Shown here: positions 1 to 64,000 of the stretch, one piece after another | Numbering within the stretch: the first letter of the stretch is position 1 | Layout: the number at the start of each line of letters is the position of its first letter | From: Bdellovibrio sp. KM01 | GTDB taxonomy: Bacteria > Bdellovibrionota > Bdellovibrionia > Bdellovibrionales > Bdellovibrionaceae | Reading direction: 5' to 3' | Assembly (NCBI RefSeq): GCF_013752535.1 | Contig: NZ_CP058348.1 | Span: forward strand, 558,001 to 622,000 | Length of the DNA stretch: 64,000 nucleotides | Notes under the pieces: generated by a model | Told to the model about the DNA's origin: nothing | What the model saw: only the letters and a program-made list of their open reading frames with translations | Databases searched by the model: none | Position numbers and translations under genes: made by a program

Positions 1-846
1 TTCGAACAAAAAGGTCTTTTGATGGTTTCACGCACTAAAGAAGGTGTGGCAGCAGCTGTTGAAGAACTTGAATACGTTAAAGGCGTTGGCGTTACCGGTA
101 AACAAATGACCGGTGAAGAATTGATGGCTTTCGAACCTGCATTCCGTCCACCAATGTTGGGTGGTGTGTACTTTGATCAGGAAGCTATGGCAGAGCCGTT
201 CCAAGTGGTTCAGGCAATGGCTGAAGAGATTCGTAAAAACGGTGGTGAAATCATCGAAAACTGCGAATTGATCGATCTTGAAATCTCTGGTGGCAAAGTT
301 ACCAAAGCGCTTACTTCTCAAGGTGAATTCAAATTCAAAGAAATCGTTGTGGCGACGGGTAGCTGGTCAAAAGATTTGGCGAAACTTTTGCGTTTAAGAA
401 TTCCTATCTTGGGCGGTAAAGGTTACGCGATGATCGTGCCTAAACTTGAAAAACAACCTAAGTATCCAATCATGTTCATCGAAAACAAAATTGCGATCAC
501 TCCGCGTGAAAACAGTTTGCGTATCGCAGGGACTTTGGAACTTGTGGATCAGGATTTCTCTGTGACTGAACGTCGTGTGAACAACATCAAACGTGGTGCA
601 GCTGAGTTGTTGTATCTTCCAGAGCAATTGGAAGTTCAAGAATTGTGGGCGGGGCTTCGTCCATGTACACCAGACGGTGTGCCTTTGATCGGTTACCACG
701 ATAAGATCCCTAACTTAATGTTGGCCGTAGGCCATCAGATGTTGGGCCTTCAATCAGGCGCGGGTACGGGCTTGCTGGTTGCCGATTTGATCGAAAAGAA
801 AACTCCATTCGTCGATCTGGAAATCTTCGCTCCAAACCGCTTCTAA
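1..846 (+). CDS. FAD-dependent D-amino-acid dehydrogenase/oxidase-like protein, 5' end missing
   Basis: The reading frame is open from the first base, so the N-terminal part with the FAD Rossmann motif lies outside the window and only about 281 residues are present. The C-terminal half carries the family signature: WAGLRPCTPDGVPLIG, then NLMLAVGHQMLGLQSGAGTG, the FAD-contacting tail of DadA/ThiO/glycine-oxidase flavoproteins. The protein ends in a proline-arginine-phenylalanine-like tail (PNRF), also typical. The family oxidises D-amino acids or glycine to the 2-oxo acid; the exact substrate cannot be read here. A clean hairpin terminator follows directly. Confidence 0.85.
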   Translation, partial: FEQKGLLMVSRTKEGVAAAVEELEYVKGVGVTGKQMTGEELMAFEPAFRPPMLGGVYFDQEAMAEPFQVVQAMAEEIRKNGGEIIENCELIDLEISGGKVTKALTSQGEFKFKEIVVATGSWSKDLAKLLRLRIPILGGKGYAMIVPKLEKQPKYPIMFIENKIAITPRENSLRIAGTLELVDQDFSVTERRVNNIKRGAAELLYLPEQLEVQELWAGLRPCTPDGVPLIGYHDKIPNLMLAVGHQMLGLQSGAGTGLLVADLIEKKTPFVDLEIFAPNRF

Positions 847-854
847 AAAAGCAA

Positions 855-880
855 AAGCCCGGTCTCCCGGGCTTTTTTTT
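855..880 (+). terminator. Rho-independent terminator
   Basis: An 8-bp stem AAGCCCGG (855-862) pairs with CCGGGCTT (867-874) around a four-base loop and is followed by a run of T to 880. It sits between the stop of the FAD enzyme and the convergent stop at 885. The A-rich 5' side means it may also serve the minus-strand gene. Confidence 0.9.
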
Positions 881-884
881 ATTC

Positions 885-1685
885 TTAATTTGGTAGTCCC
901 ACAATCGTGCGAGCTTTCGGGCGATCGTAATAACTGAAGACATCATCAATCATGGCACTTAAGTTTTCACGATCAGTGACTGCGAAATGCAGTTTGCGTA
1001 AAGCGGTGTACTTAGCTTCCGTTCTCATGAAGTCCTTCACCACTCCACCCAATTGTTGGCAAGTCATCGAAGGTTTTTTACCTGTTTGTACGTAAGAGTT
1101 TAAGAAGTCTTCGATCAATGGGAATTTGTCACTGTCAAAGCTGGCTTTATCAATCGCTGTCAGGAAATCAGAAAGTGACATGGGTTGAAAGCGTTTCGAT
1201 ATTAATGTGCCAACATTGTAAACTTCAATCTCTGCACCTTTTGGCAAGTAAACTTGCATGCGCACATAGCAGCCACCATCAAGCGAAGTAATTGCGCCAT
1301 CTTTGATTCTGATATTGCAAGCATATGAACCATAACTGTTTAAGTTCAAAGTGTTTCCCGAATTGCGATGATCGATGCGACCAAAAGACCCGCCATTTTT
1401 AGAAACTGTGAAAAGGCGAAGATAGCCTTCTCCTTCTGGAATATCTGCGGAGTAGGCAACTTCAACATCAGCGATGAAACCAAAAATGTTCATCTTAATT
1501 GCTTCAAGGTTTTGCGTGTTCAAAGAAACATCTTCAACGCGGGGATTGAATTCTGAAGGAATGGAAGTCCATTTAAGTCTGTTCTTAGGAGCGAAGCCGT
1601 TACCGTGCTCATCGGTCGCGCCACCACAGCTAACAACGACTGAAGCCAAAATCAGAGCGATAGAAATTTTCAAAAGTTGAAACAT
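885..1685 (-). CDS. Secreted lipoprotein with DUF4476-like C-terminal domain
   Basis: This is a 266-residue protein with a short hydrophobic N-terminus and a lipobox ending VVSC at about residue 20, so it is probably a lipoprotein. The middle (about 40-150) is beta-rich and contains two cysteines. The C-terminal 100 residues follow the DUF4476 pattern: a FDSDKFPLIEDF segment, a central TCQQLGGVVKDF helix, then LRKLHFAVTDRENL and a final F-x-x-Y-DRPKA segment. DUF4476 has no known reaction. It is transcribed alone, convergent with the FAD enzyme. The function is unknown; the domain link rests on pattern only. Confidence 0.75.
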   Translation of the reverse strand: MFQLLKISIALILASVVVSCGGATDEHGNGFAPKNRLKWTSIPSEFNPRVEDVSLNTQNLEAIKMNIFGFIADVEVAYSADIPEGEGYLRLFTVSKNGGSFGRIDHRNSGNTLNLNSYGSYACNIRIKDGAITSLDGGCYVRMQVYLPKGAEIEVYNVGTLISKRFQPMSLSDFLTAIDKASFDSDKFPLIEDFLNSYVQTGKKPSMTCQQLGGVVKDFMRTEAKYTALRKLHFAVTDRENLSAMIDDVFSYYDRPKARTIVGLPN

Positions 1686-1734
1686 GTAACCTCCGCAAAA
1701 TCCAAGGATGGCATGGGAGTAACCTGCGATTCAA

Positions 1735-1763
1735 ATAAAAAAGGCTGATCCATGATCAGCCTT
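1735..1763 (-). terminator. Rho-independent terminator for the small basic protein gene
   Basis: AAGGCTGATC (1741-1750) pairs with GATCAGCCTT (1754-1763) around three bases. The A-rich stretch 1732-1742 becomes the U tract on the minus strand, just after the minus-strand stop at 1788. Confidence 0.85.
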
Positions 1764-1787
1764 TTCGATGCAATCTGTGGGAACAGA

Positions 1788-2072
1788 TTATTTCTTTTTG
1801 CCTTTTGCTTCGATTTTTTTAGCAGCGGCTTTTTCTTCTTTGGCAGCAGCGGCAGCTTCTTTTTTCGCGCCAGCCTTTTTTGCCTTACGCTGTTGGATGA
1901 TACGATCCAAGATGTCGTAAGATTCTTTTTGAAGATCGTTTTCGAAAACGAAACGGTAGAAACCTTCGATCTCAGGGCTTTGACGGAACTTCTTTAGTGA
2001 TGTGGGCAAGCTTTCAGACTGTACGAAATCAATGGAGCTACCGTCTTTTGAGAGCTTAACTTTATCTGCCAT
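1788..2072 (-). CDS. Small protein with lysine/alanine-rich basic tail
   Basis: I start at the ATG at 2072 (MADKVKLSK), which has an AGGGG ribosome site upstream; this gives 94 residues instead of the longer upstream reading. The first 60 residues look like a compact fold (LPTSLKKFRQ, FYRFVFENDLQKESYDIL). The last 30 are almost only Lys, Ala and Glu, in the manner of nucleic-acid or ribosome-binding tails and of histone-H1-like bacterial proteins. No family was recognised. It has its own terminator and no co-directional neighbour. Confidence 0.75.
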   Translation of the reverse strand: MADKVKLSKDGSSIDFVQSESLPTSLKKFRQSPEIEGFYRFVFENDLQKESYDILDRIIQQRKAKKAGAKKEAAAAAKEEKAAAKKIEAKGKKK

Positions 2073-2240
2073 CTTTAAATCCCCTAGTGTTTTTAAGAAC
2101 TTGTACATTAAATCAAAGCTTCGAATCAAGCATTAAATGCCCCGCAGCGGTCTGTTTTATTTCCGTTTAGATTAACTAAACCATTGAATTTCTTTGATAA
2201 ATGCAGGAAATTGGGGGCTCATTACCGGGGAGGGTTTTCA

Positions 2241-3089
2241 GTGCTCATTTTAGATGGCAAAGAAGTATCAAATCACGTTCGCACCTCCCTGATTCCCCGT
2301 ATTGCAGCCTTTAAAAACAAAACTGGCCGCGCCCCCCATTTAGCGGTGGTCATTTGTGGGGAAGACCCAGCCAGCCAGGTATACGTCAGAAACAAGAAAG
2401 CGGCTTGCGAGAAAGTCGGAATGACTTCGACGATTCACGCTTTGCGCGAAGACATCACTCAACCCGAGCTGACAGAGATGATCGAAACGCTGAATGCCGA
2501 TGAAGGCGTAGACGGCATTTTGGTGCAATTTCCTTTGCCAAAACATTTAAGTACTCATGAAGTTTTGCAGACGGTTTCGCCTTTGAAAGACGCAGACGGT
2601 TTGACGTACAAATCTCTGGGTTATTTCTTTGCAGGACAACCTCTTGTCAGTCCGTGTACTCCTAAGGGAGTGATGACCATCCTTAAGCATTATAACATCA
2701 ATGTTGAAGGCATGAATGCAGTGGTGGTTGGTCGCAGCAATATCGTTGGGAAGCCAATGGCGATGCTTTTGACTGAGGCGAACGCGACGGTGACGTTGTG
2801 TCACTCAAAAACCAAAAATCTGGCACAGTTTACGAAAAATGCAGACTTGGTGGTGGTGGCTGCCGGTAAAGCCCAGCTTCTGGGTAAAGATGATTTCAAG
2901 AAAGACGCTATCGTGGTGGATGTCGGTATGCACGGCTCCGGCCAGGGTGGAAAATTGTGTGGTGACGTCAGATTTTCAGAGCTGGAAGGGTGGGCAAAGG
3001 CTGCAACCCCGGTTCCTGGCGGAGTTGGACCCATGACTATTACAACGCTCCTTGAAAACACTTGTCTCTTGGCTGAAAAAAGAGTCTGA
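2241..3089 (+). CDS. folD: Bifunctional methylenetetrahydrofolate dehydrogenase/cyclohydrolase FolD
   Basis: FolD interconverts 5,10-methylene-, 5,10-methenyl- and 10-formyl-tetrahydrofolate with NADP in the cytoplasm and feeds purine and formyl-Met synthesis. The signatures seen are YVRNKKAACEKVG (substrate and catalytic Lys region), DGILVQFPLPKHL, and the cofactor segment VVVGRSNIVGKPMAMLL, then PVPGGVGPMTITTLLENT. I chose the GTG at 2241 because GGGGAGGG lies six bases upstream and because it gives 282 residues, close to the usual 285; a longer in-frame start at 2184 adds an atypical N-terminus. The gene stands alone between divergent and following genes. Confidence 0.95.
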   Translation: MLILDGKEVSNHVRTSLIPRIAAFKNKTGRAPHLAVVICGEDPASQVYVRNKKAACEKVGMTSTIHALREDITQPELTEMIETLNADEGVDGILVQFPLPKHLSTHEVLQTVSPLKDADGLTYKSLGYFFAGQPLVSPCTPKGVMTILKHYNINVEGMNAVVVGRSNIVGKPMAMLLTEANATVTLCHSKTKNLAQFTKNADLVVVAAGKAQLLGKDDFKKDAIVVDVGMHGSGQGGKLCGDVRFSELEGWAKAATPVPGGVGPMTITTLLENTCLLAEKRV

Positions 3090-3115
3090 CTAGTTCCTAT
3101 ATTTCGAGGTTCACA

Positions 3116-4156
3116 ATGTTCACAGGATTTTTGAAAAACGTATGGTACGTGGGTTTGCCTAGTTCCGAACTCGCAATCAATAAAGCAACTGCGCGCAAAA
3201 TTTTAAATGAGCCGGTGGTGTTTTATCGTGATTCAAAAGGCAAAGTGTCTGCAATGCGCGACATCTGCCCTCATCGTGGGATTCCGTTAAGCTATGGACG
3301 TGTGGTTAATGATACGCTTGAGTGTCCTTACCATGGCTGGAAATTCGACGGCACGGGTATGTGCACTGAGATTCCTTCTTTGTGCCCGGATCAGGATTTG
3401 AATCCTAACAAAATCAAAGTGCGCAGCTATCCCGTACATGAAGCCCAGGGTTTGATCTGGATTTTCATGGGCGATAAAGATTTTGATTTGTCCAAAGTTC
3501 CGCAACCACCTGTCATGCAGGGATTTCCTGAAGGTAAGAAACCAAATCTGACTTACGTGGTGAATTTCCCATGTCACGTCGATCACGCAGTGATTGGCTT
3601 GATGGACCCAGCTCACGGGCCTTATGTTCACAAAAGCTGGTTCTGGCGTTCTGAAAAATCCATGCTCGAAAAGAAAAAACTTTTTGGGCCCGTGGACTTT
3701 GGCTTTCAGATGATTCGTCATAAACCATCTTCAAATTCCAAGGCCTATAAATTATTGGGTGGAGTGCCAACGACGGAAATTACTTTCACTTTGCCATGTG
3801 TTCGTGTGGAACATATTCAGGTCGGGGAGCGTAAGTTCTATTCTTATACGGCATTGACTCCGGTGGATGAAAAGAACACGCGTGTCACTCAATTGGCAGT
3901 CTGGGATATTCCCTGGTTGTCTTTGTTCAAACCCGCAGTCGATAAATTCGGCAAAGTCTTCCTGGGACAGGACATGGATGCTGTTACCAAGCAACAAGAG
4001 GGGTTGAAATACGACCCAAGTCTCATGCTCATCAAGGACGCTGACACACAGGCAAAGTGGTATTACTCTTTAAAGACCGAATATCACAACGCCTTGGAAG
4101 AAAAGCGTCCTTTCGTGAATCCGGTCAAACAAACGGAACTTCGCTGGAGAAGCTAA
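3116..4156 (+). CDS. Rieske [2Fe-2S] non-haem iron oxygenase
   Basis: This is a 346-residue protein with an N-terminal Rieske domain (about 5-110): C-P-H-R-G then C-P-Y-H-G-W bind the cluster. The C-terminal catalytic half has HVDHAVIGLMDPAHGPYVH, which fits the mononuclear iron site of ring-hydroxylating and O-demethylase type oxygenases. Such enzymes need a reductase partner, which is not encoded nearby. The next gene starts two bases after the stop, suggesting co-transcription with the phytase-like esterase and the rRNA methyltransferase, although no shared pathway is obvious. The substrate is unknown. Confidence 0.9.
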   Translation: MFTGFLKNVWYVGLPSSELAINKATARKILNEPVVFYRDSKGKVSAMRDICPHRGIPLSYGRVVNDTLECPYHGWKFDGTGMCTEIPSLCPDQDLNPNKIKVRSYPVHEAQGLIWIFMGDKDFDLSKVPQPPVMQGFPEGKKPNLTYVVNFPCHVDHAVIGLMDPAHGPYVHKSWFWRSEKSMLEKKKLFGPVDFGFQMIRHKPSSNSKAYKLLGGVPTTEITFTLPCVRVEHIQVGERKFYSYTALTPVDEKNTRVTQLAVWDIPWLSLFKPAVDKFGKVFLGQDMDAVTKQQEGLKYDPSLMLIKDADTQAKWYYSLKTEYHNALEEKRPFVNPVKQTELRWRS

Positions 4157-4158
4157 GA

Positions 4159-5268
4159 ATGCATAAAATTTTTTGGAGTTTGGTTCTGGCAACGGGTCTT
4201 ACTTGTCAGGCCCAAGCCCTGAGTTTGAAATACGTGGGCGAGACCTCCATCGTCACCGGAGCCAAATTTGATGAAACCACTATTGGTGGTCTTTCGGGAA
4301 TTACTTATGCTGAAGGGGTTTTAAGTGCCGTCAGTGATGACAAAGGTCGTTGGGGTGAACCCCGTTTTTATCAGTTCGATCTTAAGATCGACGGCAAAGC
4401 TGTCACCCTTATTCCTAAATCAGTAAAGTTCGTAAATGGTTTGAAAAAAGAGGGCTCTCGCAAAGCCTTTTTGGACTTGGAAGGTTTGGTTGCCATGCCT
4501 GACGGGGATTTCCTGATTTCCTCTGAAGGTAATAACGATTTAAAACCTCGATCTATGCCTCGTGTGTTCCGAGTTGCTGCCGATGGCAAATGGAAATACG
4601 ACATCACTATTCCGGATAAATATCTTCCAGAGCGCACGGGTCAGCAATCCAAGGGCATTCAAAACAATGGCGCCTTTGAGGGGCTAGCAGTCACTCGCGA
4701 TGGCAAGTTCGTTTTTACTTCATTGGAAGCCCCGCTGACTCAAGATATCGATATGGAAACCGAGGCAAATGGTCCCATCATTCGTATTTTGAAGTTTGAG
4801 GATCGCGGAGCTCAACGTGGCTATTTTACGCCGGCAGCAGAGTTCGCCTACAAAATCGATGCTTTCCATGACAATCAAATCGGTCGCGAGATTTTCCGAG
4901 GCGTCTCCGAGATTCTGGCCTTATCAGAATCCAAAATAATCGTCCTGGAGCGCGGAGCGCGCATATACGGCAAGGGCTGGAAATCCACGGTGGGCTTGTA
5001 TGTGGCAGACGTAAGCAAGGCCACGGATACGCTGGCTATGGTAAAGCTTGCAGACCACAAATACACACTTGCTGAAAAAGTGAAGCTGGTGGATTTTGAA
5101 ACCGATTTGACGAAAGAACGTGGCAAAAAAGACGTACAAAACTTTGAAGCCCTGGCATTCGGACCGAATTTGCCAGATGGACGTCGTACGTTGCTGGTGA
5201 TGTCGGATAATAATTTTTCCAAGAACGAAGTGACTGAGCTTCTGGTTTTTGCAATTGAAGGTGAATAA
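4159..5268 (+). CDS. Exported phytase-like esterase-domain protein
   Basis: I use the ATG at 4159 because it opens a good signal peptide (MHKIFWSLVLATGLTCQAQA) and follows the upstream stop by two bases; a longer reading into the Rieske gene has no leader. The mature protein (about 350 residues) matches the 'esterase-like activity of phytase' beta-propeller pattern: IGGLSGITY, FLDLEGLVAMPDGDFLISSEG, NNGAFEGLAVTRDGK, and a late NFEALAFGP segment. It is likely periplasmic or secreted and may act on phosphoester or ester substrates. The reaction is not proven by family membership. Confidence 0.85.
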   Translation: MHKIFWSLVLATGLTCQAQALSLKYVGETSIVTGAKFDETTIGGLSGITYAEGVLSAVSDDKGRWGEPRFYQFDLKIDGKAVTLIPKSVKFVNGLKKEGSRKAFLDLEGLVAMPDGDFLISSEGNNDLKPRSMPRVFRVAADGKWKYDITIPDKYLPERTGQQSKGIQNNGAFEGLAVTRDGKFVFTSLEAPLTQDIDMETEANGPIIRILKFEDRGAQRGYFTPAAEFAYKIDAFHDNQIGREIFRGVSEILALSESKIIVLERGARIYGKGWKSTVGLYVADVSKATDTLAMVKLADHKYTLAEKVKLVDFETDLTKERGKKDVQNFEALAFGPNLPDGRRTLLVMSDNNFSKNEVTELLVFAIEGE

Positions 5269-5271
5269 GAA

Positions 5272-6579
5272 ATGACGATGACAGTTTGGAGACTTCGTAC
5301 TGGTGCTGATAAACGCATTCGCAGTGGGCATCCCTGGGTGTTCTCTAATGAATTATCAGTCAGCCCTAAAGGTTTACCTCCGGGCACACCTGTGGAGCTT
5401 CAAGATGCCAAAGGTCAGTTCCTGGCGCGCGGCTACGGTAATCCTCATTCTTTGATTGCGTTTCGTGCTTTGACTTTCAATTCGCAGGATAAAGAACCGA
5501 CTGGTTTCAACTTCCTCCACGATAAAGTTTTAAATTCCTGGAAAGTGCGTAAGGCAGCGGGATTCCGTGGCAGCTTCCGGTTGGCTTTCGGTGAATCAGA
5601 TTACATTCCCGGTTTGGTTTTGGATTACTATGTGATCGAACAGGGCGGGAAACGTGCCCAAGTATTCGTCGCCCAATTGGTGACGGCGGGCATGGATCAG
5701 GCTTTGCAAAATACTGAAGCGTTCTTCCATGGCCTAACTGAAAAAGCCAAGGAGCAAGGTCTTTCTGAATTCGATTGGTCACAAACGGCCGTGGTCATTC
5801 GTAACGACGTGAGCGTGCGTAAGCTGGAAGGCTTGACGGGTAACGAAGCGAAAGTGATCAAGGATCTTCCTGATTTCAAATTGGACCATGTCGAAATTCT
5901 TTTAAATGCGGCAGCAGATGCTGGCGTTATCAAAATGAGTTGTGATCTTCGTGAAGGTCAAAAAACAGGTTTCTTCCTGGATCAAACGCACAATATTTAT
6001 TTGGCGATTAATTTATTTAAAAACTGGGCAAAACAGCAAAACACCAAATCCATCCGCATTTTGGATTTGTGCTGTTATGTAGGTCACTGGTCGACACAAA
6101 TCACTCGCGCTTTAAAAGCCGAAGGATTTGATGTGGAAGTTTCTTTGGTGGACGTTTCTAAAACAGCTTTGGCTTTTGCTAAAGAAAATGCCGAACGTGA
6201 AGGGGCGAAAGTCATCGTTCACGAAATGGATGTTTTGGAAGGTCTGACAAATCTGCCGACTCAACAATACGATATCGTGATCGCGGACCCACCTGCATTT
6301 ATTAAAGCGAAAAAAGATATCCATGTTGGTAAAGCGGCTTACATCAAAATGAACACGCATGCTTTCCGTCTGGCCAAAAAGAACGGTTTTGTGGCGTCTT
6401 GTTCTTGTTCTGGTTTACTGGAAGAAGAAGAATTCCGCGATGCTATTCGTAAAGCTTCTTTAAGAAACTACTCGGAAGTGCGCAGTGTTTTGCGTGGTGG
6501 CCATGCGGCAGACCATCCAACTTTGATGCAATTTCCTGAGGGTTTCTATCTAAAAATGTACGTTCATTACATCGTATAA
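5272..6579 (+). CDS. rlmI: Class I SAM-dependent rRNA methyltransferase, RlmI family
   Basis: This is a 435-residue protein with an N-terminal PUA-like RNA-binding part (RSGHPWVFSNELS, GTPVELQDAKGQFLARGYGN), a central domain with KTGFFLDQTHNI, and a Rossmann methyltransferase (ILDLCCYVGHWS, VSLVDVSKTALAFAKENA, IADPPAFIK, SCSCSG). RlmI makes m5C at position 1962 of E. coli 23S rRNA. This protein is about 40 residues longer than RlmI, mainly in the middle. It starts three bases after the preceding stop (an in-frame ATG at 5278 is an alternative start), the last of three tightly packed genes. Confidence 0.85.
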   Translation: MTMTVWRLRTGADKRIRSGHPWVFSNELSVSPKGLPPGTPVELQDAKGQFLARGYGNPHSLIAFRALTFNSQDKEPTGFNFLHDKVLNSWKVRKAAGFRGSFRLAFGESDYIPGLVLDYYVIEQGGKRAQVFVAQLVTAGMDQALQNTEAFFHGLTEKAKEQGLSEFDWSQTAVVIRNDVSVRKLEGLTGNEAKVIKDLPDFKLDHVEILLNAAADAGVIKMSCDLREGQKTGFFLDQTHNIYLAINLFKNWAKQQNTKSIRILDLCCYVGHWSTQITRALKAEGFDVEVSLVDVSKTALAFAKENAEREGAKVIVHEMDVLEGLTNLPTQQYDIVIADPPAFIKAKKDIHVGKAAYIKMNTHAFRLAKKNGFVASCSCSGLLEEEEFRDAIRKASLRNYSEVRSVLRGGHAADHPTLMQFPEGFYLKMYVHYIV

Positions 6580-6590
6580 TCGTTCTTAAA

Positions 6591-6643
6591 AGCTTCGCTG
6601 GACCAAGGGCTGCTTGTGCCCTTGTTGTTTGTCTCGCGAAGCT
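6591..6643. repeat. Two-storey intergenic hairpin
   Basis: AGCTTCGC (6591-6598) pairs with GCGAAGCT (6636-6643), and inside it CAAGGGC (6604-6610) pairs with GCCCTTG (6618-6624). It follows the methyltransferase stop and has no long T tract, so it may be a weak terminator or a processing or stability hairpin. Confidence 0.55.
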
Positions 6644-6698
6644 CAATTTCCCCAATATTTCCTAAGGCTTGTACCTTGAATCCCCGATAAGTTCAGGG

Positions 6699-7826
6699 AT
6701 GAAACAGTCGATTCGTAATCATATTATTTTTAGCATGTTGTTTGGTGTTACAGTGGTGGGGCATGCCCAATCGGTCACACCATTGCCTGCGACCCAAGTA
6801 ATTCCGACGACGGCGGCATCGCCGGTTGTAACTGCGACATCGGCAACGACGACGACAACAACAACGACATCCACGCAAACAGTGTTTGATGCGTTTTATG
6901 CGCAAATGGCGGCAGAGCAAGAGGCTTTGGCTAAGCAAGCTGCTGCTGAAGAAGAGGCAAAGTCCAATGCCACAAAGTTGGCGGCAGGCATGCAGCTGGC
7001 TTTTAAGTATTGTCCGTTTCTTCAAGAATCCAATGCGCAAAAAGCCCGTAAGGGAATTTCGGATATCAATAAGAAGATCGCCGAGCAAGCAGACGATCCA
7101 AATTCCAAAGATCCTTCCATCAGCAAAAACGGCAAGCAAGAGGTTGCACAAGATAAACAGGGTGCTGATTTCAATAAGACCTGCGACATTTTTATTAAAG
7201 ATGATGGCAATCCTGGTTCCGTCGGTACCGTCATACTTGCTGATATCCGAGAGAACAAATCTTCCTTTGCGGGAAATACTCCTAAAGACATCGGTAAGCT
7301 TTGCCCGAATTATACTAAAATGAATGAAGAGCAAAAAAACCTATTCTGGGTTTGGACATTAATGTCGATGGCATCGGTTGAATCATCTTGTGATCCGGGT
7401 GCGGAAAATAAAGATGCTCCTCATGGGACTGCCTATGGCTTGTTCCAATTGGGAAAAGATCAATGCAATGGCGCTGATCTTAAAGACAAAGTGGAAAATT
7501 CAAAATGCGCAGTTCGAATGCTAGCTTCTGAATTAGCCGATCGCAAAACACTGATTGCGAAAACAGCTACCGGAAAAAATGGCAACACCAATTGGGCGGC
7601 GATCTGCGAAGGCAATGCCAAAGAATGCGGAAGAAACGGCGACTCTGTTCAAAAAACCAAAGCCAAGATCAGTCAATATTCTAAGTGTGGTGGCAGTGTG
7701 AGCTCTAACGATGATAAGCCAGCTGATGCGGAAGCAAAACCCAAAAAGGGCAAGCGCACTCCATCAGGCAAGTCACAGAAACCTCAAAAGCCTCAGAAAA
7801 AAGCCATAGAGCCTCAGGTTACTTAA
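6699..7826 (+). CDS. Secreted lysozyme-like (SLT-fold) protein
   Basis: The ATG at 6699 gives a signal peptide (MKQSIRNHIIFSMLFGV..GHAQS) and 375 residues; an upstream TTG adds ten unlikely residues. After a Thr/Ala-rich low-complexity stretch and an Ala/Glu-rich helix, the core (about 210-320) has SMASVESSCDPGAENKD and TAYGLFQLGKDQC, the catalytic-Glu helix and GLFQ motif of transglycosylase/goose-lysozyme folds. Cysteines near the core suggest disulfides. The tail is Lys/Pro-rich. It probably cleaves peptidoglycan, own or prey. The stop overlaps the convergent histidine kinase stop by eight bases. Confidence 0.75.
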   Translation: MKQSIRNHIIFSMLFGVTVVGHAQSVTPLPATQVIPTTAASPVVTATSATTTTTTTTSTQTVFDAFYAQMAAEQEALAKQAAAEEEAKSNATKLAAGMQLAFKYCPFLQESNAQKARKGISDINKKIAEQADDPNSKDPSISKNGKQEVAQDKQGADFNKTCDIFIKDDGNPGSVGTVILADIRENKSSFAGNTPKDIGKLCPNYTKMNEEQKNLFWVWTLMSMASVESSCDPGAENKDAPHGTAYGLFQLGKDQCNGADLKDKVENSKCAVRMLASELADRKTLIAKTATGKNGNTNWAAICEGNAKECGRNGDSVQKTKAKISQYSKCGGSVSSNDDKPADAEAKPKKGKRTPSGKSQKPQKPQKKAIEPQVT

Positions 7827-10332
7827 TGGTCTGAGTGATCGCATCCATCAAAGTTTTTTTGCGAATAGGCTTCGTCAGGAAGCTCGTATTAGGAATTTGT
7901 TGCGCACGTCTCATGGTTTCTTCCAAAGCATCGGCGGTGACCAATAGAATCGGACGTTGCGGAAGTCCCTGATCTTTTTCAAAGGCCCGCATTTTTTCAG
8001 CAGCTTCAAAACCATCCATCAATGGCATGCGCACATCTAAAACGACAACGTCGCTTGGGTTTGCGATATAAGCTTCCAGAGCTTCTTTGCCGTTTTGCGT
8101 GTATTTGATATTCCAAGGCTTGCCATCAAAATATGCCATGTAAAGTTCTTGATTTCCAACGTCGTCATCAGCCACCAATAAGTTTAAACCATCTGGAATA
8201 CTTTTGCGTGCGGCTTCCACTTTGGGTTTGCTGAGATCGCGGGTTTCAGTGCGGCGGGTGTTCTTGCCATAAAATCCAGTCGTCAGGAAAATATCCGTTA
8301 AAGATAACGGCGAAGAATCCAAAACAGGATCTGTTAGCCCAGGATATTTAACCAGGATCTCGTCTTTTTTGCCCAATAAGATAACGCGTCCGTGCTGGTG
8401 TAGTAATTCCATATCGCTTGCAGCGATATTTCCGGCAGTCGCATCCAGCAGGATCCATTTATTCATCGGCAAAGACGATGGTTTCGAATTACGAATCTCG
8501 CTAATATAATCCAGCTTGGAATAAATGATCGCCGGATGCATGGCGAGGGGTTCAGCTGCCAGTTGCATAATACGATCTTCGGAAATCAAAACAAATTCTT
8601 TGACCTGATCATCAGGGGAGCGGAACGTTTCCACCCAGTTAGTACCATCCAAAACTTCCATATCCAAATCCACGCGGAACAAAGTTCCTTTTTTAGGTGC
8701 GGATTCAACATGCAATCGGCCATTTAATTTGTTAACCAACTCTTTCACGATGGCTAGGCCCAGGCCCACTCCGCCCTCCGAGAAGGCGTAAGAGTTTTCA
8801 ACTTGAAAGAAGGCATCAAAAACTTTGTGAATCTTATCGTCTTGAATACCCACTCCAGTATCCTCGACCTCAAACCGCAGGGTCATCGCATGGCCTGGCA
8901 GCTGCTGAAGTTTACTCACGCGCAGAATGATGTGGCCTTCGTTCGTGTATTTGCAGGCATTGCGCAAAAGATTTAATAGAATCTGGCGAAGGCGGCTTGG
9001 ATCGAAATTCACCGAGGACGGTAAATCAAATGCAAACTGAGAATAAAGTTGCAGATTCTTTTTCGCACAATCTCTACCGGAAATTTTCGCAATATCCGTC
9101 AGGAAGTTAATCAGATGCATGCGCTTCGGTTGAACTTGCAATTCGTTCGTGTCAGCTTTGGCTAGATCTAGTAAATCCTCGATCATAGACAGCAGATGAT
9201 TACCAGAGGAGCGCATGCTGACAAGATAGTCGTGAATCTTTTTGTCGGTATCTTTTTCCTCACAGAGATCCACCATCCCCAGAATCAAATTCAAAGGTGT
9301 ACGGATTTCGTGTGAGATATTTCCCAGGAAGCGGCTTTTGGCAACCAGGGCTTCTTGCAATTCTTGGTGGGCGCGTTCCAGGTCGTGTGTCTTTTCGATA
9401 ACCAGGCGACCCACGCGACGGTTTTGCTGAACCAAGACCCAGAACAAATAGGAAATGATCAAAGTGATCAAGATACTCATGATCCCCGTGATGGTTGAGG
9501 CATTCAGACCCTGAGATTTTTGAAAGTTAAAATGGAAATGAACTTTCAACGTTGTTTGTTGGGGCTCTCCCAAGCGCAATGTTTGCAACAGGCTGTCGTC
9601 ACGGCCAATTTGACGGGATATGTTACCTGCCCGTATTGACTTGGAATTGTTATCCGATGTGATGATCCAGGAATTCTGATTTTTAATGTCTTCAATTTCC
9701 AGGGATTCGCTGGTGCGCAGATCGATCTTTTCAAATAATGAAACCAGCGGAGCCGTAAAGATGAAATAAATGTTTTCACGGCTTCTGGATTGCAGAACAT
9801 AAGTAATCAGAGGAACACCGTTTCGTTCGTGCAAAACGGCCCGGCTGTATTCTTTGTTTTTGATGATTTCTTCAATGCCCTTAATGACCGCAGGGGAGGT
9901 CATAGTCTTGCTCTTAATCTCAGGCACTCCCGAGTTCGGGGTGTTAATGCGTGAAATCAGCTTTAGCTTAGGCGGGGAGGCGTTGCGTTTGCCCGAAATC
10001 TGATAAATCGAAAAGCGCTGAAACACAGTATATCGCAATGATTGGCCCAGAAAGGCCATGTCACGGTAATAGTCAGCAGGACGGCTGCCAATATACTCTT
10101 CATAGGACTGAATTCTTAGAATACTATTTGATAAGAGGAGATCTAAAGATTGAATGATCTCGCGAGAGCGTTTGATGGACTCGGCACGCTGATCGGCTTG
10201 TTCCCGATCTAACATGCGTTTATGGATATAGAACGAAAGAGAGAGGCCGGAAATCAGCGCCAGAACGGGGATCCACAGAAAGAATTTTCTGGCTTTTTTT
10301 AGAATGATTTTAAGGCCACCGTTACGTTTCAT
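7819..10332 (-). CDS. Hybrid sensor histidine kinase with C-terminal receiver
   Basis: I start at the ATG at 10332 (MKRNGG), giving 837 residues. The order is: transmembrane helix (about 17-38), a roughly 230-residue periplasmic sensor of no recognised family, a second helix (about 275-300), a coiled linker, HisKA with the phosphorylated His in NISHEIRTPLN (about 341), HATPase with LLRNACKYTNEG and DTGVGI plus GGVGLGLAIV, a degenerate receiver-like spacer, and a receiver with VVLDVRMPLMDGF (Asp near 765) and TKP. Such kinases pass phosphate through an Hpt protein, and a divergent Hpt gene lies 120 bases away. Confidence 0.93.
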   Translation of the reverse strand: MKRNGGLKIILKKARKFFLWIPVLALISGLSLSFYIHKRMLDREQADQRAESIKRSREIIQSLDLLLSNSILRIQSYEEYIGSRPADYYRDMAFLGQSLRYTVFQRFSIYQISGKRNASPPKLKLISRINTPNSGVPEIKSKTMTSPAVIKGIEEIIKNKEYSRAVLHERNGVPLITYVLQSRSRENIYFIFTAPLVSLFEKIDLRTSESLEIEDIKNQNSWIITSDNNSKSIRAGNISRQIGRDDSLLQTLRLGEPQQTTLKVHFHFNFQKSQGLNASTITGIMSILITLIISYLFWVLVQQNRRVGRLVIEKTHDLERAHQELQEALVAKSRFLGNISHEIRTPLNLILGMVDLCEEKDTDKKIHDYLVSMRSSGNHLLSMIEDLLDLAKADTNELQVQPKRMHLINFLTDIAKISGRDCAKKNLQLYSQFAFDLPSSVNFDPSRLRQILLNLLRNACKYTNEGHIILRVSKLQQLPGHAMTLRFEVEDTGVGIQDDKIHKVFDAFFQVENSYAFSEGGVGLGLAIVKELVNKLNGRLHVESAPKKGTLFRVDLDMEVLDGTNWVETFRSPDDQVKEFVLISEDRIMQLAAEPLAMHPAIIYSKLDYISEIRNSKPSSLPMNKWILLDATAGNIAASDMELLHQHGRVILLGKKDEILVKYPGLTDPVLDSSPLSLTDIFLTTGFYGKNTRRTETRDLSKPKVEAARKSIPDGLNLLVADDDVGNQELYMAYFDGKPWNIKYTQNGKEALEAYIANPSDVVVLDVRMPLMDGFEAAEKMRAFEKDQGLPQRPILLVTADALEETMRRAQQIPNTSFLTKPIRKKTLMDAITQTIK

Positions 10333-10454
10333 CAAACCCACTCTCACAAACCGGAATGTGAACAATGTTAATTGGATTTGAAGGTTTCTTCAAACCAATT
10401 TAAATTCAGCATATAATCCTCTTGGTAGATTATTACAAATGAAGGAGCAGCAAG

Positions 10455-10862
10455 GTGGAAATAGATAGTGACTTGGTGGGAGTCAGCAAGCAGCTTAGAA
10501 CGCTGTCCGGTTTTGATTCACATGCATTTAATCATTTATTAGAGGATACAACGGCCAATACTGTGTTGCGCATTTTGGCGCGGTTTTGCGTGTCGTTGAA
10601 CGAATGTATTCCGGCTTTGGAGCGCGGTAGCATTTCTGGTGAGTCTGAAGTGGTTTGGAAGGCTGCGCATAAACTAGCCGGGTCCGCAGAAATGCTTGGT
10701 TTTAAGGAATTTGGTAAAAGATCCAAAGATCTTAGCTGGCTGCTAAAGCAGTCGGAACATATCGGGGAAAATTCTGAAGATGTAATTCTTTATGTGGCTC
10801 AGGCGCGTCAGTTAGCTGTGCACCTGGAGGCGGTATTTCCTAATCAGAAGCGCTATCTTTAA
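10455..10862 (+). CDS. Stand-alone histidine phosphotransfer (Hpt) protein
   Basis: This is a 135-residue all-helical protein with the Hpt signature AHKLAGSAEMLGF, placing the phospho-accepting histidine at residue 72. A GTG start at 10455 follows GAAGGAGCAGCAAG. Hpt proteins shuttle phosphate between a hybrid kinase receiver and a response regulator. Here the divergent hybrid kinase on one side and the convergent OmpR-type regulator on the other are the natural partners. The 3' end overlaps the regulator's 3' end by 23 bases. Confidence 0.88.
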   Translation: MEIDSDLVGVSKQLRTLSGFDSHAFNHLLEDTTANTVLRILARFCVSLNECIPALERGSISGESEVVWKAAHKLAGSAEMLGFKEFGKRSKDLSWLLKQSEHIGENSEDVILYVAQARQLAVHLEAVFPNQKRYL

Positions 10863-11547
10863 TAGTCGCTTTGTAACCCGCGCTCAATACGGTTTCCACT
10901 TTGACTGAGCTATCGCTGATTTTCTTGCGCAAGTGGCTGACGTGAGCGTCTACGGTTCTTTCGGTGACGTATTTACCGACACCCCAAACCTGATCGATCA
11001 ACTGTTCACGGCTGAACACTTGCCCTGGTCGACTGCAAAGGATCTTTAAAATTTTAAATTCAAATGGTGTGAGCTCAACTTGTGCCGAGCCTTTTTGATT
11101 GCGAATTTCCACGCACATACGATTTGAATCAATAAACAAATCACCCAACTGAACTTGCTGTGTATTTTGCTGATAAGATTTTACAGCGCGTAAACGTGCA
11201 TCCACGCGAGCACGCAGTTCACTTGAATTTGGTGGTTTGGAAATATAGTCATCCGCACCAATACCAAATGCCGCAACTTTACTGATGATGTCATCGTCAG
11301 TGCTCAAAATGATAATAGGAACAGGTTTTGCTTTAAAGGAATCTTTAAGATCCGGAAGTATCTTCATCCCATTTCCGTCTGGAAGTGAGATATCAAGCAG
11401 TACCATATCGAAACTATCGCGACCTGTTTGCACGATATTAAATGCCTCAGCAATTGATTCGGCTTGGGTAAGACTGTGATCTTTCAGTACCGAAGTCAGA
11501 TAGATAAAGAACTCAGAGCTGTCTTCGACGCAGAGAATTTTTGCCAT
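10840..11547 (-). CDS. OmpR/PhoB-type response regulator
   Basis: This is a 235-residue protein: a receiver (about 1-120) with acidic pocket CVEDS, phospho-acceptor D52 in VLLDISLPDGNG, and YISKPP as the switch Lys region, then a winged-helix DNA-binding domain (about 135-230) with LTPFEFKILKIL, FSREQLIDQVWG and RTVDAHVSHLRKKI. It is likely a transcription factor at the output of the neighbouring kinase-Hpt relay. It is convergent with the Hpt gene and overlaps it by 23 bases. Target genes are not identifiable from sequence. Confidence 0.93.
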   Translation of the reverse strand: MAKILCVEDSSEFFIYLTSVLKDHSLTQAESIAEAFNIVQTGRDSFDMVLLDISLPDGNGMKILPDLKDSFKAKPVPIIILSTDDDIISKVAAFGIGADDYISKPPNSSELRARVDARLRAVKSYQQNTQQVQLGDLFIDSNRMCVEIRNQKGSAQVELTPFEFKILKILCSRPGQVFSREQLIDQVWGVGKYVTERTVDAHVSHLRKKISDSSVKVETVLSAGYKATIKDSASD

Positions 11548-11646
11548 ACAAAATGAATTTAAGCAGTGTTTTGCGAAATCATCAAATCATTTTAGCACGA
11601 AACCCAAGTGCAGCACCGATGATTAACAAAGTTGTAGGAGGTAGCC

Positions 11647-12105
11647 ATGGATACATCACTGGCGCTCGAGAATCAGATTACCAGCGCGGTTCTTTCTAAT
11701 ATGATGTTAGATACTGAGCCGTATCGTTTTTTAATAGTTGAAGATGACATGGGCCAATGGCCTCTGTGGGAAACTATAATTCGATCTTCTTTTCCAAATG
11801 CCCATATTGATTGGGAGACCTCAGAAGCTGGTGCTGAAGCACTCTTGAGGCATTCCTTTCATACAGAGAAACCTTACGATTTAGTTATCTCAGACGTATT
11901 TCTTGACGGCGAGGACACGGGTATTGATTTATGGTCTAGATACGGTGAAGTGTCTGATCACTTCGTCTTCGTCAGCAGTATGAGTCTTTCGAACTTTGAT
12001 GCATTGGTGCATTCCGCACGCAATACAACAGACAATCTGCCATTTTATCTGCAGAAACCACTGCAGGTGCATAAATGTAAGGAAGTAATTCAAGCGCTTT
12101 TATAA
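11647..12105 (+). CDS. Single-domain response-regulator receiver, paralogue 1
   Basis: This is a 152-residue protein with a roughly 25-residue N-terminal extension, then a receiver: FLIVEDD acidic pocket, phospho-acceptor D83 in LVISDVFLDG, and YLQKPL for the switch lysine. There is no output domain. It shares with the receiver at 12497 the unusual segments P-[LI]-W-E-x-I-[IL] and D-W-x-x-S, and TGIDL/TGLDL after the active-site loop, so the two are a duplicated pair. AGGAGGT stands seven bases before the ATG. It begins a likely three- or four-gene operon. Confidence 0.88.
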   Translation: MDTSLALENQITSAVLSNMMLDTEPYRFLIVEDDMGQWPLWETIIRSSFPNAHIDWETSEAGAEALLRHSFHTEKPYDLVISDVFLDGEDTGIDLWSRYGEVSDHFVFVSSMSLSNFDALVHSARNTTDNLPFYLQKPLQVHKCKEVIQALL

Positions 12106-12140
12106 GAAAGATAAAACGATTAACCACAGGAGAAAACAGC

Positions 12141-12458
12141 ATGAATAATGTAGAACTAAGAACAGAAAATATCGCCCTTCCCGAAAGAGAACAATTGCTT
12201 ATCTCATGTGGCCGCGTTTTAGAAAGACTTGCTGCCAATGCACCGTCTGACAGTCGATTGAAAATGGCTGTTGATCATGACGGGGACGACTTCGTTGTCG
12301 ATGTCGAATTGATATCTGGAGAGATGCAGTTCTCCGTCGTCGCAGACGCAAAAAGTCCTTTTATGGCTCTTGAAAAAGCCAATAAAGAAGTATCTGACCG
12401 AATCAAGAAATGGTCCGCAACTCGCTTAGTAGAGACGATGCCAGCATCGTCTCAGTAA
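12141..12458 (+). CDS. Small protein resembling ribosome-hibernation factor (S30AE/HPF) fold
   Basis: This is a 105-residue protein. The predicted order is strand, helix (about 15-30), three strands (about 40-72: LKMAVDHDGDD, FVVDVELISG, EMQFSVVADAKS), then a C-terminal helix PFMALEKANKEVSDRIKKW. That order and the last motif (acidic, then aromatic-A-[LI]-x-K/D-A, then K-x-W) match the S30AE family, whose members HPF and YfiA bind the 30S decoding centre and silence ribosomes. There is no invariant signature, so this is a structural guess. It sits between two paralogous receivers with short gaps, implying co-expression. Confidence 0.6.
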   Translation: MNNVELRTENIALPEREQLLISCGRVLERLAANAPSDSRLKMAVDHDGDDFVVDVELISGEMQFSVVADAKSPFMALEKANKEVSDRIKKWSATRLVETMPASSQ

Positions 12459-12496
12459 GCACCTGTCGCGAACCAGATCATGAACAAGGAAGCGTC

Positions 12497-12904
12497 ATGA
12501 AAAATAGAATTTTGGTTGTTGAAGATGATTTAGCCCTTAAGCCGATTTGGGAGCATATTTTGCGCCGGCAGTTCACAGACTATCACCTGGATTGGGCCGT
12601 GAGCTGCGAAGAGGCGCAAAAACTTGTCAGCGCCTCGATCGTTCATGAATCACCGTATTCTCTTATTGTGACGGACTTATTCCTTTCAGGAGCGGGCACA
12701 GGCTTAGACCTGGTCCGCTTCCTGGCACGAGCTGTAAAATCCAGTCCTATCATTTTGGTATCTATTGTCGACGAAATCGCTTTGCGCACAAAGTACGGAG
12801 AGCTTTTGCATAATATGCAGGTTCTTACCAAGCCCATCAGTGTTCCGCAGTGCGATCGGGCTTTAGAGAAAATCTTTGGAGTTGATATTGCTCCCTCAAG
12901 ATAG
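12497..12904 (+). CDS. Single-domain response-regulator receiver, paralogue 2
   Basis: The start is the ATG at 12497 (MKNRILVVEDD) with AAGGAAG upstream; a longer frame reading back into the previous gene lacks support. It has 135 residues, with phospho-acceptor D60 in LIVTDLFLSG and VLTKPIS holding the switch lysine. It is the paralogue of the receiver at 11647 and likewise has no output domain, so it should act by protein contact, for example as a phosphate sink or adaptor. It is followed after eight bases by the SDR gene. Confidence 0.88.
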   Translation: MKNRILVVEDDLALKPIWEHILRRQFTDYHLDWAVSCEEAQKLVSASIVHESPYSLIVTDLFLSGAGTGLDLVRFLARAVKSSPIILVSIVDEIALRTKYGELLHNMQVLTKPISVPQCDRALEKIFGVDIAPSR

Positions 12905-12912
12905 GAGGCAAA

Positions 12913-13791
12913 ATGCAAACCCTATCCGTCTTCCGTAAAGTTATATTAATCACTGGCTGCAGCTCTGGCTTGGGTAAAGCAATTGCAGAAAAGATGATTC
13001 GTTCAGATCGCTATCGTGTGGTGGTCACCGCGCGAGCGCCTTCTTTTGAAAAGCTGGCATCGATCTTTCCTGAAAATGACAACACAATGCTTCTGCCCTT
13101 GGATGTAACGCAAGACGGGGAAATTTCTGCCGTAGTGAATGAGATCTGCCGCCGCTGGGAGCGAATTGATGTTTTGATCAATAATGCCGGTGTCTGCTTT
13201 CGCTCCGTAGTCGAGCATATGGATGTTAGTGCCGAAGACTTGCAGATGCGCACCAATTTTTTTGGACCGGTGAATTTAATGAAATCTGTTTTGCCCATTA
13301 TGCGTGAACAGCGCAAAGGGCACATCGTCAATGTCTCCTCTGTCAGTGGAATGGTGTCGATGCCCACCATGGCGTCATATAGTGCATCCAAACATGCACT
13401 GGAAGGCGTAAGTGAGGCTTTGTGGTATGAATGCAGGCCGTATGGAATCCATGTCAGCATCGTGCAGCCGGGCTTTATTAATTCGGCTTCATTCAAGAAT
13501 GTCATTTTATCACCCAAGGCTCGTTTAAGTTACGAACTGCGCGGTCCGCATTCTGAATACTATGATTCGATGGCTCCCTTTATTGAAAAATTAATGGGGT
13601 ATTCGTTCAGTCGTCCCGAAGCTGTGGCGAACCGAATTATCAGGCTGATCGAAAAGAGCAATCCGCCTTTGCGGACCAAGGTGACCTTAGACGCGATTAT
13701 CTTTGGAGTTTTAAGAAGGATGATTCCCGGGTCCTGGTTTCATAAGTTGATGTTTTATTTCCTGCCGGAATCGAAGCGCTGGGGGAAATAA
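12913..13791 (+). CDS. Short-chain dehydrogenase/reductase (SDR)
   Basis: This is a 292-residue classical SDR: the nucleotide-binding loop ITGCSSGLGKAIA (about 14-26), the NNAG motif, catalytic Ser in VNVSSVSG and YSASKHALEG with catalytic Tyr and Lys. The C-terminal 60 residues are hydrophobic and basic, so membrane association is possible. It is likely NADP-linked reduction of a ketone or lipid; the substrate is unknown. It is the last gene of the receiver operon, eight bases downstream, with AGGAGG before the ATG. Confidence 0.92.
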   Translation: MQTLSVFRKVILITGCSSGLGKAIAEKMIRSDRYRVVVTARAPSFEKLASIFPENDNTMLLPLDVTQDGEISAVVNEICRRWERIDVLINNAGVCFRSVVEHMDVSAEDLQMRTNFFGPVNLMKSVLPIMREQRKGHIVNVSSVSGMVSMPTMASYSASKHALEGVSEALWYECRPYGIHVSIVQPGFINSASFKNVILSPKARLSYELRGPHSEYYDSMAPFIEKLMGYSFSRPEAVANRIIRLIEKSNPPLRTKVTLDAIIFGVLRRMIPGSWFHKLMFYFLPESKRWGK

Positions 13792-13825
13792 AAAATGGGC
13801 TCAGAAGGAGGGAACCTCTGAGCCC
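13791..13825 (-). terminator. Rho-independent terminator of the coiled-coil gene
   Basis: GGGCTCAGA (13797-13805) pairs with TCTGAGCCC (13817-13825). The A run 13791-13795 forms the U tract on the minus strand. It abuts the stop of the plus-strand SDR gene. Confidence 0.85.
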
Positions 13826-13850
13826 ACGGAGGAAACTGGTATTTTAAATC

Positions 13851-14882
13851 CTAAGCTTGAACAGTCGGAGCTGCGACCGGTTGTGGTTGAGCTATCTGTT
13901 GTCCCTGTTGAGCGGCGTGAATCTGCTGAAGCTGCTGCTGGTTCACCACGTTTTGTGCATGTTGCGCTTGCTGGTGATAGTAGTTCAGTTTCGCTACGTA
14001 CTCTTTCAAAGACATGTTTTCTTGTTTCAAGATCACAGATTGGCTGAGTGCCTGTTGCAGGTGACTGAAATAGTCTTGTGCTTCCAGGGATTTTTTATCC
14101 AAAGCCATTTTCATTTCAACGATCTTAGTCTCTGCCACCGAAGTCAGATTTTTCAAGACTTCGTTTTGCTGATGTGCCGAAGCTTCAACCTCGCTGAAAG
14201 AAGTGCTGATTTTTTCAATCTCTTCATTCAATGATTTGATGGTGTTGTCGCGCTCTTCAATCGTGGCCATTAAATCTGCGTTGGCTTGTTCAAGATCTGC
14301 TTGGTCTTGTTTGAATTTTTGGATCTCGGCCTGCATTTTTTCGTACTGTTGTTCCCACAAGTCTTGCTCGCGGGCCCAAGCGCTTTTTGCTTTGGCGAAT
14401 TCCATTGCGGTTTCGTCTTTCAAAGCACGAGTCAGATCCAGATCGCGTTGAAGAATTTTATTTCTTTCAAACATCGACTGAGAGTATTTTTTCTCTTCGC
14501 TTTGAATTTGGAGGGCGCGTGCTTTCAAACCTTGAATTTCAAGTTGCAGCTGCAAACTCAATTCTAACGATTTTGCAAGGTCCGAGGACATCTTAGCATT
14601 CGTTGCGCGTTCTGCGCTGAGTTGATCAGCCAACAATTTTGTTTGAGCATCCAACGTTTCAGATCCGTAAGAAACGCTCTCGAGAGATTTAATTTTCTCG
14701 CGCAATTCCTCTTGCGAACCTTTCAAGTCAGAATTGAATTTCTTCATCTGCTCTTGCATTTGCTCGTACTTTGGCTGAGTTGGATGATTTTCATCCGTGT
14801 CAGCCGTCGTGCTAAGCTCATTCAATTTATTACAAATTTCATCGAATAGTTTTTCATGCTCGGGAACGGAAGGATTTGTCAT
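13851..14882 (-). CDS. Long coiled-coil protein with Gln-rich tail
   Basis: This is a 343-residue, highly charged protein, predicted helical heptad coil from about 35 to 300 with few breaks, followed by a Gln/Ala/His tail (about 300-343). There is no signal peptide or membrane segment, so it is probably a cytoplasmic filament- or scaffold-like protein. Bdellovibrio is known to have an intermediate-filament-like coiled-coil protein (Ccp) that protects cell shape; whether this is it or a relative cannot be decided here. It is a single gene, divergent from the polysaccharide island. Confidence 0.8.
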   Translation of the reverse strand: MTNPSVPEHEKLFDEICNKLNELSTTADTDENHPTQPKYEQMQEQMKKFNSDLKGSQEELREKIKSLESVSYGSETLDAQTKLLADQLSAERATNAKMSSDLAKSLELSLQLQLEIQGLKARALQIQSEEKKYSQSMFERNKILQRDLDLTRALKDETAMEFAKAKSAWAREQDLWEQQYEKMQAEIQKFKQDQADLEQANADLMATIEERDNTIKSLNEEIEKISTSFSEVEASAHQQNEVLKNLTSVAETKIVEMKMALDKKSLEAQDYFSHLQQALSQSVILKQENMSLKEYVAKLNYYHQQAQHAQNVVNQQQLQQIHAAQQGQQIAQPQPVAAPTVQA

Positions 14883-14975
14883 AGACTTTATTCTGGTCTA
14901 TGGACCGAAGTCCGTCATTGAAAATTATTGACAAGACTTATGGCTCTCGATTTAGGTCCAGTGTGGAGGTTGTAG

Positions 14976-15536
14976 ATGTTTGTTTCTAAGTGTTCCCGAT
15001 ATGTCATTGCTCTGGTTTTCACTCTAAATTCCGTTGCATTTGCGCAATCACCGGATTCGTTGGGCAACGATATCAAACAACCTCAGCAAGCATCTGAATA
15101 TATTTTCCGCTCTTCACCTAAAGAGTCGTTGATTAGTGTGCAGCTTTTGGGGGCCGTCACTAGACCAGGAATTTACTATGTTCCTCCATCCACTGATTTA
15201 TTGAAGCTGATCACTTTGGCAGGCGGCGCTGGTAGCACTGGAGATATGTCTGAAATTACGGTGAGAAAACTCGAACCAAAATCTTGGGCGGAAATTAAAT
15301 CTAAAGCCGTCAGTGAGTATCAAGGTGCTTACGAAGTCGATGCTGAAAAGGTAATCAAATATGGGGGAGCGAAACAGTTAAAGCTTGCTCAGGATGATTT
15401 CATTTATGTTCCTTCCAAGTCATATATGGTGAGCAGTGATGCGACTCGCACGATCACAGTGGTTTCCCTGGTTTTGGGGATCGCTTTGACGGCGCTGTTG
15501 ATTGACAAAAATTCAGGGCACAACGGAGCTCACTAA
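14976..15536 (+). CDS. SLBB-domain protein of a polysaccharide export system
   Basis: This is a 186-residue protein with a signal peptide (to about residue 23, ending FAQS), one SLBB beta-grasp domain (about 52-140: LLGAVTRPGIYYVPPSTDLL, LAGGAG, a DDFIYVP closing strand) and a C-terminal hydrophobic helix (about 155-176). It lacks the Wza-type Poly_export domain, so it is an accessory SLBB protein rather than a full outer-membrane channel. GGAGG precedes the ATG, and the ligase gene follows after two bases. Confidence 0.82.
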   Translation: MFVSKCSRYVIALVFTLNSVAFAQSPDSLGNDIKQPQQASEYIFRSSPKESLISVQLLGAVTRPGIYYVPPSTDLLKLITLAGGAGSTGDMSEITVRKLEPKSWAEIKSKAVSEYQGAYEVDAEKVIKYGGAKQLKLAQDDFIYVPSKSYMVSSDATRTITVVSLVLGIALTALLIDKNSGHNGAH

Positions 15537-15538
15537 AC

Positions 15539-16879
15539 ATGATTCACGTAAAGGACGCGCGTATTTTATTTTTGATAAAATGCCTGGTGGCCTTGACGTT
15601 TCTTTGCAAAGTTTCGTTAGGCGGAATCTTACCTATCCCACGGGAAGTTCCGTATTTGATTTTTCAGCAGGGGATGCATCCTTATATCAATGTCCTTTTG
15701 ACGTTTTTGTTCGGAGGACCGTTGGTTCTTTTATGGCTGCGAGTTCGCGCTCGCCAGCACCTCAGTGGCTTCTATAAGTTATTTGTTTTCTTTTTAATGA
15801 TTGTTTTGGCGGTGCAGACTTTACTGCAAGTTTATTACGTCAATCCCGATGAATCAGCGATCATGCAGATCGGTGCGATGCTGGTGTCGCTTTTCATGGT
15901 GGGCATCTATGGCTTGATCATCCCGAGTTTATGGAATGTTCAGGATTTTCTAAGGTTTGTGCAGCGCTGGACGGGGGCTTTAGTTTTACTCTCACTGGTG
16001 GTTTTGGTTCTGCATCCGGGTTCTACATTTAAAGGTGGCCGCTTTATTGGCGTCTTTAAACACATCCCTCACATGGTGACCTGTGCGACCACCGCTTTCG
16101 TATTTTCATTAGGTACTTTCCTCCTTGAGTACAAACTGAAACATAAGATTTGGAATTCGCTGATTTTATTTGTGAGTTTCATCGCGATCATTTTAACGGG
16201 AACGCGTTCCTCGGCGGCGGCGGCGATGTTTGCGTTTTTGCTGACTTTGATTCTGCATGAAACCAGGACGACAAAGGGGCGCATGTTTAAATTCGGTGTG
16301 GTTTCATTTCTCACAACCTTTACGCTGTTCTTTGGTATGCAAAGTTACGAGCTCGCCCATGACATCGCAACGGGGCATTCTTCGTTGGGTGGTCGACAAG
16401 CACAGGATGGAATTGCCTCGCGCCTGGAAGAAGTTGAGCGTGGCAGCGAGATCTTTAAACAAGAACCGTGGTTAGGCCATGGTTTGATGTCTAAGTTTGC
16501 TTCCGGAAATGATGTTGATGTTTCTAATTACAATTCATTTAAAGATCCGCACAACATTTTTGTCTCGGCAGGTGTTGTGGGAGGATGGCCCTTGTTGGTA
16601 CTTGCCGCGATAGCCCTGGGTTTCATGACAATCGGCTCATTGAAAGCTTTGAAAACATTTAGTATCGCAAAACGGCAAGTCTCAATTTATCTGCTTGCTC
16701 ATATACCGATTTTAGTGATCTATCATATTCACTTATCTATTGGGGGTATGGCGGATCGTCTTTACTGGATGGTCTTTGGCTTCGTTGCTGCGGCCGTTTT
16801 TGAAGAGGTGCGAATTCGCTCTGCAAGTTCTACAAAGGAAACCATAAGTGCCCAACTGGGGCTACTGTCTAAGTCTTAG
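15539..16879 (+). CDS. O-antigen ligase/Wzy-like polymerase membrane protein
   Basis: This is a 446-residue protein with about ten to twelve hydrophobic helices and one long periplasmic loop (about 265-345) holding GHGLMSK and DPHNIFVSAG, the pattern of the Wzy_C/O-antigen ligase family. Such proteins join or polymerise undecaprenyl-linked glycans on the periplasmic side. Ligase and polymerase cannot be told apart by sequence style. It is likely translated with the SLBB gene just upstream. No glycosyltransferases are present in the cluster, so the glycan must be made by genes elsewhere. Confidence 0.85.
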   Translation: MIHVKDARILFLIKCLVALTFLCKVSLGGILPIPREVPYLIFQQGMHPYINVLLTFLFGGPLVLLWLRVRARQHLSGFYKLFVFFLMIVLAVQTLLQVYYVNPDESAIMQIGAMLVSLFMVGIYGLIIPSLWNVQDFLRFVQRWTGALVLLSLVVLVLHPGSTFKGGRFIGVFKHIPHMVTCATTAFVFSLGTFLLEYKLKHKIWNSLILFVSFIAIILTGTRSSAAAAMFAFLLTLILHETRTTKGRMFKFGVVSFLTTFTLFFGMQSYELAHDIATGHSSLGGRQAQDGIASRLEEVERGSEIFKQEPWLGHGLMSKFASGNDVDVSNYNSFKDPHNIFVSAGVVGGWPLLVLAAIALGFMTIGSLKALKTFSIAKRQVSIYLLAHIPILVIYHIHLSIGGMADRLYWMVFGFVAAAVFEEVRIRSASSTKETISAQLGLLSKS

Positions 16880-16979
16880 ACGCCCATTCCGCGTGATTCC
16901 GCCTTGACTTGCACCTGAGGTCGGTACAAAAACTGCTCCACTCTCGAGCGATGAAGTCCCTTTCTAAAAAGGATGCGAA

Positions 16980-18119
16980 ATGAAATCAGGAATCGTATTA
17001 GTTTTGACTGCGGGTATGCTGTCTTTGACTGCTTGTAATAGCGGTTTTGATGTTGCTAAACAGGATCTACAATTGTCTTTGAATGATAACCAGGCTGCAG
17101 TTTCAATGGCAGCATGGGAAGGTTCTGAAAATCATCCCGATCGTGTTTTTGAAAAATGGCAATCTGAAATCAAAGCTAAATCACTAAAGGCGGAAGAAGT
17201 CTGTCAGGCTTTGCTTGAGGCCGATGGCCAAACTCTTTCACTGATGGCACCGGAAATTGAGCGCGCGGAAAATGCGGAAATGCTTAAAGGCTGTAAAGCT
17301 GATCTTTTGGCAAAAGTTCAAAAGTTTTATGAAGATGATCGCGATAATTTGACTATGAACCTGGAAAATTTCTTTGGTGATCAGACGACACCCAGAGACT
17401 ATCGCCCCGTAACTCCTCGAAAATTCCCAGACAATGTTCAAATTCGTGATATGTCGAATGGTTACTACGCTGTGAATGCAGATGTGGCTCCGGGCGAGGT
17501 TATTTTGACGTTTGACGACGGTCCATCTGAAAAATACACGCAGATTATTTTGAAAACTTTGAAGCAAATGAACGCTAAAGCTATTTTCTTCCACTTGGGT
17601 AAGAACGTGAATGCAAATCCAAGCATCGTGAAAATGGTTGCAGCCGATGGCCACTCCATTGGCGGTCACTCGATGACTCACAGATGTCTTGCGAACAAAA
17701 CGATCTGCGCAAAAAACAATGGTGGTAAAGCGTTATCGTTTAAGCAGGCCACAGAGGAGATCGCAGGCAGCATGAATGCGATTAAAAACACTCTGGGTTG
17801 GGTGGACCCATTCTTTAGATTTCCATATGGTGAATACGATAAATCTTTGACGGCTTATTTGAACAACAGAGGAATCGGTAACTTCTATTGGAGAATCGAT
17901 TCCAATGACTGGAAGTCACAGACTCCATCGAATTTGATTAAAAATACGATGAACCAAGTGAAAGCTGCAGGCAAAGGCATTATCCTTTTCCACGATATTC
18001 ATCAAAGAACGGCAGAAGCACTTCCAGAAATTTTGAATCAGCTTTACAACGGCGGTTACAAGATTGTTCTTTTGAAGCCTAAGAAAGCAATGACAGTCCC
18101 AGTCAATCCTGCACCGTAA
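16980..18119 (+). CDS. Lipidated NodB-type polysaccharide deacetylase, paralogue 1
   Basis: This is a 379-residue protein with lipobox LTAC (Cys 19). An N-terminal domain (about 35-150) of no recognised family carries two cysteines (75 and 105). The NodB domain follows with all five motifs: TFDDGPS (D179/D180), HSMTH (H230, H234), RFPYGE, DSNDW and LFHDIH. These fit a metal-dependent deacetylase removing N- or O-acetyl groups from a periplasmic or exported polysaccharide or peptidoglycan. It is a close relative of the gene at 19569, with the Wzz-like gene between them. Confidence 0.93.
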   Translation: MKSGIVLVLTAGMLSLTACNSGFDVAKQDLQLSLNDNQAAVSMAAWEGSENHPDRVFEKWQSEIKAKSLKAEEVCQALLEADGQTLSLMAPEIERAENAEMLKGCKADLLAKVQKFYEDDRDNLTMNLENFFGDQTTPRDYRPVTPRKFPDNVQIRDMSNGYYAVNADVAPGEVILTFDDGPSEKYTQIILKTLKQMNAKAIFFHLGKNVNANPSIVKMVAADGHSIGGHSMTHRCLANKTICAKNNGGKALSFKQATEEIAGSMNAIKNTLGWVDPFFRFPYGEYDKSLTAYLNNRGIGNFYWRIDSNDWKSQTPSNLIKNTMNQVKAAGKGIILFHDIHQRTAEALPEILNQLYNGGYKIVLLKPKKAMTVPVNPAP

Positions 18120-18213
18120 GGAAATTTCAGGATCTTAATCCTCATTACATAATAGACACAGGCCATCCTTGTGAAAGGGTGGCAAAACTATTAGGTCGGG
18201 GGATTTTGGGGTT

Positions 18214-19572
18214 ATGAACGATCCACATTTAGAGCCAGAACTCAGCGTTGGCGAAATCTTGAAATTATATTTGTCACACTGGCGGATGTTCGCGGTTTTC
18301 ACTGCGGTTTTATTCACGGTCAGTGTGATCATTTACGCTGTTAAAATTCCCTATGTAGCGACTACGTCGATTATCTTTAATGACTCGCAAAATTCTGCAG
18401 TCCAGGCGTTTTCCACGCAGTTCTTTGGTTTGAACAAATCTCTGCAGGAATCTAAAAAAGGCAGCAGTCTGCTTTCTAAACACATCGAATATTTGAAAAC
18501 CCGAGAATTTTTTGAAGCTGTTCTGGCGAAAATTCCTGAGCGTGGTGAATCGGGACAAATATCTCTGGAAGAGCGCAAGGGTTTTGAAACCTTCCGCGAC
18601 AAATATTTAAAAGATATTGATAAATCTCCTGAGAACAAAATCGCGGTTTTGCAAAAGCTGGATCGTTGGACCAAAGCGCAATTGGATTCAGACTTTGAAA
18701 TCAAAATCGTTGCTGCCACTCCAGATCGCGCGATGTCGTTGTTCCTGGTGAACACAGTTGTGCAAACAGCCGACGGACTTTTAAGAAAGCGTGAGCTGGA
18801 TGAAATCGGTCGTGTCGAAGCATTCATGGCCGAGCAGAAAAAAGATGCCGATGAAAAATTAGTGACGATTGGTAAGGAACTCGCGGAATTGCAGAATCGC
18901 GATAAGAGCATGCTGCCTTTGGGCTCCAAAGACAAAATCGGGGATTATGTCAGTGAGCTTTTGGTTCGCTCGAACGAGTTGAAACTTAAAATCAGTCAGA
19001 ATTCAAAAATGATCTCTTACTTAAATAAGGACCGCACAGCGGGTGCCGATAATTCCATGTATGGAGTGGGCGGGCAGATCGAGAATTTGAAAAATCAAAA
19101 CGATATCTTGAAAGATCAGCTTTCTCAGGTTCAAGCTTCTATTGAAAACTTAAAAGCGGAATCACGAGAACTTCCATTCCAGGCCCAAATGGCCGAGGAT
19201 CTGAAAAAGAAATCGGAACTTGAGTTCAATCGCTATAAAGAAGTCAGCTCTGCTTTGGCGAAATTAGAGTCATTGAAACTTTCCATCGGACGTCGTTTTG
19301 ATATCCTTGAATCGGCTCGTTGGGAAACGACAGTTCCACAAATCGGTCTGATGGCACTGGCTTTACTGAGTGTGCTGATCAGTCAATTTGTTGGTTCGTT
19401 GATTATTTACTTCAGATACCTTTGGAACCCAAATGTGATCACGGCGGAGGCGACTCGCAATTTAGTGGTATGGGATGGCCATTCCCTGGATCCGCGAGTG
19501 ATCATTGAAAATTCAAAAATTAAATTGAATCTTAAACAGCCCGACAAGGACGAGACGGTGAATGTGATATGA
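18214..19572 (+). CDS. Wzz-type polysaccharide chain-length/co-polymerase protein
   Basis: This is a 452-residue protein with a transmembrane helix near 30-50, a long periplasmic helical region (about 60-375, coiled coil between 195 and 350), and a second helix near 378-400, then a cytoplasmic tail without a tyrosine-kinase domain. This is the PCP/Wzz/GumC topology that sets glycan chain length and links the polymerase to the export channel. The stop codon overlaps the next start by four bases (ATGA), so it is translationally linked to the second deacetylase. Confidence 0.88.
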   Translation: MNDPHLEPELSVGEILKLYLSHWRMFAVFTAVLFTVSVIIYAVKIPYVATTSIIFNDSQNSAVQAFSTQFFGLNKSLQESKKGSSLLSKHIEYLKTREFFEAVLAKIPERGESGQISLEERKGFETFRDKYLKDIDKSPENKIAVLQKLDRWTKAQLDSDFEIKIVAATPDRAMSLFLVNTVVQTADGLLRKRELDEIGRVEAFMAEQKKDADEKLVTIGKELAELQNRDKSMLPLGSKDKIGDYVSELLVRSNELKLKISQNSKMISYLNKDRTAGADNSMYGVGGQIENLKNQNDILKDQLSQVQASIENLKAESRELPFQAQMAEDLKKKSELEFNRYKEVSSALAKLESLKLSIGRRFDILESARWETTVPQIGLMALALLSVLISQFVGSLIIYFRYLWNPNVITAEATRNLVVWDGHSLDPRVIIENSKIKLNLKQPDKDETVNVI

Positions 19573-20702
19573 GTTCAGTGAAAAAATCTTTAACTTATGT
19601 GGCAGCCACTTTGCTTTTATCCTCCTGTGGAAATGGCGTTGGTCAACAGATTCAAAATACAATTCAGGTAAATAAAAACGCCACTTCGTTGGCGGAATGG
19701 TCGGCATCACCTTCTAATCCTGAAAACTTGTTTGTTCAGTGGCGTCAAGAACCGAAAAATCTGGATGAGCAGGAAAAGCTAAGTTCACAAATTTGCAGTA
19801 AGCTAAAAGACCTTGATGGTTTGTCGCTAACGATCTTTGAGAATGAAATTCGCAACGAATCCAACAAGCAGTTGGTAATGCCCTGTCGTAAAGATTTACT
19901 GGCTCAGCTAGAAAGACATTATGCCGCCGAACGCGCGACTTTGAAAATCCGCGTGAACGCCTTGAGCCAACAGCCTTCTGGAAATACCTTTCAATTTCCA
20001 GACAACGTTCAATATCGTGATGTTTCCAAAGGATATTATGCGAGAGCGGGGGATGTGGGTCCCAAAGAGATCGTAATCACGTTTGACGATGGCCCGAGTG
20101 CGATTTACACGCCTTCGGTTTTAAGGTCATTGAAAGAGGTCAACGCCAAGGCGCACTTCTTCCAACTAGGAAAAAGCATCCGTCAGAACTTCGATGTCAC
20201 AAAAGCCGTAGCGACTGATGGTCACGCTGTTGGCACTCACTCCATGACTCATTCCTGCCTGGCAAATACGCCAACCTGCGAACGCTTGATGTACAAGGCC
20301 TTGTCCTTTACCGAAGCCGTCGCTGAGATCAAGGGTGGGCACCAGGCCGCATTCGATACGTTGGGCTTCGTCGAGCCGTTCTTCCGCTTCCCTTACGGAG
20401 AGGTCGACCCAGATCTACGTAACTTTCTAAATCAGAACTCTGTAGCAGAATTCAACTGGAACATCGACAGCGAAGACTGGAAAGCCCAAACCAACGAAGA
20501 ACTTCTGAGACATACTCTAGAAACCATCGATAAAAAAGGTAAAGGCATTCTCCTCATGCACGACATCCATAGAAGAACTGCAGAGGTCCTGCCACAGTTG
20601 CTTGCCGAGCTTTACAATCGAGGCTTCAGTGTAGTACTACTCCAACCCGCGGACGCAACGGCACGCTATAACAGCAAGCTGGTGAAAAAACCCGTCCCCT
20701 AG
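19569..20702 (+). CDS. Lipidated NodB-type polysaccharide deacetylase, paralogue 2
   Basis: This is a 377-residue protein with a lipobox (LLSSC, Cys 20). It shares with the paralogue at 16980 the same N-terminal domain, including two cysteines 30 residues apart (76 and 106) and the LDG, CRKDLL and FPDNVQ-RD segments. The NodB motifs are complete: TFDDGPS, HSMTH, RFPYGE, DSEDW, MHDIHRRTAE. The overlap with the Wzz-like gene points to a joint role in finishing a surface glycan, though peptidoglycan is an equally possible substrate. Confidence 0.93.
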   Translation: MSSVKKSLTYVAATLLLSSCGNGVGQQIQNTIQVNKNATSLAEWSASPSNPENLFVQWRQEPKNLDEQEKLSSQICSKLKDLDGLSLTIFENEIRNESNKQLVMPCRKDLLAQLERHYAAERATLKIRVNALSQQPSGNTFQFPDNVQYRDVSKGYYARAGDVGPKEIVITFDDGPSAIYTPSVLRSLKEVNAKAHFFQLGKSIRQNFDVTKAVATDGHAVGTHSMTHSCLANTPTCERLMYKALSFTEAVAEIKGGHQAAFDTLGFVEPFFRFPYGEVDPDLRNFLNQNSVAEFNWNIDSEDWKAQTNEELLRHTLETIDKKGKGILLMHDIHRRTAEVLPQLLAELYNRGFSVVLLQPADATARYNSKLVKKPVP

Positions 20703-20732
20703 AAGTTGTTTTGGTTTTTGGGTTGGTAAGAG

Positions 20733-21113
20733 TTGAAAACTGATAAAGACAGGCCGTCTACTTGGCTTAAATATCGTGATGGGATGTGCAATGGATGCCA
20801 TGGGCATTGTTGCACGATGCCCGTTGAAATCAAACTTTCAGACCTCATTCGCCTTGGTGTAACCGACGAAGACGAAGCCGCGGCGGGCGTAAAAAAACTC
20901 TCCAAGCGCCTCATCAAAGAAAAAATAATAATCTCCTACAGAAGCGGCACCGAATTCTTCATGCTAAGCTCCCGCCCCAACGGGGACTGCCTCTACCTAC
21001 ACCCAATAACCCGCCTCTGCACAGTCTACGAAAAACGCCCAGACACCTGCCGAGAATTCCCCAAAATAGGCCCCCGCCCAGGCTACTGCCCCGTAGGCCC
21101 AAAATCCAAATAA
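20733..21113 (+). CDS. YkgJ-family cysteine-cluster protein
   Basis: This is a 126-residue protein with the YkgJ metal-cluster pattern: CNGCHGHCC at about 22-30, then GDCLYL, C-T-V-Y-x-x-R-P-x-T-C-R-x-F-P and a final GYCP. The family (Fe-S or zinc cluster proteins) has no settled function. The start is a TTG at 20733, with GGTTGGTAAGAG before it. The last quarter uses many C-ending codons (CCC, CTA, ATA), unlike its neighbours, and the following intergenic DNA is also unusual. Confidence 0.85.
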   Translation: MKTDKDRPSTWLKYRDGMCNGCHGHCCTMPVEIKLSDLIRLGVTDEDEAAAGVKKLSKRLIKEKIIISYRSGTEFFMLSSRPNGDCLYLHPITRLCTVYEKRPDTCREFPKIGPRPGYCPVGPKSK

Positions 21114-21250
21114 CCAACCCCCGGAATTCACATTGAATCCCAATTCTCCAACTGGAAAAAGAGAAGCAAAGACCCAATAGGGTCGCCTGCATTCATTCAG
21201 AAATCGACAATTTCAGAACGAGACAACTAAATACGAGCTGACAAAACTCC

Positions 21251-21477
21251 AAACTTTTTCCTCTGAAACATCTAGTTCATAGATGGGGGCTACGGGCACG
21301 ACTGGGGCCTGCCCTCACGCCGTCGACCTCCGTCGGCGCACGATGCGCGAACCCGCCAAAGGCGGGCGACGGTGAGCCCGGATGGCGTGTCGACAGAGTG
21401 AGGGCGGGACACAGGCGAGACCGTAGCCCCCAGCTATGCCCCGAGGGCCCCGTTCAGAGGGAAAACGTAAAAAGTTT
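21251..21477. repeat. Long nested inverted repeat, copy A of the shared-core hairpin family
   Basis: Fills most of the 480-base gap before 21596. Outer arms AAACTTTTT plus CCTCTGAA (21251-21267) pair with TTCAGAGG and AAAAAGTTT near 21453-21477. CATAG and GGGGGCTACGG (21285-21295) pair with CCGTAGCCCCC (21421-21431) and CTATG. GCCCTCAC (21311-21318) pairs with GTGAGGGC (21398-21405). The core (21322-21394) is bounded by GTCGAC and closes with CCGTCG/CGACGG around two hairpins (GCGCA-CGA-TGCGC and CCCGCC-AAA-GGCGGG). No protein is seen. The core matches, in reverse, the core at 57996-58064. Confidence 0.85.
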
Positions 21478-21595
21478 AGACAGCGGGAAGCCTAAGGCCG
21501 GCACCGTCTCAAATTGACCAACTTTTAAACGAATATAGGGGTACCCCAAGTGGCATAAGGCCTGCTCTTAGAACAGTAAGACAGGAGGGCTTTTT

Positions 21596-22651
21596 ATGAG
21601 CCTTAAAGACAATAAACTAGAAATTGCAATCATAGCGGTAGCGATCGTTTTGATCGGTGGCGTAGGCAATCTGTTTAAAGCTCCTGTTCAAAGAGCTCTC
21701 CAGACTTCTGAATTAAGCTTCGAGATGATTCGTCCAAAATCAATCTTGGCAGCCCTCTTCGATTTGGGGGGCCGCGAGGTTTCTCGCAGCTATGTGAATC
21801 CATTTGGTAACAAGAAACCGACTGAAGCAGCTAAAACGACTCCAAACACGGAAGACAAAACTAAATCCGCCGCTGCAACAACTAAAACCGCTCAAAAAAA
21901 AGCTGAAGATAAAAAAGACCAAGATAAGAAACCAGAAGTTTCAGTTCGTGTTGTCGATGGCAACCCCACATTCAAAGCGGGTGCAGATGATATATCGACA
22001 GGTAACGGCGCTGGTGGATCTGTAGCAACTGGTGCTGGTGCTGCAGCAAATGATGGTAAAAAAGCCGGAACAGATAAAGACTCGATGACGGCGGCTCAAT
22101 GGCGTAATCTGGTATTGGGTCAACCGACTAAAGAAAACGTGAATAAAATGGTTGTGGCTTACATGGATAAAGAACTTAACGATGCTGAATTCTACGGTAT
22201 CGTGAAAGAGCTTTTGCAAAACAGCAACTCGGAAACTCAAGCTTTGGGTTTGTCAGCAGCGAGTTCATTCTATAGCTCAACAGCATTTAACACGGTGGCA
22301 TCTGGTTACAAATCATATTCGACTGAAAACCAAACGAAGGCGATGGCTTACTTGTTGGGTTTCGCAAATGCAGGTCGCCTAAGCGCTTTGGCTTCTTCAT
22401 TGAGAAGCTCAGACGAAGAAGTGGTTTCTTTGGCAGCAGAAGTTGTGGTTAAGGGCTATAATTCAGCAAAAGAAGGAACAGTTTCCAGCCAAGGGAACCG
22501 TTCACGCGGCGATGCGTTTGAAAATTCACTGAAAAACTACACTCAATTCGTGACGATCTTTAAAGAACTTCAAAGCAGCACTAATTCAGAGATCGCTTCT
22601 TTGGCGGGAACTGCTTTGAGTCAAATTCAATCCGGTGTTGCAACTCTATAA
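21596..22651 (+). CDS. Membrane-anchored protein with helical-repeat C-terminus
   Basis: This is a 351-residue protein with one N-terminal transmembrane helix (about 8-27, uncleaved style), a Lys/Thr/Ala-rich and Gly-rich linker (about 75-165), and a C-terminal alpha-helical domain (about 165-351) whose short helices (ALGLSAASSFYSS, AMAYLLGFANAGRLSALA, VVSLAAEVVVKG, IASLAGTALSQI) look like HEAT-type repeats. No known family. It resembles in build the protein at 62674 (anchor, linker, helical repeats). An AGGAGGG ribosome site precedes the ATG. Confidence 0.8.
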   Translation: MSLKDNKLEIAIIAVAIVLIGGVGNLFKAPVQRALQTSELSFEMIRPKSILAALFDLGGREVSRSYVNPFGNKKPTEAAKTTPNTEDKTKSAAATTKTAQKKAEDKKDQDKKPEVSVRVVDGNPTFKAGADDISTGNGAGGSVATGAGAAANDGKKAGTDKDSMTAAQWRNLVLGQPTKENVNKMVVAYMDKELNDAEFYGIVKELLQNSNSETQALGLSAASSFYSSTAFNTVASGYKSYSTENQTKAMAYLLGFANAGRLSALASSLRSSDEEVVSLAAEVVVKGYNSAKEGTVSSQGNRSRGDAFENSLKNYTQFVTIFKELQSSTNSEIASLAGTALSQIQSGVATL

Positions 22652-22691
22652 GAGCTGGACAGCCTAAGGCATTTGCGATGACAATAGTTCC

Positions 22692-23426
22692 ATGAAACTG
22701 GGTCATCGCTTTTTAATTTTCTTATTCACACTTATCTGTGCGCAGGCTCATGCGATGACCGATCTTCCGCGCAATCTTTCCACGTCAGATCAAATCCGTA
22801 TGTTAGAAATTTTAGGCTATGGTTCAGCTGCCAAAATTCTGGGCGATCCGTATCCATTGGGCGGGTATTCTGGGGTGGAAATCGGTCTTGCGACTCAATT
22901 TATTCCCGTGGGCGATTTGGCCAGCATGGGTTCGGGGACAGTAGACAAAGGGGAGCTATCCTATTCCACTTTGAGTTTGGGAAAAGGTCTTTTCTATAAC
23001 ATTGATACCTTCGTATATTTCTCTCCCTCTATTCAGAATGAAGAAATGCAAAACTTCGGCGGCCAATTCCGGTGGGGATTTTATGAAGCGCCATTTTTTC
23101 CTATTTCTTTTTCAGCACTTTTATATGCGGGTGGAGCCAATATTCAAAATCTGGTGAATATCTCAACAATTGGGTGGGATTTGGTCGGGACTGTGAACAT
23201 GGAAAACGTCGCTTTGTATTTCGGCTGGGGACGGATTCGTGCGCAAGGCACCTTCATTGGCGGTTCCGGTGGTATCACCGCTTCGGGGGATACCGAGTCT
23301 CAGAATATCTCTGAAGATCACACGTTCTTTGGCGTAAATGTGGAAATATCCAAAGCCTTTATTGCTTTAGAGGTCGATCGTTATACAGATTCAGTTTACA
23401 GCGGAAAATTAGGCTACAGATTCTAA
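22692..23426 (+). CDS. Probable outer-membrane beta-barrel protein
   Basis: This is a 244-residue protein with signal peptide ending AQAHA (about residue 21). The remainder alternates hydrophobic and polar residues and is rich in Gly, Tyr, Phe and Ser, ending in GKLGYRF, a C-terminal aromatic typical of outer-membrane barrels. No named family. It is 40 bases downstream of the membrane-anchored protein gene. Its stop overlaps the convergent rfaE2 stop by four bases. Confidence 0.75.
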
Positions 23427-23893
23427 TTCTGTTGGGCTTTTTCGATCAATTTCGTCGTGGATTTGCCGTCGATGAATTGCAAAGACATCACCTGACCACC
23501 GTAACCCGCAACGAATGTTCCACCCACGATTTGGTCGATTTTCCAGTCGCCACCTTTAACCAAGATGTCGGGTTTAACTTTTTTGATCAAATTTTCTGGA
23601 GTGTCTTCAGTAAAGATCACAGAAAACCCGACGCAACCCAGAGCTGCCAGGATTTCCGCACGATCGTTTTCAATTTGTACAGGACGAGTCGGGCCTTTCA
23701 GGCGTTTTACGCTGGCGTCGGAATTCACTCCCACAACCAATACGTCACCCAACGAGCGAGCTTCCTGCAGGTAGCGAACATGTCCTACATGCAGAAGATC
23801 GAAGCAGCCATTTGTGAATACGATTTTTTTACCTTCGGAACGAAGCGGAGCCAAGGCTTCAGCGATATCATCGAACTTGCGAACTTGGCCCAT
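23423..23893 (-). CDS. rfaE2: D-glycero-beta-D-manno-heptose 1-phosphate adenylyltransferase
   Basis: This is the cytidylyltransferase-like half of HldE as a separate protein of 156 residues. It activates heptose-1-phosphate to ADP-heptose for the LPS inner core. The signature is [20 protein letters not shown] (HxGH), then VGVNSD and a late GKSTTKLI in place of the usual STTxIIxR. I start at the ATG at 23893 because a longer reading runs into the RDD gene. It is the fourth gene of the prmA-rsmE-RDD-rfaE2 operon, seven bases after the RDD stop. The kinase half is not in the window. Confidence 0.92.
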
Positions 23894-23900
23894 GGGGAAC

Positions 23901-24710
23901 CTATACTTTCTTAAGCAGACGAGCGCCAGTGATTTGACCGGCATAGTCTTTATTCATCAGAGCGGACAAAATCGGGAATACAATGAAACCCGTAGCGATC
24001 ACCAAAGCGCTGCGAGCAGCAACTTTAAGGCAGAACATACCAGATACAAGATCAGCTGGCGTACCTACACGTTGATCGAAAGCCCATTCGCCCGGAGTTG
24101 CACCCATAAAGATGCGATTCAAAGAAAGATAAACGAAAGACACACAAGCAAAGATGGATACGATCGCCAGGTAAACGAAGTAGTTCTCATCCGGTTGAGT
24201 CAAGTTTGCCACAAGATCAATTCTTGCGATAGACACCAACAGAATCAGGCACAGAAGGCTGGCTGCCATAACAAGCATTCCATCCAATAGACCTGCAGAG
24301 AAACTGAAAACCGTCGATTTGTATTCTTCTTTAGTTTGCGCAGTGATCTTGGTTTTTGATTTCTCATCAAATTCCAAACGGCGATTTTTTTGAAGAGTTT
24401 TAAGAATCTCATCAACCGCTGCTGTCGAGCTTGCAGGATTTGCTTCGCCGCCCACTTCTGTCAGGTAACCTGGAGCAGAAGGAACAGGTGAAGTCGCCGG
24501 GCTGGACTTTTTGCGAGGAAGTGGTGGACGAAGTGGATCAACCGAATTTTCTTCGATCAATTCCAAACCCTGGTTTTTCAAAAGAGCAGGTGACGGAGAA
24601 GCCGAAAAAGAATCAGCTTCCGTTTCAAATTTAGCGGTCGCAGCTTTCTTTTTGTGGAAACCTAGACCATCCGTCAGGGGCTTAAATTCAAACTCTTCGA
24701 AAGGATCCAT
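23901..24710 (-). CDS. RDD-family membrane protein with long N-terminal tail
   Basis: This is a 269-residue protein. The first 125 residues are polar, Ser/Pro-rich and likely disordered. The RDD domain follows with about three transmembrane helices (about 138-160, 178-198, 235-255) and the usual [13 protein letters not shown] segment before the last helix. The role of RDD proteins is uncertain; transport has been proposed. It lies between rsmE and rfaE2, ten and seven bases apart, so it is co-transcribed. Confidence 0.82.
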
Positions 24711-24719
24711 TCCTTCTCC

Positions 24720-25481
24720 TTAAACCATCAGATCAAAGTCATACTTTAGGACTGATACCAGAGCCATGCAAGCCGTTTCGACTCGCAAAACCTGGGGTCC
24801 CAAGGTGACTGGATGAAGGCCTAGGTCCTGGAATTTTTGAACTTCGGAGTGGGAAAAGCCGCCTTCGCTGCCCACGATAATCCAAATGTTCGTGATGCCG
24901 GCAGGGTGAGACGCTTTTACTTTGCTGACGTATTCTTTAATGCTTAGCGTTGATGGGCCTTCATATGCAAATAGACCCACGGAAGAGTCATTTTGGTTAA
25001 TGAGGCCCGCAAGCTTATCAAAGTTCACGGCGGCTGGAACTTTCATCAGATCGCCACGACCGGATTGTTGGGTTGCTGACTTCACGATTTTATCCCAGCG
25101 CTCTGTTTTATTATCAGAGATTTTTTCGCCGGAGCGGACAAAGCTGAATTCAGAGAAAAAAGGCTGGATGCTTTTTACACCCATTTCCACAGCTTTTTCC
25201 ATCACCGCATCCATCACAGGGAAGCGAGAAATCGAAAGAGCCAAATGGACATGGGGAGTTTTCAAAGGCGGGATGTCCCGTTCTTCGATCACTTGAGCGG
25301 TCGCGGATTTTTTGGAAACTTGAGTGACCTCGACAAAGTATGCTTTGCTGTCTTCAGTTAGAACTTCGAATTTGGAACCCACGGCCTGACGGCAAACATC
25401 GAAGATGTGATGAAACACATCTCCAGAGAAATTAACTTGATCACCGAACAGATCTTTTTTTTCGATCCAATAGCGTCTCAT
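24720..25481 (-). CDS. rsmE: 16S rRNA (uracil-1498-N3)-methyltransferase RsmE
   Basis: RsmE methylates N3 of U1498 in helix 44 of 16S rRNA. It is a 253-residue SPOUT protein: an N-terminal PUA-like part (RRYWIEK, HHIFDVCRQAVG), then the SPOUT knot with SEFSFVRS, QQSGRGDL, IIVGSEGGFSHSE and TLGPQVLRVETA. I prefer the ATG at 25481 over a TTG three codons upstream because AAGG lies nine bases before it. It is the second gene of the operon behind prmA. Confidence 0.95.
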   Translation of the reverse strand: MRRYWIEKKDLFGDQVNFSGDVFHHIFDVCRQAVGSKFEVLTEDSKAYFVEVTQVSKKSATAQVIEERDIPPLKTPHVHLALSISRFPVMDAVMEKAVEMGVKSIQPFFSEFSFVRSGEKISDNKTERWDKIVKSATQQSGRGDLMKVPAAVNFDKLAGLINQNDSSVGLFAYEGPSTLSIKEYVSKVKASHPAGITNIWIIVGSEGGFSHSEVQKFQDLGLHPVTLGPQVLRVETACMALVSVLKYDFDLMV

Positions 25482-25492
25482 CGAAGGCAACC

Positions 25493-26401
25493 TTATGCGT
25501 TTTCTGTAGAATTAGCCCAGTAACCAACCCATTCGTCTTTTTCAAGACGACGAACAACCTCAAGGTTTGTTCCTTCAAAGAATTTTTCAAAGAAGTGGTT
25601 GTCACGCTCTTCCAAAATACCCGTCAGCAAAATGTGACCGCCAGGTTTTAGAACGCGCAAAAGATCTTTTTTGATATTGATCAAGACGCCGTCGATGATG
25701 TTTGCGACAACAACATCGTAAGGTCCGCGGATTTCATCCAATTGTGTTTCCGGGATATCGATTTGTGGCAGCTTATTCAATTTCACATTGTCACGAGCTA
25801 CGCGACGAGCTTCGGGATCGATTTCGATACCTGTTACCAAGCCCATGCCGCTCATTTGTGCAAGCATCGCCAGGATCGCAGTACCCGTGCCGACATCAAG
25901 CAATGCCCAGTCAGCCAGATTCGCTTTGTGTTTTTCTGCCAATTTGTTGATGAAGAAAGCCATCATCTGGGTTGTCGCGTGAGTACCAGTACCGAACGCC
26001 ATTCCTGGATCGATATAGATCGCATGTTTACATTCAGGTGGGGGAGTCAACCAAGACGGCACAACCCAGAAATCACCGATCAAGCGGAAAGGTACGAATC
26101 CTTTTTTCCACTCTTCTAACCAGTCTTTGTTTTCTTCTTCAAAGATTTGCCATTTGATCATGGCGCTGAATTCAGTCAGGCCTTTGAAGAAATCTTGATC
26201 AGGATTCTGTGGGAAGAATACGTCCAACTCGTGAGTCGGAACGTTTACCAGGGTCGGATCGTAAGTAAGATCGGGTTGGGTGAAGACCAAAGCTTCGGTG
26301 ACGCCCGAGGCGCCACAACTGAAACTGTGTGTAGTAATAACGTCTTCAAGATCTGCAGGAACCTGGCTTAGGCGAACACGGAAATATTTATTGTCACTCA
26401 T
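25493..26401 (-). CDS. prmA: Ribosomal protein L11 methyltransferase PrmA
   Basis: PrmA trimethylates ribosomal protein L11. The 302-residue protein has an N-terminal substrate domain (to about 90), WKKGFVPFRL and a methyltransferase fold with IDPGMAFGTGTHATTQ, LLDVGTGTAILA, GIEIDPEARRVA and VVANIIDGVL. The ATG at 26401 overlaps the end of the upstream gene by eight bases; earlier in-frame starts lie inside that gene. It begins the ribosome-modification part of the operon. Confidence 0.95.
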   Translation of the reverse strand: MSDNKYFRVRLSQVPADLEDVITTHSFSCGASGVTEALVFTQPDLTYDPTLVNVPTHELDVFFPQNPDQDFFKGLTEFSAMIKWQIFEEENKDWLEEWKKGFVPFRLIGDFWVVPSWLTPPPECKHAIYIDPGMAFGTGTHATTQMMAFFINKLAEKHKANLADWALLDVGTGTAILAMLAQMSGMGLVTGIEIDPEARRVARDNVKLNKLPQIDIPETQLDEIRGPYDVVVANIIDGVLINIKKDLLRVLKPGGHILLTGILEERDNHFFEKFFEGTNLEVVRRLEKDEWVGYWANSTENA

Positions 26402-27077
26402 GCCCTGAGTTGTTACCAGAATCCGCCACTTTTTCAAGCTTTTCCCCTGTATTAACCGGAGCTTGAGCAAGGGCCTTTTCTGGTGCAGTCAATGCCATAG
26501 GAGCCTGTAATTCCTTCGCAGCTGGAGCTGCTGGGGCAGTCGCTAGGCCGACAGGCGCGGCAGCAGGAGCGGTTACCGCTACGGCCACCGTCGTCATTGT
26601 AGCTGATTGAACGGGAGGGACTTCAGCTACTTTTTTTCTTTTAGGTTTCGAATTGTCAATAAAGGAACCACGGGTTTCAATACGATCCCCGGTCATAATT
26701 CCCACTTGCTCAAGCATCGGAAGGTCATCTCTGGAAAGCAAAGTGAATTCACGAGCCACAGCAACTTTGTCGTAAATAGCGATGATTTTTAGCTGGCCCA
26801 CAGGCACCAGGATTTCGCCAACAGCATTTGCCCCTGAGGCATCGCGCACATTGATTTTGCGAACAGCGGTGACGACCATGTTTTTCTTAAGGCCCGAGCT
26901 TGCATCGGCGGCTATGTAAAAATCTTTGTAAGGCTCTTCATCATTGGCCAAGGTGATATTGCGACGAACATCAACGATTGTCAGTGAAGCACTGGCTGCG
27001 CGAGCAGGTGCTGTGTGAAGCAGGCTAGAGAGTAGTAAAGCTAGCAACATAATTGAACCCTTCCATGGTTTCTTCAT
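26394..27077 (-). CDS. Exported protein of unknown function, Ala/Pro-rich tail
   Basis: This is a 227-residue protein with a signal peptide (cleavage after ARA, about residue 27). Residues 28-140 look like two small beta-rich units with repeated V-x-V-x-A-x-R patterns (MVVTAVRKINVRD, VPVGQLKIIAIYDKVAVARE, IMTGDRIETRG), reminiscent of OB/SH3-like domains in flagellar-assembly and surface proteins. The C-terminal 75 residues are Ala/Pro/Val-rich and probably unstructured. No family was assigned. It overlaps prmA by eight bases, so it probably leads that operon. Confidence 0.75.
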   Translation of the reverse strand: MKKPWKGSIMLLALLLSSLLHTAPARAASASLTIVDVRRNITLANDEEPYKDFYIAADASSGLKKNMVVTAVRKINVRDASGANAVGEILVPVGQLKIIAIYDKVAVAREFTLLSRDDLPMLEQVGIMTGDRIETRGSFIDNSKPKRKKVAEVPPVQSATMTTVAVAVTAPAAAPVGLATAPAAPAAKELQAPMALTAPEKALAQAPVNTGEKLEKVADSGNNSGHE

Positions 27078-27149
27078 GGCTTATCGGGCGTCTTATTTTG
27101 AAACTTAAATGAGCTTGCGAGAGCTGGACTAACTGCCAGCAAAGCGAAG

Positions 27150-27419
27150 CTATTGAGAAACGATGGCACCTTGAATGGACGAGTATACTTTGTATTTACC
27201 CGTATCAGTTGTCTGCTCGATTTCAGAAAGATAGTTACCCACGGAGCTTTGCACTTTATAACCGGAAGCCGTTGAACCGTCCTGAGTAGAACCAGAGACC
27301 AGACCCGTAGCTTTAGATGGGGCCTTTGCCGAAATGACAGCATTCAAGTCTTCAAGAGAAGCTTCCAATGAACAACCAGAAGCCATCACCATCACGGCAA
27401 GCAACACCAGCTTTTTCAT
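27150..27419 (-). CDS. Small lipoprotein downstream of the fibre genes
   Basis: This is an 89-residue protein with signal peptide and lipobox MASGC (Cys 16). The mature part is short, Ser/Thr/Ala-rich, and ends in YKVYSSIQGAIVSQ; KVQSS-V-G and KVYSS-I-Q-G look like a twice-used motif. A strong AAGGAGG lies before the ATG. It follows two fibre genes on the same strand after 114 bases, so it may be co-expressed. The function is unknown. Confidence 0.75.
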   Translation of the reverse strand: MKKLVLLAVMVMASGCSLEASLEDLNAVISAKAPSKATGLVSGSTQDGSTASGYKVQSSVGNYLSEIEQTTDTGKYKVYSSIQGAIVSQ

Positions 27420-27533
27420 TTCAAACCTCCTTAAAAAACGAACTGTCTTAAATACTTATCGGAGTTTTCCAGCGGATCATTAAGCAATCTCATTCTGAGA
27501 CAAATCAAGTCTAACTAATGATGTTTCCTAGAG

Positions 27534-30500
27534 TTATTTCGCGGCTGCTTTTTCCAAAGCATTCAAGCGCTGTTCGAGCGCGCGCAGTCGAGACTCTTGG
27601 GATTGCTCGTTGTTTTTCAATCGAGAATTCTCTTCTTTCAAAGATGCGATTTCGCGATTCTGTTTTTCTAATTCAGAGTGAATTCCTTGTGAATCCGCAG
27701 CCCATTTTGCATGAAGCTCTTTTACGGCCTCAATGAGGGGGCCTATTAACATCGAGTATGCCACCGATTTAATTCCAGTGTTGTGATCTTCGCTGACGGC
27801 CTCTGGGAAAATCTTTTCGACTTCTTGGGCGATGACTCCCAACTCCCGACGGTCGCTCAAGTTAATTTCCGGATGAACACTGTGATTCCATTGATAGCTG
27901 ACGCCACGCAAGTTTTCGATTTTCTCTAGGGCATCGGGTATAGTGTAGACCTCTTTTTTTAGGCGGCTATCAGATAAGTTGTTATAGGCTGAAGTGCCGG
28001 CCACTGAGCCATTGACGTGTAAAGTGTAAGAGGGAAGAACCACGCCAATACCGATTCGTCCATTGTCGTTCATGTACATCACATCACGATAAAGAGAACC
28101 TTGAGTAGCATCATGAACGCGGAACCAATAGCCACCTCCATAGGTTTTCCCGGCGGTGTTGTCGGCAACTATCGTATCATTCAATTCTTGACCTAATCGC
28201 AGATGTGAAAAATTCGATCCGCTATTTACTATAATGTTGCCGCGAACTTCCAGTACTTCATTCGGAGTGGTAGTGCCGATACCCACGAAGCCTTCAGAAG
28301 TGATGCGCATTCTTTCTGCTTCAGTTTGACTTAACTTTGGAACTGTTACGAAGGTTAAGTGTCCTCCACCAGCGGTGTTTGTGAAGTTTTCGGCAGCATA
28401 AGCGCGAATACCAGCTGAATTGGCGTTGGTGTAGGCCCCTGTTTGGTCGGTGCCATTGAAATTAATTTGGCCGAGTGGATTGTTGATCAGTGTTTGCGAT
28501 GAAGCCACGCCCATCGCTCCGTTTGAAGTACTCATGGTAATTCCGGCGCCCAGTCCAGTGGTGCCATCCGTACGATGCAATTTGATGCTAGAGTTCGCCC
28601 AAACATTTCCTGAGATAGTTAACGGATACGTTGGACTGGAAGTTCCGATCCCAACGTAACCGTTAAAGTAATTCTTGGCGGCCGCATCCATTTGGTAAAT
28701 ACCATATCTGTTCGTGACTGTCGCGCCGGTGCCACGACTGCCTAAGTAGATATCGTACATGTCGGTGATCGTACCTGTCGCTGTGTACGGATTAACTAAC
28801 AGCCCAATTGCGGTATTGGTTACGGGAGTGTTTGCTGGTATGGCGTTTTCGTGTCCGTATGTAATGGTGATGCCTCTCATAGAGTTCACCGTTCCGTTGT
28901 CGGTACTGCCTGTATAACGATTGCGGGCGGCATTGACCCACAAAGCATCAGAGCTTGAATTGACTGTTACACCCGCTGGCACATTGAATGAAAGGCCTGC
29001 GGATACTGCTTGAGAAGCCAGCGTAGAGTTTGCTGCAGGTGTAACCCGCATCCAGCTGCCGAAAGAACCAAAAGTGCCTGAAGTGGCAGTGTTGTTATAA
29101 AGTGAATTGCTATAAGTATTGGTTTCAATTGAATTGAAATCAGTGGGGAAAGTTGATTTATCTCCGAACAATGCGCCACCGAAAACAGTGAGTGGAGATG
29201 TTGGCGAAGTTGTGCCTATGCCAACTTTACCGGGTTCAGTTATATGAAAATTTGGTGTGTACCCTTTGTGACCCAGGCTTAAACGGCGTTGAGTAGAATC
29301 AGATGAGTTATAATTGTATTCGATGATACCAGCTTGATAATTTGAATAAGCTTTTCCAACGATGATGTTTGTTTTGCTATAGGTATCTCCGATATTTGGA
29401 GAGGTCGCCGCAAAAGTGGTCAGTCCTGAAATTGAGGCGTTGGTATTTTCTAACAAGACCAGTGGTGCTGCACCATTTGGGAGCAAATTGCTTACGTGCA
29501 GAATTGAAGTGGGAGAACTCGTACCCAAGCCCACGTTACTAGATGAAGTATAAAGCGGCGAATTTGCCAGTGTTGAGGCCGCATTATAATAAGGAAGGTA
29601 GCCGGCTGTTCCAGGTCCCGAAATAGTTCCGCTGGGTAAATCCGTCGAAGCGAGAGCGCGGAAAGTAGGCGCTGCTGTACCGGAAGTCGGACCGGCAAAG
29701 ATCAATCCTGCGGCTTGATTTGAAAAGTTTGCTCCGCTGACTAAGATATCCGCGCAGACAAAGGTATCGGTCAAGGTTTGCCATACCAGCGTTTGTGAGT
29801 TCGTACAGTTATTTGGAATTTGCGTTAAACCCGCGACCGATTTCAAATCCGTAAAGTTAAAATAGGATGCTGACCAGTTTGTAGTATTCCAACGAAGCAC
29901 CTGAGCATTTCCAGACCCTGATGAAATGGAAATTGCGGGAGTTGTTCCACCCGTTGCCACCGACAGGGGAGCCGTCGCCGTCACATTTGTCACAGTACCC
30001 GCATTGGGTGTGATCCATTTAAGGCCCGCTGTTTGTGAGCTATCCGAAGAAAGAACTTGTCCATCAGTTCCCGCTGGCAACCGAACATTGTTCGAGCTAT
30101 CACGAGTTAGCAAATCACCTTTTGAGCTGAGAGGGCTTAAAGCGTTGAATCCCGCAGTTGCTGAAGACTGCCCGGTGCCACCTTTGGCGATGGGTACCAC
30201 TGCTGAAAGTCCTGCAGGATTTAGATTTGTCAGTGCAGAACCATCAACTGCTGGCAGTTTTGAAGTCCCATCTAACTGCACAATTTGACCGGGGCCTGTT
30301 CCAACATCTGCACTTATTGTGACGGTGCCAGAGCTGCCACCACCCGTAAGACCCGTTCCTGCGGAGACGCCTGATAAAGTACCACCGCCTCCACCAGAGG
30401 CGCCCAATAGATCCCATGTCGTACCGTTATCGCGATAGATTTCTTTGGTATCAGTCGAGATATATAAATTGCCAGCAGTACCCGCTGATTTGGAAGCATT

Positions 30501-31550
30501 CAATCCGGATTTTATTCCGGGAGTGCCACCTTGATTGCGAACTGCATCCGTAATCCCGTAACCACTTAATGTGTTTGGTACACCAGTCGTGATTTTTGAA
30601 TAATCCAACGAGGGAATATCTGCGGGAGAAAGAGTGGCGACACCGCTTGTAACTCGGCCCTGAATATCAGTCGTTACTTTATAGTAAGTTCCGGCAGTTC
30701 CCACATTGTCCAAGGTAAGCACCGGAGTCGTAGTTCCATTTGAAACAGTGATTTGACCTGCAGTTCCGGTGACAGATGTAACTGTGCCACTTCCGCCAGC
30801 AGAGATTGTTGCGGGAGCCCATTTACTGCCGTCGAACTTTAGCACTTGTCCAGTTGTCGGTGCCGTCGTGTCGATCGCGACGCCTTTAATTTTGTCTACC
30901 GACGTTGCTGTAGAGGATCCATTCACATCACCAACTAATGTCAGAGAGGAAATGCTGGTGCATGCGAGCACCGAACCATTCCAAGAAAGAAAGCTATTGG
31001 CACCACAAGTAGGAATGCTGGCTTTCAAAATGAAATCACTGACAGATTTACCATTCAAAGATTGGGCTGTATCGGCACCGGAAGCATATGCCGCATAAGG
31101 AACGGAACGGATTTCCGTATCAGGGGTGATTAACTGCCAACCGGTACCATCATGAAACTGCACTCGAAGCAGCCGCGAATGATTTATTGAGGGTGTATAT
31201 GAACTCGCTACGTTATTGCTCGCATCTCCACAATCCAAATCTTGGGAGTTATCAAAAATGCTTAAAAGAGTTTTCGTCGGGGAGGCTGGGAATAGTTTGC
31301 TGCCAGTTCCAATCGGAACATCAAAGATACCATTGGAGTTTGTCATATTCACGCCGGATTTTTGTTCGCGATAGATAACGCAATTTCCGGAGGGATTGGT
31401 GATTTCAAAAAGAAAGCTGACGTTGGCCGCTTCAAATGCGGTGCCATCAGGTCGAACGATTCGTCCTTGATACGAAAGCGAATTCGGCACAGCCATGGCC
31501 AAGTCCGCAAGCAATAGTAATGACAGAAGATACGTTCCATGTTTCATCAT
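27534..31550 (-). CDS. Giant fibre protein with C-terminal S74 chaperone domain (MAT-like), copy 1
   Basis: This is a 1338-residue protein. A signal peptide is followed by a conserved head domain (about 22-160: SYQGRIVRPDGT, YREQKSGVN, VPIGTG, LLRVQFHDGTGW), then repetitive Gly/Thr/Ser-rich shaft segments (GLTGGG, KGGTGQSS, SSPTSxLxVxG, GIGTTSP) as in trimeric phage-type fibres, then the S74 intramolecular chaperone with SDSRLKKE near residue 1195 (Ser and Lys of the autocleavage dyad), IAQEVEKIFPEAV, and a C-terminal coiled coil. This is the layout of the Bdellovibrio mosaic adhesive trimer proteins that contact prey. It is 21 bases from its upstream paralogue. Confidence 0.9.
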   Translation of the reverse strand: MMKHGTYLLSLLLLADLAMAVPNSLSYQGRIVRPDGTAFEAANVSFLFEITNPSGNCVIYREQKSGVNMTNSNGIFDVPIGTGSKLFPASPTKTLLSIFDNSQDLDCGDASNNVASSYTPSINHSRLLRVQFHDGTGWQLITPDTEIRSVPYAAYASGADTAQSLNGKSVSDFILKASIPTCGANSFLSWNGSVLACTSISSLTLVGDVNGSSTATSVDKIKGVAIDTTAPTTGQVLKFDGSKWAPATISAGGSGTVTSVTGTAGQITVSNGTTTPVLTLDNVGTAGTYYKVTTDIQGRVTSGVATLSPADIPSLDYSKITTGVPNTLSGYGITDAVRNQGGTPGIKSGLNASKSAGTAGNLYISTDTKEIYRDNGTTWDLLGASGGGGGTLSGVSAGTGLTGGGSSGTVTISADVGTGPGQIVQLDGTSKLPAVDGSALTNLNPAGLSAVVPIAKGGTGQSSATAGFNALSPLSSKGDLLTRDSSNNVRLPAGTDGQVLSSDSSQTAGLKWITPNAGTVTNVTATAPLSVATGGTTPAISISSGSGNAQVLRWNTTNWSASYFNFTDLKSVAGLTQIPNNCTNSQTLVWQTLTDTFVCADILVSGANFSNQAAGLIFAGPTSGTAAPTFRALASTDLPSGTISGPGTAGYLPYYNAASTLANSPLYTSSSNVGLGTSSPTSILHVSNLLPNGAAPLVLLENTNASISGLTTFAATSPNIGDTYSKTNIIVGKAYSNYQAGIIEYNYNSSDSTQRRLSLGHKGYTPNFHITEPGKVGIGTTSPTSPLTVFGGALFGDKSTFPTDFNSIETNTYSNSLYNNTATSGTFGSFGSWMRVTPAANSTLASQAVSAGLSFNVPAGVTVNSSSDALWVNAARNRYTGSTDNGTVNSMRGITITYGHENAIPANTPVTNTAIGLLVNPYTATGTITDMYDIYLGSRGTGATVTNRYGIYQMDAAAKNYFNGYVGIGTSSPTYPLTISGNVWANSSIKLHRTDGTTGLGAGITMSTSNGAMGVASSQTLINNPLGQINFNGTDQTGAYTNANSAGIRAYAAENFTNTAGGGHLTFVTVPKLSQTEAERMRITSEGFVGIGTTTPNEVLEVRGNIIVNSGSNFSHLRLGQELNDTIVADNTAGKTYGGGYWFRVHDATQGSLYRDVMYMNDNGRIGIGVVLPSYTLHVNGSVAGTSAYNNLSDSRLKKEVYTIPDALEKIENLRGVSYQWNHSVHPEINLSDRRELGVIAQEVEKIFPEAVSEDHNTGIKSVAYSMLIGPLIEAVKELHAKWAADSQGIHSELEKQNREIASLKEENSRLKNNEQSQESRLRALEQRLNALEKAAAK

Positions 31551-31571
31551 CTTTTAATCTCATCGGCAGAA

Positions 31572-34500
31572 TTAATGGCACATCGTATGATCCGGATCAT
31601 GTTTGCAGATCCAGTTTTTTATGTCTTGGTGCTCTTTTTGTAGCTTCTTGTTTTCTTCTTTTAAGATCTGATTTTCACTCTCGATAGAGGCGATTTTTCT
31701 GTCTTGTTCAGAGATCTTTTCATGAATGATTTGTGAGTCATCAAACCATCTGTGATAAAGATCTTTAACTGCATTCACGACGGCCCAGTGAATCGGATCG
31801 ACGTTCAATTCCAAATACCCATCAGAACGTTTTGTCACAGCATCGGGAATTACTTTTTGAACTTCTTGTGCGATGAAACCAGTTTTCTGATAATCAGAAG
31901 GTAGTTTCAAAGGATTGTCTTTTTTGTAAGAATAGCGAACCGTATGAAGTTGCAAAACTTCGTTCAGACCGTATTCGTAGTCTCCGTGGATATCTTTAAG
32001 TCGAGCATCGGAGGCATTTGTCCAAGCTGTCCCTGTCGACAGGCCTGCCGTGCCGATGACATGCAATTTATAGGATGGCGTGACCGTTCCGATCCCAACA
32101 TTTCCATCGTTTTGAATCGTCATTTTCGTAGAAGTGGGGCTGCCGACAGAAAAATACAGAATACCTGCTGACCCTGTCCCGGCGTTGATACGAGCTTTCT
32201 CTGAGTTATCACTATTAAACCAGACTATATCTCCGGAATCATAGACGCTGGCTGTAGATGCTTTCATCGCGATGTTGGCTCCGGCATTTGCAATAATAGA
32301 ACCATTAACGTCCAAAGTTGAAGTCGGGGTCGTTGTACCTATGCCCACATAGCCATTAGCAGCGATGCGCATTCTTTCCGCTATGGAGGCACCACTATTA
32401 GTTAAAAAACGCATGTTAGTGGGTGTATCACCCGAAGCCCAATTGTCTTCGGCCACAGCCTGAATGCTAGCGCCCGAACCCACAGTTGTGGAAGTAGACC
32501 AACCACGGAAGTTATAGCTGCCTAACAAATCATTTACCAGAAGAGGAGTGGGCGACGCTTCGGTGCCACGCCCGCGGGTTAATATAATTCCGGGCGTGTA
32601 CGTGGCATGGTAAGTATGAATGTTCAGGTCGTCATAGGTATCAGCACTTTTGTTGTCAGCCACGATATTCAAAGCCGACACTGGAGTCGAAGTATTGATG
32701 CCGACAAAACCTGTACCCTTTACAGTTAATAGTGGATTCGCACGTCTGGCAGTGCCGACGTTATAAGCTCCCGACGAAGCTTGGAAAACTGTACCTGTAG
32801 TTGTATCAGTCGCAACGACCAACCCTTGCTCTCCCGCCGAGGCAAATGATCCCGCCCATCCAGTCGCATCAGGTTGGTACCAATTTAGAGAGTTGTAAGT
32901 CATTCCAACGGCAAGGTCGCCATAATTGGTCGGAGTTGTACTTAAGCGGCCGGTAACTGAAGTTTGTCCGATAGCGATTTGATTCGTCGAAGTCACACGC
33001 AGGGCGGGCGTCGTCGCACCATTTGCCGCGAGATCAATCGGTGATGTCGTATTTGTAGCTAACAGCAGTCCATTCGATGCAGTCGAATTTGCTGCGACGA
33101 TAAATCTGTCTTGATAAGCAGCTACGGAATAATCACCAGGATAGGCAGCGAGCATACCGCTGACATCATTTCCCACTACCTGAAATCTTGCGCCGGCGCT
33201 GGTGTTGCCTGAAGCGATCAAGTTTTCAATGCGACCTTCAGTGATCGAGTTTTGATTTTTCTGAATATGGAAATTGTAAGTGGGAGTGATCCCAATACCA
33301 AATAGTCCTGCCGGTGTTATGGTTGCTGCAGAACTGCCACCAGCTTTCAGTGAAAAATTGTTCGCATCATTCGTACCTATAGTGGCCCCGGTGCCGAAGC
33401 TGTTACCGCCATTCAAGAAAACACCCGTTGCTCCCGTTGCCGGAAGATCTGATGAAGCCAATGAGCGGAATGTCGGTGCGGCACTTCCCGAAGTTGGACC
33501 AGCAAAAACCAAATTTGCAGATTGCGATCCAAAATTAGTTCCCGTCACGGCAATGGTTACGCAAGCGAAAGTGTCAGAACCTGACTGCCATACTAAGGTT
33601 TGCGTCGAAGTACAGTTGTTCGGAATCTGTTGCGTTCCTGCTGCTGATTTTAAATCAGCAAAATTAAAGTAAGAGGCAGCCCACGCACTCGTGTTCCAAC
33701 GCAGAACTTGCGCGGAGCCGGTTCCTGCAGAAATGGAGATCGCAGGAGTCGTTGTTCCGGTTGAAACAGCGAGTGGTGAGCTTGCAGTGACACTTGTTAC
33801 GGTGCCCGCATTTGGAGTGATCCATTTAAGTCCGCTGGCCTGGGCGCTGTCTGCAGAAAGAACTTGCCCATCAGTTCCCACCGCCAAGCGGATATTATTT
33901 GTACTGTCACGAGTATGAATGTCGCCTTTAGCAGTCAGCGGGCTTAGGGCATTGAAGCTTGCCAATGCCGTCGTTTGACCGGTGCCACCTTTAGTAAGGG
34001 GAACCACAGCTGAAAGCGCCGAAGGATTTAAGTTCGTTAAAGCCGATCCATCCACTGCCGGAAGTTTCGACGATGTATCTAATTGTACAATCTGACTGGC
34101 GCCCGTGCCCACATTCACATTCAAAGTCACAGCACCTGTGGTGCCGCCACCGGTAAGACCCGTTCCTGCCGTCACACCTGTAATCGTTCCGCCAGTTCCT
34201 GTTGCGGAACCAATTAAATCCCAGGTCGTGCCATTATCGCGATAGATCTCTTTGGTATCTGTGGAGATATAGATGTTACCCGCAGTTCCGGCAGCACCTT
34301 TAGTGGCGTTCGTTCCAGATTTAAAACCCAGTGTGCCACCATTGTTTTTCACAGCATCTGTAATTCCATAACCCAACAATGTTGTCGGAAGACTAGCCAG
34401 TTTGGAAAATGGAATTGTCCCAGAAATCTGGGAAGCCGTGATCGAAATGTCATAGCAATCAAATTTGTTAGCCGGGGAAACAAACACCAACGATTGTCCC

Positions 34501-35405
34501 GCGGTACAACTTGTCGGAAACATCGTCGCATTGATTTTATTTGCAAGCTGTGTGGAAAGACCCGAGATATCAGAAATCGCCAGTGTCGCTGGAACCCAGG
34601 AGCTTGTGCCATCATATCTTAAGACTTGGGCAAGCGTCGGTGCCGTTGCATCAACGGCAGTGCCTTGAATTTTAATGGCGTTTCCAAAACGAGTGTCGTT
34701 ACCGGCAGCCACAGTTCCTGCCGTCGTTCCAACATTGATGCCAATTGTTGGAATTGCAGGCGAACCACCTTTGGTAAGAGGCGACGAAACATTCACGTCA
34801 CTAACAGTTCCGGTACCACCAGAATCGTTCTGGCAGGCAAAGTTAGTTCCATCGAAAGTCAGATACTGACCGACGGCACAAGTGGCGATGGAGGATTTTA
34901 AAACAAAATCTCCGGCAACATTACTACCCAGGCGACCTGCAGAATAAGAGAAAGTAGAAAATGGGACCGAACGAATCGTGCTATATGGTGTAATTGCATT
35001 CCAGCCAACTCCATCATGAAATTGTACTTTCAAAAGTCGAACTTCAGTTTCAGACGGCGTATAGTTGCCTCCACCTTCACAAGGCAGCGAAACTGAATTT
35101 TTAAACGCATCGCGAATATCAGCAGTAGGACCCGTTGGGAAAAGGCGAGTACCAGAGCCAATTGGCACGTCAAACATGCCGCCCGAGCCTTGCATATCGA
35201 CGTTGTCTTTTTGCTCACGGTACAACACACAGTTGCCAGCAGCATTGGTGAAGGCGAAAGCGAAGCTGACATTATTATACTCGAGTGCCGTACCGTCAGG
35301 TTTGACGATTCGCCCCTGATAGACAAAAGAGTCAGGGGATGCCTGGGCGACGGACGCACCAATGGCTGCGATGAGTATGAGAAACAAAGACGACCAAAAT
35401 CTCAT
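31572..35405 (-). CDS. Giant fibre protein with C-terminal S74 chaperone domain (MAT-like), copy 2
   Basis: This is a 1277-residue paralogue of the next gene. The signal peptide ends AQA; the same head domain follows (YQGRIVKPDGTALEYNNVSF, YREQKDNVD, VPIGSGTRLFP), and a shared central block (GTGLTGGG, KGGTGQTTALASFNALSPL, LVFAGPTSGSAAPTFRSLAS). The distal shaft differs strongly from copy 1. The S74 domain has SDARLKD near 1134, GFIAQEVQKVIPDAV, and a coiled coil ending in a Cys-containing tail (NWICKHDPDHTMCH) that copy 1 lacks. Strong head likeness with a divergent tip suggests different receptor targets on one platform. Confidence 0.9.
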   Translation of the reverse strand: MRFWSSLFLILIAAIGASVAQASPDSFVYQGRIVKPDGTALEYNNVSFAFAFTNAAGNCVLYREQKDNVDMQGSGGMFDVPIGSGTRLFPTGPTADIRDAFKNSVSLPCEGGGNYTPSETEVRLLKVQFHDGVGWNAITPYSTIRSVPFSTFSYSAGRLGSNVAGDFVLKSSIATCAVGQYLTFDGTNFACQNDSGGTGTVSDVNVSSPLTKGGSPAIPTIGINVGTTAGTVAAGNDTRFGNAIKIQGTAVDATAPTLAQVLRYDGTSSWVPATLAISDISGLSTQLANKINATMFPTSCTAGQSLVFVSPANKFDCYDISITASQISGTIPFSKLASLPTTLLGYGITDAVKNNGGTLGFKSGTNATKGAAGTAGNIYISTDTKEIYRDNGTTWDLIGSATGTGGTITGVTAGTGLTGGGTTGAVTLNVNVGTGASQIVQLDTSSKLPAVDGSALTNLNPSALSAVVPLTKGGTGQTTALASFNALSPLTAKGDIHTRDSTNNIRLAVGTDGQVLSADSAQASGLKWITPNAGTVTSVTASSPLAVSTGTTTPAISISAGTGSAQVLRWNTSAWAASYFNFADLKSAAGTQQIPNNCTSTQTLVWQSGSDTFACVTIAVTGTNFGSQSANLVFAGPTSGSAAPTFRSLASSDLPATGATGVFLNGGNSFGTGATIGTNDANNFSLKAGGSSAATITPAGLFGIGITPTYNFHIQKNQNSITEGRIENLIASGNTSAGARFQVVGNDVSGMLAAYPGDYSVAAYQDRFIVAANSTASNGLLLATNTTSPIDLAANGATTPALRVTSTNQIAIGQTSVTGRLSTTPTNYGDLAVGMTYNSLNWYQPDATGWAGSFASAGEQGLVVATDTTTGTVFQASSGAYNVGTARRANPLLTVKGTGFVGINTSTPVSALNIVADNKSADTYDDLNIHTYHATYTPGIILTRGRGTEASPTPLLVNDLLGSYNFRGWSTSTTVGSGASIQAVAEDNWASGDTPTNMRFLTNSGASIAERMRIAANGYVGIGTTTPTSTLDVNGSIIANAGANIAMKASTASVYDSGDIVWFNSDNSEKARINAGTGSAGILYFSVGSPTSTKMTIQNDGNVGIGTVTPSYKLHVIGTAGLSTGTAWTNASDARLKDIHGDYEYGLNEVLQLHTVRYSYKKDNPLKLPSDYQKTGFIAQEVQKVIPDAVTKRSDGYLELNVDPIHWAVVNAVKDLYHRWFDDSQIIHEKISEQDRKIASIESENQILKEENKKLQKEHQDIKNWICKHDPDHTMCH

Positions 35406-35492
35406 GTGAGCCTATTCGGATTACTTACGGAATCCCGATAGGCTTTGAGACACTAAAACGAGTGATTATATCAATATGTTAACAATTATGGA

Positions 35493-36389
35493 CTAGGCTG
35501 AAACACTATCAAAAGATTTTAATCGCGTATTAACAACGAGTGCGAATGCAATTATAAGTGCACCTGCAATCTGCAACCCCGTGAGTGATTCTTTAAATAC
35601 CAATACTCCAAGAAGAGCCGCCGTGATGGGTTCTATCATCATCAGCAATGCAACTTCAGAACTTTTTAACTTTTGTAAAGCAGCCAGCTCCATGGTCAAA
35701 GGTATGATCGTACTTATGATCGCTATACCAAAAATGCAAGACGCCTGGGTCGCTGAAAGGTGTGGGATGTTTTCAAAGTGCGGATGATGGAAAAGTGCCA
35801 AGGCCAAAGCACCAAAAGTAATAACATAAAGACTGGAAGTGATCGGTCGTACATTTTTTTGCACTCGACCTGAAACGATAACATAAATCGCGTAACTGAT
35901 TCCCGAAAGCAAACCTGCCAGGACCGCCCAAGCGTTACGAACTTCGATATGCCCCCACAACAGCATCACCAGTCCTGTTGAAGCGCAGACCAGGCAAAAA
36001 GCTTCATTGCGCGAGATCTTGTCGTGAGTAAAAAAGTGCGAGAACACATTCACCCAGAATGGATATGTATAAAGCAGCAGCGCTGCGAGCGTAATGCTAA
36101 GTCCATCAATGGCCGTGAAATAAAGAGTCGAGAACAGGCCGTAACCAAAAATCCCCAACAAAGCGGCGATGACTACTTGTTTTTTAGAAAGGCGAATCCA
36201 TTGAGGACGGAAGAGAAGCAGAAAGATCCAGATAAGCATCGCTGCCAAAGTGAATCTGTAAGTCAGGAATTCTCCAACCAAGAGGCCGGAGTTAAAAGCG
36301 ATTTTACCAAAGATCCCTAAAAAACCAAAACCCACGCTGCCAATGGAAATCTCAATAGTTCCGCGGACTCGTGGGCTTAGTTTTTTCAT
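35493..36389 (-). CDS. EamA/DMT-superfamily permease
   Basis: This is a 298-residue protein with ten predicted helices in two EamA halves (repeat boundary near 150; second half begins AVLAGLLSGISYAIYVI; signature ALQKLKSSEVALLMMIEPITAALLG before the last helix). The family exports or imports small metabolites and drugs; the substrate is unknown. It starts two bases after the rluB stop, so it is in one operon with rluB and the gene before it. Confidence 0.9.
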   Translation of the reverse strand: MKKLSPRVRGTIEISIGSVGFGFLGIFGKIAFNSGLLVGEFLTYRFTLAAMLIWIFLLLFRPQWIRLSKKQVVIAALLGIFGYGLFSTLYFTAIDGLSITLAALLLYTYPFWVNVFSHFFTHDKISRNEAFCLVCASTGLVMLLWGHIEVRNAWAVLAGLLSGISYAIYVIVSGRVQKNVRPITSSLYVITFGALALALFHHPHFENIPHLSATQASCIFGIAIISTIIPLTMELAALQKLKSSEVALLMMIEPITAALLGVLVFKESLTGLQIAGALIIAFALVVNTRLKSFDSVSA

Positions 36390-36391
36390 AA

Positions 36392-37330
36392 CTATTTTCT
36401 TTTCGGACCTTTAGGAGCGATTAACTTACCGCCCGCGTATTTTTTCTTACCAGCACTCATTTTTTTCTCTCTAGCTTTTTCTTTTTCAGCAGCTGATTTT
36501 TTAGAGTCAGCAGCAGCTTTTTGAGCAGGAGCGCGGCCTTTGTAAGAATTCTTTTTAACTTTTAAGTCTTCTGGATCATCCGCCAAGAATACACGGTTTG
36601 CAGCGACGTCATTGATAAACATCAACTCGCCGGCTTTCATCGCACCCATACGCAAGCGACCAATCGCCACACGTTGAAGTCTCATAACGTCGAAACCGAT
36701 TTTAGCGAACATCTGACGGATCTGACGGTTTTTACCCTCTGTGATCACGATTTTGTACCATTCGTACTTTTCAGATTTGTTATCGCCCGATTTTTTGATC
36801 TTTTCGATGTGGCGAGCAGAAACTTTACCACCAACGATGGATACGCCATCTTTCAATTTTTGCAGGTGGCGAGGTTCTGGTTTGCCATCCAATTTAACCA
36901 AGTACGTTTTCGTAACTTCTTCTTTTGGATGGGCAACTTTGTTGGCGTAATCACCATCATTCGTCAAAAGGATCATACCTTCAGAGTCCCAGTCCAGACG
37001 ACCCACAGGGAATACACGTGAAGGAACATCGCCAAGGTATTCAGCGATCGTTGGGCGACCTTCTGGATCGTCCATCGTCGTCAAAACGCCCGCTGGCTTA
37101 TTGAAGATCAAATAAAGTTTTTGAGAAAGTGGTTTGCGAAGAACTTTGCCTTCAACCAGGATTTTATCGTGCTGAGGGTCTACTTTCACGCCAAGCTCGT
37201 ATACGCGCTTGCCATTAACAGTGACCATGCCTTCTTCGATCATTTTGTCGGCGTGGCGGCGGGAAGCCAAACCACTGTCGGCAATTAGTTTATTAAGTCT
37301 AACTCTTTGAGAGGTGCTATCTTCAGACAT
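36392..37330 (-). CDS. rluB: 23S rRNA pseudouridine synthase, RluB/RsuA family
   Basis: This is a 312-residue protein: S4 RNA-binding domain (about 10-70, RLNKLIADSGLASRRHADK), a synthase core with GRLDWDSEGMILLTNDGD (catalytic Asp), KTYLVKLDG and GKNRQIRQMFAKIG, and a Lys/Ala-rich basic tail of about 50 residues. RluB isomerises U2605 in 23S rRNA; RluE/RsuA-type targets cannot be excluded. The start at 37330 lies inside the preceding gene, overlapping it by 46 bases, an unusually long overlap that implies coupled translation. Confidence 0.92.
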   Translation of the reverse strand: MSEDSTSQRVRLNKLIADSGLASRRHADKMIEEGMVTVNGKRVYELGVKVDPQHDKILVEGKVLRKPLSQKLYLIFNKPAGVLTTMDDPEGRPTIAEYLGDVPSRVFPVGRLDWDSEGMILLTNDGDYANKVAHPKEEVTKTYLVKLDGKPEPRHLQKLKDGVSIVGGKVSARHIEKIKKSGDNKSEKYEWYKIVITEGKNRQIRQMFAKIGFDVMRLQRVAIGRLRMGAMKAGELMFINDVAANRVFLADDPEDLKVKKNSYKGRAPAQKAAADSKKSAAEKEKAREKKMSAGKKKYAGGKLIAPKGPKRK

Positions 37331-38334
37331 TCTTCATCGGCCTCAGGTAATTGTTGAGTGATCAATATATCACTGCTGAGCGCGGATGAGGAGTTATTCT
37401 TGCGATTGGCCTCCATTAGGGCGTGACGGAGGTCTCGAGCCAACAAAGTGAGTAATTTATCCCCTAAAAACACGTTTTCCAGGGCTGTATCGGCTTTCCC
37501 GAGGACGATGGAAGACCATTTTGTGGCTTCTGCATCACCTTGTTGAACCAAATTACATGTTCTTTCCAGCTGGCTGATTAGATCCTGATAGTAGGGGTCT
37601 GTTCTGCGATCAATGAAGAATTGTTCCAAACGTTTGATAGGGAAAAGGATGCGGGTTTGATCCTGCAAAGCCTCGTTCTTAACATCTAAAAGCTTTTGGA
37701 AAACATATCCACGCATCAAAACGCCGGAAACTTTGTCTTTAATCACACGGAATTGGGCCGTGATGTAAGGAGCCACCTCGATTTTGTGATCGTGATGAGA
37801 GCTCAATTCCAATTCAGGGTTGTAGTAAAGAACCAGGTCTTTGCGTAAAGGTTCCAAGGCGCCATTGCGGATCGTGAATTTACGATCGAAAGTACGAACC
37901 TCTAAAGATTTGTCGGCGCGAAGGACGATAGCCACCACTCGTTTGTTTTGATCTGGGAGGATGCGGAACTTGTCGCCTTCCTCGCATTGCGACTTAACAT
38001 ATGAACTCACCGCGTCAATTAGGTCGGAGAAGTGTTCAATCTCAATGATCTGCATGTTTTGTGGGAAACGGATCGGGGAAAGGTCGAATTTTTGCTGATA
38101 AAAGCTGTTGAAGTTCTCGAGCAAAAACTGAACTTCGTGGCCTAATTGCTGCTTATTGGAGGCCCAGTGTGGATAATCCATGCAGTAATTGAAGAACATT
38201 TCGATCAACTCAGGCGTCAACGAGTCATCCGCATGAGGAAACCCTCTAAGGAAATTATAGAATGACAGGCGCGTGGGCGTATTTTGAGGATTTAGATCTG
38301 AAACGAACTTCAGCAACTGACCGACTTTTAACAT
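37285..38334 (-). CDS. Conserved-looking cytoplasmic protein of unknown function
   Basis: This is a 349-residue protein with no signal peptide or membrane segment. The N-terminal 110 residues are helical (LLKFVSDLNPQN, ELIEMFFNYCMDYPHW). The middle (about 120-220) is beta-rich with basic strands (KFRILPDQNKRVVAIVLRAD, LEVRTFDRKFTIRNG). The C-terminus is helical again. No family was recognised. It shares 46 bases with rluB, which points to coupled translation, possibly in RNA or ribosome work. It is divergent from the coiled-coil gene at 38426. Confidence 0.75.
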   Translation of the reverse strand: MLKVGQLLKFVSDLNPQNTPTRLSFYNFLRGFPHADDSLTPELIEMFFNYCMDYPHWASNKQQLGHEVQFLLENFNSFYQQKFDLSPIRFPQNMQIIEIEHFSDLIDAVSSYVKSQCEEGDKFRILPDQNKRVVAIVLRADKSLEVRTFDRKFTIRNGALEPLRKDLVLYYNPELELSSHHDHKIEVAPYITAQFRVIKDKVSGVLMRGYVFQKLLDVKNEALQDQTRILFPIKRLEQFFIDRRTDPYYQDLISQLERTCNLVQQGDAEATKWSSIVLGKADTALENVFLGDKLLTLLARDLRHALMEANRKNNSSSALSSDILITQQLPEADEECLKIAPLKELDLIN

Positions 38335-38425
38335 GGCCCTAACGTATGAACATTTGAATTTTCTGTCCAGAAAAAATATGATGTTTCTAAGAGCGTCACA
38401 TCAGTACCCAAGGGAGGGTCGGAGC

Positions 38426-38929
38426 ATGCACAAAGAATTAAATCCTGAACTATTCGGTGAAAAGAAGATCAGCAAGAGCTCCGGCCTGGAAACTGCGTCC
38501 TCCATGGGTTCCACAAGTTCCAATTATCTGAATACCGACCGCCAGATTTTCGAGCTTAAGGCTCAAAACCAAGCCTTGGCCGATCAAATGAACAAGATTG
38601 TGGGAACGGTGAATGAGCTGATCAAAAGCTCCAATATCAAGTTCGATCGCAACCAGCAGCTTTTGACTCGTCTGGAGCAAAGCCACAATGGTTTAGCAAC
38701 TGAGGCTGGTCAGAAAATCACTCAACTTTCTCAACGCGTGAACGAGCGCAAAAGCCTGGATTTGAAAGTTCAGGAAATGGTGGATCGCCACAACAACATC
38801 ATCAAAAGTTTTGAAGTGCGTATGAACCACCTGCAAAAACTTTTGGCTGAAAAAGAAGCGCAAATGATTTCCTGCCAAACGGCTTTGAACGAAGCGAAGA
38901 TGGAAATCTCGCGCTTGAAACGCCTGTAA
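38426..38929 (+). CDS. Coiled-coil protein
   Basis: The ATG at 38426 follows GGAGGGTCGGAG and gives 167 residues; the longer in-frame reading begins in the promoter region. The first 40 residues are Ser-rich and flexible; 45-165 form a continuous coiled coil (IFELKAQNQALADQMNKIV, QKITQLSQRVNERKS). No signal peptide. The next gene starts one base after the stop. The function is unknown. Confidence 0.75.
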   Translation: MHKELNPELFGEKKISKSSGLETASSMGSTSSNYLNTDRQIFELKAQNQALADQMNKIVGTVNELIKSSNIKFDRNQQLLTRLEQSHNGLATEAGQKITQLSQRVNERKSLDLKVQEMVDRHNNIIKSFEVRMNHLQKLLAEKEAQMISCQTALNEAKMEISRLKRL

Positions 38930-38930
38930 C

Positions 38931-39512
38931 ATGGAACAAGGACTCAATCGCCACATTCCATGGTGGACTTGGGTTGTTGCAATTCTCATTCAAACTGTGG
39001 CTCGGTTCACCGGGCCATTTGTTTTTATTCAGCCTGGATTTTATCTCGTTTATCTTCCCTATCTTATTGGTTCGGTTCTGATTCTGTGGTGGGGACCACG
39101 AGTGATTCTTGCGGTGGCTATCGCGAGCCTTTTGGGTTCTCTTGCTGGTACACATCTTTCTCCCCTGGGAATTTTCTTTTTCGCCGCAAGTGAGGGCCTA
39201 AAAGTTTGCTTGGGTTGGCTGTTTTGGAAGTACTTAAAAATATATAAGATGAATTTGAAACATGCCGGAAAGCTTTTTTATTTTTGGATAATGGCTTTTG
39301 TAATTCCAAATTTTATTGGCAGTTACATTTTGATGGCTGTACTCACCTTGGATGGAATTTTCTTTCAAGAGGACTTTTTGCGAGATTACTTACAGATGGC
39401 TATGGCAGATACCTTTATGTCTTTGGTAGTCAGTTTGCCGATTTTCATTTTTCTAAGTCACAAGATGACCCAAAATGGTTGGACCCAGTGGCGCAAGTCA
39501 CCTTTTGAATAA
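38931..39512 (+). CDS. Integral membrane protein, MASE1-like
   Basis: This is a 193-residue protein with about six hydrophobic helices. YLPYLIGSVLILWWGPRVILAVAIASLLGS and the spacing of helices resemble the MASE1 integral-membrane sensor domain, here without any attached signalling domain. An ECF-type transporter S subunit is an alternative. It is one base downstream of the coiled-coil gene, so the pair is probably translated together. About 190 bases follow before the next gene, in which I see no feature. Confidence 0.6.
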   Translation: MEQGLNRHIPWWTWVVAILIQTVARFTGPFVFIQPGFYLVYLPYLIGSVLILWWGPRVILAVAIASLLGSLAGTHLSPLGIFFFAASEGLKVCLGWLFWKYLKIYKMNLKHAGKLFYFWIMAFVIPNFIGSYILMAVLTLDGIFFQEDFLRDYLQMAMADTFMSLVVSLPIFIFLSHKMTQNGWTQWRKSPFE

Positions 39513-39716
39513 AAATTGTTACTTTAACCAGACCATATCCCGCTGTAAAAGTTCGAACAAACTTTGGAGTGCAACTCGAGCCTTGCCTCTTTTTTTCGTA
39601 TCAAACCAAAACAAGTATAGTTGAAAAGTTCAAATATCCACTTTTCACATCTGTAGTCATGCGTTTCCTAAGCCGATTAATATTCTAGAAGGTTTCACGT
39701 CTTTTTGGAGTACAGA

Positions 39717-42700
39717 GTGTTTAGATCGTTTTTGGTCACTCTTATGTTAATTTCTATTTTCACCACTGGTTGCGGGCAGTTGGATGCACGTATCTTGGGT
39801 GGTTCCCTAGATCTTGGTCTTCCATCTGTTGCCGCATATCCGAAGATTCTTTTAGTAGATGCTGATGTCACAAGTGCTAGTGGAGTCGGCGTGTTTTCAT
39901 TACCTCGATTTACCACGGCCCAAGTGGTTCCAATCTCGGTTCACTTCAGTGGTCCTGTGGATGTCACCGGAACTCCTACTTTGGAATTAGAAACAGGAAC
40001 GGTAAAGCGCAAAGCCAATTATGCTTCTGGATCAGGTACCAGCACTTTAGTGTTTGAGTATGCGGTTGTCGCCGGGGACTCAACGGCCACTTTGGACTAT
40101 ACAGGAGTGGGAGCGCTTGATTTAAATGGTGGTACAATCGAGCCAGCAAATGGCGCAACAGGTACAGCTGCTGAGGTGGCAAATCTTTTGATATTGCCTG
40201 CTCCAGGCGCCGATAATTCTTTGGCGGATACGACACCGATATTGGTCAAAACTATTCCTGAAGTGAAGGAGCTAAAGACTCCCGATACGGATGTCTATTT
40301 GGATGGTACCGGTTTAGAGGTGGTTGTAAAATACGACCAGCCTGTAACAGTCACAGGTTCGCCAACAATTACAGTTAGAGTTGGATCCAATAACCGCGTG
40401 GCAAACTACATCGCCCAGGTATCGGCTTCAGAACTTTTATTCCGTTATGAAATTATTTTGGGAGACGACGACACGGATGGTGTCGAGATGCCGGCTGCCA
40501 TTACTATGACGGGCGCAACAATCGTGAATCCCGCGAATGAAGCGGCCGTCACCAGTCTGCCGACAAAAAATACGACGGGTGTCTTAACTTACACCTCCGC
40601 TTTAACCGCAGAATTTTTAAGTAGCTCGCAAGTCGTAACGGAATCTGCAGGCGATATTTATATTCCTGTTCAGTTGAGTGCTCCGGCGCCGATTCCATTT
40701 AAAGTTTCCATTCAAGCATCAGGAGAGGCGACGAGTACTGATTTCGAGTTGGTAACACCTGAATTGCAGTTCGCCATTGGCGAACAATCAAAAACCATTC
40801 ACGTGAAGATCTTGAATGACACGATTGCAGAGCCGGAAAAACGCTTGCGTCTGGTATTGACGAAGAACTCGTTAGGTTCCGGTGGCGTGCGCTCGTTCTA
40901 TGAAATTCATATCAAGGACGACGATGGGGCGGCAGTTCCTAAAGTCGTGGACTTCCAAGCCGGTTACAATGTTTGGTGTGCTTTGTTTGATGATAAGAAT
41001 TTAAAATGCTGGGGTAAAAATGATCGTGGTCAGTTAGGTGATGGCACGACGAATGACACCTTTGCTCCACCCGCTACTCCGACATTCACGAATGTGGAAA
41101 GTTTTAGTTTGGCTGGAGGTTACGCCGTTTGCGCGATCAATACCGCGAAAGAAATGTGGTGTTGGGGTTATGATAATGATGGATTTATCAATGGCTCCAG
41201 CGGAGCTTATATTCTGACCCCGAAAAAAGTAGTTGCTTCCGGTGCTGTAAAAGTCAAAGTCACTGCGACTGCAATCTTTTATATCAGCGATATTGGGGAG
41301 CTTTGGGCCTGGGGGCGAGATTTTTCAGGATCCTTTGCGACAGGTGTTACAAATGTAACTAAAACCTATGCCGAACGTGTGAAAATCGCGACGGACATTT
41401 CAGACATCTTTATCAGAACCACGGGAAGTTTGATTATCTGTGCGACAAAGACAAACAAGGATTTTTATTGTTGGGGTCAGTTGAATGCCGTAGGAAAACC
41501 AATGGGCAACGTGACTCAGCAACTAACATTCCCGGCAACACCTGTGGAAACCGGTGTTATCGGAGCGTCAGTGAGTTATTTTTCGGGGCGCGCATGCGTA
41601 TTGAAGGATAATGCAGGTACTACTGAAACATACTGCTGGGGTGACAATTACTATGGTCAGTTGGATCAAGCGAATATGTCGACCTTATTGAGTTCTTCAA
41701 CTCTGGTTTCTAGCCTTTATAAAGATATCTCGGTTCATGATGACTACACTTGTGGATTAAAAACATCCGATAGCAGTGTTTGGTGCTGGGGTAATAAAAA
41801 TAGTTTGCCTGCGACAGAAGGTGCGGGCCATGGGCGTGGCATAGCGATGTATATCCCGGGTGGTGTCGCAAAACTTTTGCCGATGGATTATCAATCAAGT
41901 GCAGCTTGTGCATTGATGACTGCAGGAGATGTGCAGTGCTGGGGTGTAGCGACGGAATCTCAGTCGCAAGTTACGCCTCTATTTGTTCAAGACGGGGTAG
42001 CACAAGTTTCCTTGGCTTTGAATTCACTGGATCAACATGCTTGTTTGGTGACGAAGGCGGGGGCCACGCAGTGTTGGGGTAAAAATATTAAAGGACAGAT
42101 TGGGGATCGCACGAACATCAGTCGTGTTGTTCCGACCGAAGCTCTTTCCCGAAACCAGGCGACAGTCGTTGCTGATCGTCACGCCACATGTTCTCTTTCA
42201 ACTTACGGAGAGGTGCGCTGTTGGGGGTCGGATTTGTATGGCGCCATTGGTATGAGTAGCGGCGCAAATTTTAACTCTCCTAAAGTACTTTTTGCCAAGG
42301 ATGTTACGAAAATAAGCTTGGATGAAAGTAATGGCTGTGCGGTTAAAGCCAATGGATCGTTATGGTGTTGGGGGCTGAATAGTTATAAACAGATATATCC
42401 AGGTGGAAGCAGTCAGGCCGTGCCCGTGCAAGTTAAATCCAGTGGAGTTCGTGATGTTGTCACGCAGTCAGGTACGACTTGTTATATTTCCACATCGGAT
42501 GAACTTTTCTGTTGGGGTTTGAATCAAATGGGAAGTCTTGGATTGGGTGATACGACAAATCGTCTGACTATTCCGACGACCCCGATTATGACAAACATTA
42601 GCGCCGTTGATATCGGTCAAGATGGTGGTTCTGCATCTCGTGTCTGCGCGATTAACAAAGACAAAGACATGTTCTGCTGGGGTAATACAGGTGCCAATAT

Positions 42701-43046
42701 GGGCACCAGCTCGTTAACTCCGCCAGTGACACCGACGATGACTGATATTGAAAAAGTCAGTATCGGAAGCGTTCATATGTGTGTGATCCAAGGAGCCGCA
42801 AGACAACTATTCTGTTGGGGATCCAACGTGAACGGGCGCCTGGGCGATGGAACTCTGACAGATCGTTCTTTTGCAAATAAGATCAGTCCCATTGCCTCAG
42901 ATGTGCAAGACGTCTCTGCTGGCGCTTTAAATACTTGTGCTATCGCAAACGACAAACTGTATTGCTGGGGAAATCGCACAGATCGCATGTTGGGGGTTGC
43001 GAATTCGGTCATTTTGCCACGGACAGTTTACGGTCTCGCGAATTAA
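39717..43046 (+). CDS. Large RCC1-like repeat lipoprotein with Calx-beta domain
   Basis: The GTG at 39717 is preceded by TTGGAG and opens a lipoprotein signal (TTGC near residue 17); the protein has 1109 residues. N-terminal SwmB/Ig-like strand domains (about 45-300: TPTLELETGT-KRKANY-SGS, SPTITVRVGSNNRVANY) precede a Calx-beta domain (about 300-405). The remaining 700 residues hold 14 RCC1-like units, each of the form C-A-[ILV]...[x]C-W-G..., often followed by G-Q-L-G-D-G-T. Thirteen units have the Cys pair. It is likely a surface-exposed double propeller. The ligand is unknown. Confidence 0.85.
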   Translation: MFRSFLVTLMLISIFTTGCGQLDARILGGSLDLGLPSVAAYPKILLVDADVTSASGVGVFSLPRFTTAQVVPISVHFSGPVDVTGTPTLELETGTVKRKANYASGSGTSTLVFEYAVVAGDSTATLDYTGVGALDLNGGTIEPANGATGTAAEVANLLILPAPGADNSLADTTPILVKTIPEVKELKTPDTDVYLDGTGLEVVVKYDQPVTVTGSPTITVRVGSNNRVANYIAQVSASELLFRYEIILGDDDTDGVEMPAAITMTGATIVNPANEAAVTSLPTKNTTGVLTYTSALTAEFLSSSQVVTESAGDIYIPVQLSAPAPIPFKVSIQASGEATSTDFELVTPELQFAIGEQSKTIHVKILNDTIAEPEKRLRLVLTKNSLGSGGVRSFYEIHIKDDDGAAVPKVVDFQAGYNVWCALFDDKNLKCWGKNDRGQLGDGTTNDTFAPPATPTFTNVESFSLAGGYAVCAINTAKEMWCWGYDNDGFINGSSGAYILTPKKVVASGAVKVKVTATAIFYISDIGELWAWGRDFSGSFATGVTNVTKTYAERVKIATDISDIFIRTTGSLIICATKTNKDFYCWGQLNAVGKPMGNVTQQLTFPATPVETGVIGASVSYFSGRACVLKDNAGTTETYCWGDNYYGQLDQANMSTLLSSSTLVSSLYKDISVHDDYTCGLKTSDSSVWCWGNKNSLPATEGAGHGRGIAMYIPGGVAKLLPMDYQSSAACALMTAGDVQCWGVATESQSQVTPLFVQDGVAQVSLALNSLDQHACLVTKAGATQCWGKNIKGQIGDRTNISRVVPTEALSRNQATVVADRHATCSLSTYGEVRCWGSDLYGAIGMSSGANFNSPKVLFAKDVTKISLDESNGCAVKANGSLWCWGLNSYKQIYPGGSSQAVPVQVKSSGVRDVVTQSGTTCYISTSDELFCWGLNQMGSLGLGDTTNRLTIPTTPIMTNISAVDIGQDGGSASRVCAINKDKDMFCWGNTGANMGTSSLTPPVTPTMTDIEKVSIGSVHMCVIQGAARQLFCWGSNVNGRLGDGTLTDRSFANKISPIASDVQDVSAGALNTCAIANDKLYCWGNRTDRMLGVANSVILPRTVYGLAN

Positions 43047-43108
43047 TCTGATGATTACCGACAAGGTCCATTGTTAAGTCCATCTTTGGTGCTTAACATT
43101 TCCAAACG

Positions 43109-43888
43109 ATGAAAACATTGGTTTGGACATTTCTCCTCAGCTCAACTGTGGTGATCTTTGCATTCTTATCTGTTGTCTATGCTTCGGATGAAGCGATCAC
43201 TTTGCAACTGCGATATCACCCACGTCCTCCCTTTTTGAAATTGGAGGGCGGCAATTTAACCGGTTTTTGTGGTGCTCCTGCGGTGCGTGCGCTCGAGCGT
43301 GCTGGCATTTCCTATTCATTGGTGGAAACCCCTCCGTTTCGTCAATTGGCGCTCATTCAGTCATCAGAAGGGTACGACTGTGCTGTTGGCTGGTTAAAAA
43401 TTCCGGAACGGGAAAAAATTTATAAGTATTCAGATCCTGTTTGTGATGACGGAACTTGGTTTGTGGTCGGTCACAAAGGCAGTTTTGATAAATCGATAGA
43501 TAAGATTGATGACCTTTTAAAGAACCGTCGTCTGAAGCTAATCAACCGTCGACATTATTCTTTCGGTCCGCAGGTCGACACTTTGGCAAAACGTTATAAT
43601 ACAAATATCACTTATATCGAAAATGCTGAAATCACTCCGCAGATGTTTGAGATGATTCGTGCCGGAAGAGTGGATTACACCTTTATTTCAGGTTTAGAGC
43701 TTGATTATATATTGAAGAGATTTAAATGGGCCGCGAGTGATTTTATCGTCTTTCAGCCTGTTGACGTTGCTCATTCGAGTCCTCGTCACTTCATTTGTAG
43801 TAAAAAAGTTCCCGATGAAGTGATTCGAAGAATTAACGAGGCCATTCAAAAAACGACGGCCCACGCGGCAAAAACGGAATCCAAATAG
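43109..43888 (+). CDS. Periplasmic substrate-binding protein, SBP_bac_3 type
   Basis: This is a 259-residue protein with signal peptide ending VVYA (about 26). The mature part follows the family 3 solute-binding fold: LQLRYHPRPPFLKLEGGNLTG, AVRALERAGISYSLVETPPFR, YDCAVGWLKIPEREKIYKYS, and a second lobe with LKLINRRHYSFG and RAGRVDYTFISG. No transporter permease is nearby, so it may act as an orphan sensor or binding protein rather than with an ABC importer. An amino-acid-like ligand is only a family guess. Confidence 0.82.
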   Translation: MKTLVWTFLLSSTVVIFAFLSVVYASDEAITLQLRYHPRPPFLKLEGGNLTGFCGAPAVRALERAGISYSLVETPPFRQLALIQSSEGYDCAVGWLKIPEREKIYKYSDPVCDDGTWFVVGHKGSFDKSIDKIDDLLKNRRLKLINRRHYSFGPQVDTLAKRYNTNITYIENAEITPQMFEMIRAGRVDYTFISGLELDYILKRFKWAASDFIVFQPVDVAHSSPRHFICSKKVPDEVIRRINEAIQKTTAHAAKTESK

Positions 43889-43986
43889 GTTCCTGACATA
43901 TTCATGACGAATGAAATCTTGTCTTTAAGTCAGACCCCTGTTGAAATTTAAGTACAAAAAGATCTGTCATATGTCATGGAGGCTAT

Positions 43987-45333
43987 ATGGGGTTTCTTCG
44001 TCGCGACTTTTTAAAGTTGGGGCTGACGCAAGCTATTGTTTCTGCAGTGGGTGTACCCGCGTTTGCAGCTACGGAACAGGATGGACGTAGTGCTGATGGT
44101 TTGCCGTTTCAAACGGCGCAAAGACTTTCGCCGTCGATTTTGCAGGGCGCGACGGATGCGACTCGCACGCAATTTTCGATTCTTCATCTGAGCAAACAGA
44201 AGTTTAATACAATCGTTCGTAATTCTGCTGGACAAATCTGGCAACCCGAGAAAATTGAAATCCTTCAGCAACCATTCAGTGAATTTCAGATCACTAAAGT
44301 TTATTTCGCCGGATTGAATCTGGGCGAGGTGTTTTTCCTGGATCTTTTGGGGGCGAAAGACGAAGTTATCGAGCGCCGTGAGTTCGGTATGCTGGATTTA
44401 AGTAAGTCGACTTTGCGTTATGCGCTTTGCTCTTGCATGGATGAAGGTCGCCACGAACCTAAAATCTGGCAAAATCTTGTTGGCCAAAATCCCGACGTGA
44501 TTTTCTTTATCGGGGATTCCACATATTGCGATAAAGGCGAGTGTGAATTTCCAGACGGGGACACGCGCCGTTTGTGGACTCGTTATGTGCAAGCCCGCAG
44601 AACTTTGGAAATCTACTATTCGAAACGTTTGGTTCCGATTTTTGCCACATGGGACGACCATGATTTCGGATCTGACGACGTGAACACGACAAACTGGCAT
44701 CATGTGGCGGAATCTCAAGCGAACTTCCGCGCCTTCTTTGCTCAGGCGGATAATTATACCGAAGGTTATTTCCATGGACCTGGTATCAGTTCCGTTTTGC
44801 GAGCAGGGCAGCATCAATTCTTGCTGATGGACGATCGTAGTTGGCGTTTGGAAAAAACATCCAGCGCACGTTACGCTCACTGGGGTCAGGAACAGGAAGA
44901 ATGGGCCCTAGAGATGATCGCGGGCTTTGAGGGCACAACATGGATCATGAATGGCAGCCAGATTTTCCCAGAGATGGTTTATAAAGAATCAATGTCCAAG
45001 CATAAGGGACAATTCAATGGCTTCATGGGTGCTTTAAAGCGAATTCCCCGCAAAGTGATCTTTGCCTCCGGGGACGTGCATTTCAGCGAGATCTCTAAAA
45101 TTGAATCGGCGATGCTGGGCTACCAGACTTATGAAGTTACTTCGAGTGCGGTTCACAGCAAATGCTTCCCAGGTTTAGACAAAATTTCCAAGCATCCGCG
45201 CCGAATGATGTCGACGACGATGCCAAATTATATCTTGGTGGATTCCATTCATCAGGCAGGTAAATTCACGGCAAATGTGTACAGCTGCTCTGCTCGTAAC
45301 GTGGTGAACTTCTCCTGCCAACTTAGCGTATAG
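43987..45333 (+). CDS. PhoD-like alkaline phosphatase, Tat-exported
   Basis: This is a 448-residue protein. A twin-arginine signal RRDFLKLG at residues 5-12 and a hydrophobic stretch to AFA indicate folded export. The metallophosphatase core shows FFIGDSTYCDKGEC, PIFATWDDHDFGSDD (the PhoD hallmark), QFLLMDDRSWR and ASGDVHFSEIS, which bind the metal cluster. PhoD enzymes cleave phosphomonoesters and diesters in the periplasm or outside the cell and provide phosphate. An extra 130-residue N-terminal domain precedes the core. It ends before a shared terminator. Confidence 0.92.
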   Translation: MGFLRRDFLKLGLTQAIVSAVGVPAFAATEQDGRSADGLPFQTAQRLSPSILQGATDATRTQFSILHLSKQKFNTIVRNSAGQIWQPEKIEILQQPFSEFQITKVYFAGLNLGEVFFLDLLGAKDEVIERREFGMLDLSKSTLRYALCSCMDEGRHEPKIWQNLVGQNPDVIFFIGDSTYCDKGECEFPDGDTRRLWTRYVQARRTLEIYYSKRLVPIFATWDDHDFGSDDVNTTNWHHVAESQANFRAFFAQADNYTEGYFHGPGISSVLRAGQHQFLLMDDRSWRLEKTSSARYAHWGQEQEEWALEMIAGFEGTTWIMNGSQIFPEMVYKESMSKHKGQFNGFMGALKRIPRKVIFASGDVHFSEISKIESAMLGYQTYEVTSSAVHSKCFPGLDKISKHPRRMMSTTMPNYILVDSIHQAGKFTANVYSCSARNVVNFSCQLSV

Positions 45334-45346
45334 GACTGTTTTAGGA

Positions 45347-45384
45347 ATAAAAAAGGCGCAAGCAGGATCTGCTTTGCGCCTTTT
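45347..45384. terminator. Bidirectional Rho-independent terminator
   Basis: AAAAGGCGCAAGCA (45351-45364) pairs, with one bulge, with TGCTTTGCGCCTTTT (45370-45384); A tract on the left and T tract on the right. It sits between the convergent phosphatase and DsbD stops and can end both. Confidence 0.9.
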
Positions 45385-45402
45385 GTCTTTTAAAGCTCGC
45401 TT

Positions 45403-47211
45403 TTATTTGCTGGCTTTTTCCATTCTTTGCAGGAACTTTTCTGCATTTTCAAACTGGGTCAATGTCAGACCATCGATCCACACACCTTTGGCGTTATAGA
45501 AAATCACCGTCGGTAAGCCCTGGATATTGTATTTCTTTTTTAGAACCTTCAGTGCAGGGGATTCTTTCGTGGCGTCGTATTTTAACAGCACGAAATTACT
45601 GCCCATAGCGCGAACCCGTGGGTCAGTGAATGTGTTTTCCGCAAGTTCGTGACAAGCAGCACACCATTCAGCCCAGAAATCGATGATTACAGGGCGGCCT
45701 TCCTTCACGGCTTGCGCTAAAGCTTCATCCGTATACGGTTGCCAATTCAAAGTTTGAATTTGGTTGATGGAATTATCAGCCATCACACGACCACGAATAT
45801 AAGGGCGCAAATCAAAAACAGACAATGCAATATAACCGATACCCACGATCAAAACGGCCTGCATGATACCTTTTTGAATGTGTTTACGGGGGCCGCTGCC
45901 TCCACCCTTCGTCGGCAAGAACGCTCCGTAAACGCTGGCCAGGATCACTAAGCCTAAACCCAGGGATCCATCAAACCAGCGCAGTGGAAGTAATAGTTCC
46001 AAGTAATAATAGAATGCCGAAAGCATCAACGTCCCAAGAATAAATTTGAACCAAACCATCCACGGACCTGAGCGGGGAAGCTTTTTAACCAACTGATTGG
46101 AAAGACCCAAAGCGATAAAGATCAAACCTAAACCCAGTGCATAGACAAACAGAAATAAGAAGCCAAAGAGCATGTTTTTAGTCGAGGCAACGTACGTCAG
46201 AATCGCAACCAAGACAGGTCCCACACAAGGACTTGCCACGATACCTGCAAATAAACCCGTCAGATAAATTCCCAAAATACTCTGCTTGTGCTTTTTTGCA
46301 CCCAAACCGTTTCTTAAGAAAGCTGGAACTTGCAAGTCATACAAGCCGTACATCGATAGTGCCATCGCCAGGAAAATCACACAAACTACGGAAAGTACGT
46401 AAGGGTTTCCTAAAGAGGCCCCGAACACGTTGCCGCTCGTGGCGGCAGCCAGTCCCAGCAGGGAGTATGTCGTTGCAATACCCAACACATATACGCAGGA
46501 AGTAAAAAAGTTTTGTAAGCGTGAGCGCTGTTCGGCGTGGTTGCCCAAAACCGCCAAAGTAATTGGGATCATCGGAAAGATACACGGAGTAAAGCTTGTG
46601 AAAATTCCCGCAAAGAAAACAAAGATCAATCCCGCCACCATACTTGAACCCAAGTATTTGGCAAAATTGTTGCTATCGAAAAATCCGTTAGCCTTTTCTT
46701 GCACCGTCGGCATATTTTGGATCTGAGCTGCACCCTCAACCATGGGTGTGATGATTGGGACTTCTAAAGTTTTGGTCGTCGGGAACAGACAGAACTGATC
46801 GGAGCACGCTTGATAAGTCAGTTCCAGTTTCATCTTTTCATATTTTTTTAAGAAGCGAGTCGGTGCTTCAATATGAGCGGTCAGAGTTCCTTCACCCACC
46901 AAACCGGTGCGTTCGCGTTTTGAGAATTTGTCATACCACTTCGTTACGGGCTCCAATTTAAACGGCGCCACTTTGAATCCATCTGGTTCATAGATAACGA
47001 CTTTGAATTGATCCTCGTAAGCGTGGAAATTCTCAGGAAGTTTTAATTTGAAAGTGAGGGAACCTCCCTGACCGGGACTCCACTCATAGGGAAGGACCTG
47101 GGTCTCGACCAAAAGAGGGTCGGTCTCAGAGGCAGTTGTCTGCGCCCAGGACGTAAGGCCCGGAAGCAGGAAAGAAACGATAAGGAAAAGGTTCTGCATT
47201 GTTGCTTTCAT
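45403..47211 (-). CDS. dsbD: Thiol:disulfide interchange protein DsbD
   Basis: This is a 602-residue protein in the three-part DsbD layout: signal peptide and N-terminal alpha domain (about 25-165, with YQACSDQFCLFPT holding the Cys pair), eight transmembrane helices (about 190-480) with TPCIFPMIPIT and ASPCVGPVLVA carrying the intramembrane cysteines, and a C-terminal periplasmic thioredoxin domain with WAEWCAACHE. It passes electrons from cytoplasmic thioredoxin to periplasmic disulfides, which suits a genome with many Cys-paired exported proteins. It is a single gene. Confidence 0.95.
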   Translation of the reverse strand: MKATMQNLFLIVSFLLPGLTSWAQTTASETDPLLVETQVLPYEWSPGQGGSLTFKLKLPENFHAYEDQFKVVIYEPDGFKVAPFKLEPVTKWYDKFSKRERTGLVGEGTLTAHIEAPTRFLKKYEKMKLELTYQACSDQFCLFPTTKTLEVPIITPMVEGAAQIQNMPTVQEKANGFFDSNNFAKYLGSSMVAGLIFVFFAGIFTSFTPCIFPMIPITLAVLGNHAEQRSRLQNFFTSCVYVLGIATTYSLLGLAAATSGNVFGASLGNPYVLSVVCVIFLAMALSMYGLYDLQVPAFLRNGLGAKKHKQSILGIYLTGLFAGIVASPCVGPVLVAILTYVASTKNMLFGFLFLFVYALGLGLIFIALGLSNQLVKKLPRSGPWMVWFKFILGTLMLSAFYYYLELLLPLRWFDGSLGLGLVILASVYGAFLPTKGGGSGPRKHIQKGIMQAVLIVGIGYIALSVFDLRPYIRGRVMADNSINQIQTLNWQPYTDEALAQAVKEGRPVIIDFWAEWCAACHELAENTFTDPRVRAMGSNFVLLKYDATKESPALKVLKKKYNIQGLPTVIFYNAKGVWIDGLTLTQFENAEKFLQRMEKASK

Positions 47212-47314
47212 ATATTTGTCTTAGTCCCTCTCCCGACTATGGGCAAGATTATTTGCCGATGACTCAATTCTAACATGTATCAAACCGATAGAGAAACTGA
47301 AGAGGTCATATTCT

Positions 47315-48181
47315 ATGGGTTTTGTAGGTATATTGATAGTTTTCGCGACAGTTTTCGGGGGCTATATTGCCGGTCACGGTAAGATGGGCGTCATCATCGA
47401 AGCTGCGGGTCTTGAGATGGTTATCATCGGGGGAGCTGCCTTCGGTGCATACGTTATTGCCAACCCAATGAAGATCGTAAAGATGGGGATTAAACTTTCC
47501 ATCAAAGCGATGACTTCGAAGGGTCCACAAAAGTCAGACTATGTTGAACTTTTGCAAATGCTTTTCCAACTTTTCCAAGTCTTCAGAAAAGAAGGTCCTC
47601 AAGGTATCGAGAAACATATCGAGGAACCGGAAAAGTCTGACATCTTTAAAGCTTACCCAAGCTTTATGCACAATCATCATGCCGTAGATTTTCTTTGCGA
47701 CACGATGAAGGTGACTTTGTCTTCTGAACTTTCTCCTTATGACGTAGATGATCTTTTGGATGCCGATATCAAAGGTATCCATGCCGAAGAACATCTAGCA
47801 CAACATGCCGTCGCCGCCGTAGCCGGTGGTTTCCCGGGTCTGGGGATCGTTGCCGCCGTACTTGGTATCGTTAAGACCATGGGTGTCTTGACCGCAGGTA
47901 CTGAGGTGATCGGTGAGTACGTTGCCCATGCCCTCGTGGGAACGATGTTAGGGGTTTTCTGTGCTTACGGTTTGATCGAGCCGACTGCAACTAAAATGGC
48001 AGCGGATATCGAAGCAGAAGGTCGTTACCTGGGTTGTATTAAAGCTGCGTTGGTAGCTTTGCAACGTGGTGCTCCTCCGATCGTGTGTGTGGAGTACGCT
48101 CGTCGTTCGATCATGCCGGAAGAAAGACCGACATTTAACGAAGTCGACAAAGCTACAAAAGAAATCAAGAAAGCTGCGTAA
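47315..48181 (+). CDS. motA: Flagellar motor stator protein MotA
   Basis: This is a 288-residue protein with four transmembrane helices, starting GFVGILIVFATVFGGYIAGHG as in E. coli MotA (295). The large cytoplasmic loop (about 60-165) touches the rotor; the last two helices contain GGFPGLGIVAAVLGIVKTMG and GTMLGVFCAYGLIEP with the conserved prolines. With MotB it makes the proton channel that turns the flagellum. GAAGAGGT precedes the ATG. motB follows after 53 bases. Confidence 0.95.
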   Translation: MGFVGILIVFATVFGGYIAGHGKMGVIIEAAGLEMVIIGGAAFGAYVIANPMKIVKMGIKLSIKAMTSKGPQKSDYVELLQMLFQLFQVFRKEGPQGIEKHIEEPEKSDIFKAYPSFMHNHHAVDFLCDTMKVTLSSELSPYDVDDLLDADIKGIHAEEHLAQHAVAAVAGGFPGLGIVAAVLGIVKTMGVLTAGTEVIGEYVAHALVGTMLGVFCAYGLIEPTATKMAADIEAEGRYLGCIKAALVALQRGAPPIVCVEYARRSIMPEERPTFNEVDKATKEIKKAA

Positions 48182-48234
48182 TGCTAACAGATCGGGAGCC
48201 AGGATTACGGCTCTCTCTGGATTAAGGAAGAACA

Positions 48235-49194
48235 ATGGCAGAGAAGAAACAGACAATCGTCATCAAAAAGATCATCGTCCAAGGCGGTGGTGGACACGGG
48301 GGCTCCTGGAAGGTTGCCCTTGCTGACTTTATGACGGCCTTGATGGCCTTCTTCCTGGTTATGTGGATCGTGGGTCAATCTGATCAAACTAAAAAAGCGG
48401 TTTCAGATTATTTCTCCACACCTTCAGTTATTGAATACAATTTCCAAAACTTCGGGGTTGAGCTGACTCTTGAAAAACTTTTCCTGGATCTTTTGAATGA
48501 GCCGTTAAAGGCGTTCCAAAGTTTCATGGAACCAATGGATAAAACTCCAAATCTATTGGATATGGGTTCTGCAAAAGTAGTGGCTGCGTATATGGCTGAC
48601 CAGATGAATGATGTCGCTAAAAACGTAGTGGTCACTCCCGAGGGTTTTGATTTCGATATTCCTGATTACATGTTGTTTGAACGTGGATCTTCTCAGCCGA
48701 ATGCTAATTTTGTCCAAGTAATGGATAAAATCAAAGGTGTAACGGCGGGATTGAAAGATGCCGAGATCAAACTTACATCAGGATTGTTTGTGCAATCGGT
48801 TCCAGATGGTGCTTTGATGACGGCGAATCGCGTGGCTTCTCAGCGTCTGGATATTGTTCGTAATAAAATTGCGGCTTCCTTGGAAAGCAGTACTGTGAAT
48901 GTAAACGGTGCCATCAGCGTGAAAGAAAAACGCGGTGAAGTGGATCCTAAGAAGCTGGTGGGTTTTATCAAAGTTAAGATCGCCCAAAAAGAACTGACAT
49001 CAGACGGTCGTAAGCAACGTAAGTTGGAATCGATGTTTGGTTCCAAGAACGTAGACATGTCGGTATATGATAATTTTGTTCAGCAGGTGTCCACTCGTCG
49101 CAAAGAAGAAGCGCAACAGAAAAAGCCTCTTCGCGAGCAAGTGAACGATGAATTAAACGAAGCGGCTAAAAGCCCGTCTTCGCTGACAGAATAA
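48235..49194 (+). CDS. motB: Flagellar motor stator protein MotB
   Basis: This is a 319-residue protein. A short basic, Gly-rich N-terminus (KKIIVQGGGGHGGSWK) leads to the single transmembrane helix with the proton-binding aspartate (D31 in ALADFMTALMAFFLVMW). The C-terminal periplasmic domain is OmpA-like (about 140-280) with SGLFVQS and RVASQRLDIVRNKI, though more divergent from peptidoglycan-binding MotB than usual. The GAASK-type Gly-rich leader is longer than in E. coli. Its last 29 bases overlap the end of a convergent outer-membrane gene. Confidence 0.93.
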   Translation: MAEKKQTIVIKKIIVQGGGGHGGSWKVALADFMTALMAFFLVMWIVGQSDQTKKAVSDYFSTPSVIEYNFQNFGVELTLEKLFLDLLNEPLKAFQSFMEPMDKTPNLLDMGSAKVVAAYMADQMNDVAKNVVVTPEGFDFDIPDYMLFERGSSQPNANFVQVMDKIKGVTAGLKDAEIKLTSGLFVQSVPDGALMTANRVASQRLDIVRNKIAASLESSTVNVNGAISVKEKRGEVDPKKLVGFIKVKIAQKELTSDGRKQRKLESMFGSKNVDMSVYDNFVQQVSTRRKEEAQQKKPLREQVNDELNEAAKSPSSLTE

Positions 49195-49846
49195 AGTAAA
49201 TTTCTCCGGTGCCATCCAGGTCACCGGCTGCAGAGGTGCCGGTCACGGCACCTTCAAAGAATATCGCTTTCCACTGAAATCCCAAAGCCGTTCGAAGATC
49301 AAAATAGCTGCTGATGGAATCCACATCAGGTGTATTGTATCCGGCTTCGTTATCCCATTTCCAATCTGTGAATACGGTTGTGACTTTGCCGAACCCAATT
49401 CTCATCGAACGTTGTTTTGTTCCTTCCCAGTTACTTAAGTTGTCTAAAGTAACGCGGTAAGTTCCAAAGTTTAAATGAAGTCCCAAAATGTTCCCGTTGC
49501 GAGCACCTTCTTTATAGTAAGTGCTATAGGAATACATAATCACCGCATTCGATTCCTGGCTGAAATCGATTTTGATATCCGCATTGGCTCGAAGGTTGAA
49601 ATGATCATCGCTGTTTTTAAAGTTCGTGTTCGAACCCCAAAGTCCCATGCGGAATTGAGGTCCAAAGTTAAACCAGAAAGAACCTTGCAAGGCGGGCGAG
49701 CCGTCTGATTGGTTCAATCCGTATTCAACGTATTGAGACAGCAGTGACACGTCACCGGTCATTTTAAAGGTTGGAGTGTTTTCCGCAGCTAAAGCCGCTG
49801 AATTCAGACCCAAGAGTATAATGATAAAACTGATGTATCTTCGCAT
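49166..49846 (-). CDS. Outer-membrane protein of the TIGR02001 type
   Basis: This is a 226-residue protein with signal peptide ending ALAAE (about 21). The mature part starts FKMTGDVSLLSQYVEYGLNQ and continues SDGSPALQGSFWFNFG, the signature of the TIGR02001 family of small putative porin-like barrels, with alternating strands throughout and a final KTGF. Function unknown; likely an outer-membrane beta barrel. The 3' end overlaps motB by 29 bases on the other strand. Confidence 0.85.
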   Translation of the reverse strand: MRRYISFIIILLGLNSAALAAENTPTFKMTGDVSLLSQYVEYGLNQSDGSPALQGSFWFNFGPQFRMGLWGSNTNFKNSDDHFNLRANADIKIDFSQESNAVIMYSYSTYYKEGARNGNILGLHLNFGTYRVTLDNLSNWEGTKQRSMRIGFGKVTTVFTDWKWDNEAGYNTPDVDSISSYFDLRTALGFQWKAIFFEGAVTGTSAAGDLDGTGEIYFILSAKTGF

Positions 49847-49943
49847 AGATAGTGGGTTTCATTGTGAACGAAGAAAGTACAAAATAAAAGAAAAGCCGTC
49901 GTGGAGCTGGACCAAAAGCCTAGGAACGGGGTATGAAAGCCCC

Positions 49944-50771
49944 ATGAATTTAGAACTTCCTTTAGATGAGTACACGTATATTGCTTTCGACACGGAAACC
50001 AGCGGAGCCTACCCAGTTGGCTACGACATCGTCGAGTTCGGAGCAGTGAAGTACTTTAAAGGGCAGGAAGTGGATCGTCTGCAGTTTCTTTTGAAACCCC
50101 GCGAACTGATGAGCGACTATATCATCGGGATCCACGGCATCACGAATATGATGGTGGCTGATGCGCCTGTCATGGAAGATAAAATTCATCAAATCCACGA
50201 GTTTTTTAAGGGCTCTGTGGTCATGGCTCACCATGCTCCCTTTGATCTGGGATTTCTTTCTATTGATTTTGAAAAAGCCGGATTGTCGTTACCGACAGAA
50301 CCCGCTCTTTGCACCAGCCTTCTTTCGCGTAAATGGATTCATGGTGTTGAAAATCACAAACTGCAAACATTGATCAAGCATTTGAACATTGATGGTGGTC
50401 AGGCACATCGGGCCTATGATGATGCGAAAGCTTGTCTTTATGTCGGCTTGGAATGTTTCAAGAAAATGGGTGATGGTGCCACTCTTGAGCAAGCTATCAA
50501 AAGTCAGGGTAAAAAATTATGGTGGAAAGATTATGCTATGCACACCGTAAATGACACCAACCTAAAGACGATGATTGAATCCATTCACACCAAAAAAGAT
50601 TTGGACCTCGTATATGATGGCGGCTCAGCTAAGGGCGAAACGCGCCGTGTGAGCCCCATTGGAATCGTACGTAATCCAGATGGCGACTATCTTATGGCCC
50701 TTTGTCAGAGAGAAAATACCAATAAACGATATTATCTGTCTCGCATCAAAGATGTGGGCATTGTTTATTAA
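49944..50771 (+). CDS. DEDDh 3'-5' exonuclease (DnaQ-like) with C-terminal WYL-like domain
   Basis: I use the ATG at 49944, which gives 275 residues beginning just before the fold; a longer frame reads into the divergent gene's promoter. Exonuclease domain (about 8-180): AFDTETSG (D16, E18), MAHHAPFDLGFL and AHRAYDDAKA give the DEDDh residues. The last 70 residues (about 205-272) read LKTMIESIHTKKDLDLVY, RRVSPIGIV, DYLMALCQRENT and RYYLSRIKDV, the order of a WYL ligand-binding domain. It may trim DNA or RNA ends under control of a bound ligand or nucleic acid. The ribosome site is weak. Confidence 0.82.
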   Translation: MNLELPLDEYTYIAFDTETSGAYPVGYDIVEFGAVKYFKGQEVDRLQFLLKPRELMSDYIIGIHGITNMMVADAPVMEDKIHQIHEFFKGSVVMAHHAPFDLGFLSIDFEKAGLSLPTEPALCTSLLSRKWIHGVENHKLQTLIKHLNIDGGQAHRAYDDAKACLYVGLECFKKMGDGATLEQAIKSQGKKLWWKDYAMHTVNDTNLKTMIESIHTKKDLDLVYDGGSAKGETRRVSPIGIVRNPDGDYLMALCQRENTNKRYYLSRIKDVGIVY

Positions 50772-50849
50772 CCCTCACCTTGACGCTTTCTAAATCGGAT
50801 ACATGATTAACTTATGACCCTGCACTCACAGCAGGGGAAAGGTGAGACC

Positions 50850-53225
50850 ATGTCATTCGTATCTGGCTACCTTCCAGTTATTCCGCTAAGAAATGCCGTT
50901 CTGTTTCCCGGTGTCAGCATGCCTTTGCGGGTTGGAAGAGACCGCAGTATCCAAGCTTTGCAAAAAGCCTTAACCAACCAAAAGTGGATCGTTTTACTGA
51001 CTCAGAAAAATCCTGACGGCACTGTGGAAAAGCCCGAGGATATGCATACTGTCGGTACTCTATGTAAAATTGAATCCCATAAAAAAGAAGACGATGGAAG
51101 CTTTACTATTTTCGTCAATGCTCATCAGCGCATTCGTGCGCGTGAAATGAGATTTGAAAACGGAATCTATGAGACTTTGACGGAAGGAATTGAAGATATT
51201 CTGGTTGCTGATCAGAAGACCGAGGAAGCCTTGCTTGAAAGCCTCAAACAGATCGCTTACGACACCGTTGATTTGCTGGGCAAACACATGCGCCGGGTAA
51301 AAGAATGGATCGCAGAGATCGAAGAGTTATCACTCCTGACCAATGTTTGTGCAGCTCATGCAGACTTCACCCTTGGTGAAAAGCAGGGGATTCTGGAAAC
51401 TTCAGATGTCCGTGAACGCGCATTGAAAATTCTGGATCTGATGAAGGAACAAAAAGAACGTCTGAAAATTCAGATCGATATCCGTCAGAAACTAAGTGAA
51501 AACATCAATCAAAGCCAGAAAGAAAGCATATTGCGCGAGCAAATGCGGGTCATTCGCGAACAATTGGGCGATGAAGACAACAATGATGTCGCCGATAACT
51601 TCCGTAAAAAAATTCTTGCGGCGGGAATGCCCGACGAGGCGTTGGCGTTGGCGAATTCTCAGTTGAAGCGATTGGAAAATATAAACTCGGCATCGCCCGA
51701 ATATCAAATCATCCGTACGCATCTGGATTTGATGACAGATTTGCCGTGGAGTAAATCTTCGCCGGATCAAGAAATTGATCTGGAGAAAGCCGAAAAGATT
51801 TTGAACGAGGATCACTTCGGCATGGATAAAATTAAAAAAAGAATCCTGCAGCATTTGGCGGTGATGAAGTTGCGTAAATCGCATCAGGGTTCGATTCTGT
51901 TATTCGTAGGACCTCCGGGAGTAGGTAAAACTTCACTCGGTAAAAGTATTGCGCGCGCGCTGAATAAAAAATATGTGCGTGTTGCCTTAGGGGGTGTTCG
52001 TGATGATGCGGAAATCCGCGGTCACCGTCGCACCTATATCGGCGCAATGCCGGGTCGAATTATTTCTGGAATTAAGAAAGCCGGTGAAAACGATCCTGTA
52101 TTTGTACTGGATGAGATCGATAAATTATCGCGCAGCTTTAATGGCGACCCTGCAAGTGCCCTTTTGGAGACTTTGGACCCTGAGCAGAATAATACTTTCC
52201 AAGATCACTACCTGGATACGGCTTACGATCTTTCAAAGGTGCTATTTATCGCCACGGCTAATGCGCTCGATACAATTCCGGGTCCTCTGTTGGATCGTAT
52301 GGAAGTGATTGAACTTACGGGCTATACAATTGATGAAAAGAAAAATATCGCGAAACGCCACTTATGGCCGAAGCAGCTCAAAGAGCACGGTATTGAGGAG
52401 TCTCAGTTGGAGATCACTGAAGGTGCTTTGACGAAAATGATTACCGATTACACTCGTGAAGCGGGTGTGCGTGAACTGCAACGTAAAATCGCGACGATTT
52501 GTAAATTTATGAGCTTGAAGATCTTAAAATCCGAAGGTGCAAAACTGATTGTTGATATCAATGATCTGGATGACATCTTTGGTGCGGAAAGATTCTCGGC
52601 GGATCTAACGGAAACAGCGTTGCCTCCAGGTGTAGTAACGGGGCTTGCATGGACTCCGGTGGGCGGTGATATCCTGTTCATAGAAACGGAAGAAATGCCG
52701 GGCACAGGCCAGTTGTTGCTTACCGGGCAACTGGGTGAGGTGATGCAGGAATCCGCTAAGATCGCGATGAGTTTATTGAAGGCGCGGTTGCCTTTAATGG
52801 ATCCGTCGGTGGATTTCACAAAAAAAGAAGTTCATGTCCATGTTCCTGCAGGCGCCATCCCTAAAGATGGTCCCTCTGCTGGGGTGACGATGTTGACGTC
52901 GATTGCTTCAAAAATGTTGAAAAAACCGGTGAATCCAAAATTGGCGATGACAGGTGAAATCTCCCTTCGCGGAAGTGTTTTACCCGTCGGCGGAATCAAA
53001 GAAAAAATCATTGCTGCTCATCGGGCGGGGGTGACTGAAGTAATCTTGTGTAAGAAAAACGAAAAAGACTTACGCGAGGTTCCTCAAGAGATCAAATCAA
53101 CGATGCAATTCCACTTCGTCGATAACGTAAATGATCTTTTGAAGATCGCTTTGGAAATCGATTTCCCGGCCTACAAAATGAGTGCGAACAACACAACGCC
53201 TCTATTTCCCAGAGCCCTTAACTAA
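50850..53225 (+). CDS. lon: ATP-dependent protease Lon
   Basis: This is a 791-residue protein starting [15 protein letters not shown]; the ATG at 50850 follows GGGGAAAGGTGAG. The order is LON N-domain (about 8-200), coiled linker, AAA+ domain with Walker [23 protein letters not shown] and sensor residues, then the Ser-Lys protease with [10 protein letters not shown] (catalytic Ser) and [15 protein letters not shown] (catalytic Lys). It degrades misfolded and regulatory proteins in the cytoplasm. Its stop codon lies inside a 14-base tandem repeat that borders a long hairpin. Confidence 0.97.
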
Positions 53226-53240
53226 AAGGTACGAACTAAA

Positions 53241-53324
53241 AGGTACGGACACACTTTCTCCAAACCCAAAAGCCACAGATTAATCTCTGTGGCTTTTGGG
53301 TTTGGAGAAAGTGTGTCCGTACCT
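53241..53324. repeat. Perfect 39-bp inverted repeat (element B)
   Basis: Arms 53241-53279 and 53286-53324 are perfect reverse complements around the six-base loop TTAATC. The inner part (AAAAGCCACAGA and partner) looks like an ordinary terminator stem; the outer part, beginning AGGTACGGACACACTTTCTC, resembles palindromic REP-type repeats. The left edge is a 14-base tandem repeat (ACTAAAAGGTACG twice, 53221-53247) and the right edge a 10-base one (CCTATTGTC twice). It separates the convergent lon and lspA genes. Confidence 0.9.
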
Positions 53325-53332
53325 ATTGTCGC

Positions 53333-54289
53333 CTATTGTCTTGGTTTGTCGTCGGGATTGATGCCGTCATTGAATTCTACGACATTCACGGTGCGCTCGG
53401 CTTTGATGACGTTCAGGCGCTTGGTGATTTCTTCTGCCAGGGCTTCCAGTTCTTTGAATTCGTCACCTTTACGAACTTTCAGCAAAGGTATGTTTTCACC
53501 TCTCATAATACCATACAGGTACCTTTCAAAGGCATAGATCGGTCCTGCGATACGGTGAGAAAGAACTTTACCGACGGCGAAAGTGATGGCACAGAACGCC
53601 ACACAGATGATAATGAACGTGATCACATAAGGAACCAGGAACTTATTCAATAGGAACTGGTTATTCCCCACTAGCTCCTGAATCGTCACACGCAGATAAG
53701 TGTAAGAGAACACCAGGCTGATCAGCGTAAGGCTTAAACCCACCGCCATCATCAGGATGCAATATTTTAACTGGAACGAAAGATTCACCCAGAACTTTTT
53801 GCGCGAATTGTTTTCCGGCCACAGCAATTCACCTTCACGAATGATCGCAAACACGATCAGGGCATAACCGACCCATTGCAAAGCATCTGCAATATTGAAT
53901 GCCGGACTGGAAAGAGTGGGTGTGCCTACAACGATAAAGTCGACAACATATCCCCACACGATACGATCCGCGACGTTCCCTAAAATCCCGCCGATCAAGA
54001 TCGAAAGACCACAACGCAGAGTCAGGGACTTAATTGGTAACATGTACTGGATAAGAGCATAGGTACACAAAAGAAACGCGCCACCCGTCGAAAGGGAAAC
54101 GATACGCAAAACTGAAGGCAAATCTGAAAACAGGCCTAGCATTGCGCCGTGATTGTGGTGCAATACAAAATGTAGTGGGCCATGGGATTTCACAGAGGTG
54201 ATATCCGTTGCCCACAATTTAGTTACGCGGTCGACCAACCAGGTCGCAACAAGTGGAAGTATAACAATGAGCCATTCGCGCTTTTTCAT
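53333..54289 (-). CDS. lspA: Lipoprotein signal peptidase (LspA) fused to a HAMP domain
   Basis: This is a 318-residue protein. Residues 1-155 form a signal peptidase II with four helices and both catalytic aspartates: GNVADRI (D108) and FNIADA (D135), plus D20 near the start. LspA removes signal peptides from diacylglyceryl prolipoproteins. Residues 165-243 add two more transmembrane helices and 245-295 a HAMP-like cytoplasmic module (IAGPIYAFERYLYGIMRGE, GDEFKELEALAEEI), then a short tail without an output domain. LspA is normally about 165 residues, so half of this protein is extra. Confidence 0.88.
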   Translation of the reverse strand: MKKREWLIVILPLVATWLVDRVTKLWATDITSVKSHGPLHFVLHHNHGAMLGLFSDLPSVLRIVSLSTGGAFLLCTYALIQYMLPIKSLTLRCGLSILIGGILGNVADRIVWGYVVDFIVVGTPTLSSPAFNIADALQWVGYALIVFAIIREGELLWPENNSRKKFWVNLSFQLKYCILMMAVGLSLTLISLVFSYTYLRVTIQELVGNNQFLLNKFLVPYVITFIIICVAFCAITFAVGKVLSHRIAGPIYAFERYLYGIMRGENIPLLKVRKGDEFKELEALAEEITKRLNVIKAERTVNVVEFNDGINPDDKPRQ

Positions 54290-54355
54290 TCACCACAGTC
54301 TAACAAGAGAGACTGAATTTGTTGCGAACTGATTTGCCGATCGCTACTATCGTCT

Positions 54356-54456
54356 AGGAAGCTTGATCGTGAATTTTTCCGGCGTTGCTCGTCGTCGGCG
54401 TACAGGGAGTACGCCTTCCTCCTCGCGCCTTGGCAAAATCCACGCTTAAGCTTCCT
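54356..54456. repeat. Imperfect inverted repeat with palindromic centre (element C)
   Basis: AGGAAGCTT (54356-54364) pairs with AAGCTTCCT (54448-54456). Inside this, imperfect arms (CGTGAATTTTTCC with GGCAAAATCCACG) lead to a central perfect palindrome GGCGTAC-AGGGA-GTACGCC (54397-54415). It lies between the divergent lspA and dacB genes, 24 bases before the dacB start. Confidence 0.8.
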
Positions 54457-54480
54457 GAAATAGTTCACGGAGGAATTAGG

Positions 54481-55908
54481 ATGCGACATTTGATTTTTGC
54501 TGCGGCTGTTTTGTTTAATTTTTCGGCACATGCGTCTTTGGATGCTAAGGGTGCTGCTGAAGAGATGCAAAGTTTGGCCAAGAAGCACAAGGTCCAGCTG
54601 TCGGATTTGGGCATTTATGCGTCTGTTGGTGAGGGTGAGAATTTAAAGGTTCTGCTCGACAACAATGGTTCCAAAATGATGATTCCGGCGTCGATCACGA
54701 AAGTGGCGACGGCTTCTGCGGTTTTGGCGAATTTCCCTCCGGGCCACAAATTTAAAACTCAGATTTGGACAACTGGTGATGTGGATAAAAAAGGCATCCT
54801 TAAAGGCAATGTCTATTTGAAAGGTGGCGGAGATCCTTCTTTCGTTTCCGAGAACATGTGGTTCTTGGTGAATGCGTTTCTGCGTAATGATATTAAACGA
54901 GTTGAGGGTGACATCATCGTTGATGATTCGCTTTTTGATAAAATGCGCTACGATATCAGCCGCCAAAAAGAACGTGTTGATCGCGCCTATGATGCTCCGG
55001 TGGGGGCTATGTCTTTCAATTGGAATTCTGTAAATATTTTCGTTCGTCCCGGAGATAAATCTGGCGACGACGCGCGCGTTTATATCGATCCAGAAAATGA
55101 ATACATCCGCTTGGTCACGAAAGCGAAAACGACTTCCGGTTCTGATAACAAATTGCTCGCCGATCGCAAGGAAGATCCCAAATTTGATGGCGATCTTTTG
55201 CACGTGGGTGGCAGCATCGGTAAGAATAATAAAGAAATCACGGTGTTTAAGAACATAACCCAGCCAGACCTTTGGTCAGGTTATAATTTGAAGTCTTTCT
55301 TGGCTCAAAGAAACGTCACGGTCACAGGTGCAGTGAAATCTGGCGCCACTCCGACAACGGCGACGCTTGCTGCAGAATCCGAAAGCAAAGCAATTGAAGG
55401 CATCGTTGCAGATATGAATAAATTTTCGAATAACTATGTGGCCGAGATGTTGACGAAAAACATGGGCACAATGAAAAAAGACAAAGGTGTGACGTTAGCT
55501 GACGGCATGGTGGCCATTCAAGAACACATGCAAGCTTTGCAAATCCCTAAGGATCAATACCACTTAGAGAGTCCGTCGGGGCTGACGCGTGAAAATAGAA
55601 TGTCGTCTTTTGCGATGTGGAAAGTGCTTCAGCATTTGCGCAACGACTTCCGCGTGCAACCTGAGTTTCTTCAAAGTCTTCCCATTGCTGGAATAGATGG
55701 AACCCTCAAAAAAAGAATGAAGGGAACAAATGCGGAGCGCTGGGTACGTGCTAAAACGGGATACATAAATAATGTTGTTTCTCTTGCGGGTTACGCAGGT
55801 TTAGAGGACGGAACAGTTATTACGTTCTCCTTTATATACAATGGCGCAACGGATGAAGCGATGGTTCGACAATATTTTGATAATCTTCTGAAAAGTTTGA
55901 TAAAATGA
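54481..55908 (+). CDS. dacB: D-alanyl-D-alanine carboxypeptidase/endopeptidase, PBP4 type
   Basis: I start at the ATG at 54481, after GGAGGAATTA, which opens a signal peptide (ending AHASL) and gives 475 residues; a longer frame runs through the upstream hairpin and is not credible. Class C penicillin-binding motifs: S71-x-x-K74 (PASITKVATA), S316-N-N (KFSNNYVAEM), and K425-T-G (RAKTGYIN), with the family's large inserted domain between the first two. It trims pentapeptides and cuts cross-links. In Bdellovibrio, PBP4-family enzymes round prey walls, so this copy may serve predation or self-growth. The stop overlaps the next ATG. Confidence 0.93.
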   Translation: MRHLIFAAAVLFNFSAHASLDAKGAAEEMQSLAKKHKVQLSDLGIYASVGEGENLKVLLDNNGSKMMIPASITKVATASAVLANFPPGHKFKTQIWTTGDVDKKGILKGNVYLKGGGDPSFVSENMWFLVNAFLRNDIKRVEGDIIVDDSLFDKMRYDISRQKERVDRAYDAPVGAMSFNWNSVNIFVRPGDKSGDDARVYIDPENEYIRLVTKAKTTSGSDNKLLADRKEDPKFDGDLLHVGGSIGKNNKEITVFKNITQPDLWSGYNLKSFLAQRNVTVTGAVKSGATPTTATLAAESESKAIEGIVADMNKFSNNYVAEMLTKNMGTMKKDKGVTLADGMVAIQEHMQALQIPKDQYHLESPSGLTRENRMSSFAMWKVLQHLRNDFRVQPEFLQSLPIAGIDGTLKKRMKGTNAERWVRAKTGYINNVVSLAGYAGLEDGTVITFSFIYNGATDEAMVRQYFDNLLKSLIK

Positions 55909-55940
55909 TTAAGAAGAGAACACCAGAGGGGATCATTCTC

Positions 55941-57116
55941 GTGAAGAACTTTGTCGTTTCATTATTAGCCACTGCTTTAATGGCACCTGCTGCTTACGCG
56001 CAGGATGTGGGCGACATCATTCCAAACATGGTTCCCCAAGTTTTGCCAGAGAGTCGCAATTGGCGCCCACCGGTTTATAAGAATCAGGATAATACCCTCG
56101 GTTACAGTTCCAAAGCTTTCGCCACTCCGAAAGGAATGGAAAAACAGGTGCAGTTCTGGGTCGACGTTTATTCTAAATATACTTCCGAGCAGGGAATTCT
56201 GCATGATTCCGAAAATGTCGAAAAAATCTATCAAATTGTTGATTTGAAAGGTTTGAAAACAGATCGCGAAAGACAAAAGAAAATCGACATCGTTAAAAAA
56301 GAAATCAGCGAGAAATTGAACCTTAATAAAGAACAACGCAGTAATCTGCGCTTTCAGTTAGGTCAAAAAGATCGCATGCAAACGGCGATTTTCTATTCTG
56401 GTCGTTATATTGAGGACATGGAAAAGATCTTCCGCGAAAACAAACTGCCAGTGGAACTGGTGCGCCTGGTCTTTGTTGAAAGCTCTTTCAACATCAATGC
56501 AAGATCCAAAGTCGGTGCAAGTGGAATGTGGCAAATCATGCCTTACACCGCTCGCCCGTACCGAATGATTTCTTCGTCAGTGGACAAAAGAAATCATCCG
56601 ATGGAAGCCACTAAGTTCGCGGCAAGACTTTTACGTTCAAATTACAACATGCTGGAGTCCTGGCCGCTTGCTGTGACTGGTTACAATCACGGTCCAACGG
56701 GTGTGGCTAAGATGACTAAGAAGTACAAATCCCGGGATTTATCTTACTTGGTGGATAACGTTTCCTCCCGTCAAAGCTTTGGTTTCGCTTCTCGAAATTT
56801 CTATGCCTGCTTCCTGGCGGCTTTAGAGGTTGAAAGAAATGCGAATACGTATTTCGGTGGAGTGTTGTGGTCAAAGCAATTGGAATCGCAAGACTTGAAA
56901 CTTCCCAAAGCCATCAAATATAAAGACTTAGTGAAGTGGTTTGATGGTGATCATCAGAAAGCTCAAGTATTCAATCCGCATTTAACTTATCAAGTAATCA
57001 AAAAGGGGATGGCGATTCCGACGAAGACAGTCGTCGCTCTTCCGAAAGATAAATACAATATTGCTTTGATTTCTCTTGCCCACAAGGGTCGTACGATTGC
57101 TTCCGATAAAAACTAA
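55941..57116 (+). CDS. Lytic transglycosylase, MltD/SLT type
   Basis: I prefer the GTG at 55941, preceded by GAGGGG and opening the signal peptide (KNFVVSLLATALMAPAAYAQ); an ATG at 55905 overlaps the dacB stop by four bases and adds twelve polar residues. The 391-residue protein has a helical N-terminal part, then the SLT core with VFVESSFNINARSKVGASGMWQIM (catalytic Glu about 180), AVTGYNHGPTGV and a C-terminal part with TYQVIKKG-M-A-I-P that may be a degenerate LysM-like unit. It cleaves the glycan strand of peptidoglycan; probably an operon with dacB. Confidence 0.9.
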   Translation: MKNFVVSLLATALMAPAAYAQDVGDIIPNMVPQVLPESRNWRPPVYKNQDNTLGYSSKAFATPKGMEKQVQFWVDVYSKYTSEQGILHDSENVEKIYQIVDLKGLKTDRERQKKIDIVKKEISEKLNLNKEQRSNLRFQLGQKDRMQTAIFYSGRYIEDMEKIFRENKLPVELVRLVFVESSFNINARSKVGASGMWQIMPYTARPYRMISSSVDKRNHPMEATKFAARLLRSNYNMLESWPLAVTGYNHGPTGVAKMTKKYKSRDLSYLVDNVSSRQSFGFASRNFYACFLAALEVERNANTYFGGVLWSKQLESQDLKLPKAIKYKDLVKWFDGDHQKAQVFNPHLTYQVIKKGMAIPTKTVVALPKDKYNIALISLAHKGRTIASDKN

Positions 57117-57140
57117 AATGTCTTTTTAATGAAGAAAATA

Positions 57141-57170
57141 AAAAAACCCGGTATCGCTACCGGGTTTTTT
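57141..57170. terminator. Bidirectional Rho-independent terminator
   Basis: AAAAAACCCGGTA (57141-57153) pairs perfectly with TACCGGGTTTTTT (57158-57170) around TCGC. It ends the transglycosylase operon and, on the other strand, the convergent TetR gene. Confidence 0.93.
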
Positions 57171-57176
57171 ATTTTC

Positions 57177-57821
57177 TTAGCCTTGGTTTTCGACGGGAAG
57201 ATCCAAGTATTTCATGAACAACTTTGTCATTTCACTCAGGATGGACGGGTCGTTGATGTAATTTGGATTATCGATCGCCATTGTGTTTGCCAAACCGATG
57301 AAGGCATTCACGATGATGTAGGAGATTTTCTCCATGTCTTTTCCAGGAACTTGCGGAAGATTGTATTTGATAGTTTCTTGGAAGAAGCGGATCGATTCAG
57401 AAATATAAGCAGCATCTGCTACGTAATATTGAATCGTTGTTAGCTTCGCACGCAATTCGTATTGGCGGCGGTATGTTTCAAACGCTAGCTCCAACATGGC
57501 ACGAACTCTTTGTTCAGGTGGCAGAGGGAAAATAGAGCGCATTTTTTCGCTCAAGATTCTTTTATCTTCTTCCATCAAGTTTTTAACTACTGCTTGAACG
57601 ACAGACTCTTTGTTGCCAAAGAATTGGTACAAGGAACCGATACTGACACCGGCTTCTTTCGCAATTTTGTCAGTTGTAATTGAGTAGAATCCTTCAGAAA
57701 CCAACAAGCGAGAACATGCGTCCAGAATAGTTGATACTGTCTGACGGGAACGTTCTTGAGTGGGCGCCTTCACTATGATCTTAGTTTTCTTCGCTTTTTC
57801 TTTTTCCATAGACTGAATCAT
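57177..57821 (-). CDS. TetR-family transcriptional regulator
   Basis: I start at the ATG at 57821 (MIQSMEKEK), about ten bases after GGGAG, giving 214 residues; a longer frame begins with an unlikely Ser-rich stretch. The N-terminal HTH reads TILDACSRLLVSEGFYSITTDKIAKEAGVSIGSLYQFF split over helices 1-4, as in TetR/AcrR repressors. The C-terminal ligand-binding helices are of unknown specificity. No co-directional neighbour hints at the regulon. A Lys-rich N-terminus precedes the HTH. Confidence 0.92.
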   Translation of the reverse strand: MIQSMEKEKAKKTKIIVKAPTQERSRQTVSTILDACSRLLVSEGFYSITTDKIAKEAGVSIGSLYQFFGNKESVVQAVVKNLMEEDKRILSEKMRSIFPLPPEQRVRAMLELAFETYRRQYELRAKLTTIQYYVADAAYISESIRFFQETIKYNLPQVPGKDMEKISYIIVNAFIGLANTMAIDNPNYINDPSILSEMTKLFMKYLDLPVENQG

Positions 57822-57964
57822 TTGAATGATTCTCCCTTTCCTTGTGGACGAGAGTCCTCTGAGGACAGAATAGGTCGAGCTGGACGCGGGAGGCAAGTCT
57901 GGTTTTTTACAAACCTGTAATGAATGGGTAATGTTCGGGACTTTGGTCTAGTTTCCTGGAACCC

Positions 57965-58096
57965 GCTAAGCCGGGAGGGGTAGACTTTTGCAAACGCGAC
58001 ACGGCGTCGTGCCTCGCCATCGCCGGCTTCGCCGGTTCGCGCTTCCAGCGCCGATGGAGGTCGCTTTTTGCAAAAGTCTACCCCTCCCGGCTTAGC
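57965..58096. repeat. Long inverted repeat, copy D of the shared-core hairpin family
   Basis: A perfect 30-bp arm pair: 57965-57994 with 58067-58096 (starting GCTAAGCCGGGAGGGG). The core 57996-58064 begins GCGACACG and ends GGAGGTCGC, and contains CCATCG/CGATGG closing two hairpins, CCGGC-TTC-GCCGG and GCGC-TTCCA-GCGC, plus CACG-GCGT-CGTG outside them. The core is the same family as the core of copy A (21322-21394) read in reverse. It occupies the gap between the TetR gene and the Cys-repeat gene; no gene is seen. Confidence 0.9.
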
Positions 58097-58161
58097 TGGT
58101 AGCCAGTGTCTTTACCTAGTTTCGAACATTTCTCTTATTTGGAGTAGACCAGTTCTGGCTT

Positions 58162-58271
58162 GTTCGCCTTTGGCGAACTCGCTGGGTTTTCTGGCTGGAG
58201 CCTCCCTTCGGGGGCTCGCCGCTTTTTGGGGGAGCGTAGCTCCCTTTGGGGAAAGCCTGCTTTGCGGCTTT
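58162..58271. repeat. Tandem array of four short GC-rich hairpins
   Basis: Four adjacent perfect or near-perfect hairpins: GTTCGCC-TTT-GGCGAAC (58162-58178), GAGCCTCCC-TTC-GGGGGCTC with one bulge (58198-58217), GGGAGC-GTA-GCTCCC (58230-58244), and AAAGCC to GGCTTT (58252-58271). They abut the stop of the Cys-repeat gene. Open reading frames here are by-products of the repeats. Confidence 0.75.
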
Positions 58272-58742
58272 CTATTGTAATTCGTTTTCGCAGTATTGTA
58301 GGCCGCGGTCGGTGTTGGCTGGGTAGCTCATGGATTTGGCTAAGCTTATGCATTGTTTTTTGCTGATGGTTTTATTGAATTCACGGATGCAGTGCCATTT
58401 GGTTTCGTCGCCGCTGTCGGCGTATTCCATGTTTTTGGCTATTTGGGCGCACTCTTTTAGACTGATTTTTTGGAGGTCATAAAGGCAAACCATGCGGGCG
58501 TCTTCAGCATTGTTGGAATATTCCATAGATTTTGCCAGTGTTAGGCATTGGCCTACGGATAGATGATTTTTCTTTTTCTTTAGGCATTTTAGGCGGTAGT
58601 CGTCTCTTTGATCCATGGCTAAGCCTGAACCCTTTGAGGGTTCGCATGACGTGCTTGAGCCCACGGCGGCGCCGGCATCAATTGCGTAGATAGACATGAC
58701 TGTTAGGACTGAGAAAACTATTTTCAACCAACGTGAATCCAT
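58272..58742 (-). CDS. Exported four-fold cysteine-repeat protein
   Basis: The ATG at 58742 follows AAGGA; 156 residues with a signal peptide (about 1-26). The mature part holds exactly eight cysteines as four pairs: 33/53, 66/86, 98/118 and 131/151, each pair 20 residues apart, with 32-33 residue repeats. Units 2-4 share [IL]-S-x-x-[QE]-C-x-x-[LI]-A-K-[SN]-M-[ES]-Y; unit 1 is degenerate. A disulfide-stapled helical-hairpin repeat is likely. No family was recognised. It is a single gene, flanked on both sides by hairpin-rich DNA. Confidence 0.8.
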   Translation of the reverse strand: MDSRWLKIVFSVLTVMSIYAIDAGAAVGSSTSCEPSKGSGLAMDQRDDYRLKCLKKKKNHLSVGQCLTLAKSMEYSNNAEDARMVCLYDLQKISLKECAQIAKNMEYADSGDETKWHCIREFNKTISKKQCISLAKSMSYPANTDRGLQYCENELQ

Positions 58743-58844
58743 GGCGAGGTCCTTTTGCAAATTAAAAGCCTCGTTAAACTAGCTTATATTTCAGATGAGC
58801 TGCAAACCCTTGTCTAAGAATGTGACAAGCAACATTCAGCGCCA

Positions 58845-58914
58845 CCCAAAAGGTGCCTGCCGGTTTTTGGTAGCTCATGTGCGTCTAGAAAAAAGCGGCA
58901 GGCACCTTTTTGGG
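58845..58914. repeat. Inverted repeat with REP-like arms (element E)
   Basis: CCCAAAAGGTGCCTGCCG (58845-58862) pairs with CGGCAGGCACCTTTTTGGG (58896-58914), one extra T. The loop is 33 bases. Right after it comes GGTGGGTCACTTTTT (58924-58938), similar in style. It is the main feature of the 235-base gap before 58996; a promoter for the phosphatase probably lies in the rest. Confidence 0.85.
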
Positions 58915-58995
58915 GGATTAAAGGTGGGTCACTTTTTCTAAATTGGGGGAAACTTCTGGTTAATGCGGTGCAGGTGTTGGTAAGTCCAACGCCTT

Positions 58996-59622
58996 ATGAA
59001 AAATGCATTTATCTTCTTGTTCTCTTTGATGGTTTTCGCGCCGGCTTTTGCCTCTGATATTCTGGGTCCTAATTTCCATGAGGTGGATAAAGGGAACCTA
59101 TATCGTTCGGCTCAGCTGGATCCTTTGGAATTCAAACACTACATTAAAAAGTACAAGATCCAATCCATCATCAATTTGCGGGGGGCAGAGCCTCTTTCAT
59201 TGTGGTGGCAGCAAGAACTGGCAGTCAGCAAAGAGTTCGGGGTTATTCACTATGATATCCCGATGACAGCCGAAGAAATTCCTCACCGTAAGAATCTTTT
59301 GAAGCTTTTGGATTTGTTGAACATGGCTCCTCGTCCGATCTTGATTCATTGCCAAGGAGGCGCAGATCGTTCGGGTGAGGCGAGTGCGCTTTATCAGATG
59401 ATTTATCAAGGTAAGAGCAAGGAAGAAGCTTTGAAGCAGCTTACTTTCAAATACCACCACGTTGAAAAGTTCAAACCCGCAAAGCGCTATTTCATTGAGA
59501 AAGTATGGCAGGGCGAGGAGTGGGCATTTGCTAATTACGACCCATGCAATGCCAAGTACAAGTACTACAATAAAAAGAACGTCTACTGCCGCGATTATTC
59601 TGCTGACGATTTAGAGTGGTAA
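58996..59622 (+). CDS. Exported dual-specificity/tyrosine phosphatase
   Basis: This is a 208-residue protein with a signal peptide (MKNAFIFLFSLMVFAPAFAS). The PTP loop HCQGGADRSG has the nucleophile C119 and R125; LYRSAQLD and INLRGAEP upstream are the usual dual-specificity family marks. An acidic general acid is likely in the DIPMTAEE segment. It should remove phosphate from protein or from phospholipid or phospho-sugar in the periplasm or outside the cell. The C-terminus has a Tyr/Lys/Cys-rich tail. Possibly released into prey, but this is only inference. Confidence 0.88.
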   Translation: MKNAFIFLFSLMVFAPAFASDILGPNFHEVDKGNLYRSAQLDPLEFKHYIKKYKIQSIINLRGAEPLSLWWQQELAVSKEFGVIHYDIPMTAEEIPHRKNLLKLLDLLNMAPRPILIHCQGGADRSGEASALYQMIYQGKSKEEALKQLTFKYHHVEKFKPAKRYFIEKVWQGEEWAFANYDPCNAKYKYYNKKNVYCRDYSADDLEW

Positions 59623-59642
59623 TCTTTTAAAAGGAACCTGAA

Positions 59643-60656
59643 CTACCAACGGATAGGTTCAGGTTCTAGTTCGACGCCGAAGCGGGCTTTTACGTCCGCG
59701 CAGACTTGAGTGGCTGTGGTCCAAACATCATCGGCATTCGCTCCACCGTGATTGACCAATACCAGTGCCTGCTTTTCAAACATGCCAACCGGGCCAATTT
59801 GTTTGCCCTTCCAGCCAGCTTGATCAATCAACCAACCTGCGGCTAATTTCACCTTGCCCTCAGCATAGGGGAAGCTTACCAGTGTCGGATATTTCTGTAT
59901 CAATTGATCACGAACGGCTACGGGAACGATGGGATTTTTAAAAAAGCTTCCTGCGTTTCCGATGACTTCTGGATCAGGAAGTTTGCTGGATCTGATTTCA
60001 CATACAACTTTAGAAATGTTGCGAGGATTTGCTTCCAAGCCCTGGCGTTCTAATTCTTTGCGAACATCGCCGTATTCCAAATTTAACTTGTTTTGTTTTG
60101 GCAGACGGAATGTCACTTCCCAAATTAAATATTTCCCAGCGCCCTCTTGTTTAAAGAAACTGTCGCGGTAAGAAAAACGGCACTCTGAATTGCTGAATGA
60201 TTTAAGCTCGCCCGTTGCCAGTTCCACGCAAGTGACTTCGAAAATGGAGTCTTTTACTTCCACTCCGTAAGCGCCGATGTTTTGAATTGGGGAGGCGCCC
60301 ACGGTGCCCGGAATTAAAGACAGATTTTCCAAGCCCCAAAAACCCATGTCCAGGGTCCAACGAACAAAGTCATTCCAGATTTCTCCGGCTTGAGCTTTTA
60401 CGAACCAGGCGCTTTCGTCTTCGTGAACTAATTCACGGCCCTTGTTGGCCAAGCGAATGGTCAGACCACCGACTTTGGCTGGCAGAACTAAATTCGATCC
60501 GCCACCCAGAATGCGCCAGGTGATTTTTTTTAAAGGTTCGTCTTTCAGGAGTGCGTGGACATCGATAATAGAATGCAACTCTGTATAGAGCTCCGCCGTG
60601 GATTTTAAACCCAGGGTGTTTAACGTACTGAGATCATGTTGTGCGTGAAGTTGCAT
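59643..60656 (-). CDS. murB: UDP-N-acetylenolpyruvoylglucosamine reductase MurB
   Basis: This is a 337-residue FAD enzyme that makes UDP-MurNAc for peptidoglycan. It is of the E. coli type (342): ILGGGSNLV and PGTVGASPIQNIGAYGVEV bind FAD, SYRDSFFK holds the conserved Tyr/Arg, and GNAGSFFKNP contains the proton-donating Ser. Single gene; the PilZ gene lies just upstream on the same strand (14 bases), so they may be co-transcribed. Confidence 0.96.
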   Translation of the reverse strand: MQLHAQHDLSTLNTLGLKSTAELYTELHSIIDVHALLKDEPLKKITWRILGGGSNLVLPAKVGGLTIRLANKGRELVHEDESAWFVKAQAGEIWNDFVRWTLDMGFWGLENLSLIPGTVGASPIQNIGAYGVEVKDSIFEVTCVELATGELKSFSNSECRFSYRDSFFKQEGAGKYLIWEVTFRLPKQNKLNLEYGDVRKELERQGLEANPRNISKVVCEIRSSKLPDPEVIGNAGSFFKNPIVPVAVRDQLIQKYPTLVSFPYAEGKVKLAAGWLIDQAGWKGKQIGPVGMFEKQALVLVNHGGANADDVWTTATQVCADVKARFGVELEPEPIRW

Positions 60657-60670
60657 TGACGGAAACTATA

Positions 60671-60973
60671 TTAAAAAACGCCAGCCTTGGCCATCATTCT
60701 TTCAAGGATGTCGTCTTTGTGAATGAAACATATGCCAAGTCCCAAACCTTTGCTCCACACAACTTCTGCAGCCACATTATAAACGCGTTTTAATGATTCT
60801 AACTCTACAGTAAGGTTTAGCAGATCGCCTTTTTGCGGCACATAATCGCCAGTTTTCACTTCAAGATAAGCTCCCGTAGCGGACAGGTTTCGCATTTGCG
60901 CACCGGATTTACCGATGTGGCCGTAAACCTCAAGCTTGGCTTGTTCTTTCGTTTGAAAGCGTTTGGAGCTCAT
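60671..60973 (-). CDS. Small PilZ-domain protein
   Basis: This is a 100-residue single PilZ domain: the NLSATGAYLEV motif (D/N-x-S-x-x-G) is clear, but the arginine motif at the N-terminus (SSKRFQTKEQ) is degenerate, so binding of cyclic-di-GMP is uncertain. GAGGTGGATGA precedes the ATG. Upstream of murB on the same strand. Possible role: a c-di-GMP adaptor for motility or envelope work. Confidence 0.85.
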   Translation of the reverse strand: MSSKRFQTKEQAKLEVYGHIGKSGAQMRNLSATGAYLEVKTGDYVPQKGDLLNLTVELESLKRVYNVAAEVVWSKGLGLGICFIHKDDILERMMAKAGVF

Positions 60974-61080
60974 TCATCCACCTCAAGAAGTCTAGAGTGC
61001 ATACTACTATTCTCGGATGCTTTGAAGATTTCTCTAAGGGAAAAAGCTTGCAATCTCATTATGAGATTACAAACTGGTCC

Positions 61081-61596
61081 CTACTTTTTCAGGTACGTAA
61101 GAAACGAAAAAGGAATAGGCAATTCCACGTCTCGACGTTCAGTGAGATTGAAAAGATTTTGGTCAATTTCTGGATAATAGGTGTCACCTGGAAACTCGCG
61201 GTGGATCAGGGTTAGGTAGACTTTATCTGTGAGATTTTTCGCAAATGCCTGTTTGTAGATTTCACCACCACCGATGATGAAAACCTCATCGCCCCATTGT
61301 GCGGTCAGAGGGCGCGCATGAGCGACGGCCTCTTCCAGGCTTGATACAAAAACCACCGGACTTTTGTCGGTGGACTGAAATGACTGTTTGGATGGATCGC
61401 GAGTCACCACAATGTGGTAGCGGTTCGGTAAGGCTTTGCCATTGAAGGAGTCAAAGGTCTTGCGGCCCATGATCATGATGTGACCCTTCGTAGTGTCCCT
61501 GAAAAACTTCATATCCTCTGGCAGATCCCATGGGAGTCCACCTTGAGTTCCAATCACGCGATTTTCTGAGCAAGCTACGATATGGGTTAAAATCAT
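61081..61596 (-). CDS. folA: Dihydrofolate reductase
   Basis: This is a 171-residue Fol[47 protein letters not shown], and [12 protein letters not shown] give the folate and NADPH sites. It reduces dihydrofolate made by ThyA back to tetrahydrofolate. The start codon overlaps the thyA stop by four bases (ATGA), so translation is coupled. Usual bacterial length is about 160. Confidence 0.96.
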
Positions 61597-62387
61597 ACTG
61601 CCACCGGAGCTTTGATCGCAGGGTGCGGATCGTAACCCACGATTTCGATATCTTCGTATTTGAAATCGAAAAGGTTTTTCACATCAGGATTTAATTTCAA
61701 TTGTGGCAAAGGTCTTTCTTCGCGGGACAGTTGCAATTGAACTTGTTCTAAATGGTTGGAATAAATATGTGCATCACCAAGCGTGTGAACAAAGTCGCCC
61801 ACTTGCAAATTGCAAACCTGTGCGATCATATGCACCAGCAAAGCATAGCTTGCGATATTGAATGGCACTCCCAGGAAAATGTCAGCACTTCGTTGGTAAA
61901 GCTGGCAGGAAAGTTTTCCGTTCGCCACGTAAAATTGGAAGAACGCATGACATGGAGGCAATGCCATTTTTTCAACATCGCCAGGATTAAATGCGATCAC
62001 CAACAGGCGGCGAGAGTCAGGATTCTTTTTGATTTGCTCAACCACGTTCGTGATTTGATCGATCGTACGACCGTCAGCAGTTTCCCAAGATCTCCATTGC
62101 TTGCCATACACCGGGCCCAAGTTGCCGTTTTCATCAGCCCACTCGTCCCAGATCGTCACTTTGTTGTCTTTCAAATACTGGATATTTGTTTCACCTTTTA
62201 GGAACCACAAAAGCTCATGAAAGATCGAACGCGTATGAAGCTTTTTTGTCGTCAAAAGAGGAAAGCCTTTTTGCAAATCAAAGCGCATTTGATAACCGAA
62301 TGTGGAAATCGTACCCGTACCGGTGCGGTCTTCTTTCTTAGTTCCGTTGTCTAAAACGAATTTCATAAGATCGTGATATTGTTGCAT
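61593..62387 (-). CDS. thyA: Thymidylate synthase
   Basis: Using the ATG at 62387 ([20 protein letters not shown], after AGAGG) gives 264 residues, exactly the E. coli length; a longer frame adds an implausible leader. The signatures are [31 protein letters not shown], catalytic Cys in [12 protein letters not shown], and [16 protein letters not shown]. It makes dTMP from dUMP with methylene-THF from FolD. First gene of the thyA-folA pair. Confidence 0.97.
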
Positions 62388-62673
62388 AAGAACCTCTGTG
62401 ACGTGCGCGAAAAGCGCGGTGATGTCTCTAGTGTATTGTGTGGGTTCGAGTTGTCTAGCGGAGCACATCGCAGCAAGTGAGATTCTTGGGTGATGACTAG
62501 AGGCATAACATGAGGGGGATGACCTTTTGTTTCATGGAGCGAAACCACTGGAACAGCCGCAGAGGGGCCATTGCCTATGTTTTTTACAGGTGGACAGTTC
62601 CCAGCGCGAAGGATTTGCAGTTCAGCGGGGGCACAGGAGTTGTAAGGGAAAGCGCAGGTGAAGGAGAATCCCG
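62388..62673. other. Intergenic region between divergent thyA and the helical-repeat protein
   Basis: This stretch of 286 bases has no credible gene. It must hold the thyA promoter and the promoter for the plus-strand gene at 62674. A plus-strand frame of 66 codons at 62510 overlaps that gene's start and has no support. GCGCGAAAAGCGC (62405-62417) is a small hairpin. Confidence 0.6.
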
Positions 62674-63384
62674 ATGTCTCGCTATCATGAACCCCTGGTA
62701 TATACGATAACGATTGCCTTTGTGGCAGGCATTATCTGGATTGCTGAAAAGACCAAAGGCCCTGCGGTGGGTCCCGTCGCAGTTGCTGCGAAAGTGGAAG
62801 CTATTCACTTCTCTCAATCTAAAACTTCATCTCTTTTAAAACCACAGGCGACTAAAAAAGGAGTTGTGGGATTTGATCCCGCATTGGTTCTTTTGGATCA
62901 AGAAGTTGCAGGTCTTTTAAAAGGTCGTCGTGACTGGAAGCAACGCGAGCCCATTGTGCGTGCACAACTGGAAAACCTTTCGATGACGGAACTAACGACT
63001 TTGGCGGCGAAAGCTGTCGATACTTCCGCAAACATGAGCGAGCGCCAAATGAGTGTTTACCTTTTAAGTCTTGCGGGGCTTCGTGCTCACAATGCTTTAT
63101 TTGATATCGTTAAGACGCCATATTCCGCTCCTAAGACAGTGGCAAAATTGAAATTCTCTCAAGATGAAATGTCTTTACGAGTAAGGGCTCTTCAAGCTTT
63201 GGATCAATTGGCATTTCTAAATCCGGCACAGCTTCAAAAAACCATGAAGATCGTGATGAAATCGCCGGCAAGTCCTCAACTTAAAAACTACGCGCAAATC
63301 AGCTTGAACGGAATTACTCATGGTCAACCTGGAAAACTCTCACACTGGCTGAACCAAACAGTCGCATCTGCTGGAGATCAATAA
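62674..63384 (+). CDS. Membrane-anchored protein with helical repeats
   Basis: This is a 236-residue protein. One N-terminal transmembrane helix (about 8-25), a short linker, then a helical C-terminal domain (about 65-225) with HEAT-like helix pairs (VRAQLENLSMTELTTLAAKA, RVRALQALDQLAFL, SPQLKNYAQISLNGI). It shares its build with the protein at 21596, including a conserved-looking PAS/QL-K-YA style end. GAAGGAG precedes the ATG. The stop overlaps the next ATG (TAATG). Confidence 0.78.
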   Translation: MSRYHEPLVYTITIAFVAGIIWIAEKTKGPAVGPVAVAAKVEAIHFSQSKTSSLLKPQATKKGVVGFDPALVLLDQEVAGLLKGRRDWKQREPIVRAQLENLSMTELTTLAAKAVDTSANMSERQMSVYLLSLAGLRAHNALFDIVKTPYSAPKTVAKLKFSQDEMSLRVRALQALDQLAFLNPAQLQKTMKIVMKSPASPQLKNYAQISLNGITHGQPGKLSHWLNQTVASAGDQ

Positions 63385-63518
63385 TGAAAGTGAAAATTGC
63401 TTATACTCTTTTTGTTTTGATGTGTTTAGGAATGGGATATTTTCACGGAAAATCCTCTGCCATTGTTGACAACCAATTGAGAGACCAAGTACAACATACG
63501 GTATCTGTTAGGGAGTAG
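63384..63518 (+). CDS. Small membrane protein, 44 residues
   Basis: The ATG overlaps the preceding stop by one base; GGAG lies eight bases before it. The product is MKVKIAYTLFVLMCLGMGYF plus a polar tail, a single transmembrane or uncleaved signal helix, with nothing recognisable. Its coding end runs into the structured leader of the next gene. Real by position and ribosome site, but its product has no clear family. Confidence 0.6.
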   Translation: MKVKIAYTLFVLMCLGMGYFHGKSSAIVDNQLRDQVQHTVSVRE

Positions 63519-63702
63519 TTGGTTTGTTTTAGTTATAAACTAAGGCAAAGGCTTAAGCCGACATACTGAGATCTGATCCTGAATTAAGGCAGACTCCGGT
63601 TTAAGCGCAAAGATCATCCGATCTAAGTTAACGAGACTGACACGAGTGCTACTGCATTCCGAAATTTATCGGAGCAGCAACACCGTGTGGTCTCGTTTTT
63701 TC
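63505..63702 (+). promoter_or_regulatory. Structured leader, candidate Mn(II) (yybP-ykoY) riboswitch with terminator
   Basis: GGGAGTAG at 63511-63518 and GGCAGACTCC near 63587-63597 recall the two conserved strands of the yybP-ykoY aptamer, and GACATACTGAG lies between. A firm stem is GCTTAAGCCG (63551-63560) with CGGTTTAAGC (63597-63606). Then AACGAGAC (63630-63637) pairs with GTCTCGTT (63690-63697) followed by T's, a terminator with a long inner stem. The downstream gene family (GDT1/TMEM165, MneA-like) is often under this riboswitch. The outer aptamer helix P1 is not resolved, so the class is tentative. Confidence 0.6.
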
Positions 63703-63738
63703 GTTTAACGAGCCACCGGTTTAAAACTGGAGGGCTTC

Positions 63739-64000
63739 GTGGAAGCAATCATCAATTCATTCTTGTTAGTGGCCGCAACCGAGATGGGTGACAAAACCCA
63801 GTTGCTCGCATTAGTCCTGGCTATGCGCTTTAAAAAGCCCTGGACGATCATGGCGGGGATTTTGGTGGCGACGATAGCCAACCACCTGTTCGCAGCGTGG
63901 GCAGGGGAGGCGATCGCTTCTTTTGTTTCTCCTGAAATTTTAAAATTGATTCTTGCGATAACATTCTTTGGTTTTGCAATCTGGATTCTAATTCCTGACA
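63739..64000 (+). CDS. GDT1/TMEM165-family cation transporter, 3' end missing
   Basis: The GTG at 63739 follows TGGAGGG; 87 codons are in the window. MEAIINSFLLVAATEMGDKTQLLALVLAMRF contains the hallmark E-x-G-D-K-[TS] motif in the first repeat, followed by hydrophobic helices. The family moves Ca2+/Mn2+ (or Mn2+ export as in MneA). The leader before it fits metal control. The second E-x-G-D repeat lies beyond the window. Confidence 0.9.
   Translation, partial: MEAIINSFLLVAATEMGDKTQLLALVLAMRFKKPWTIMAGILVATIANHLFAAWAGEAIASFVSPEILKLILAITFFGFAIWILIPD

Follow-up and report, generated by a model that had tools for sequence, protein, structure and literature searches.

Dispersed hairpins of Bdellovibrio with a conserved branched core and locus-specific, self-complementary arms

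Introduction

How can a hairpin keep its centre from copy to copy and yet stand on a stem of different DNA at each site? Two such hairpins lie in the window, that is, the whole stretch of 64,000 nt of Bdellovibrio sp. KM01 analyzed here (contig NZ_CP058348.1, positions 558,001 to 622,000). Known dispersed or folded elements are built otherwise. ERIC-like repeats are intergenic, imperfect palindromes of about 100-200 bp that are conserved over their length, and integron attC sites are large hairpins of variable sequence that fold from a single strand, in which the ends are kept and the centre varies. The hairpins thus raise the question of a repeat family, in a well-studied predator genus, whose anatomy is opposite to that of REP, ERIC and attC elements. 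Its orthologous copies are a natural experiment on whether long perfect stems arise via stepwise selection or by template switching in one step. In addition, covariation in such stems may reflect mutation besides selection, which bears on the use of covariation as proof of RNA function.

Results

Two copies of one family in the window

A covariance model search of the window returned exactly two cores, with E = 7e-19 for copy 1 and E = 5e-19 for copy 2 (Table 1). The first-pass annotation had placed them at 21322-21394 and 57996-58064, in each case at most 2 bases off, and had assigned both to one family with covariation in the core, which the model and the double changes described below bear out. 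Folding of both copies was far more stable than that of shuffled sequences (z scores of -7.2 and -10.4 for copies 1 and 2, respectively). The arms of copy 2 form 30 uninterrupted pairs, whereas those of copy 1 are discontinuous, with the paired segments GCCCTCAC/GTGAGGGC, GGGGGCTACGG/CCGTAGCCCCC and CCTCTGAA/TTCAGAGG.

Table 1. Positions of the two hairpins in the window (R1 and R2, model scores)
Feature	Position	Strand	Remarks
Copy 1, conserved branched core	21324..21392	-	R1 100.5 bits, R2 83.2 bits
Copy 1, inner stem	21311..21318	+	GCCCTCAC; partner 21398-21405
Copy 1, inner stem partner	21398..21405	+	GTGAGGGC
Copy 1, middle stem	21285..21295	+	GGGGGCTACGG; perfect in window genome, imperfect in G012
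Copy 1, middle stem partner	21421..21431	+	CCGTAGCCCCC
Copy 1, outer arm	21251..21267	+	AAACTTTTTCCTCTGAA; not found at the element-free site of G022
Copy 1, outer arm partner	21453..21477	+	Homologous sequence at the element-free site of G022 (either native or a remnant)
Copy 2, conserved branched core	57997..58063	+	R1 87 bits, R2 83.8 bits
Copy 2, 5' arm	57965..57994	+	30 bp perfect stem
Copy 2, 3' arm	58067..58096	+	Pairs with 57965-57994

Copy number and distribution

In the window genome (3.96 Mb), 32 copies were found at E < 3e-5 with covariance model R1, which was trained on 27 copies. The family is therefore not limited to the two copies in the window. Searches of the genome with a single core gave 7 places for one core and 30 for the other, some of them weak. 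Copies are present in 22 of the 24 Bdellovibrio species searched, at 3 to 32 each. At the level of the order, 31 of 141 genomes gave matches, as did 30 of 369 in a wider sample of the phylum, and outside Bdellovibrio the family is rare in the phylum. The distant copies, which belong to other families of bacteria, have the identical layout, and three of them (L091, L092 and L093) carry long paired arms.

No match to any of the 4227 Rfam families was obtained in the window at gathering score, and permissive matches stayed at chance level; the c-di-GMP riboswitch of G006, a genome of the same genus, was located at the published merRNA coordinates. Judging by Rfam and the literature that we searched, the repeat family is undescribed. 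The copies are unevenly spread over the chromosome: the quarter around the contig start of the window genome (3.5 Mb to 0.45 Mb) holds only one of the 32, and in HD100 the majority lie between 0.97 and 2.43 Mb.

The core is a branched tip

About 70 nt long, the core folds into a branched tip with a closing stem and three small hairpins. The closing stem is followed by a small hairpin (GCC..GGC) and then by a stem that bears the two other hairpins, linked by GGTTCGCGC. Across 54 diverse copies, 96% of the cells of the alignment were paired, and double changes occurred in 21 of 23 pairs; none of 500 shuffles attained any of the five measures used. Covariation thus supports the consensus structure, and a structure of single-stranded DNA would give the same pattern.

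A role as a sponge for CsrA, with GGA-like loops on the complementary strand, was considered and rejected: CsrA is present, yet the loop sequence alternates between GGA and CGA from copy to copy. One copy of G012 (L153:10204-10271) has its apical loop enlarged by an insertion of about 63 bp, which comprises two small hairpins as well as a GTAG motif and looks like a REP-type sequence.

Arms pair with each other at nearly every locus

Self-complementarity of the arms, first noted for the two window copies, is general: in 118 of 123 copies the arms paired better than 99% of controls, in which arms from different copies were combined. The accompanying claim that the arms are unrelated between copies stands for most of them and fails for a subfamily (L048, L056, L058, L060, L067 and others), whose members have mismatch-rich boxes in common.

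Mismatches within the helices were mainly pyrimidine-pyrimidine (329, against 25 purine-purine, on the strand reading CGACAC...GGTCG), and their spacing peaked at 4 and more weakly at 2. In the five named members of the subfamily, pyrimidine-pyrimidine mismatches recur about every 4 nt along the arms. On the presumed sense strand, A.C mismatches outnumbered G.T mismatches by 110 to 42, which counts against strong selection on the arms at the RNA level.

Both arms change together between genomes

The window genome and G012 are 92.9% identical in the window genes compared and have most sites in common; it should be noted that many of these copies, being orthologues, are not independent of one another. 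Across 24 shared sites, we counted 96 double changes to another Watson-Crick pair and 58 changes confined to a single side. In a small control of 12 terminator-like hairpins there was 1 double change and 6 single ones (Fisher p = 0.016 against the arms). The double changes at the 18 sites with well-aligned arms comprised 45 transitions and 30 transversions (40% transversions), compared to 288 and 303 at 4-fold sites (51% transversions; p = 0.09 for the difference). Given these proportions, a route through G-U pairs alone is a poor explanation. The rate of change in the arms, computed from the 24-site comparison, was 0.18 per site and thus below the 0.24 of 4-fold sites, indicating that the arms drift near neutrally while still paired and in register. 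Hypermutation of the arms was ruled out, as their rate does not exceed that of 4-fold sites.

Between L175/L176 and L173, indels of 1 nt are mirrored across both arms, and in the pairs L041/L129 and L049/L139 the arms are entirely different and pair equally well. When the window genome was compared with G022, the mismatch-rich boxes of L056 and L058 were frozen, whereas the adjoining perfect stems had been replaced. The majority of mismatches also persist between the window genome and G012. Frozen boxes and persisting mismatches argue against template switching, since unlimited mirror copying should erase mismatches.

Some arms mirror the ends of neighbouring genes

At L050, the 3' arm contains a perfect inverted copy of the final 21 nt of the gene upstream (encoding DNQPLK-stop); in G022, a related gene end is found without the element and without the mirror copy. 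Shorter inverted copies of coding ends are present in the 3' arms of L055 (17 nt), L186 (15 nt) and L042 (14 nt). Inverted runs of at least 12 nt from coding ends were thus observed in 4 of 67 copies, against 0.3% of controls, and a long perfect mirror of coding sequence is confined to few copies, which counts against template switching. At L142 (copy at 2073), the neighbouring gene extends with its end into the outer 5' arm, and the mirror is on the opposite side. In a G012 locus (L138, copy at 10016), the mirrored arm is the end of a convergent open frame (NNQPVK-stop) that resembles the end of the left gene (DNQPLK-stop).

The genome comparisons revealed no target duplications and caught no insertion or transposition event. 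At the three clean empty sites examined between the window genome and G012 (L125/L145, L064/L154 and L045/L150), parts of the arms are retained, and from their sequences these sites look like remnants of deletions. Over longer distances site turnover is high, so that spread must happen. Of the mobile hairpin that copies its flanks, as first suggested, the flank copying is supported in part, by the coding ends and the mirrored stem changes, whereas active mobility finds no such support in target duplications or empty sites. Reverse transcriptase as the copying enzyme (retron or group II intron) was rejected because the window genome has no PF00078 match.

Genomic context and transcription

Among 68 single copies, 29 lie between convergent and 7 between divergent genes. 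A gene end within 90 nt was found on the side of the 5' arm in 43 copies and on the side of the 3' arm in 8 (G012 left out; orthologues in this count are not independent); in the window genome itself this bias is weak. Gene order alone showed no consistent bias and gave no fixed strand relative to transcription, although the gene ends within 90 nt do show a sense bias.

Most copies are single. Close inverted pairs, complete or degenerate, occur at about 20 places in the genus, some of them orthologous, always in the order plus then minus and roughly 120-720 bp apart. Their spacers are unrelated between sites and have no common gene, and we therefore rejected a composite transposon in which paired copies would enclose a cargo. 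Twelve Y1_Tnp genes are present in the window genome, none of them adjoining a copy, and the inverted repeats of the Y1_Tnp genes examined differ from the hairpin family.

Of the 12 HD100 copies, the one at 1,339,148 lies inside a mapped RNA, the attack-phase RNA APsRNA6 (PMC3627812). This RNA starts just 5' of an approximately 90-aa open frame, reads through the plus copy, and ends near a second, degenerate inverted copy. The first-pass alternative of a structured RNA has thereby gained one direct support.

Discussion

The anatomy sets this family apart from the systems it most resembles. Like ERIC repeats, the copies are intergenic imperfect palindromes, but they are conserved in the centre only. 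Compared to attC sites the anatomy is reversed, the centre being conserved and the ends variable, just as the first-pass annotation had described it, and the copies are scattered instead of arrayed with cassettes. Intrinsic terminators combine a GC hairpin with a direct U run; here, no consistent T run followed the stems on inspection, and APsRNA6 is read through. REP, REPIN and BIME elements with their RAYT transposases (PMC3116915, PMC3733652) resemble our family as palindromes dispersed between genes, with compensatory changes in the spacer hairpin and with Y1 transposases encoded in the genome; inverted pairs occur in both, although most copies here are single. However, REPs measure 20-40 bp and have their conserved sequence at the unit ends, whereas here a centre of about 70 nt is conserved and the stems are long and locus-specific; moreover, no Y1 gene carries the element.

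The explanation we prefer, and to which we assign about the same weight as to all others taken together, is that a structured tip, conserved between copies, frequently located close to the 3' end of a gene and transcribed in at least one case, nucleates hairpin-primed template switching that makes and renews the stems from local DNA. The elements would be dispersed, mostly intergenic hairpins in which the branched tip of about 70 nt sits on a stem of adjacent DNA. During replication, the tip would act as a fold-back point at which the growing strand anneals to itself and takes the newly synthesized arm as its template, so that one arm comes to mirror the other. Mutations and small indels of one arm would in this way be copied into the other, and the mirror could extend into the neighbouring gene. 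Selection would maintain the tip, most likely for a role as structured RNA within the 3' portion of mRNAs. Mirrored multi-base changes, stem extension and inverted coding ends are the expected trace of hairpin-primed template switching (PMC8794818), which is why we prefer this cause for the mirrored arms. The same work, in which template switching was proposed for rRNA and microRNA stems with multi-base mirrored changes and stem extension, is a published precedent for the mutation mechanism and counts in its favour. It concerns a mutation process in existing RNA genes, whereas in Bdellovibrio a dispersed repeat appears to seed the process at many loci and to capture coding ends. The direction in which the arms are copied is something we infer from changes that are not polarized on a tree. 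A further step, which we regard as doubtful, would be an element class whose fold-back core is the sole heritable sequence, with self-primed DNA synthesis making a perfect inverted repeat of any adjacent DNA, even of coding ends, so that the stem of each copy would derive from its host locus.

The main rival explanation is a structured RNA element of the usual kind within 3' untranslated regions, with stems held by selection for pairing alone and compensated one side at a time. The strong covariation of the core, the gene ends on the sense side (43 versus 8), the copy within a transcribed attack-phase RNA and arms that change no faster than 4-fold sites all agree with it. Nevertheless, double changes by transversion at almost the frequency of neutral sites, mirrored indels, inverted coding ends with their stop codons, and wobble pairs that show no preference for the sense strand are difficult to reconcile with such compensation, and we consider this explanation possible but rather unlikely. 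The inverted pairs could also be read as the replicating unit of a non-autonomous transposon of the REP/REPIN kind that a Y1 (HUH) transposase mobilizes in single-stranded form, with the single copies as remnants. About 20 close pairs in the genus, all plus then minus, 12 Y1_Tnp genes in the window genome, intergenic copies that mostly avoid divergent promoters, and site turnover over longer distances would fit. Against this, the Y1 genes have no flanking copy and, where examined, other inverted repeats, the pair spacers are unrelated between sites, no excision to a clean site was seen (the empty sites between the window genome and G012 look like deletions), and plus-minus pairs would also result wherever two convergent genes both had a copy in sense orientation at the 3' side. 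We therefore judge the transposon improbable.

Long, mostly perfect, locus-specific arms might finally suggest guides or spacers selected against foreign or prey sequence, in the manner of dsRNA-like silencing. A search of 50,697 records of phages and 72,556 of plasmids, however, gave no good match to the hairpin of copy 2; off-site matches in 1 Mb of window-genome and related DNA were runs of at most 16 nt, orthologous remnants excepted; and the arms drift near neutrally. This makes such a function highly improbable.

Other features near the two copies

A second long hairpin (GGTGCCTGCCGGTTTTTGG...GGCAGGCACC) is located at 58842-58916 of the window, and its arm matches inverted repeats on either side of a Y1 transposase gene at another locus of this genome (L165). 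The intergenic site that corresponds to copy 1 in G023 (L101:1824-2616) contains an insertion of about 790 bp with 39-nt inverted repeats (95% complementary). The insertion resembles a Y1-type (RAYT-like) gene, and G006 is without it. Between copy 1 and the gene at 21596, the segment 21478-21595 contains a GTCTCA...TGAGAC-like motif that is retained in many species.

Follow-up and report, generated by a model that had tools for sequence, protein, structure and literature searches.

HAMP modules follow a membrane helix and are built as helix–connector–helix, with a proline in helix 1 and an Asp-Glu pair at the start of helix 2; an output domain behind them is usual, not obligatory. The signal peptidase LspA, for its part, is generally regarded as a single enzyme serving a single lipobox. 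The published consensus of this box reads [LV][ASTVI][GAS]C, and in Myxococcus xanthus the genes lspA3 and lspA4 lie in the myxovirescin cluster (both from excerpts of PMC8689077). The open-licence literature in PMC yielded no paper joining LspA and HAMP in Bdellovibrio and none naming an FQNC box; lipobox adhesins of Bdellovibrio are the subject of PMC11003981, in whose main text the letters QNC are absent.

The window, i.e. the whole stretch of 64,000 nucleotides of Bdellovibrio sp. KM01 analysed here, contains a gene in which an LspA domain is joined to a HAMP-like tail. The features to which we refer below are the following:

53333–54289, minus strand: lspA–HAMP fusion gene coding for 318 residues, defined by its open reading frame, its domain matches and its conservation in relatives.
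53840–54250, minus strand: LspA (peptidase A8) domain, residues 14–150, recognized by PF01252 and by structure matches to 5dir and 6ryo.
53939–53941, minus strand: predicted catalytic Asp 117 (VVDF).
53885–53887, minus strand: predicted catalytic Asp 135 (FNIAD).
53549–53800, minus strand: two predicted extra membrane helices, residues 164–247, with a short loop between them (AF2), which align with the N-terminal region of the stand-alone 2TM-HAMP family.
53375–53560, minus strand: divergent HAMP-like module, residues 244–305 (SHRIAGP ... RKGDEFKEL), suggested by hhalign, AF2 with VIA-align and a PDB profile search.
54481–55908, plus strand: gene of a D-Ala-D-Ala carboxypeptidase, presumably of the PBP4/DacB type judging from its sequence, divergent from the fusion gene.
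53238–53327, unstranded: inverted repeat with 42-nt arms (98%) and a 6-nt loop.

The frame of 318 codons has no internal stop. Gene 50814–53225, whose product we take from its sequence to be a Lon-type protease, is convergent with the fusion gene, and the inverted repeat between the two genes is terminator-like; its arms are of unusual length for a terminator. The carboxypeptidase gene is a conserved neighbour, with a homologue near 44 fusion loci. The fusion itself recurs as a single gene at 21 named loci (52–82% identity) and is present in 91 of the 96 genomes of the same order (A1 search plus a repeated search of eight genomes). This conservation bears out the fusion announced by the original prediction and rules out a frameshift or two separately annotated genes.

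The N-terminal half is a complete LspA with both catalytic aspartates, as had been claimed. PF01252 matches residues 14–150 with 83.7 bits (cut-off 25, E 1.9e-23), and the full-length AF2 model displays the four-helix LspA fold: its matches to LspA structures have Z values of 14.7–15.2, e.g. 15.2 for 5dir_C (rmsd 3.2, 138 residues aligned) and 14.8 for 6ryo_A (rmsd 3.8, 148 aligned). This model, built on 22 sequences (pLDDT 70.6), is weak in the tail, which was hence folded separately. Across 110 aligned fusions (the window plus 109 of 110 loci, the truncated L164 being dropped and some genes having been fetched twice), D117, D135, N46, N105, D108, N132 and K24 are invariant, and D20 occurs in 109. 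Together with three divergent copies inspected by eye, the catalytic pair is found in 112 of 113 fusions: L298 and L300 retain both aspartates and L299 has neither. Members of the LspA superfamily cleave diacylglyceryl pro-lipoproteins and are globomycin-sensitive; the fused LspA may do likewise. Note that the exceptional copy (L299, or L322:3218–4108, in G211, a genome of 1.5 Mb) has kept its HAMP-like tail and is possibly a pseudo-enzyme.

On its sequence, the fusion is a paralogue within the LspA superfamily and not the housekeeping lspA, because it scores below the cut-off of the lspA equivalog TIGR00077 (NCBIfam; 50.4 versus 73.95 bits) and falls outside the canonical clade. In an unrooted FastTree phylogeny of the LspA domain (163 columns, 161 sequences), the 51 canonical LspAs, ten of which come from loci outside the phylum, form a single clade with a support of 0.993, separate from all 110 fusions. 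The fusions also show systematic changes, all of which sit beside catalytic residues: (i) after NxGA, the canonical A becomes M or I and the canonical F becomes L; (ii) GGA becomes GGI; (iii) in place of the canonical I behind FNxAD there is a Q and then a W.

The two further helices predicted behind LspA are borne out by AF2, which, within the tail (residues 160–305), places helices at 170–207 and 211–262, joined by a loop of few residues, and a third one at 280–305; the second of these continues into what resembles the helix pair of a HAMP domain. The protein ends about 13 residues beyond this last helix, so that an output domain is indeed absent. The identity of the C-terminal module is less straightforward. 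The original prediction had named an insignificant HAMP profile score as counting against it, and this is what the single protein gives, PF00672 finding no match in it up to an E value of 10; support for HAMP comes by way of stand-alone relatives. More specifically, the profile built from the tails of 110 fusions, of which 72 pass the hhalign filter, aligns over its whole length with a family of stand-alone 2TM-HAMP proteins (hhalign, 99.8%, 3e-30), which in turn aligns with HAMP domains of the same genome (97.2%, 3e-11), while the direct comparison between the tail and HAMP gives 49% (P 1.8e-4, 60 columns without a gap); an earlier, narrower tail alignment had reached 13%, versus 0% for a reversed-tail control. 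Of eight stand-alone relatives scanned, four (L029, L032, L033 and L037) pass the Pfam cut-off for HAMP, and six of the 25 sequences in A3, a tail alignment that takes in the stand-alone proteins, match PF00672 at E ≤ 0.01.

Structure comparisons point in the same direction. Folded alone with A3, the tail reaches a pLDDT of 87.9, and its model matches WalK first (Z 9.0, rmsd 4.6, 154 residues aligned), an unrelated helical structure second and the HAMP segment of VicK third (Z 7.4, rmsd 2.3, 65 aligned); these Z values lie where a helical arrangement alone can score, so that they constitute support and not proof. Foldseek with the tail alone returned no match at E ≤ 0.001, and the A3 tail profile has its best PDB hit in the transducer of sensory rhodopsin II, which has two membrane helices and a HAMP domain (E 0.0014). 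Residues Q173, G249, R273 and D276 are invariant in the 110 fusions, P250 is present in 108 and E277 in 78 of them, and the tail follows the HAMP pattern described above, both in its predicted helices and in the position of its Pro and Asp-Glu residues. Altogether, these comparisons support the view that the tail is a 2TM-HAMP module of divergent sequence that lacks an output domain, HAMP-like rather than a member of PF00672; its HAMP-like part may modulate or couple the enzyme.

The genome of the window encodes one further LspA, a canonical one in a frame of 175 residues (G000 C1:3458658–3459089), which scores 136.7 bits against PF01252 versus 86.5 bits for the fusion in the same genome-wide search. 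Likewise, all 91 fusion-bearing genomes of the order have at least two PF01252 matches. Across the phylum, PF01252 has a match in 284 of 290 genomes, and the A1 fusion alignment in 288 of 290, many of the latter matches being canonical LspAs or stand-alone tails only. Other families of the phylum (f17, f16, f20, f12 and f26) contain divergent fusions as well, in some genomes more than one. At some loci the frame extends further: in L107:1633–3597, L108:2445–4418 and L109:246–2234, LspA-HAMP runs in frame into an outer-membrane-type protein containing a SCLTCHxNPQG motif (about 655 residues), and in L110:1924–3384 into a redoxin domain of the AhpC-TSA type (PF00578, E 9.2e-10; 487 residues), this last fusion adjoining the gene of a DUF4331 protein with a VLQNC box. 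An outer-membrane-type protein with a TSCLTCHYNP motif is encoded just downstream of LspA-HAMP in L156:2844–3998 and, as homologues, in eight loci of family f17; the L156 protein has no Pfam match.

Outside the order of the window, the gene adjacent to the fusion frequently encodes a protein whose putative lipobox ends in polar residues. A polar box was called when a signal-like N-terminus ended in [FYL][NQT][NQH]C, and adjacency required the same strand and a gap of at most 250 bases. The 34 loci considered, a subset of the A1-search list, were picked before their neighbours were viewed; one of them, L166, comes from a genome of the order, where it is an additional and divergent copy. An adjacent polar-box gene is present at 14 of these loci, in 14 genomes, and missing at the other 20. 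The boxes include VLQNC, GYNQC, GYTHC, LYNQC, TYTQC, TYNHC, VFQNC, LFQNC, SYTQC, IFQNC and GFNHC. By their mature sequences, the adjacent proteins belong to four unrelated families, and nine of the 14 form one family, all nine with CxxCH; a fifth family is represented by L325, a locus added to the 34 and chosen for its pattern hit. With the same classifier, polar boxes were called in 14 of 42 adjacent genes versus 2 of 879 ORFs sampled from 864 kb of three genomes (Fisher 1.8e-18, the loci not being phylogenetically independent); among the other ORFs of the same loci, with L325 included, the count is 7 of 144. As for signalling, no constant gene of this kind stands beside the fusion, response-regulator-like genes being present at a few loci only.

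Within the order, no polar-box gene is adjacent to the fusion. The same-strand upstream gene often encodes an SBP_bac_5 lipoprotein with a canonical lipobox (e.g. PF00496, E 9.8e-56, for the upstream neighbour at L132), and 12 of 50 order loci, some of which are the same gene fetched twice and three of which have no called fusion frame, show a canonical box in the gene immediately beside the fusion.

The polar-box class itself is nonetheless present in the genome of the window. A census of 464 kb (the window plus 400 kb) had given a single clear polar box, GYQNC, with a second classifier also flagging GHSHC; as this was too few, the whole genome was searched by pattern instead. [FY][KNTHQP][KNHQ]C at 39–69 bases from ATGA has 113 matches, versus 46 for the reversed pattern. 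Among the matches listed, at least 13 proteins, from 12 families, begin with charged residues, continue with a hydrophobic segment and have a box that in every case reads [FY][QN]NC with S, A or G after the Cys; match 1222933 was left out because its frame is short. None of the 13 fits [LV][ASTVI][GAS]C. The class includes GH44-like, Ig-like or OmpL47-like surface and cytochrome-c-like proteins. Two related FQNC-box proteins are encoded at G000:C1:1342393–1344225 and 1381233–1383029, the first of which matches glycoside hydrolase family 44, and G000:C1:2574128–2575818 holds a head-to-tail overlap between two unrelated FQNC-box genes, the product of one of which ends in a cytochrome-c-like part.

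In the 96 genomes of the order, [FY]QNC near a start codon has 1005 hits versus 174 for the reversed-pattern control, the count being above the control in 92 genomes, below it in two and equal to it in two. By contrast, none of 18 hits in 17 genomes of other phyla is signal-like. In family f17, [FY]QNC counts are mostly low and often near the control, and the related pattern [FY][NT][QH]C is broadly above control throughout the phylum, with no split visible by eye between fusion-bearing and fusion-less genomes, for which reason it was set aside.

The five genomes of the order in which the fusion was not detected fall into two groups. G177 and G224, which belong to one genus and measure 1.2–1.3 Mb, have a canonical LspA only, and signal-like [FY]QNC hits amount to 0 of 2 in each. 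In G222, G246 and G278, in contrast, 8 of 8, 9 of 11 and 7 of 8 hits, respectively, are signal-like (two nested hits dropped). We considered these three genomes as counter-examples, i.e. as carrying the class without the fusion, and rejected them as such: in G222 and G278 the contig breaks off beyond the neighbouring genes, at the spot where the fusion should lie, and the carboxypeptidase neighbour was not found in G246 either, so that assembly gaps are the simpler reading. Note that a second, non-fused type of LspA (ENPGAFL[GS]LG; L320:84–947) exists in G278 (L301) and G246 (L309), with an FQNC-box gene about 0.8 kb away in G278.

We consider it somewhat more probable than its negation that the fusion is a dedicated signal peptidase II for the polar-box class of lipoproteins, equipped with a transducer-like tail. 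We favor this reading because it covers the second LspA copy, the kept catalytic pair with its changed neighbours and the genomic linkage to otherwise unrelated polar-box proteins; the separate lineage of the enzyme, the predicted folds and the occurrence of the class in the window's own genome belong to the same observed basis. The substrates would have a lipobox ending in [FY]-[QNT]-[NQH]-C in place of [LV]-[ASTVI]-[GAS]-C. Such a protein would be inserted by Sec, Lgt would lipidate the Cys of the box, and the fused LspA would cut before the lipidated residue. Within the membrane, the tail would most likely act in dimerization or in coupling, in the manner of sensory rhodopsin transducers, and may adjust the activity of the enzyme or connect its occupancy by substrate with a partner; envelope sensing is less likely than these roles, because the tail has no periplasmic part. 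Extended to the Bdellovibrionota as a whole, the proposal becomes tentative, with chances slightly short of even: two lines of maturation would coexist, canonical LspA on one side and, on the other, fused LspA for [FY]-[QNT]-[NQH]-C boxes on unrelated surface proteins, some of them resembling c-type cytochromes, the module tying the enzyme to a partner or checkpoint. The strongest points against a dedicated peptidase are that the Bdellovibrio fusion does not lie beside a polar-box gene and that there are only few genomes without the fusion to compare with, which are reduced; the lack of the polar-box class in G177 and G224 may thus have another cause, their genomes being reduced.

The original prediction suggested that the tail might be a HAMP gate that receives an envelope signal and switches the general lipoprotein peptidase on or off. 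The profile comparisons, the PDB search, the tail model and the four invariant tail residues do speak for a HAMP-like module. Gating of lipoprotein maturation in general is nevertheless unlikely, because a separate canonical LspA exists in the same genome, and the extra helices, joined by a loop of few residues, leave no room for a periplasmic domain that could sense the envelope. Moreover, the enzyme part is altered beside its active site, and what lies next to the fusion in other lineages suggests a particular class of substrates instead. One may turn the scheme around and regard the LspA part mainly as a receptor for pro-lipoproteins or signal peptides, whose state the tail relays to a partner: the architecture resembles that of a membrane receptor joined to a 2TM-HAMP transducer, as in the match to the sensory rhodopsin II transducer, and the L299 copy has lost its catalytic aspartates and kept its tail. 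This we hold to be quite unlikely, given the catalytic residues kept by all other copies, the missing output domain and the lack of a constant signalling gene nearby.

The remaining two alternatives concern the substrates. Canonical LspA could handle the polar-box proteins as ordinary lipoproteins, the fusion serving another membrane peptide (related, for instance, to the SBP_bac_5 neighbour) and its adjacency to polar-box genes being secondary. The conserved SBP_bac_5 lipoprotein with its canonical box in the window's order and the presence of the class in three genomes without a detected fusion would fit such a division of labour, which we regard as decidedly improbable: the fusion adjoins several unrelated families that have only the N-terminal box in common, and Asn, Gln or His at position -1 lies outside the lipobox given in the excerpts of PMC8689077. 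Finally, the fusion could be a back-up or inhibitor-resistant LspA, for which lspA3 and lspA4 of the myxovirescin cluster provide a precedent (PMC8689077, in excerpt) and the changed residues near the active site a possible basis. It is however located between the lon and carboxypeptidase genes, with no antibiotic cluster in the flanks read, and is nearly universal in the order; a resistance role also leaves the linkage to polar-box genes unexplained, so that we judge it very improbable.

If the fusion is indeed dedicated to polar-box proteins, lipoprotein sorting would split into two lines within one cell, and lipobox predictors relying on the published consensus would miss the proteins of the second line. 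Predatory bacteria would gain unannotated candidate lipoproteins, 13 of them in this genome, and a change of LspA specificity would become directly testable in a known structure.

Comparison with described systems places the fusion as follows. The LspA1–4 set of M. xanthus likewise comprises several LspA copies in the genome of a predator, with proposed differences in substrate range; neither a tail nor a polar-box class is mentioned for them in the excerpts of PMC8689077. The stand-alone 2TM-HAMP proteins of Elusimicrobia, Sumerlaeota, Deltaproteobacteria and the window's own genome (L022, L024, L029, L033 and L044) are homologous to the whole fusion tail and share with it an FQxKY motif before the first helix, but have no peptidase attached, and three of them adjoin pilin-like genes; such genes lie directly before pilin-like genes at L022:3983–4854, L024:1841–3000 and L027:2–929 (Sumerlaeota and Deltaproteobacteria). 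In HtrII, the transducer of sensory rhodopsin II, and in the kinases WalK and VicK, two helices precede a HAMP domain as in the fusion, which, unlike them, has no kinase, signalling or adaptation domain; a HAMP-like tail without output domain on a peptidase is an unusual architecture. With canonical LspA (PF01252, peptidase A8; 5DIR and 6RYO), the fusion shares the fold, the catalytic Asp pair and the positions of the conserved Asn and Arg residues, and it differs from it by its lineage, its sub-equivalog score, its altered residues beside the active site and some 160 additional C-terminal residues.
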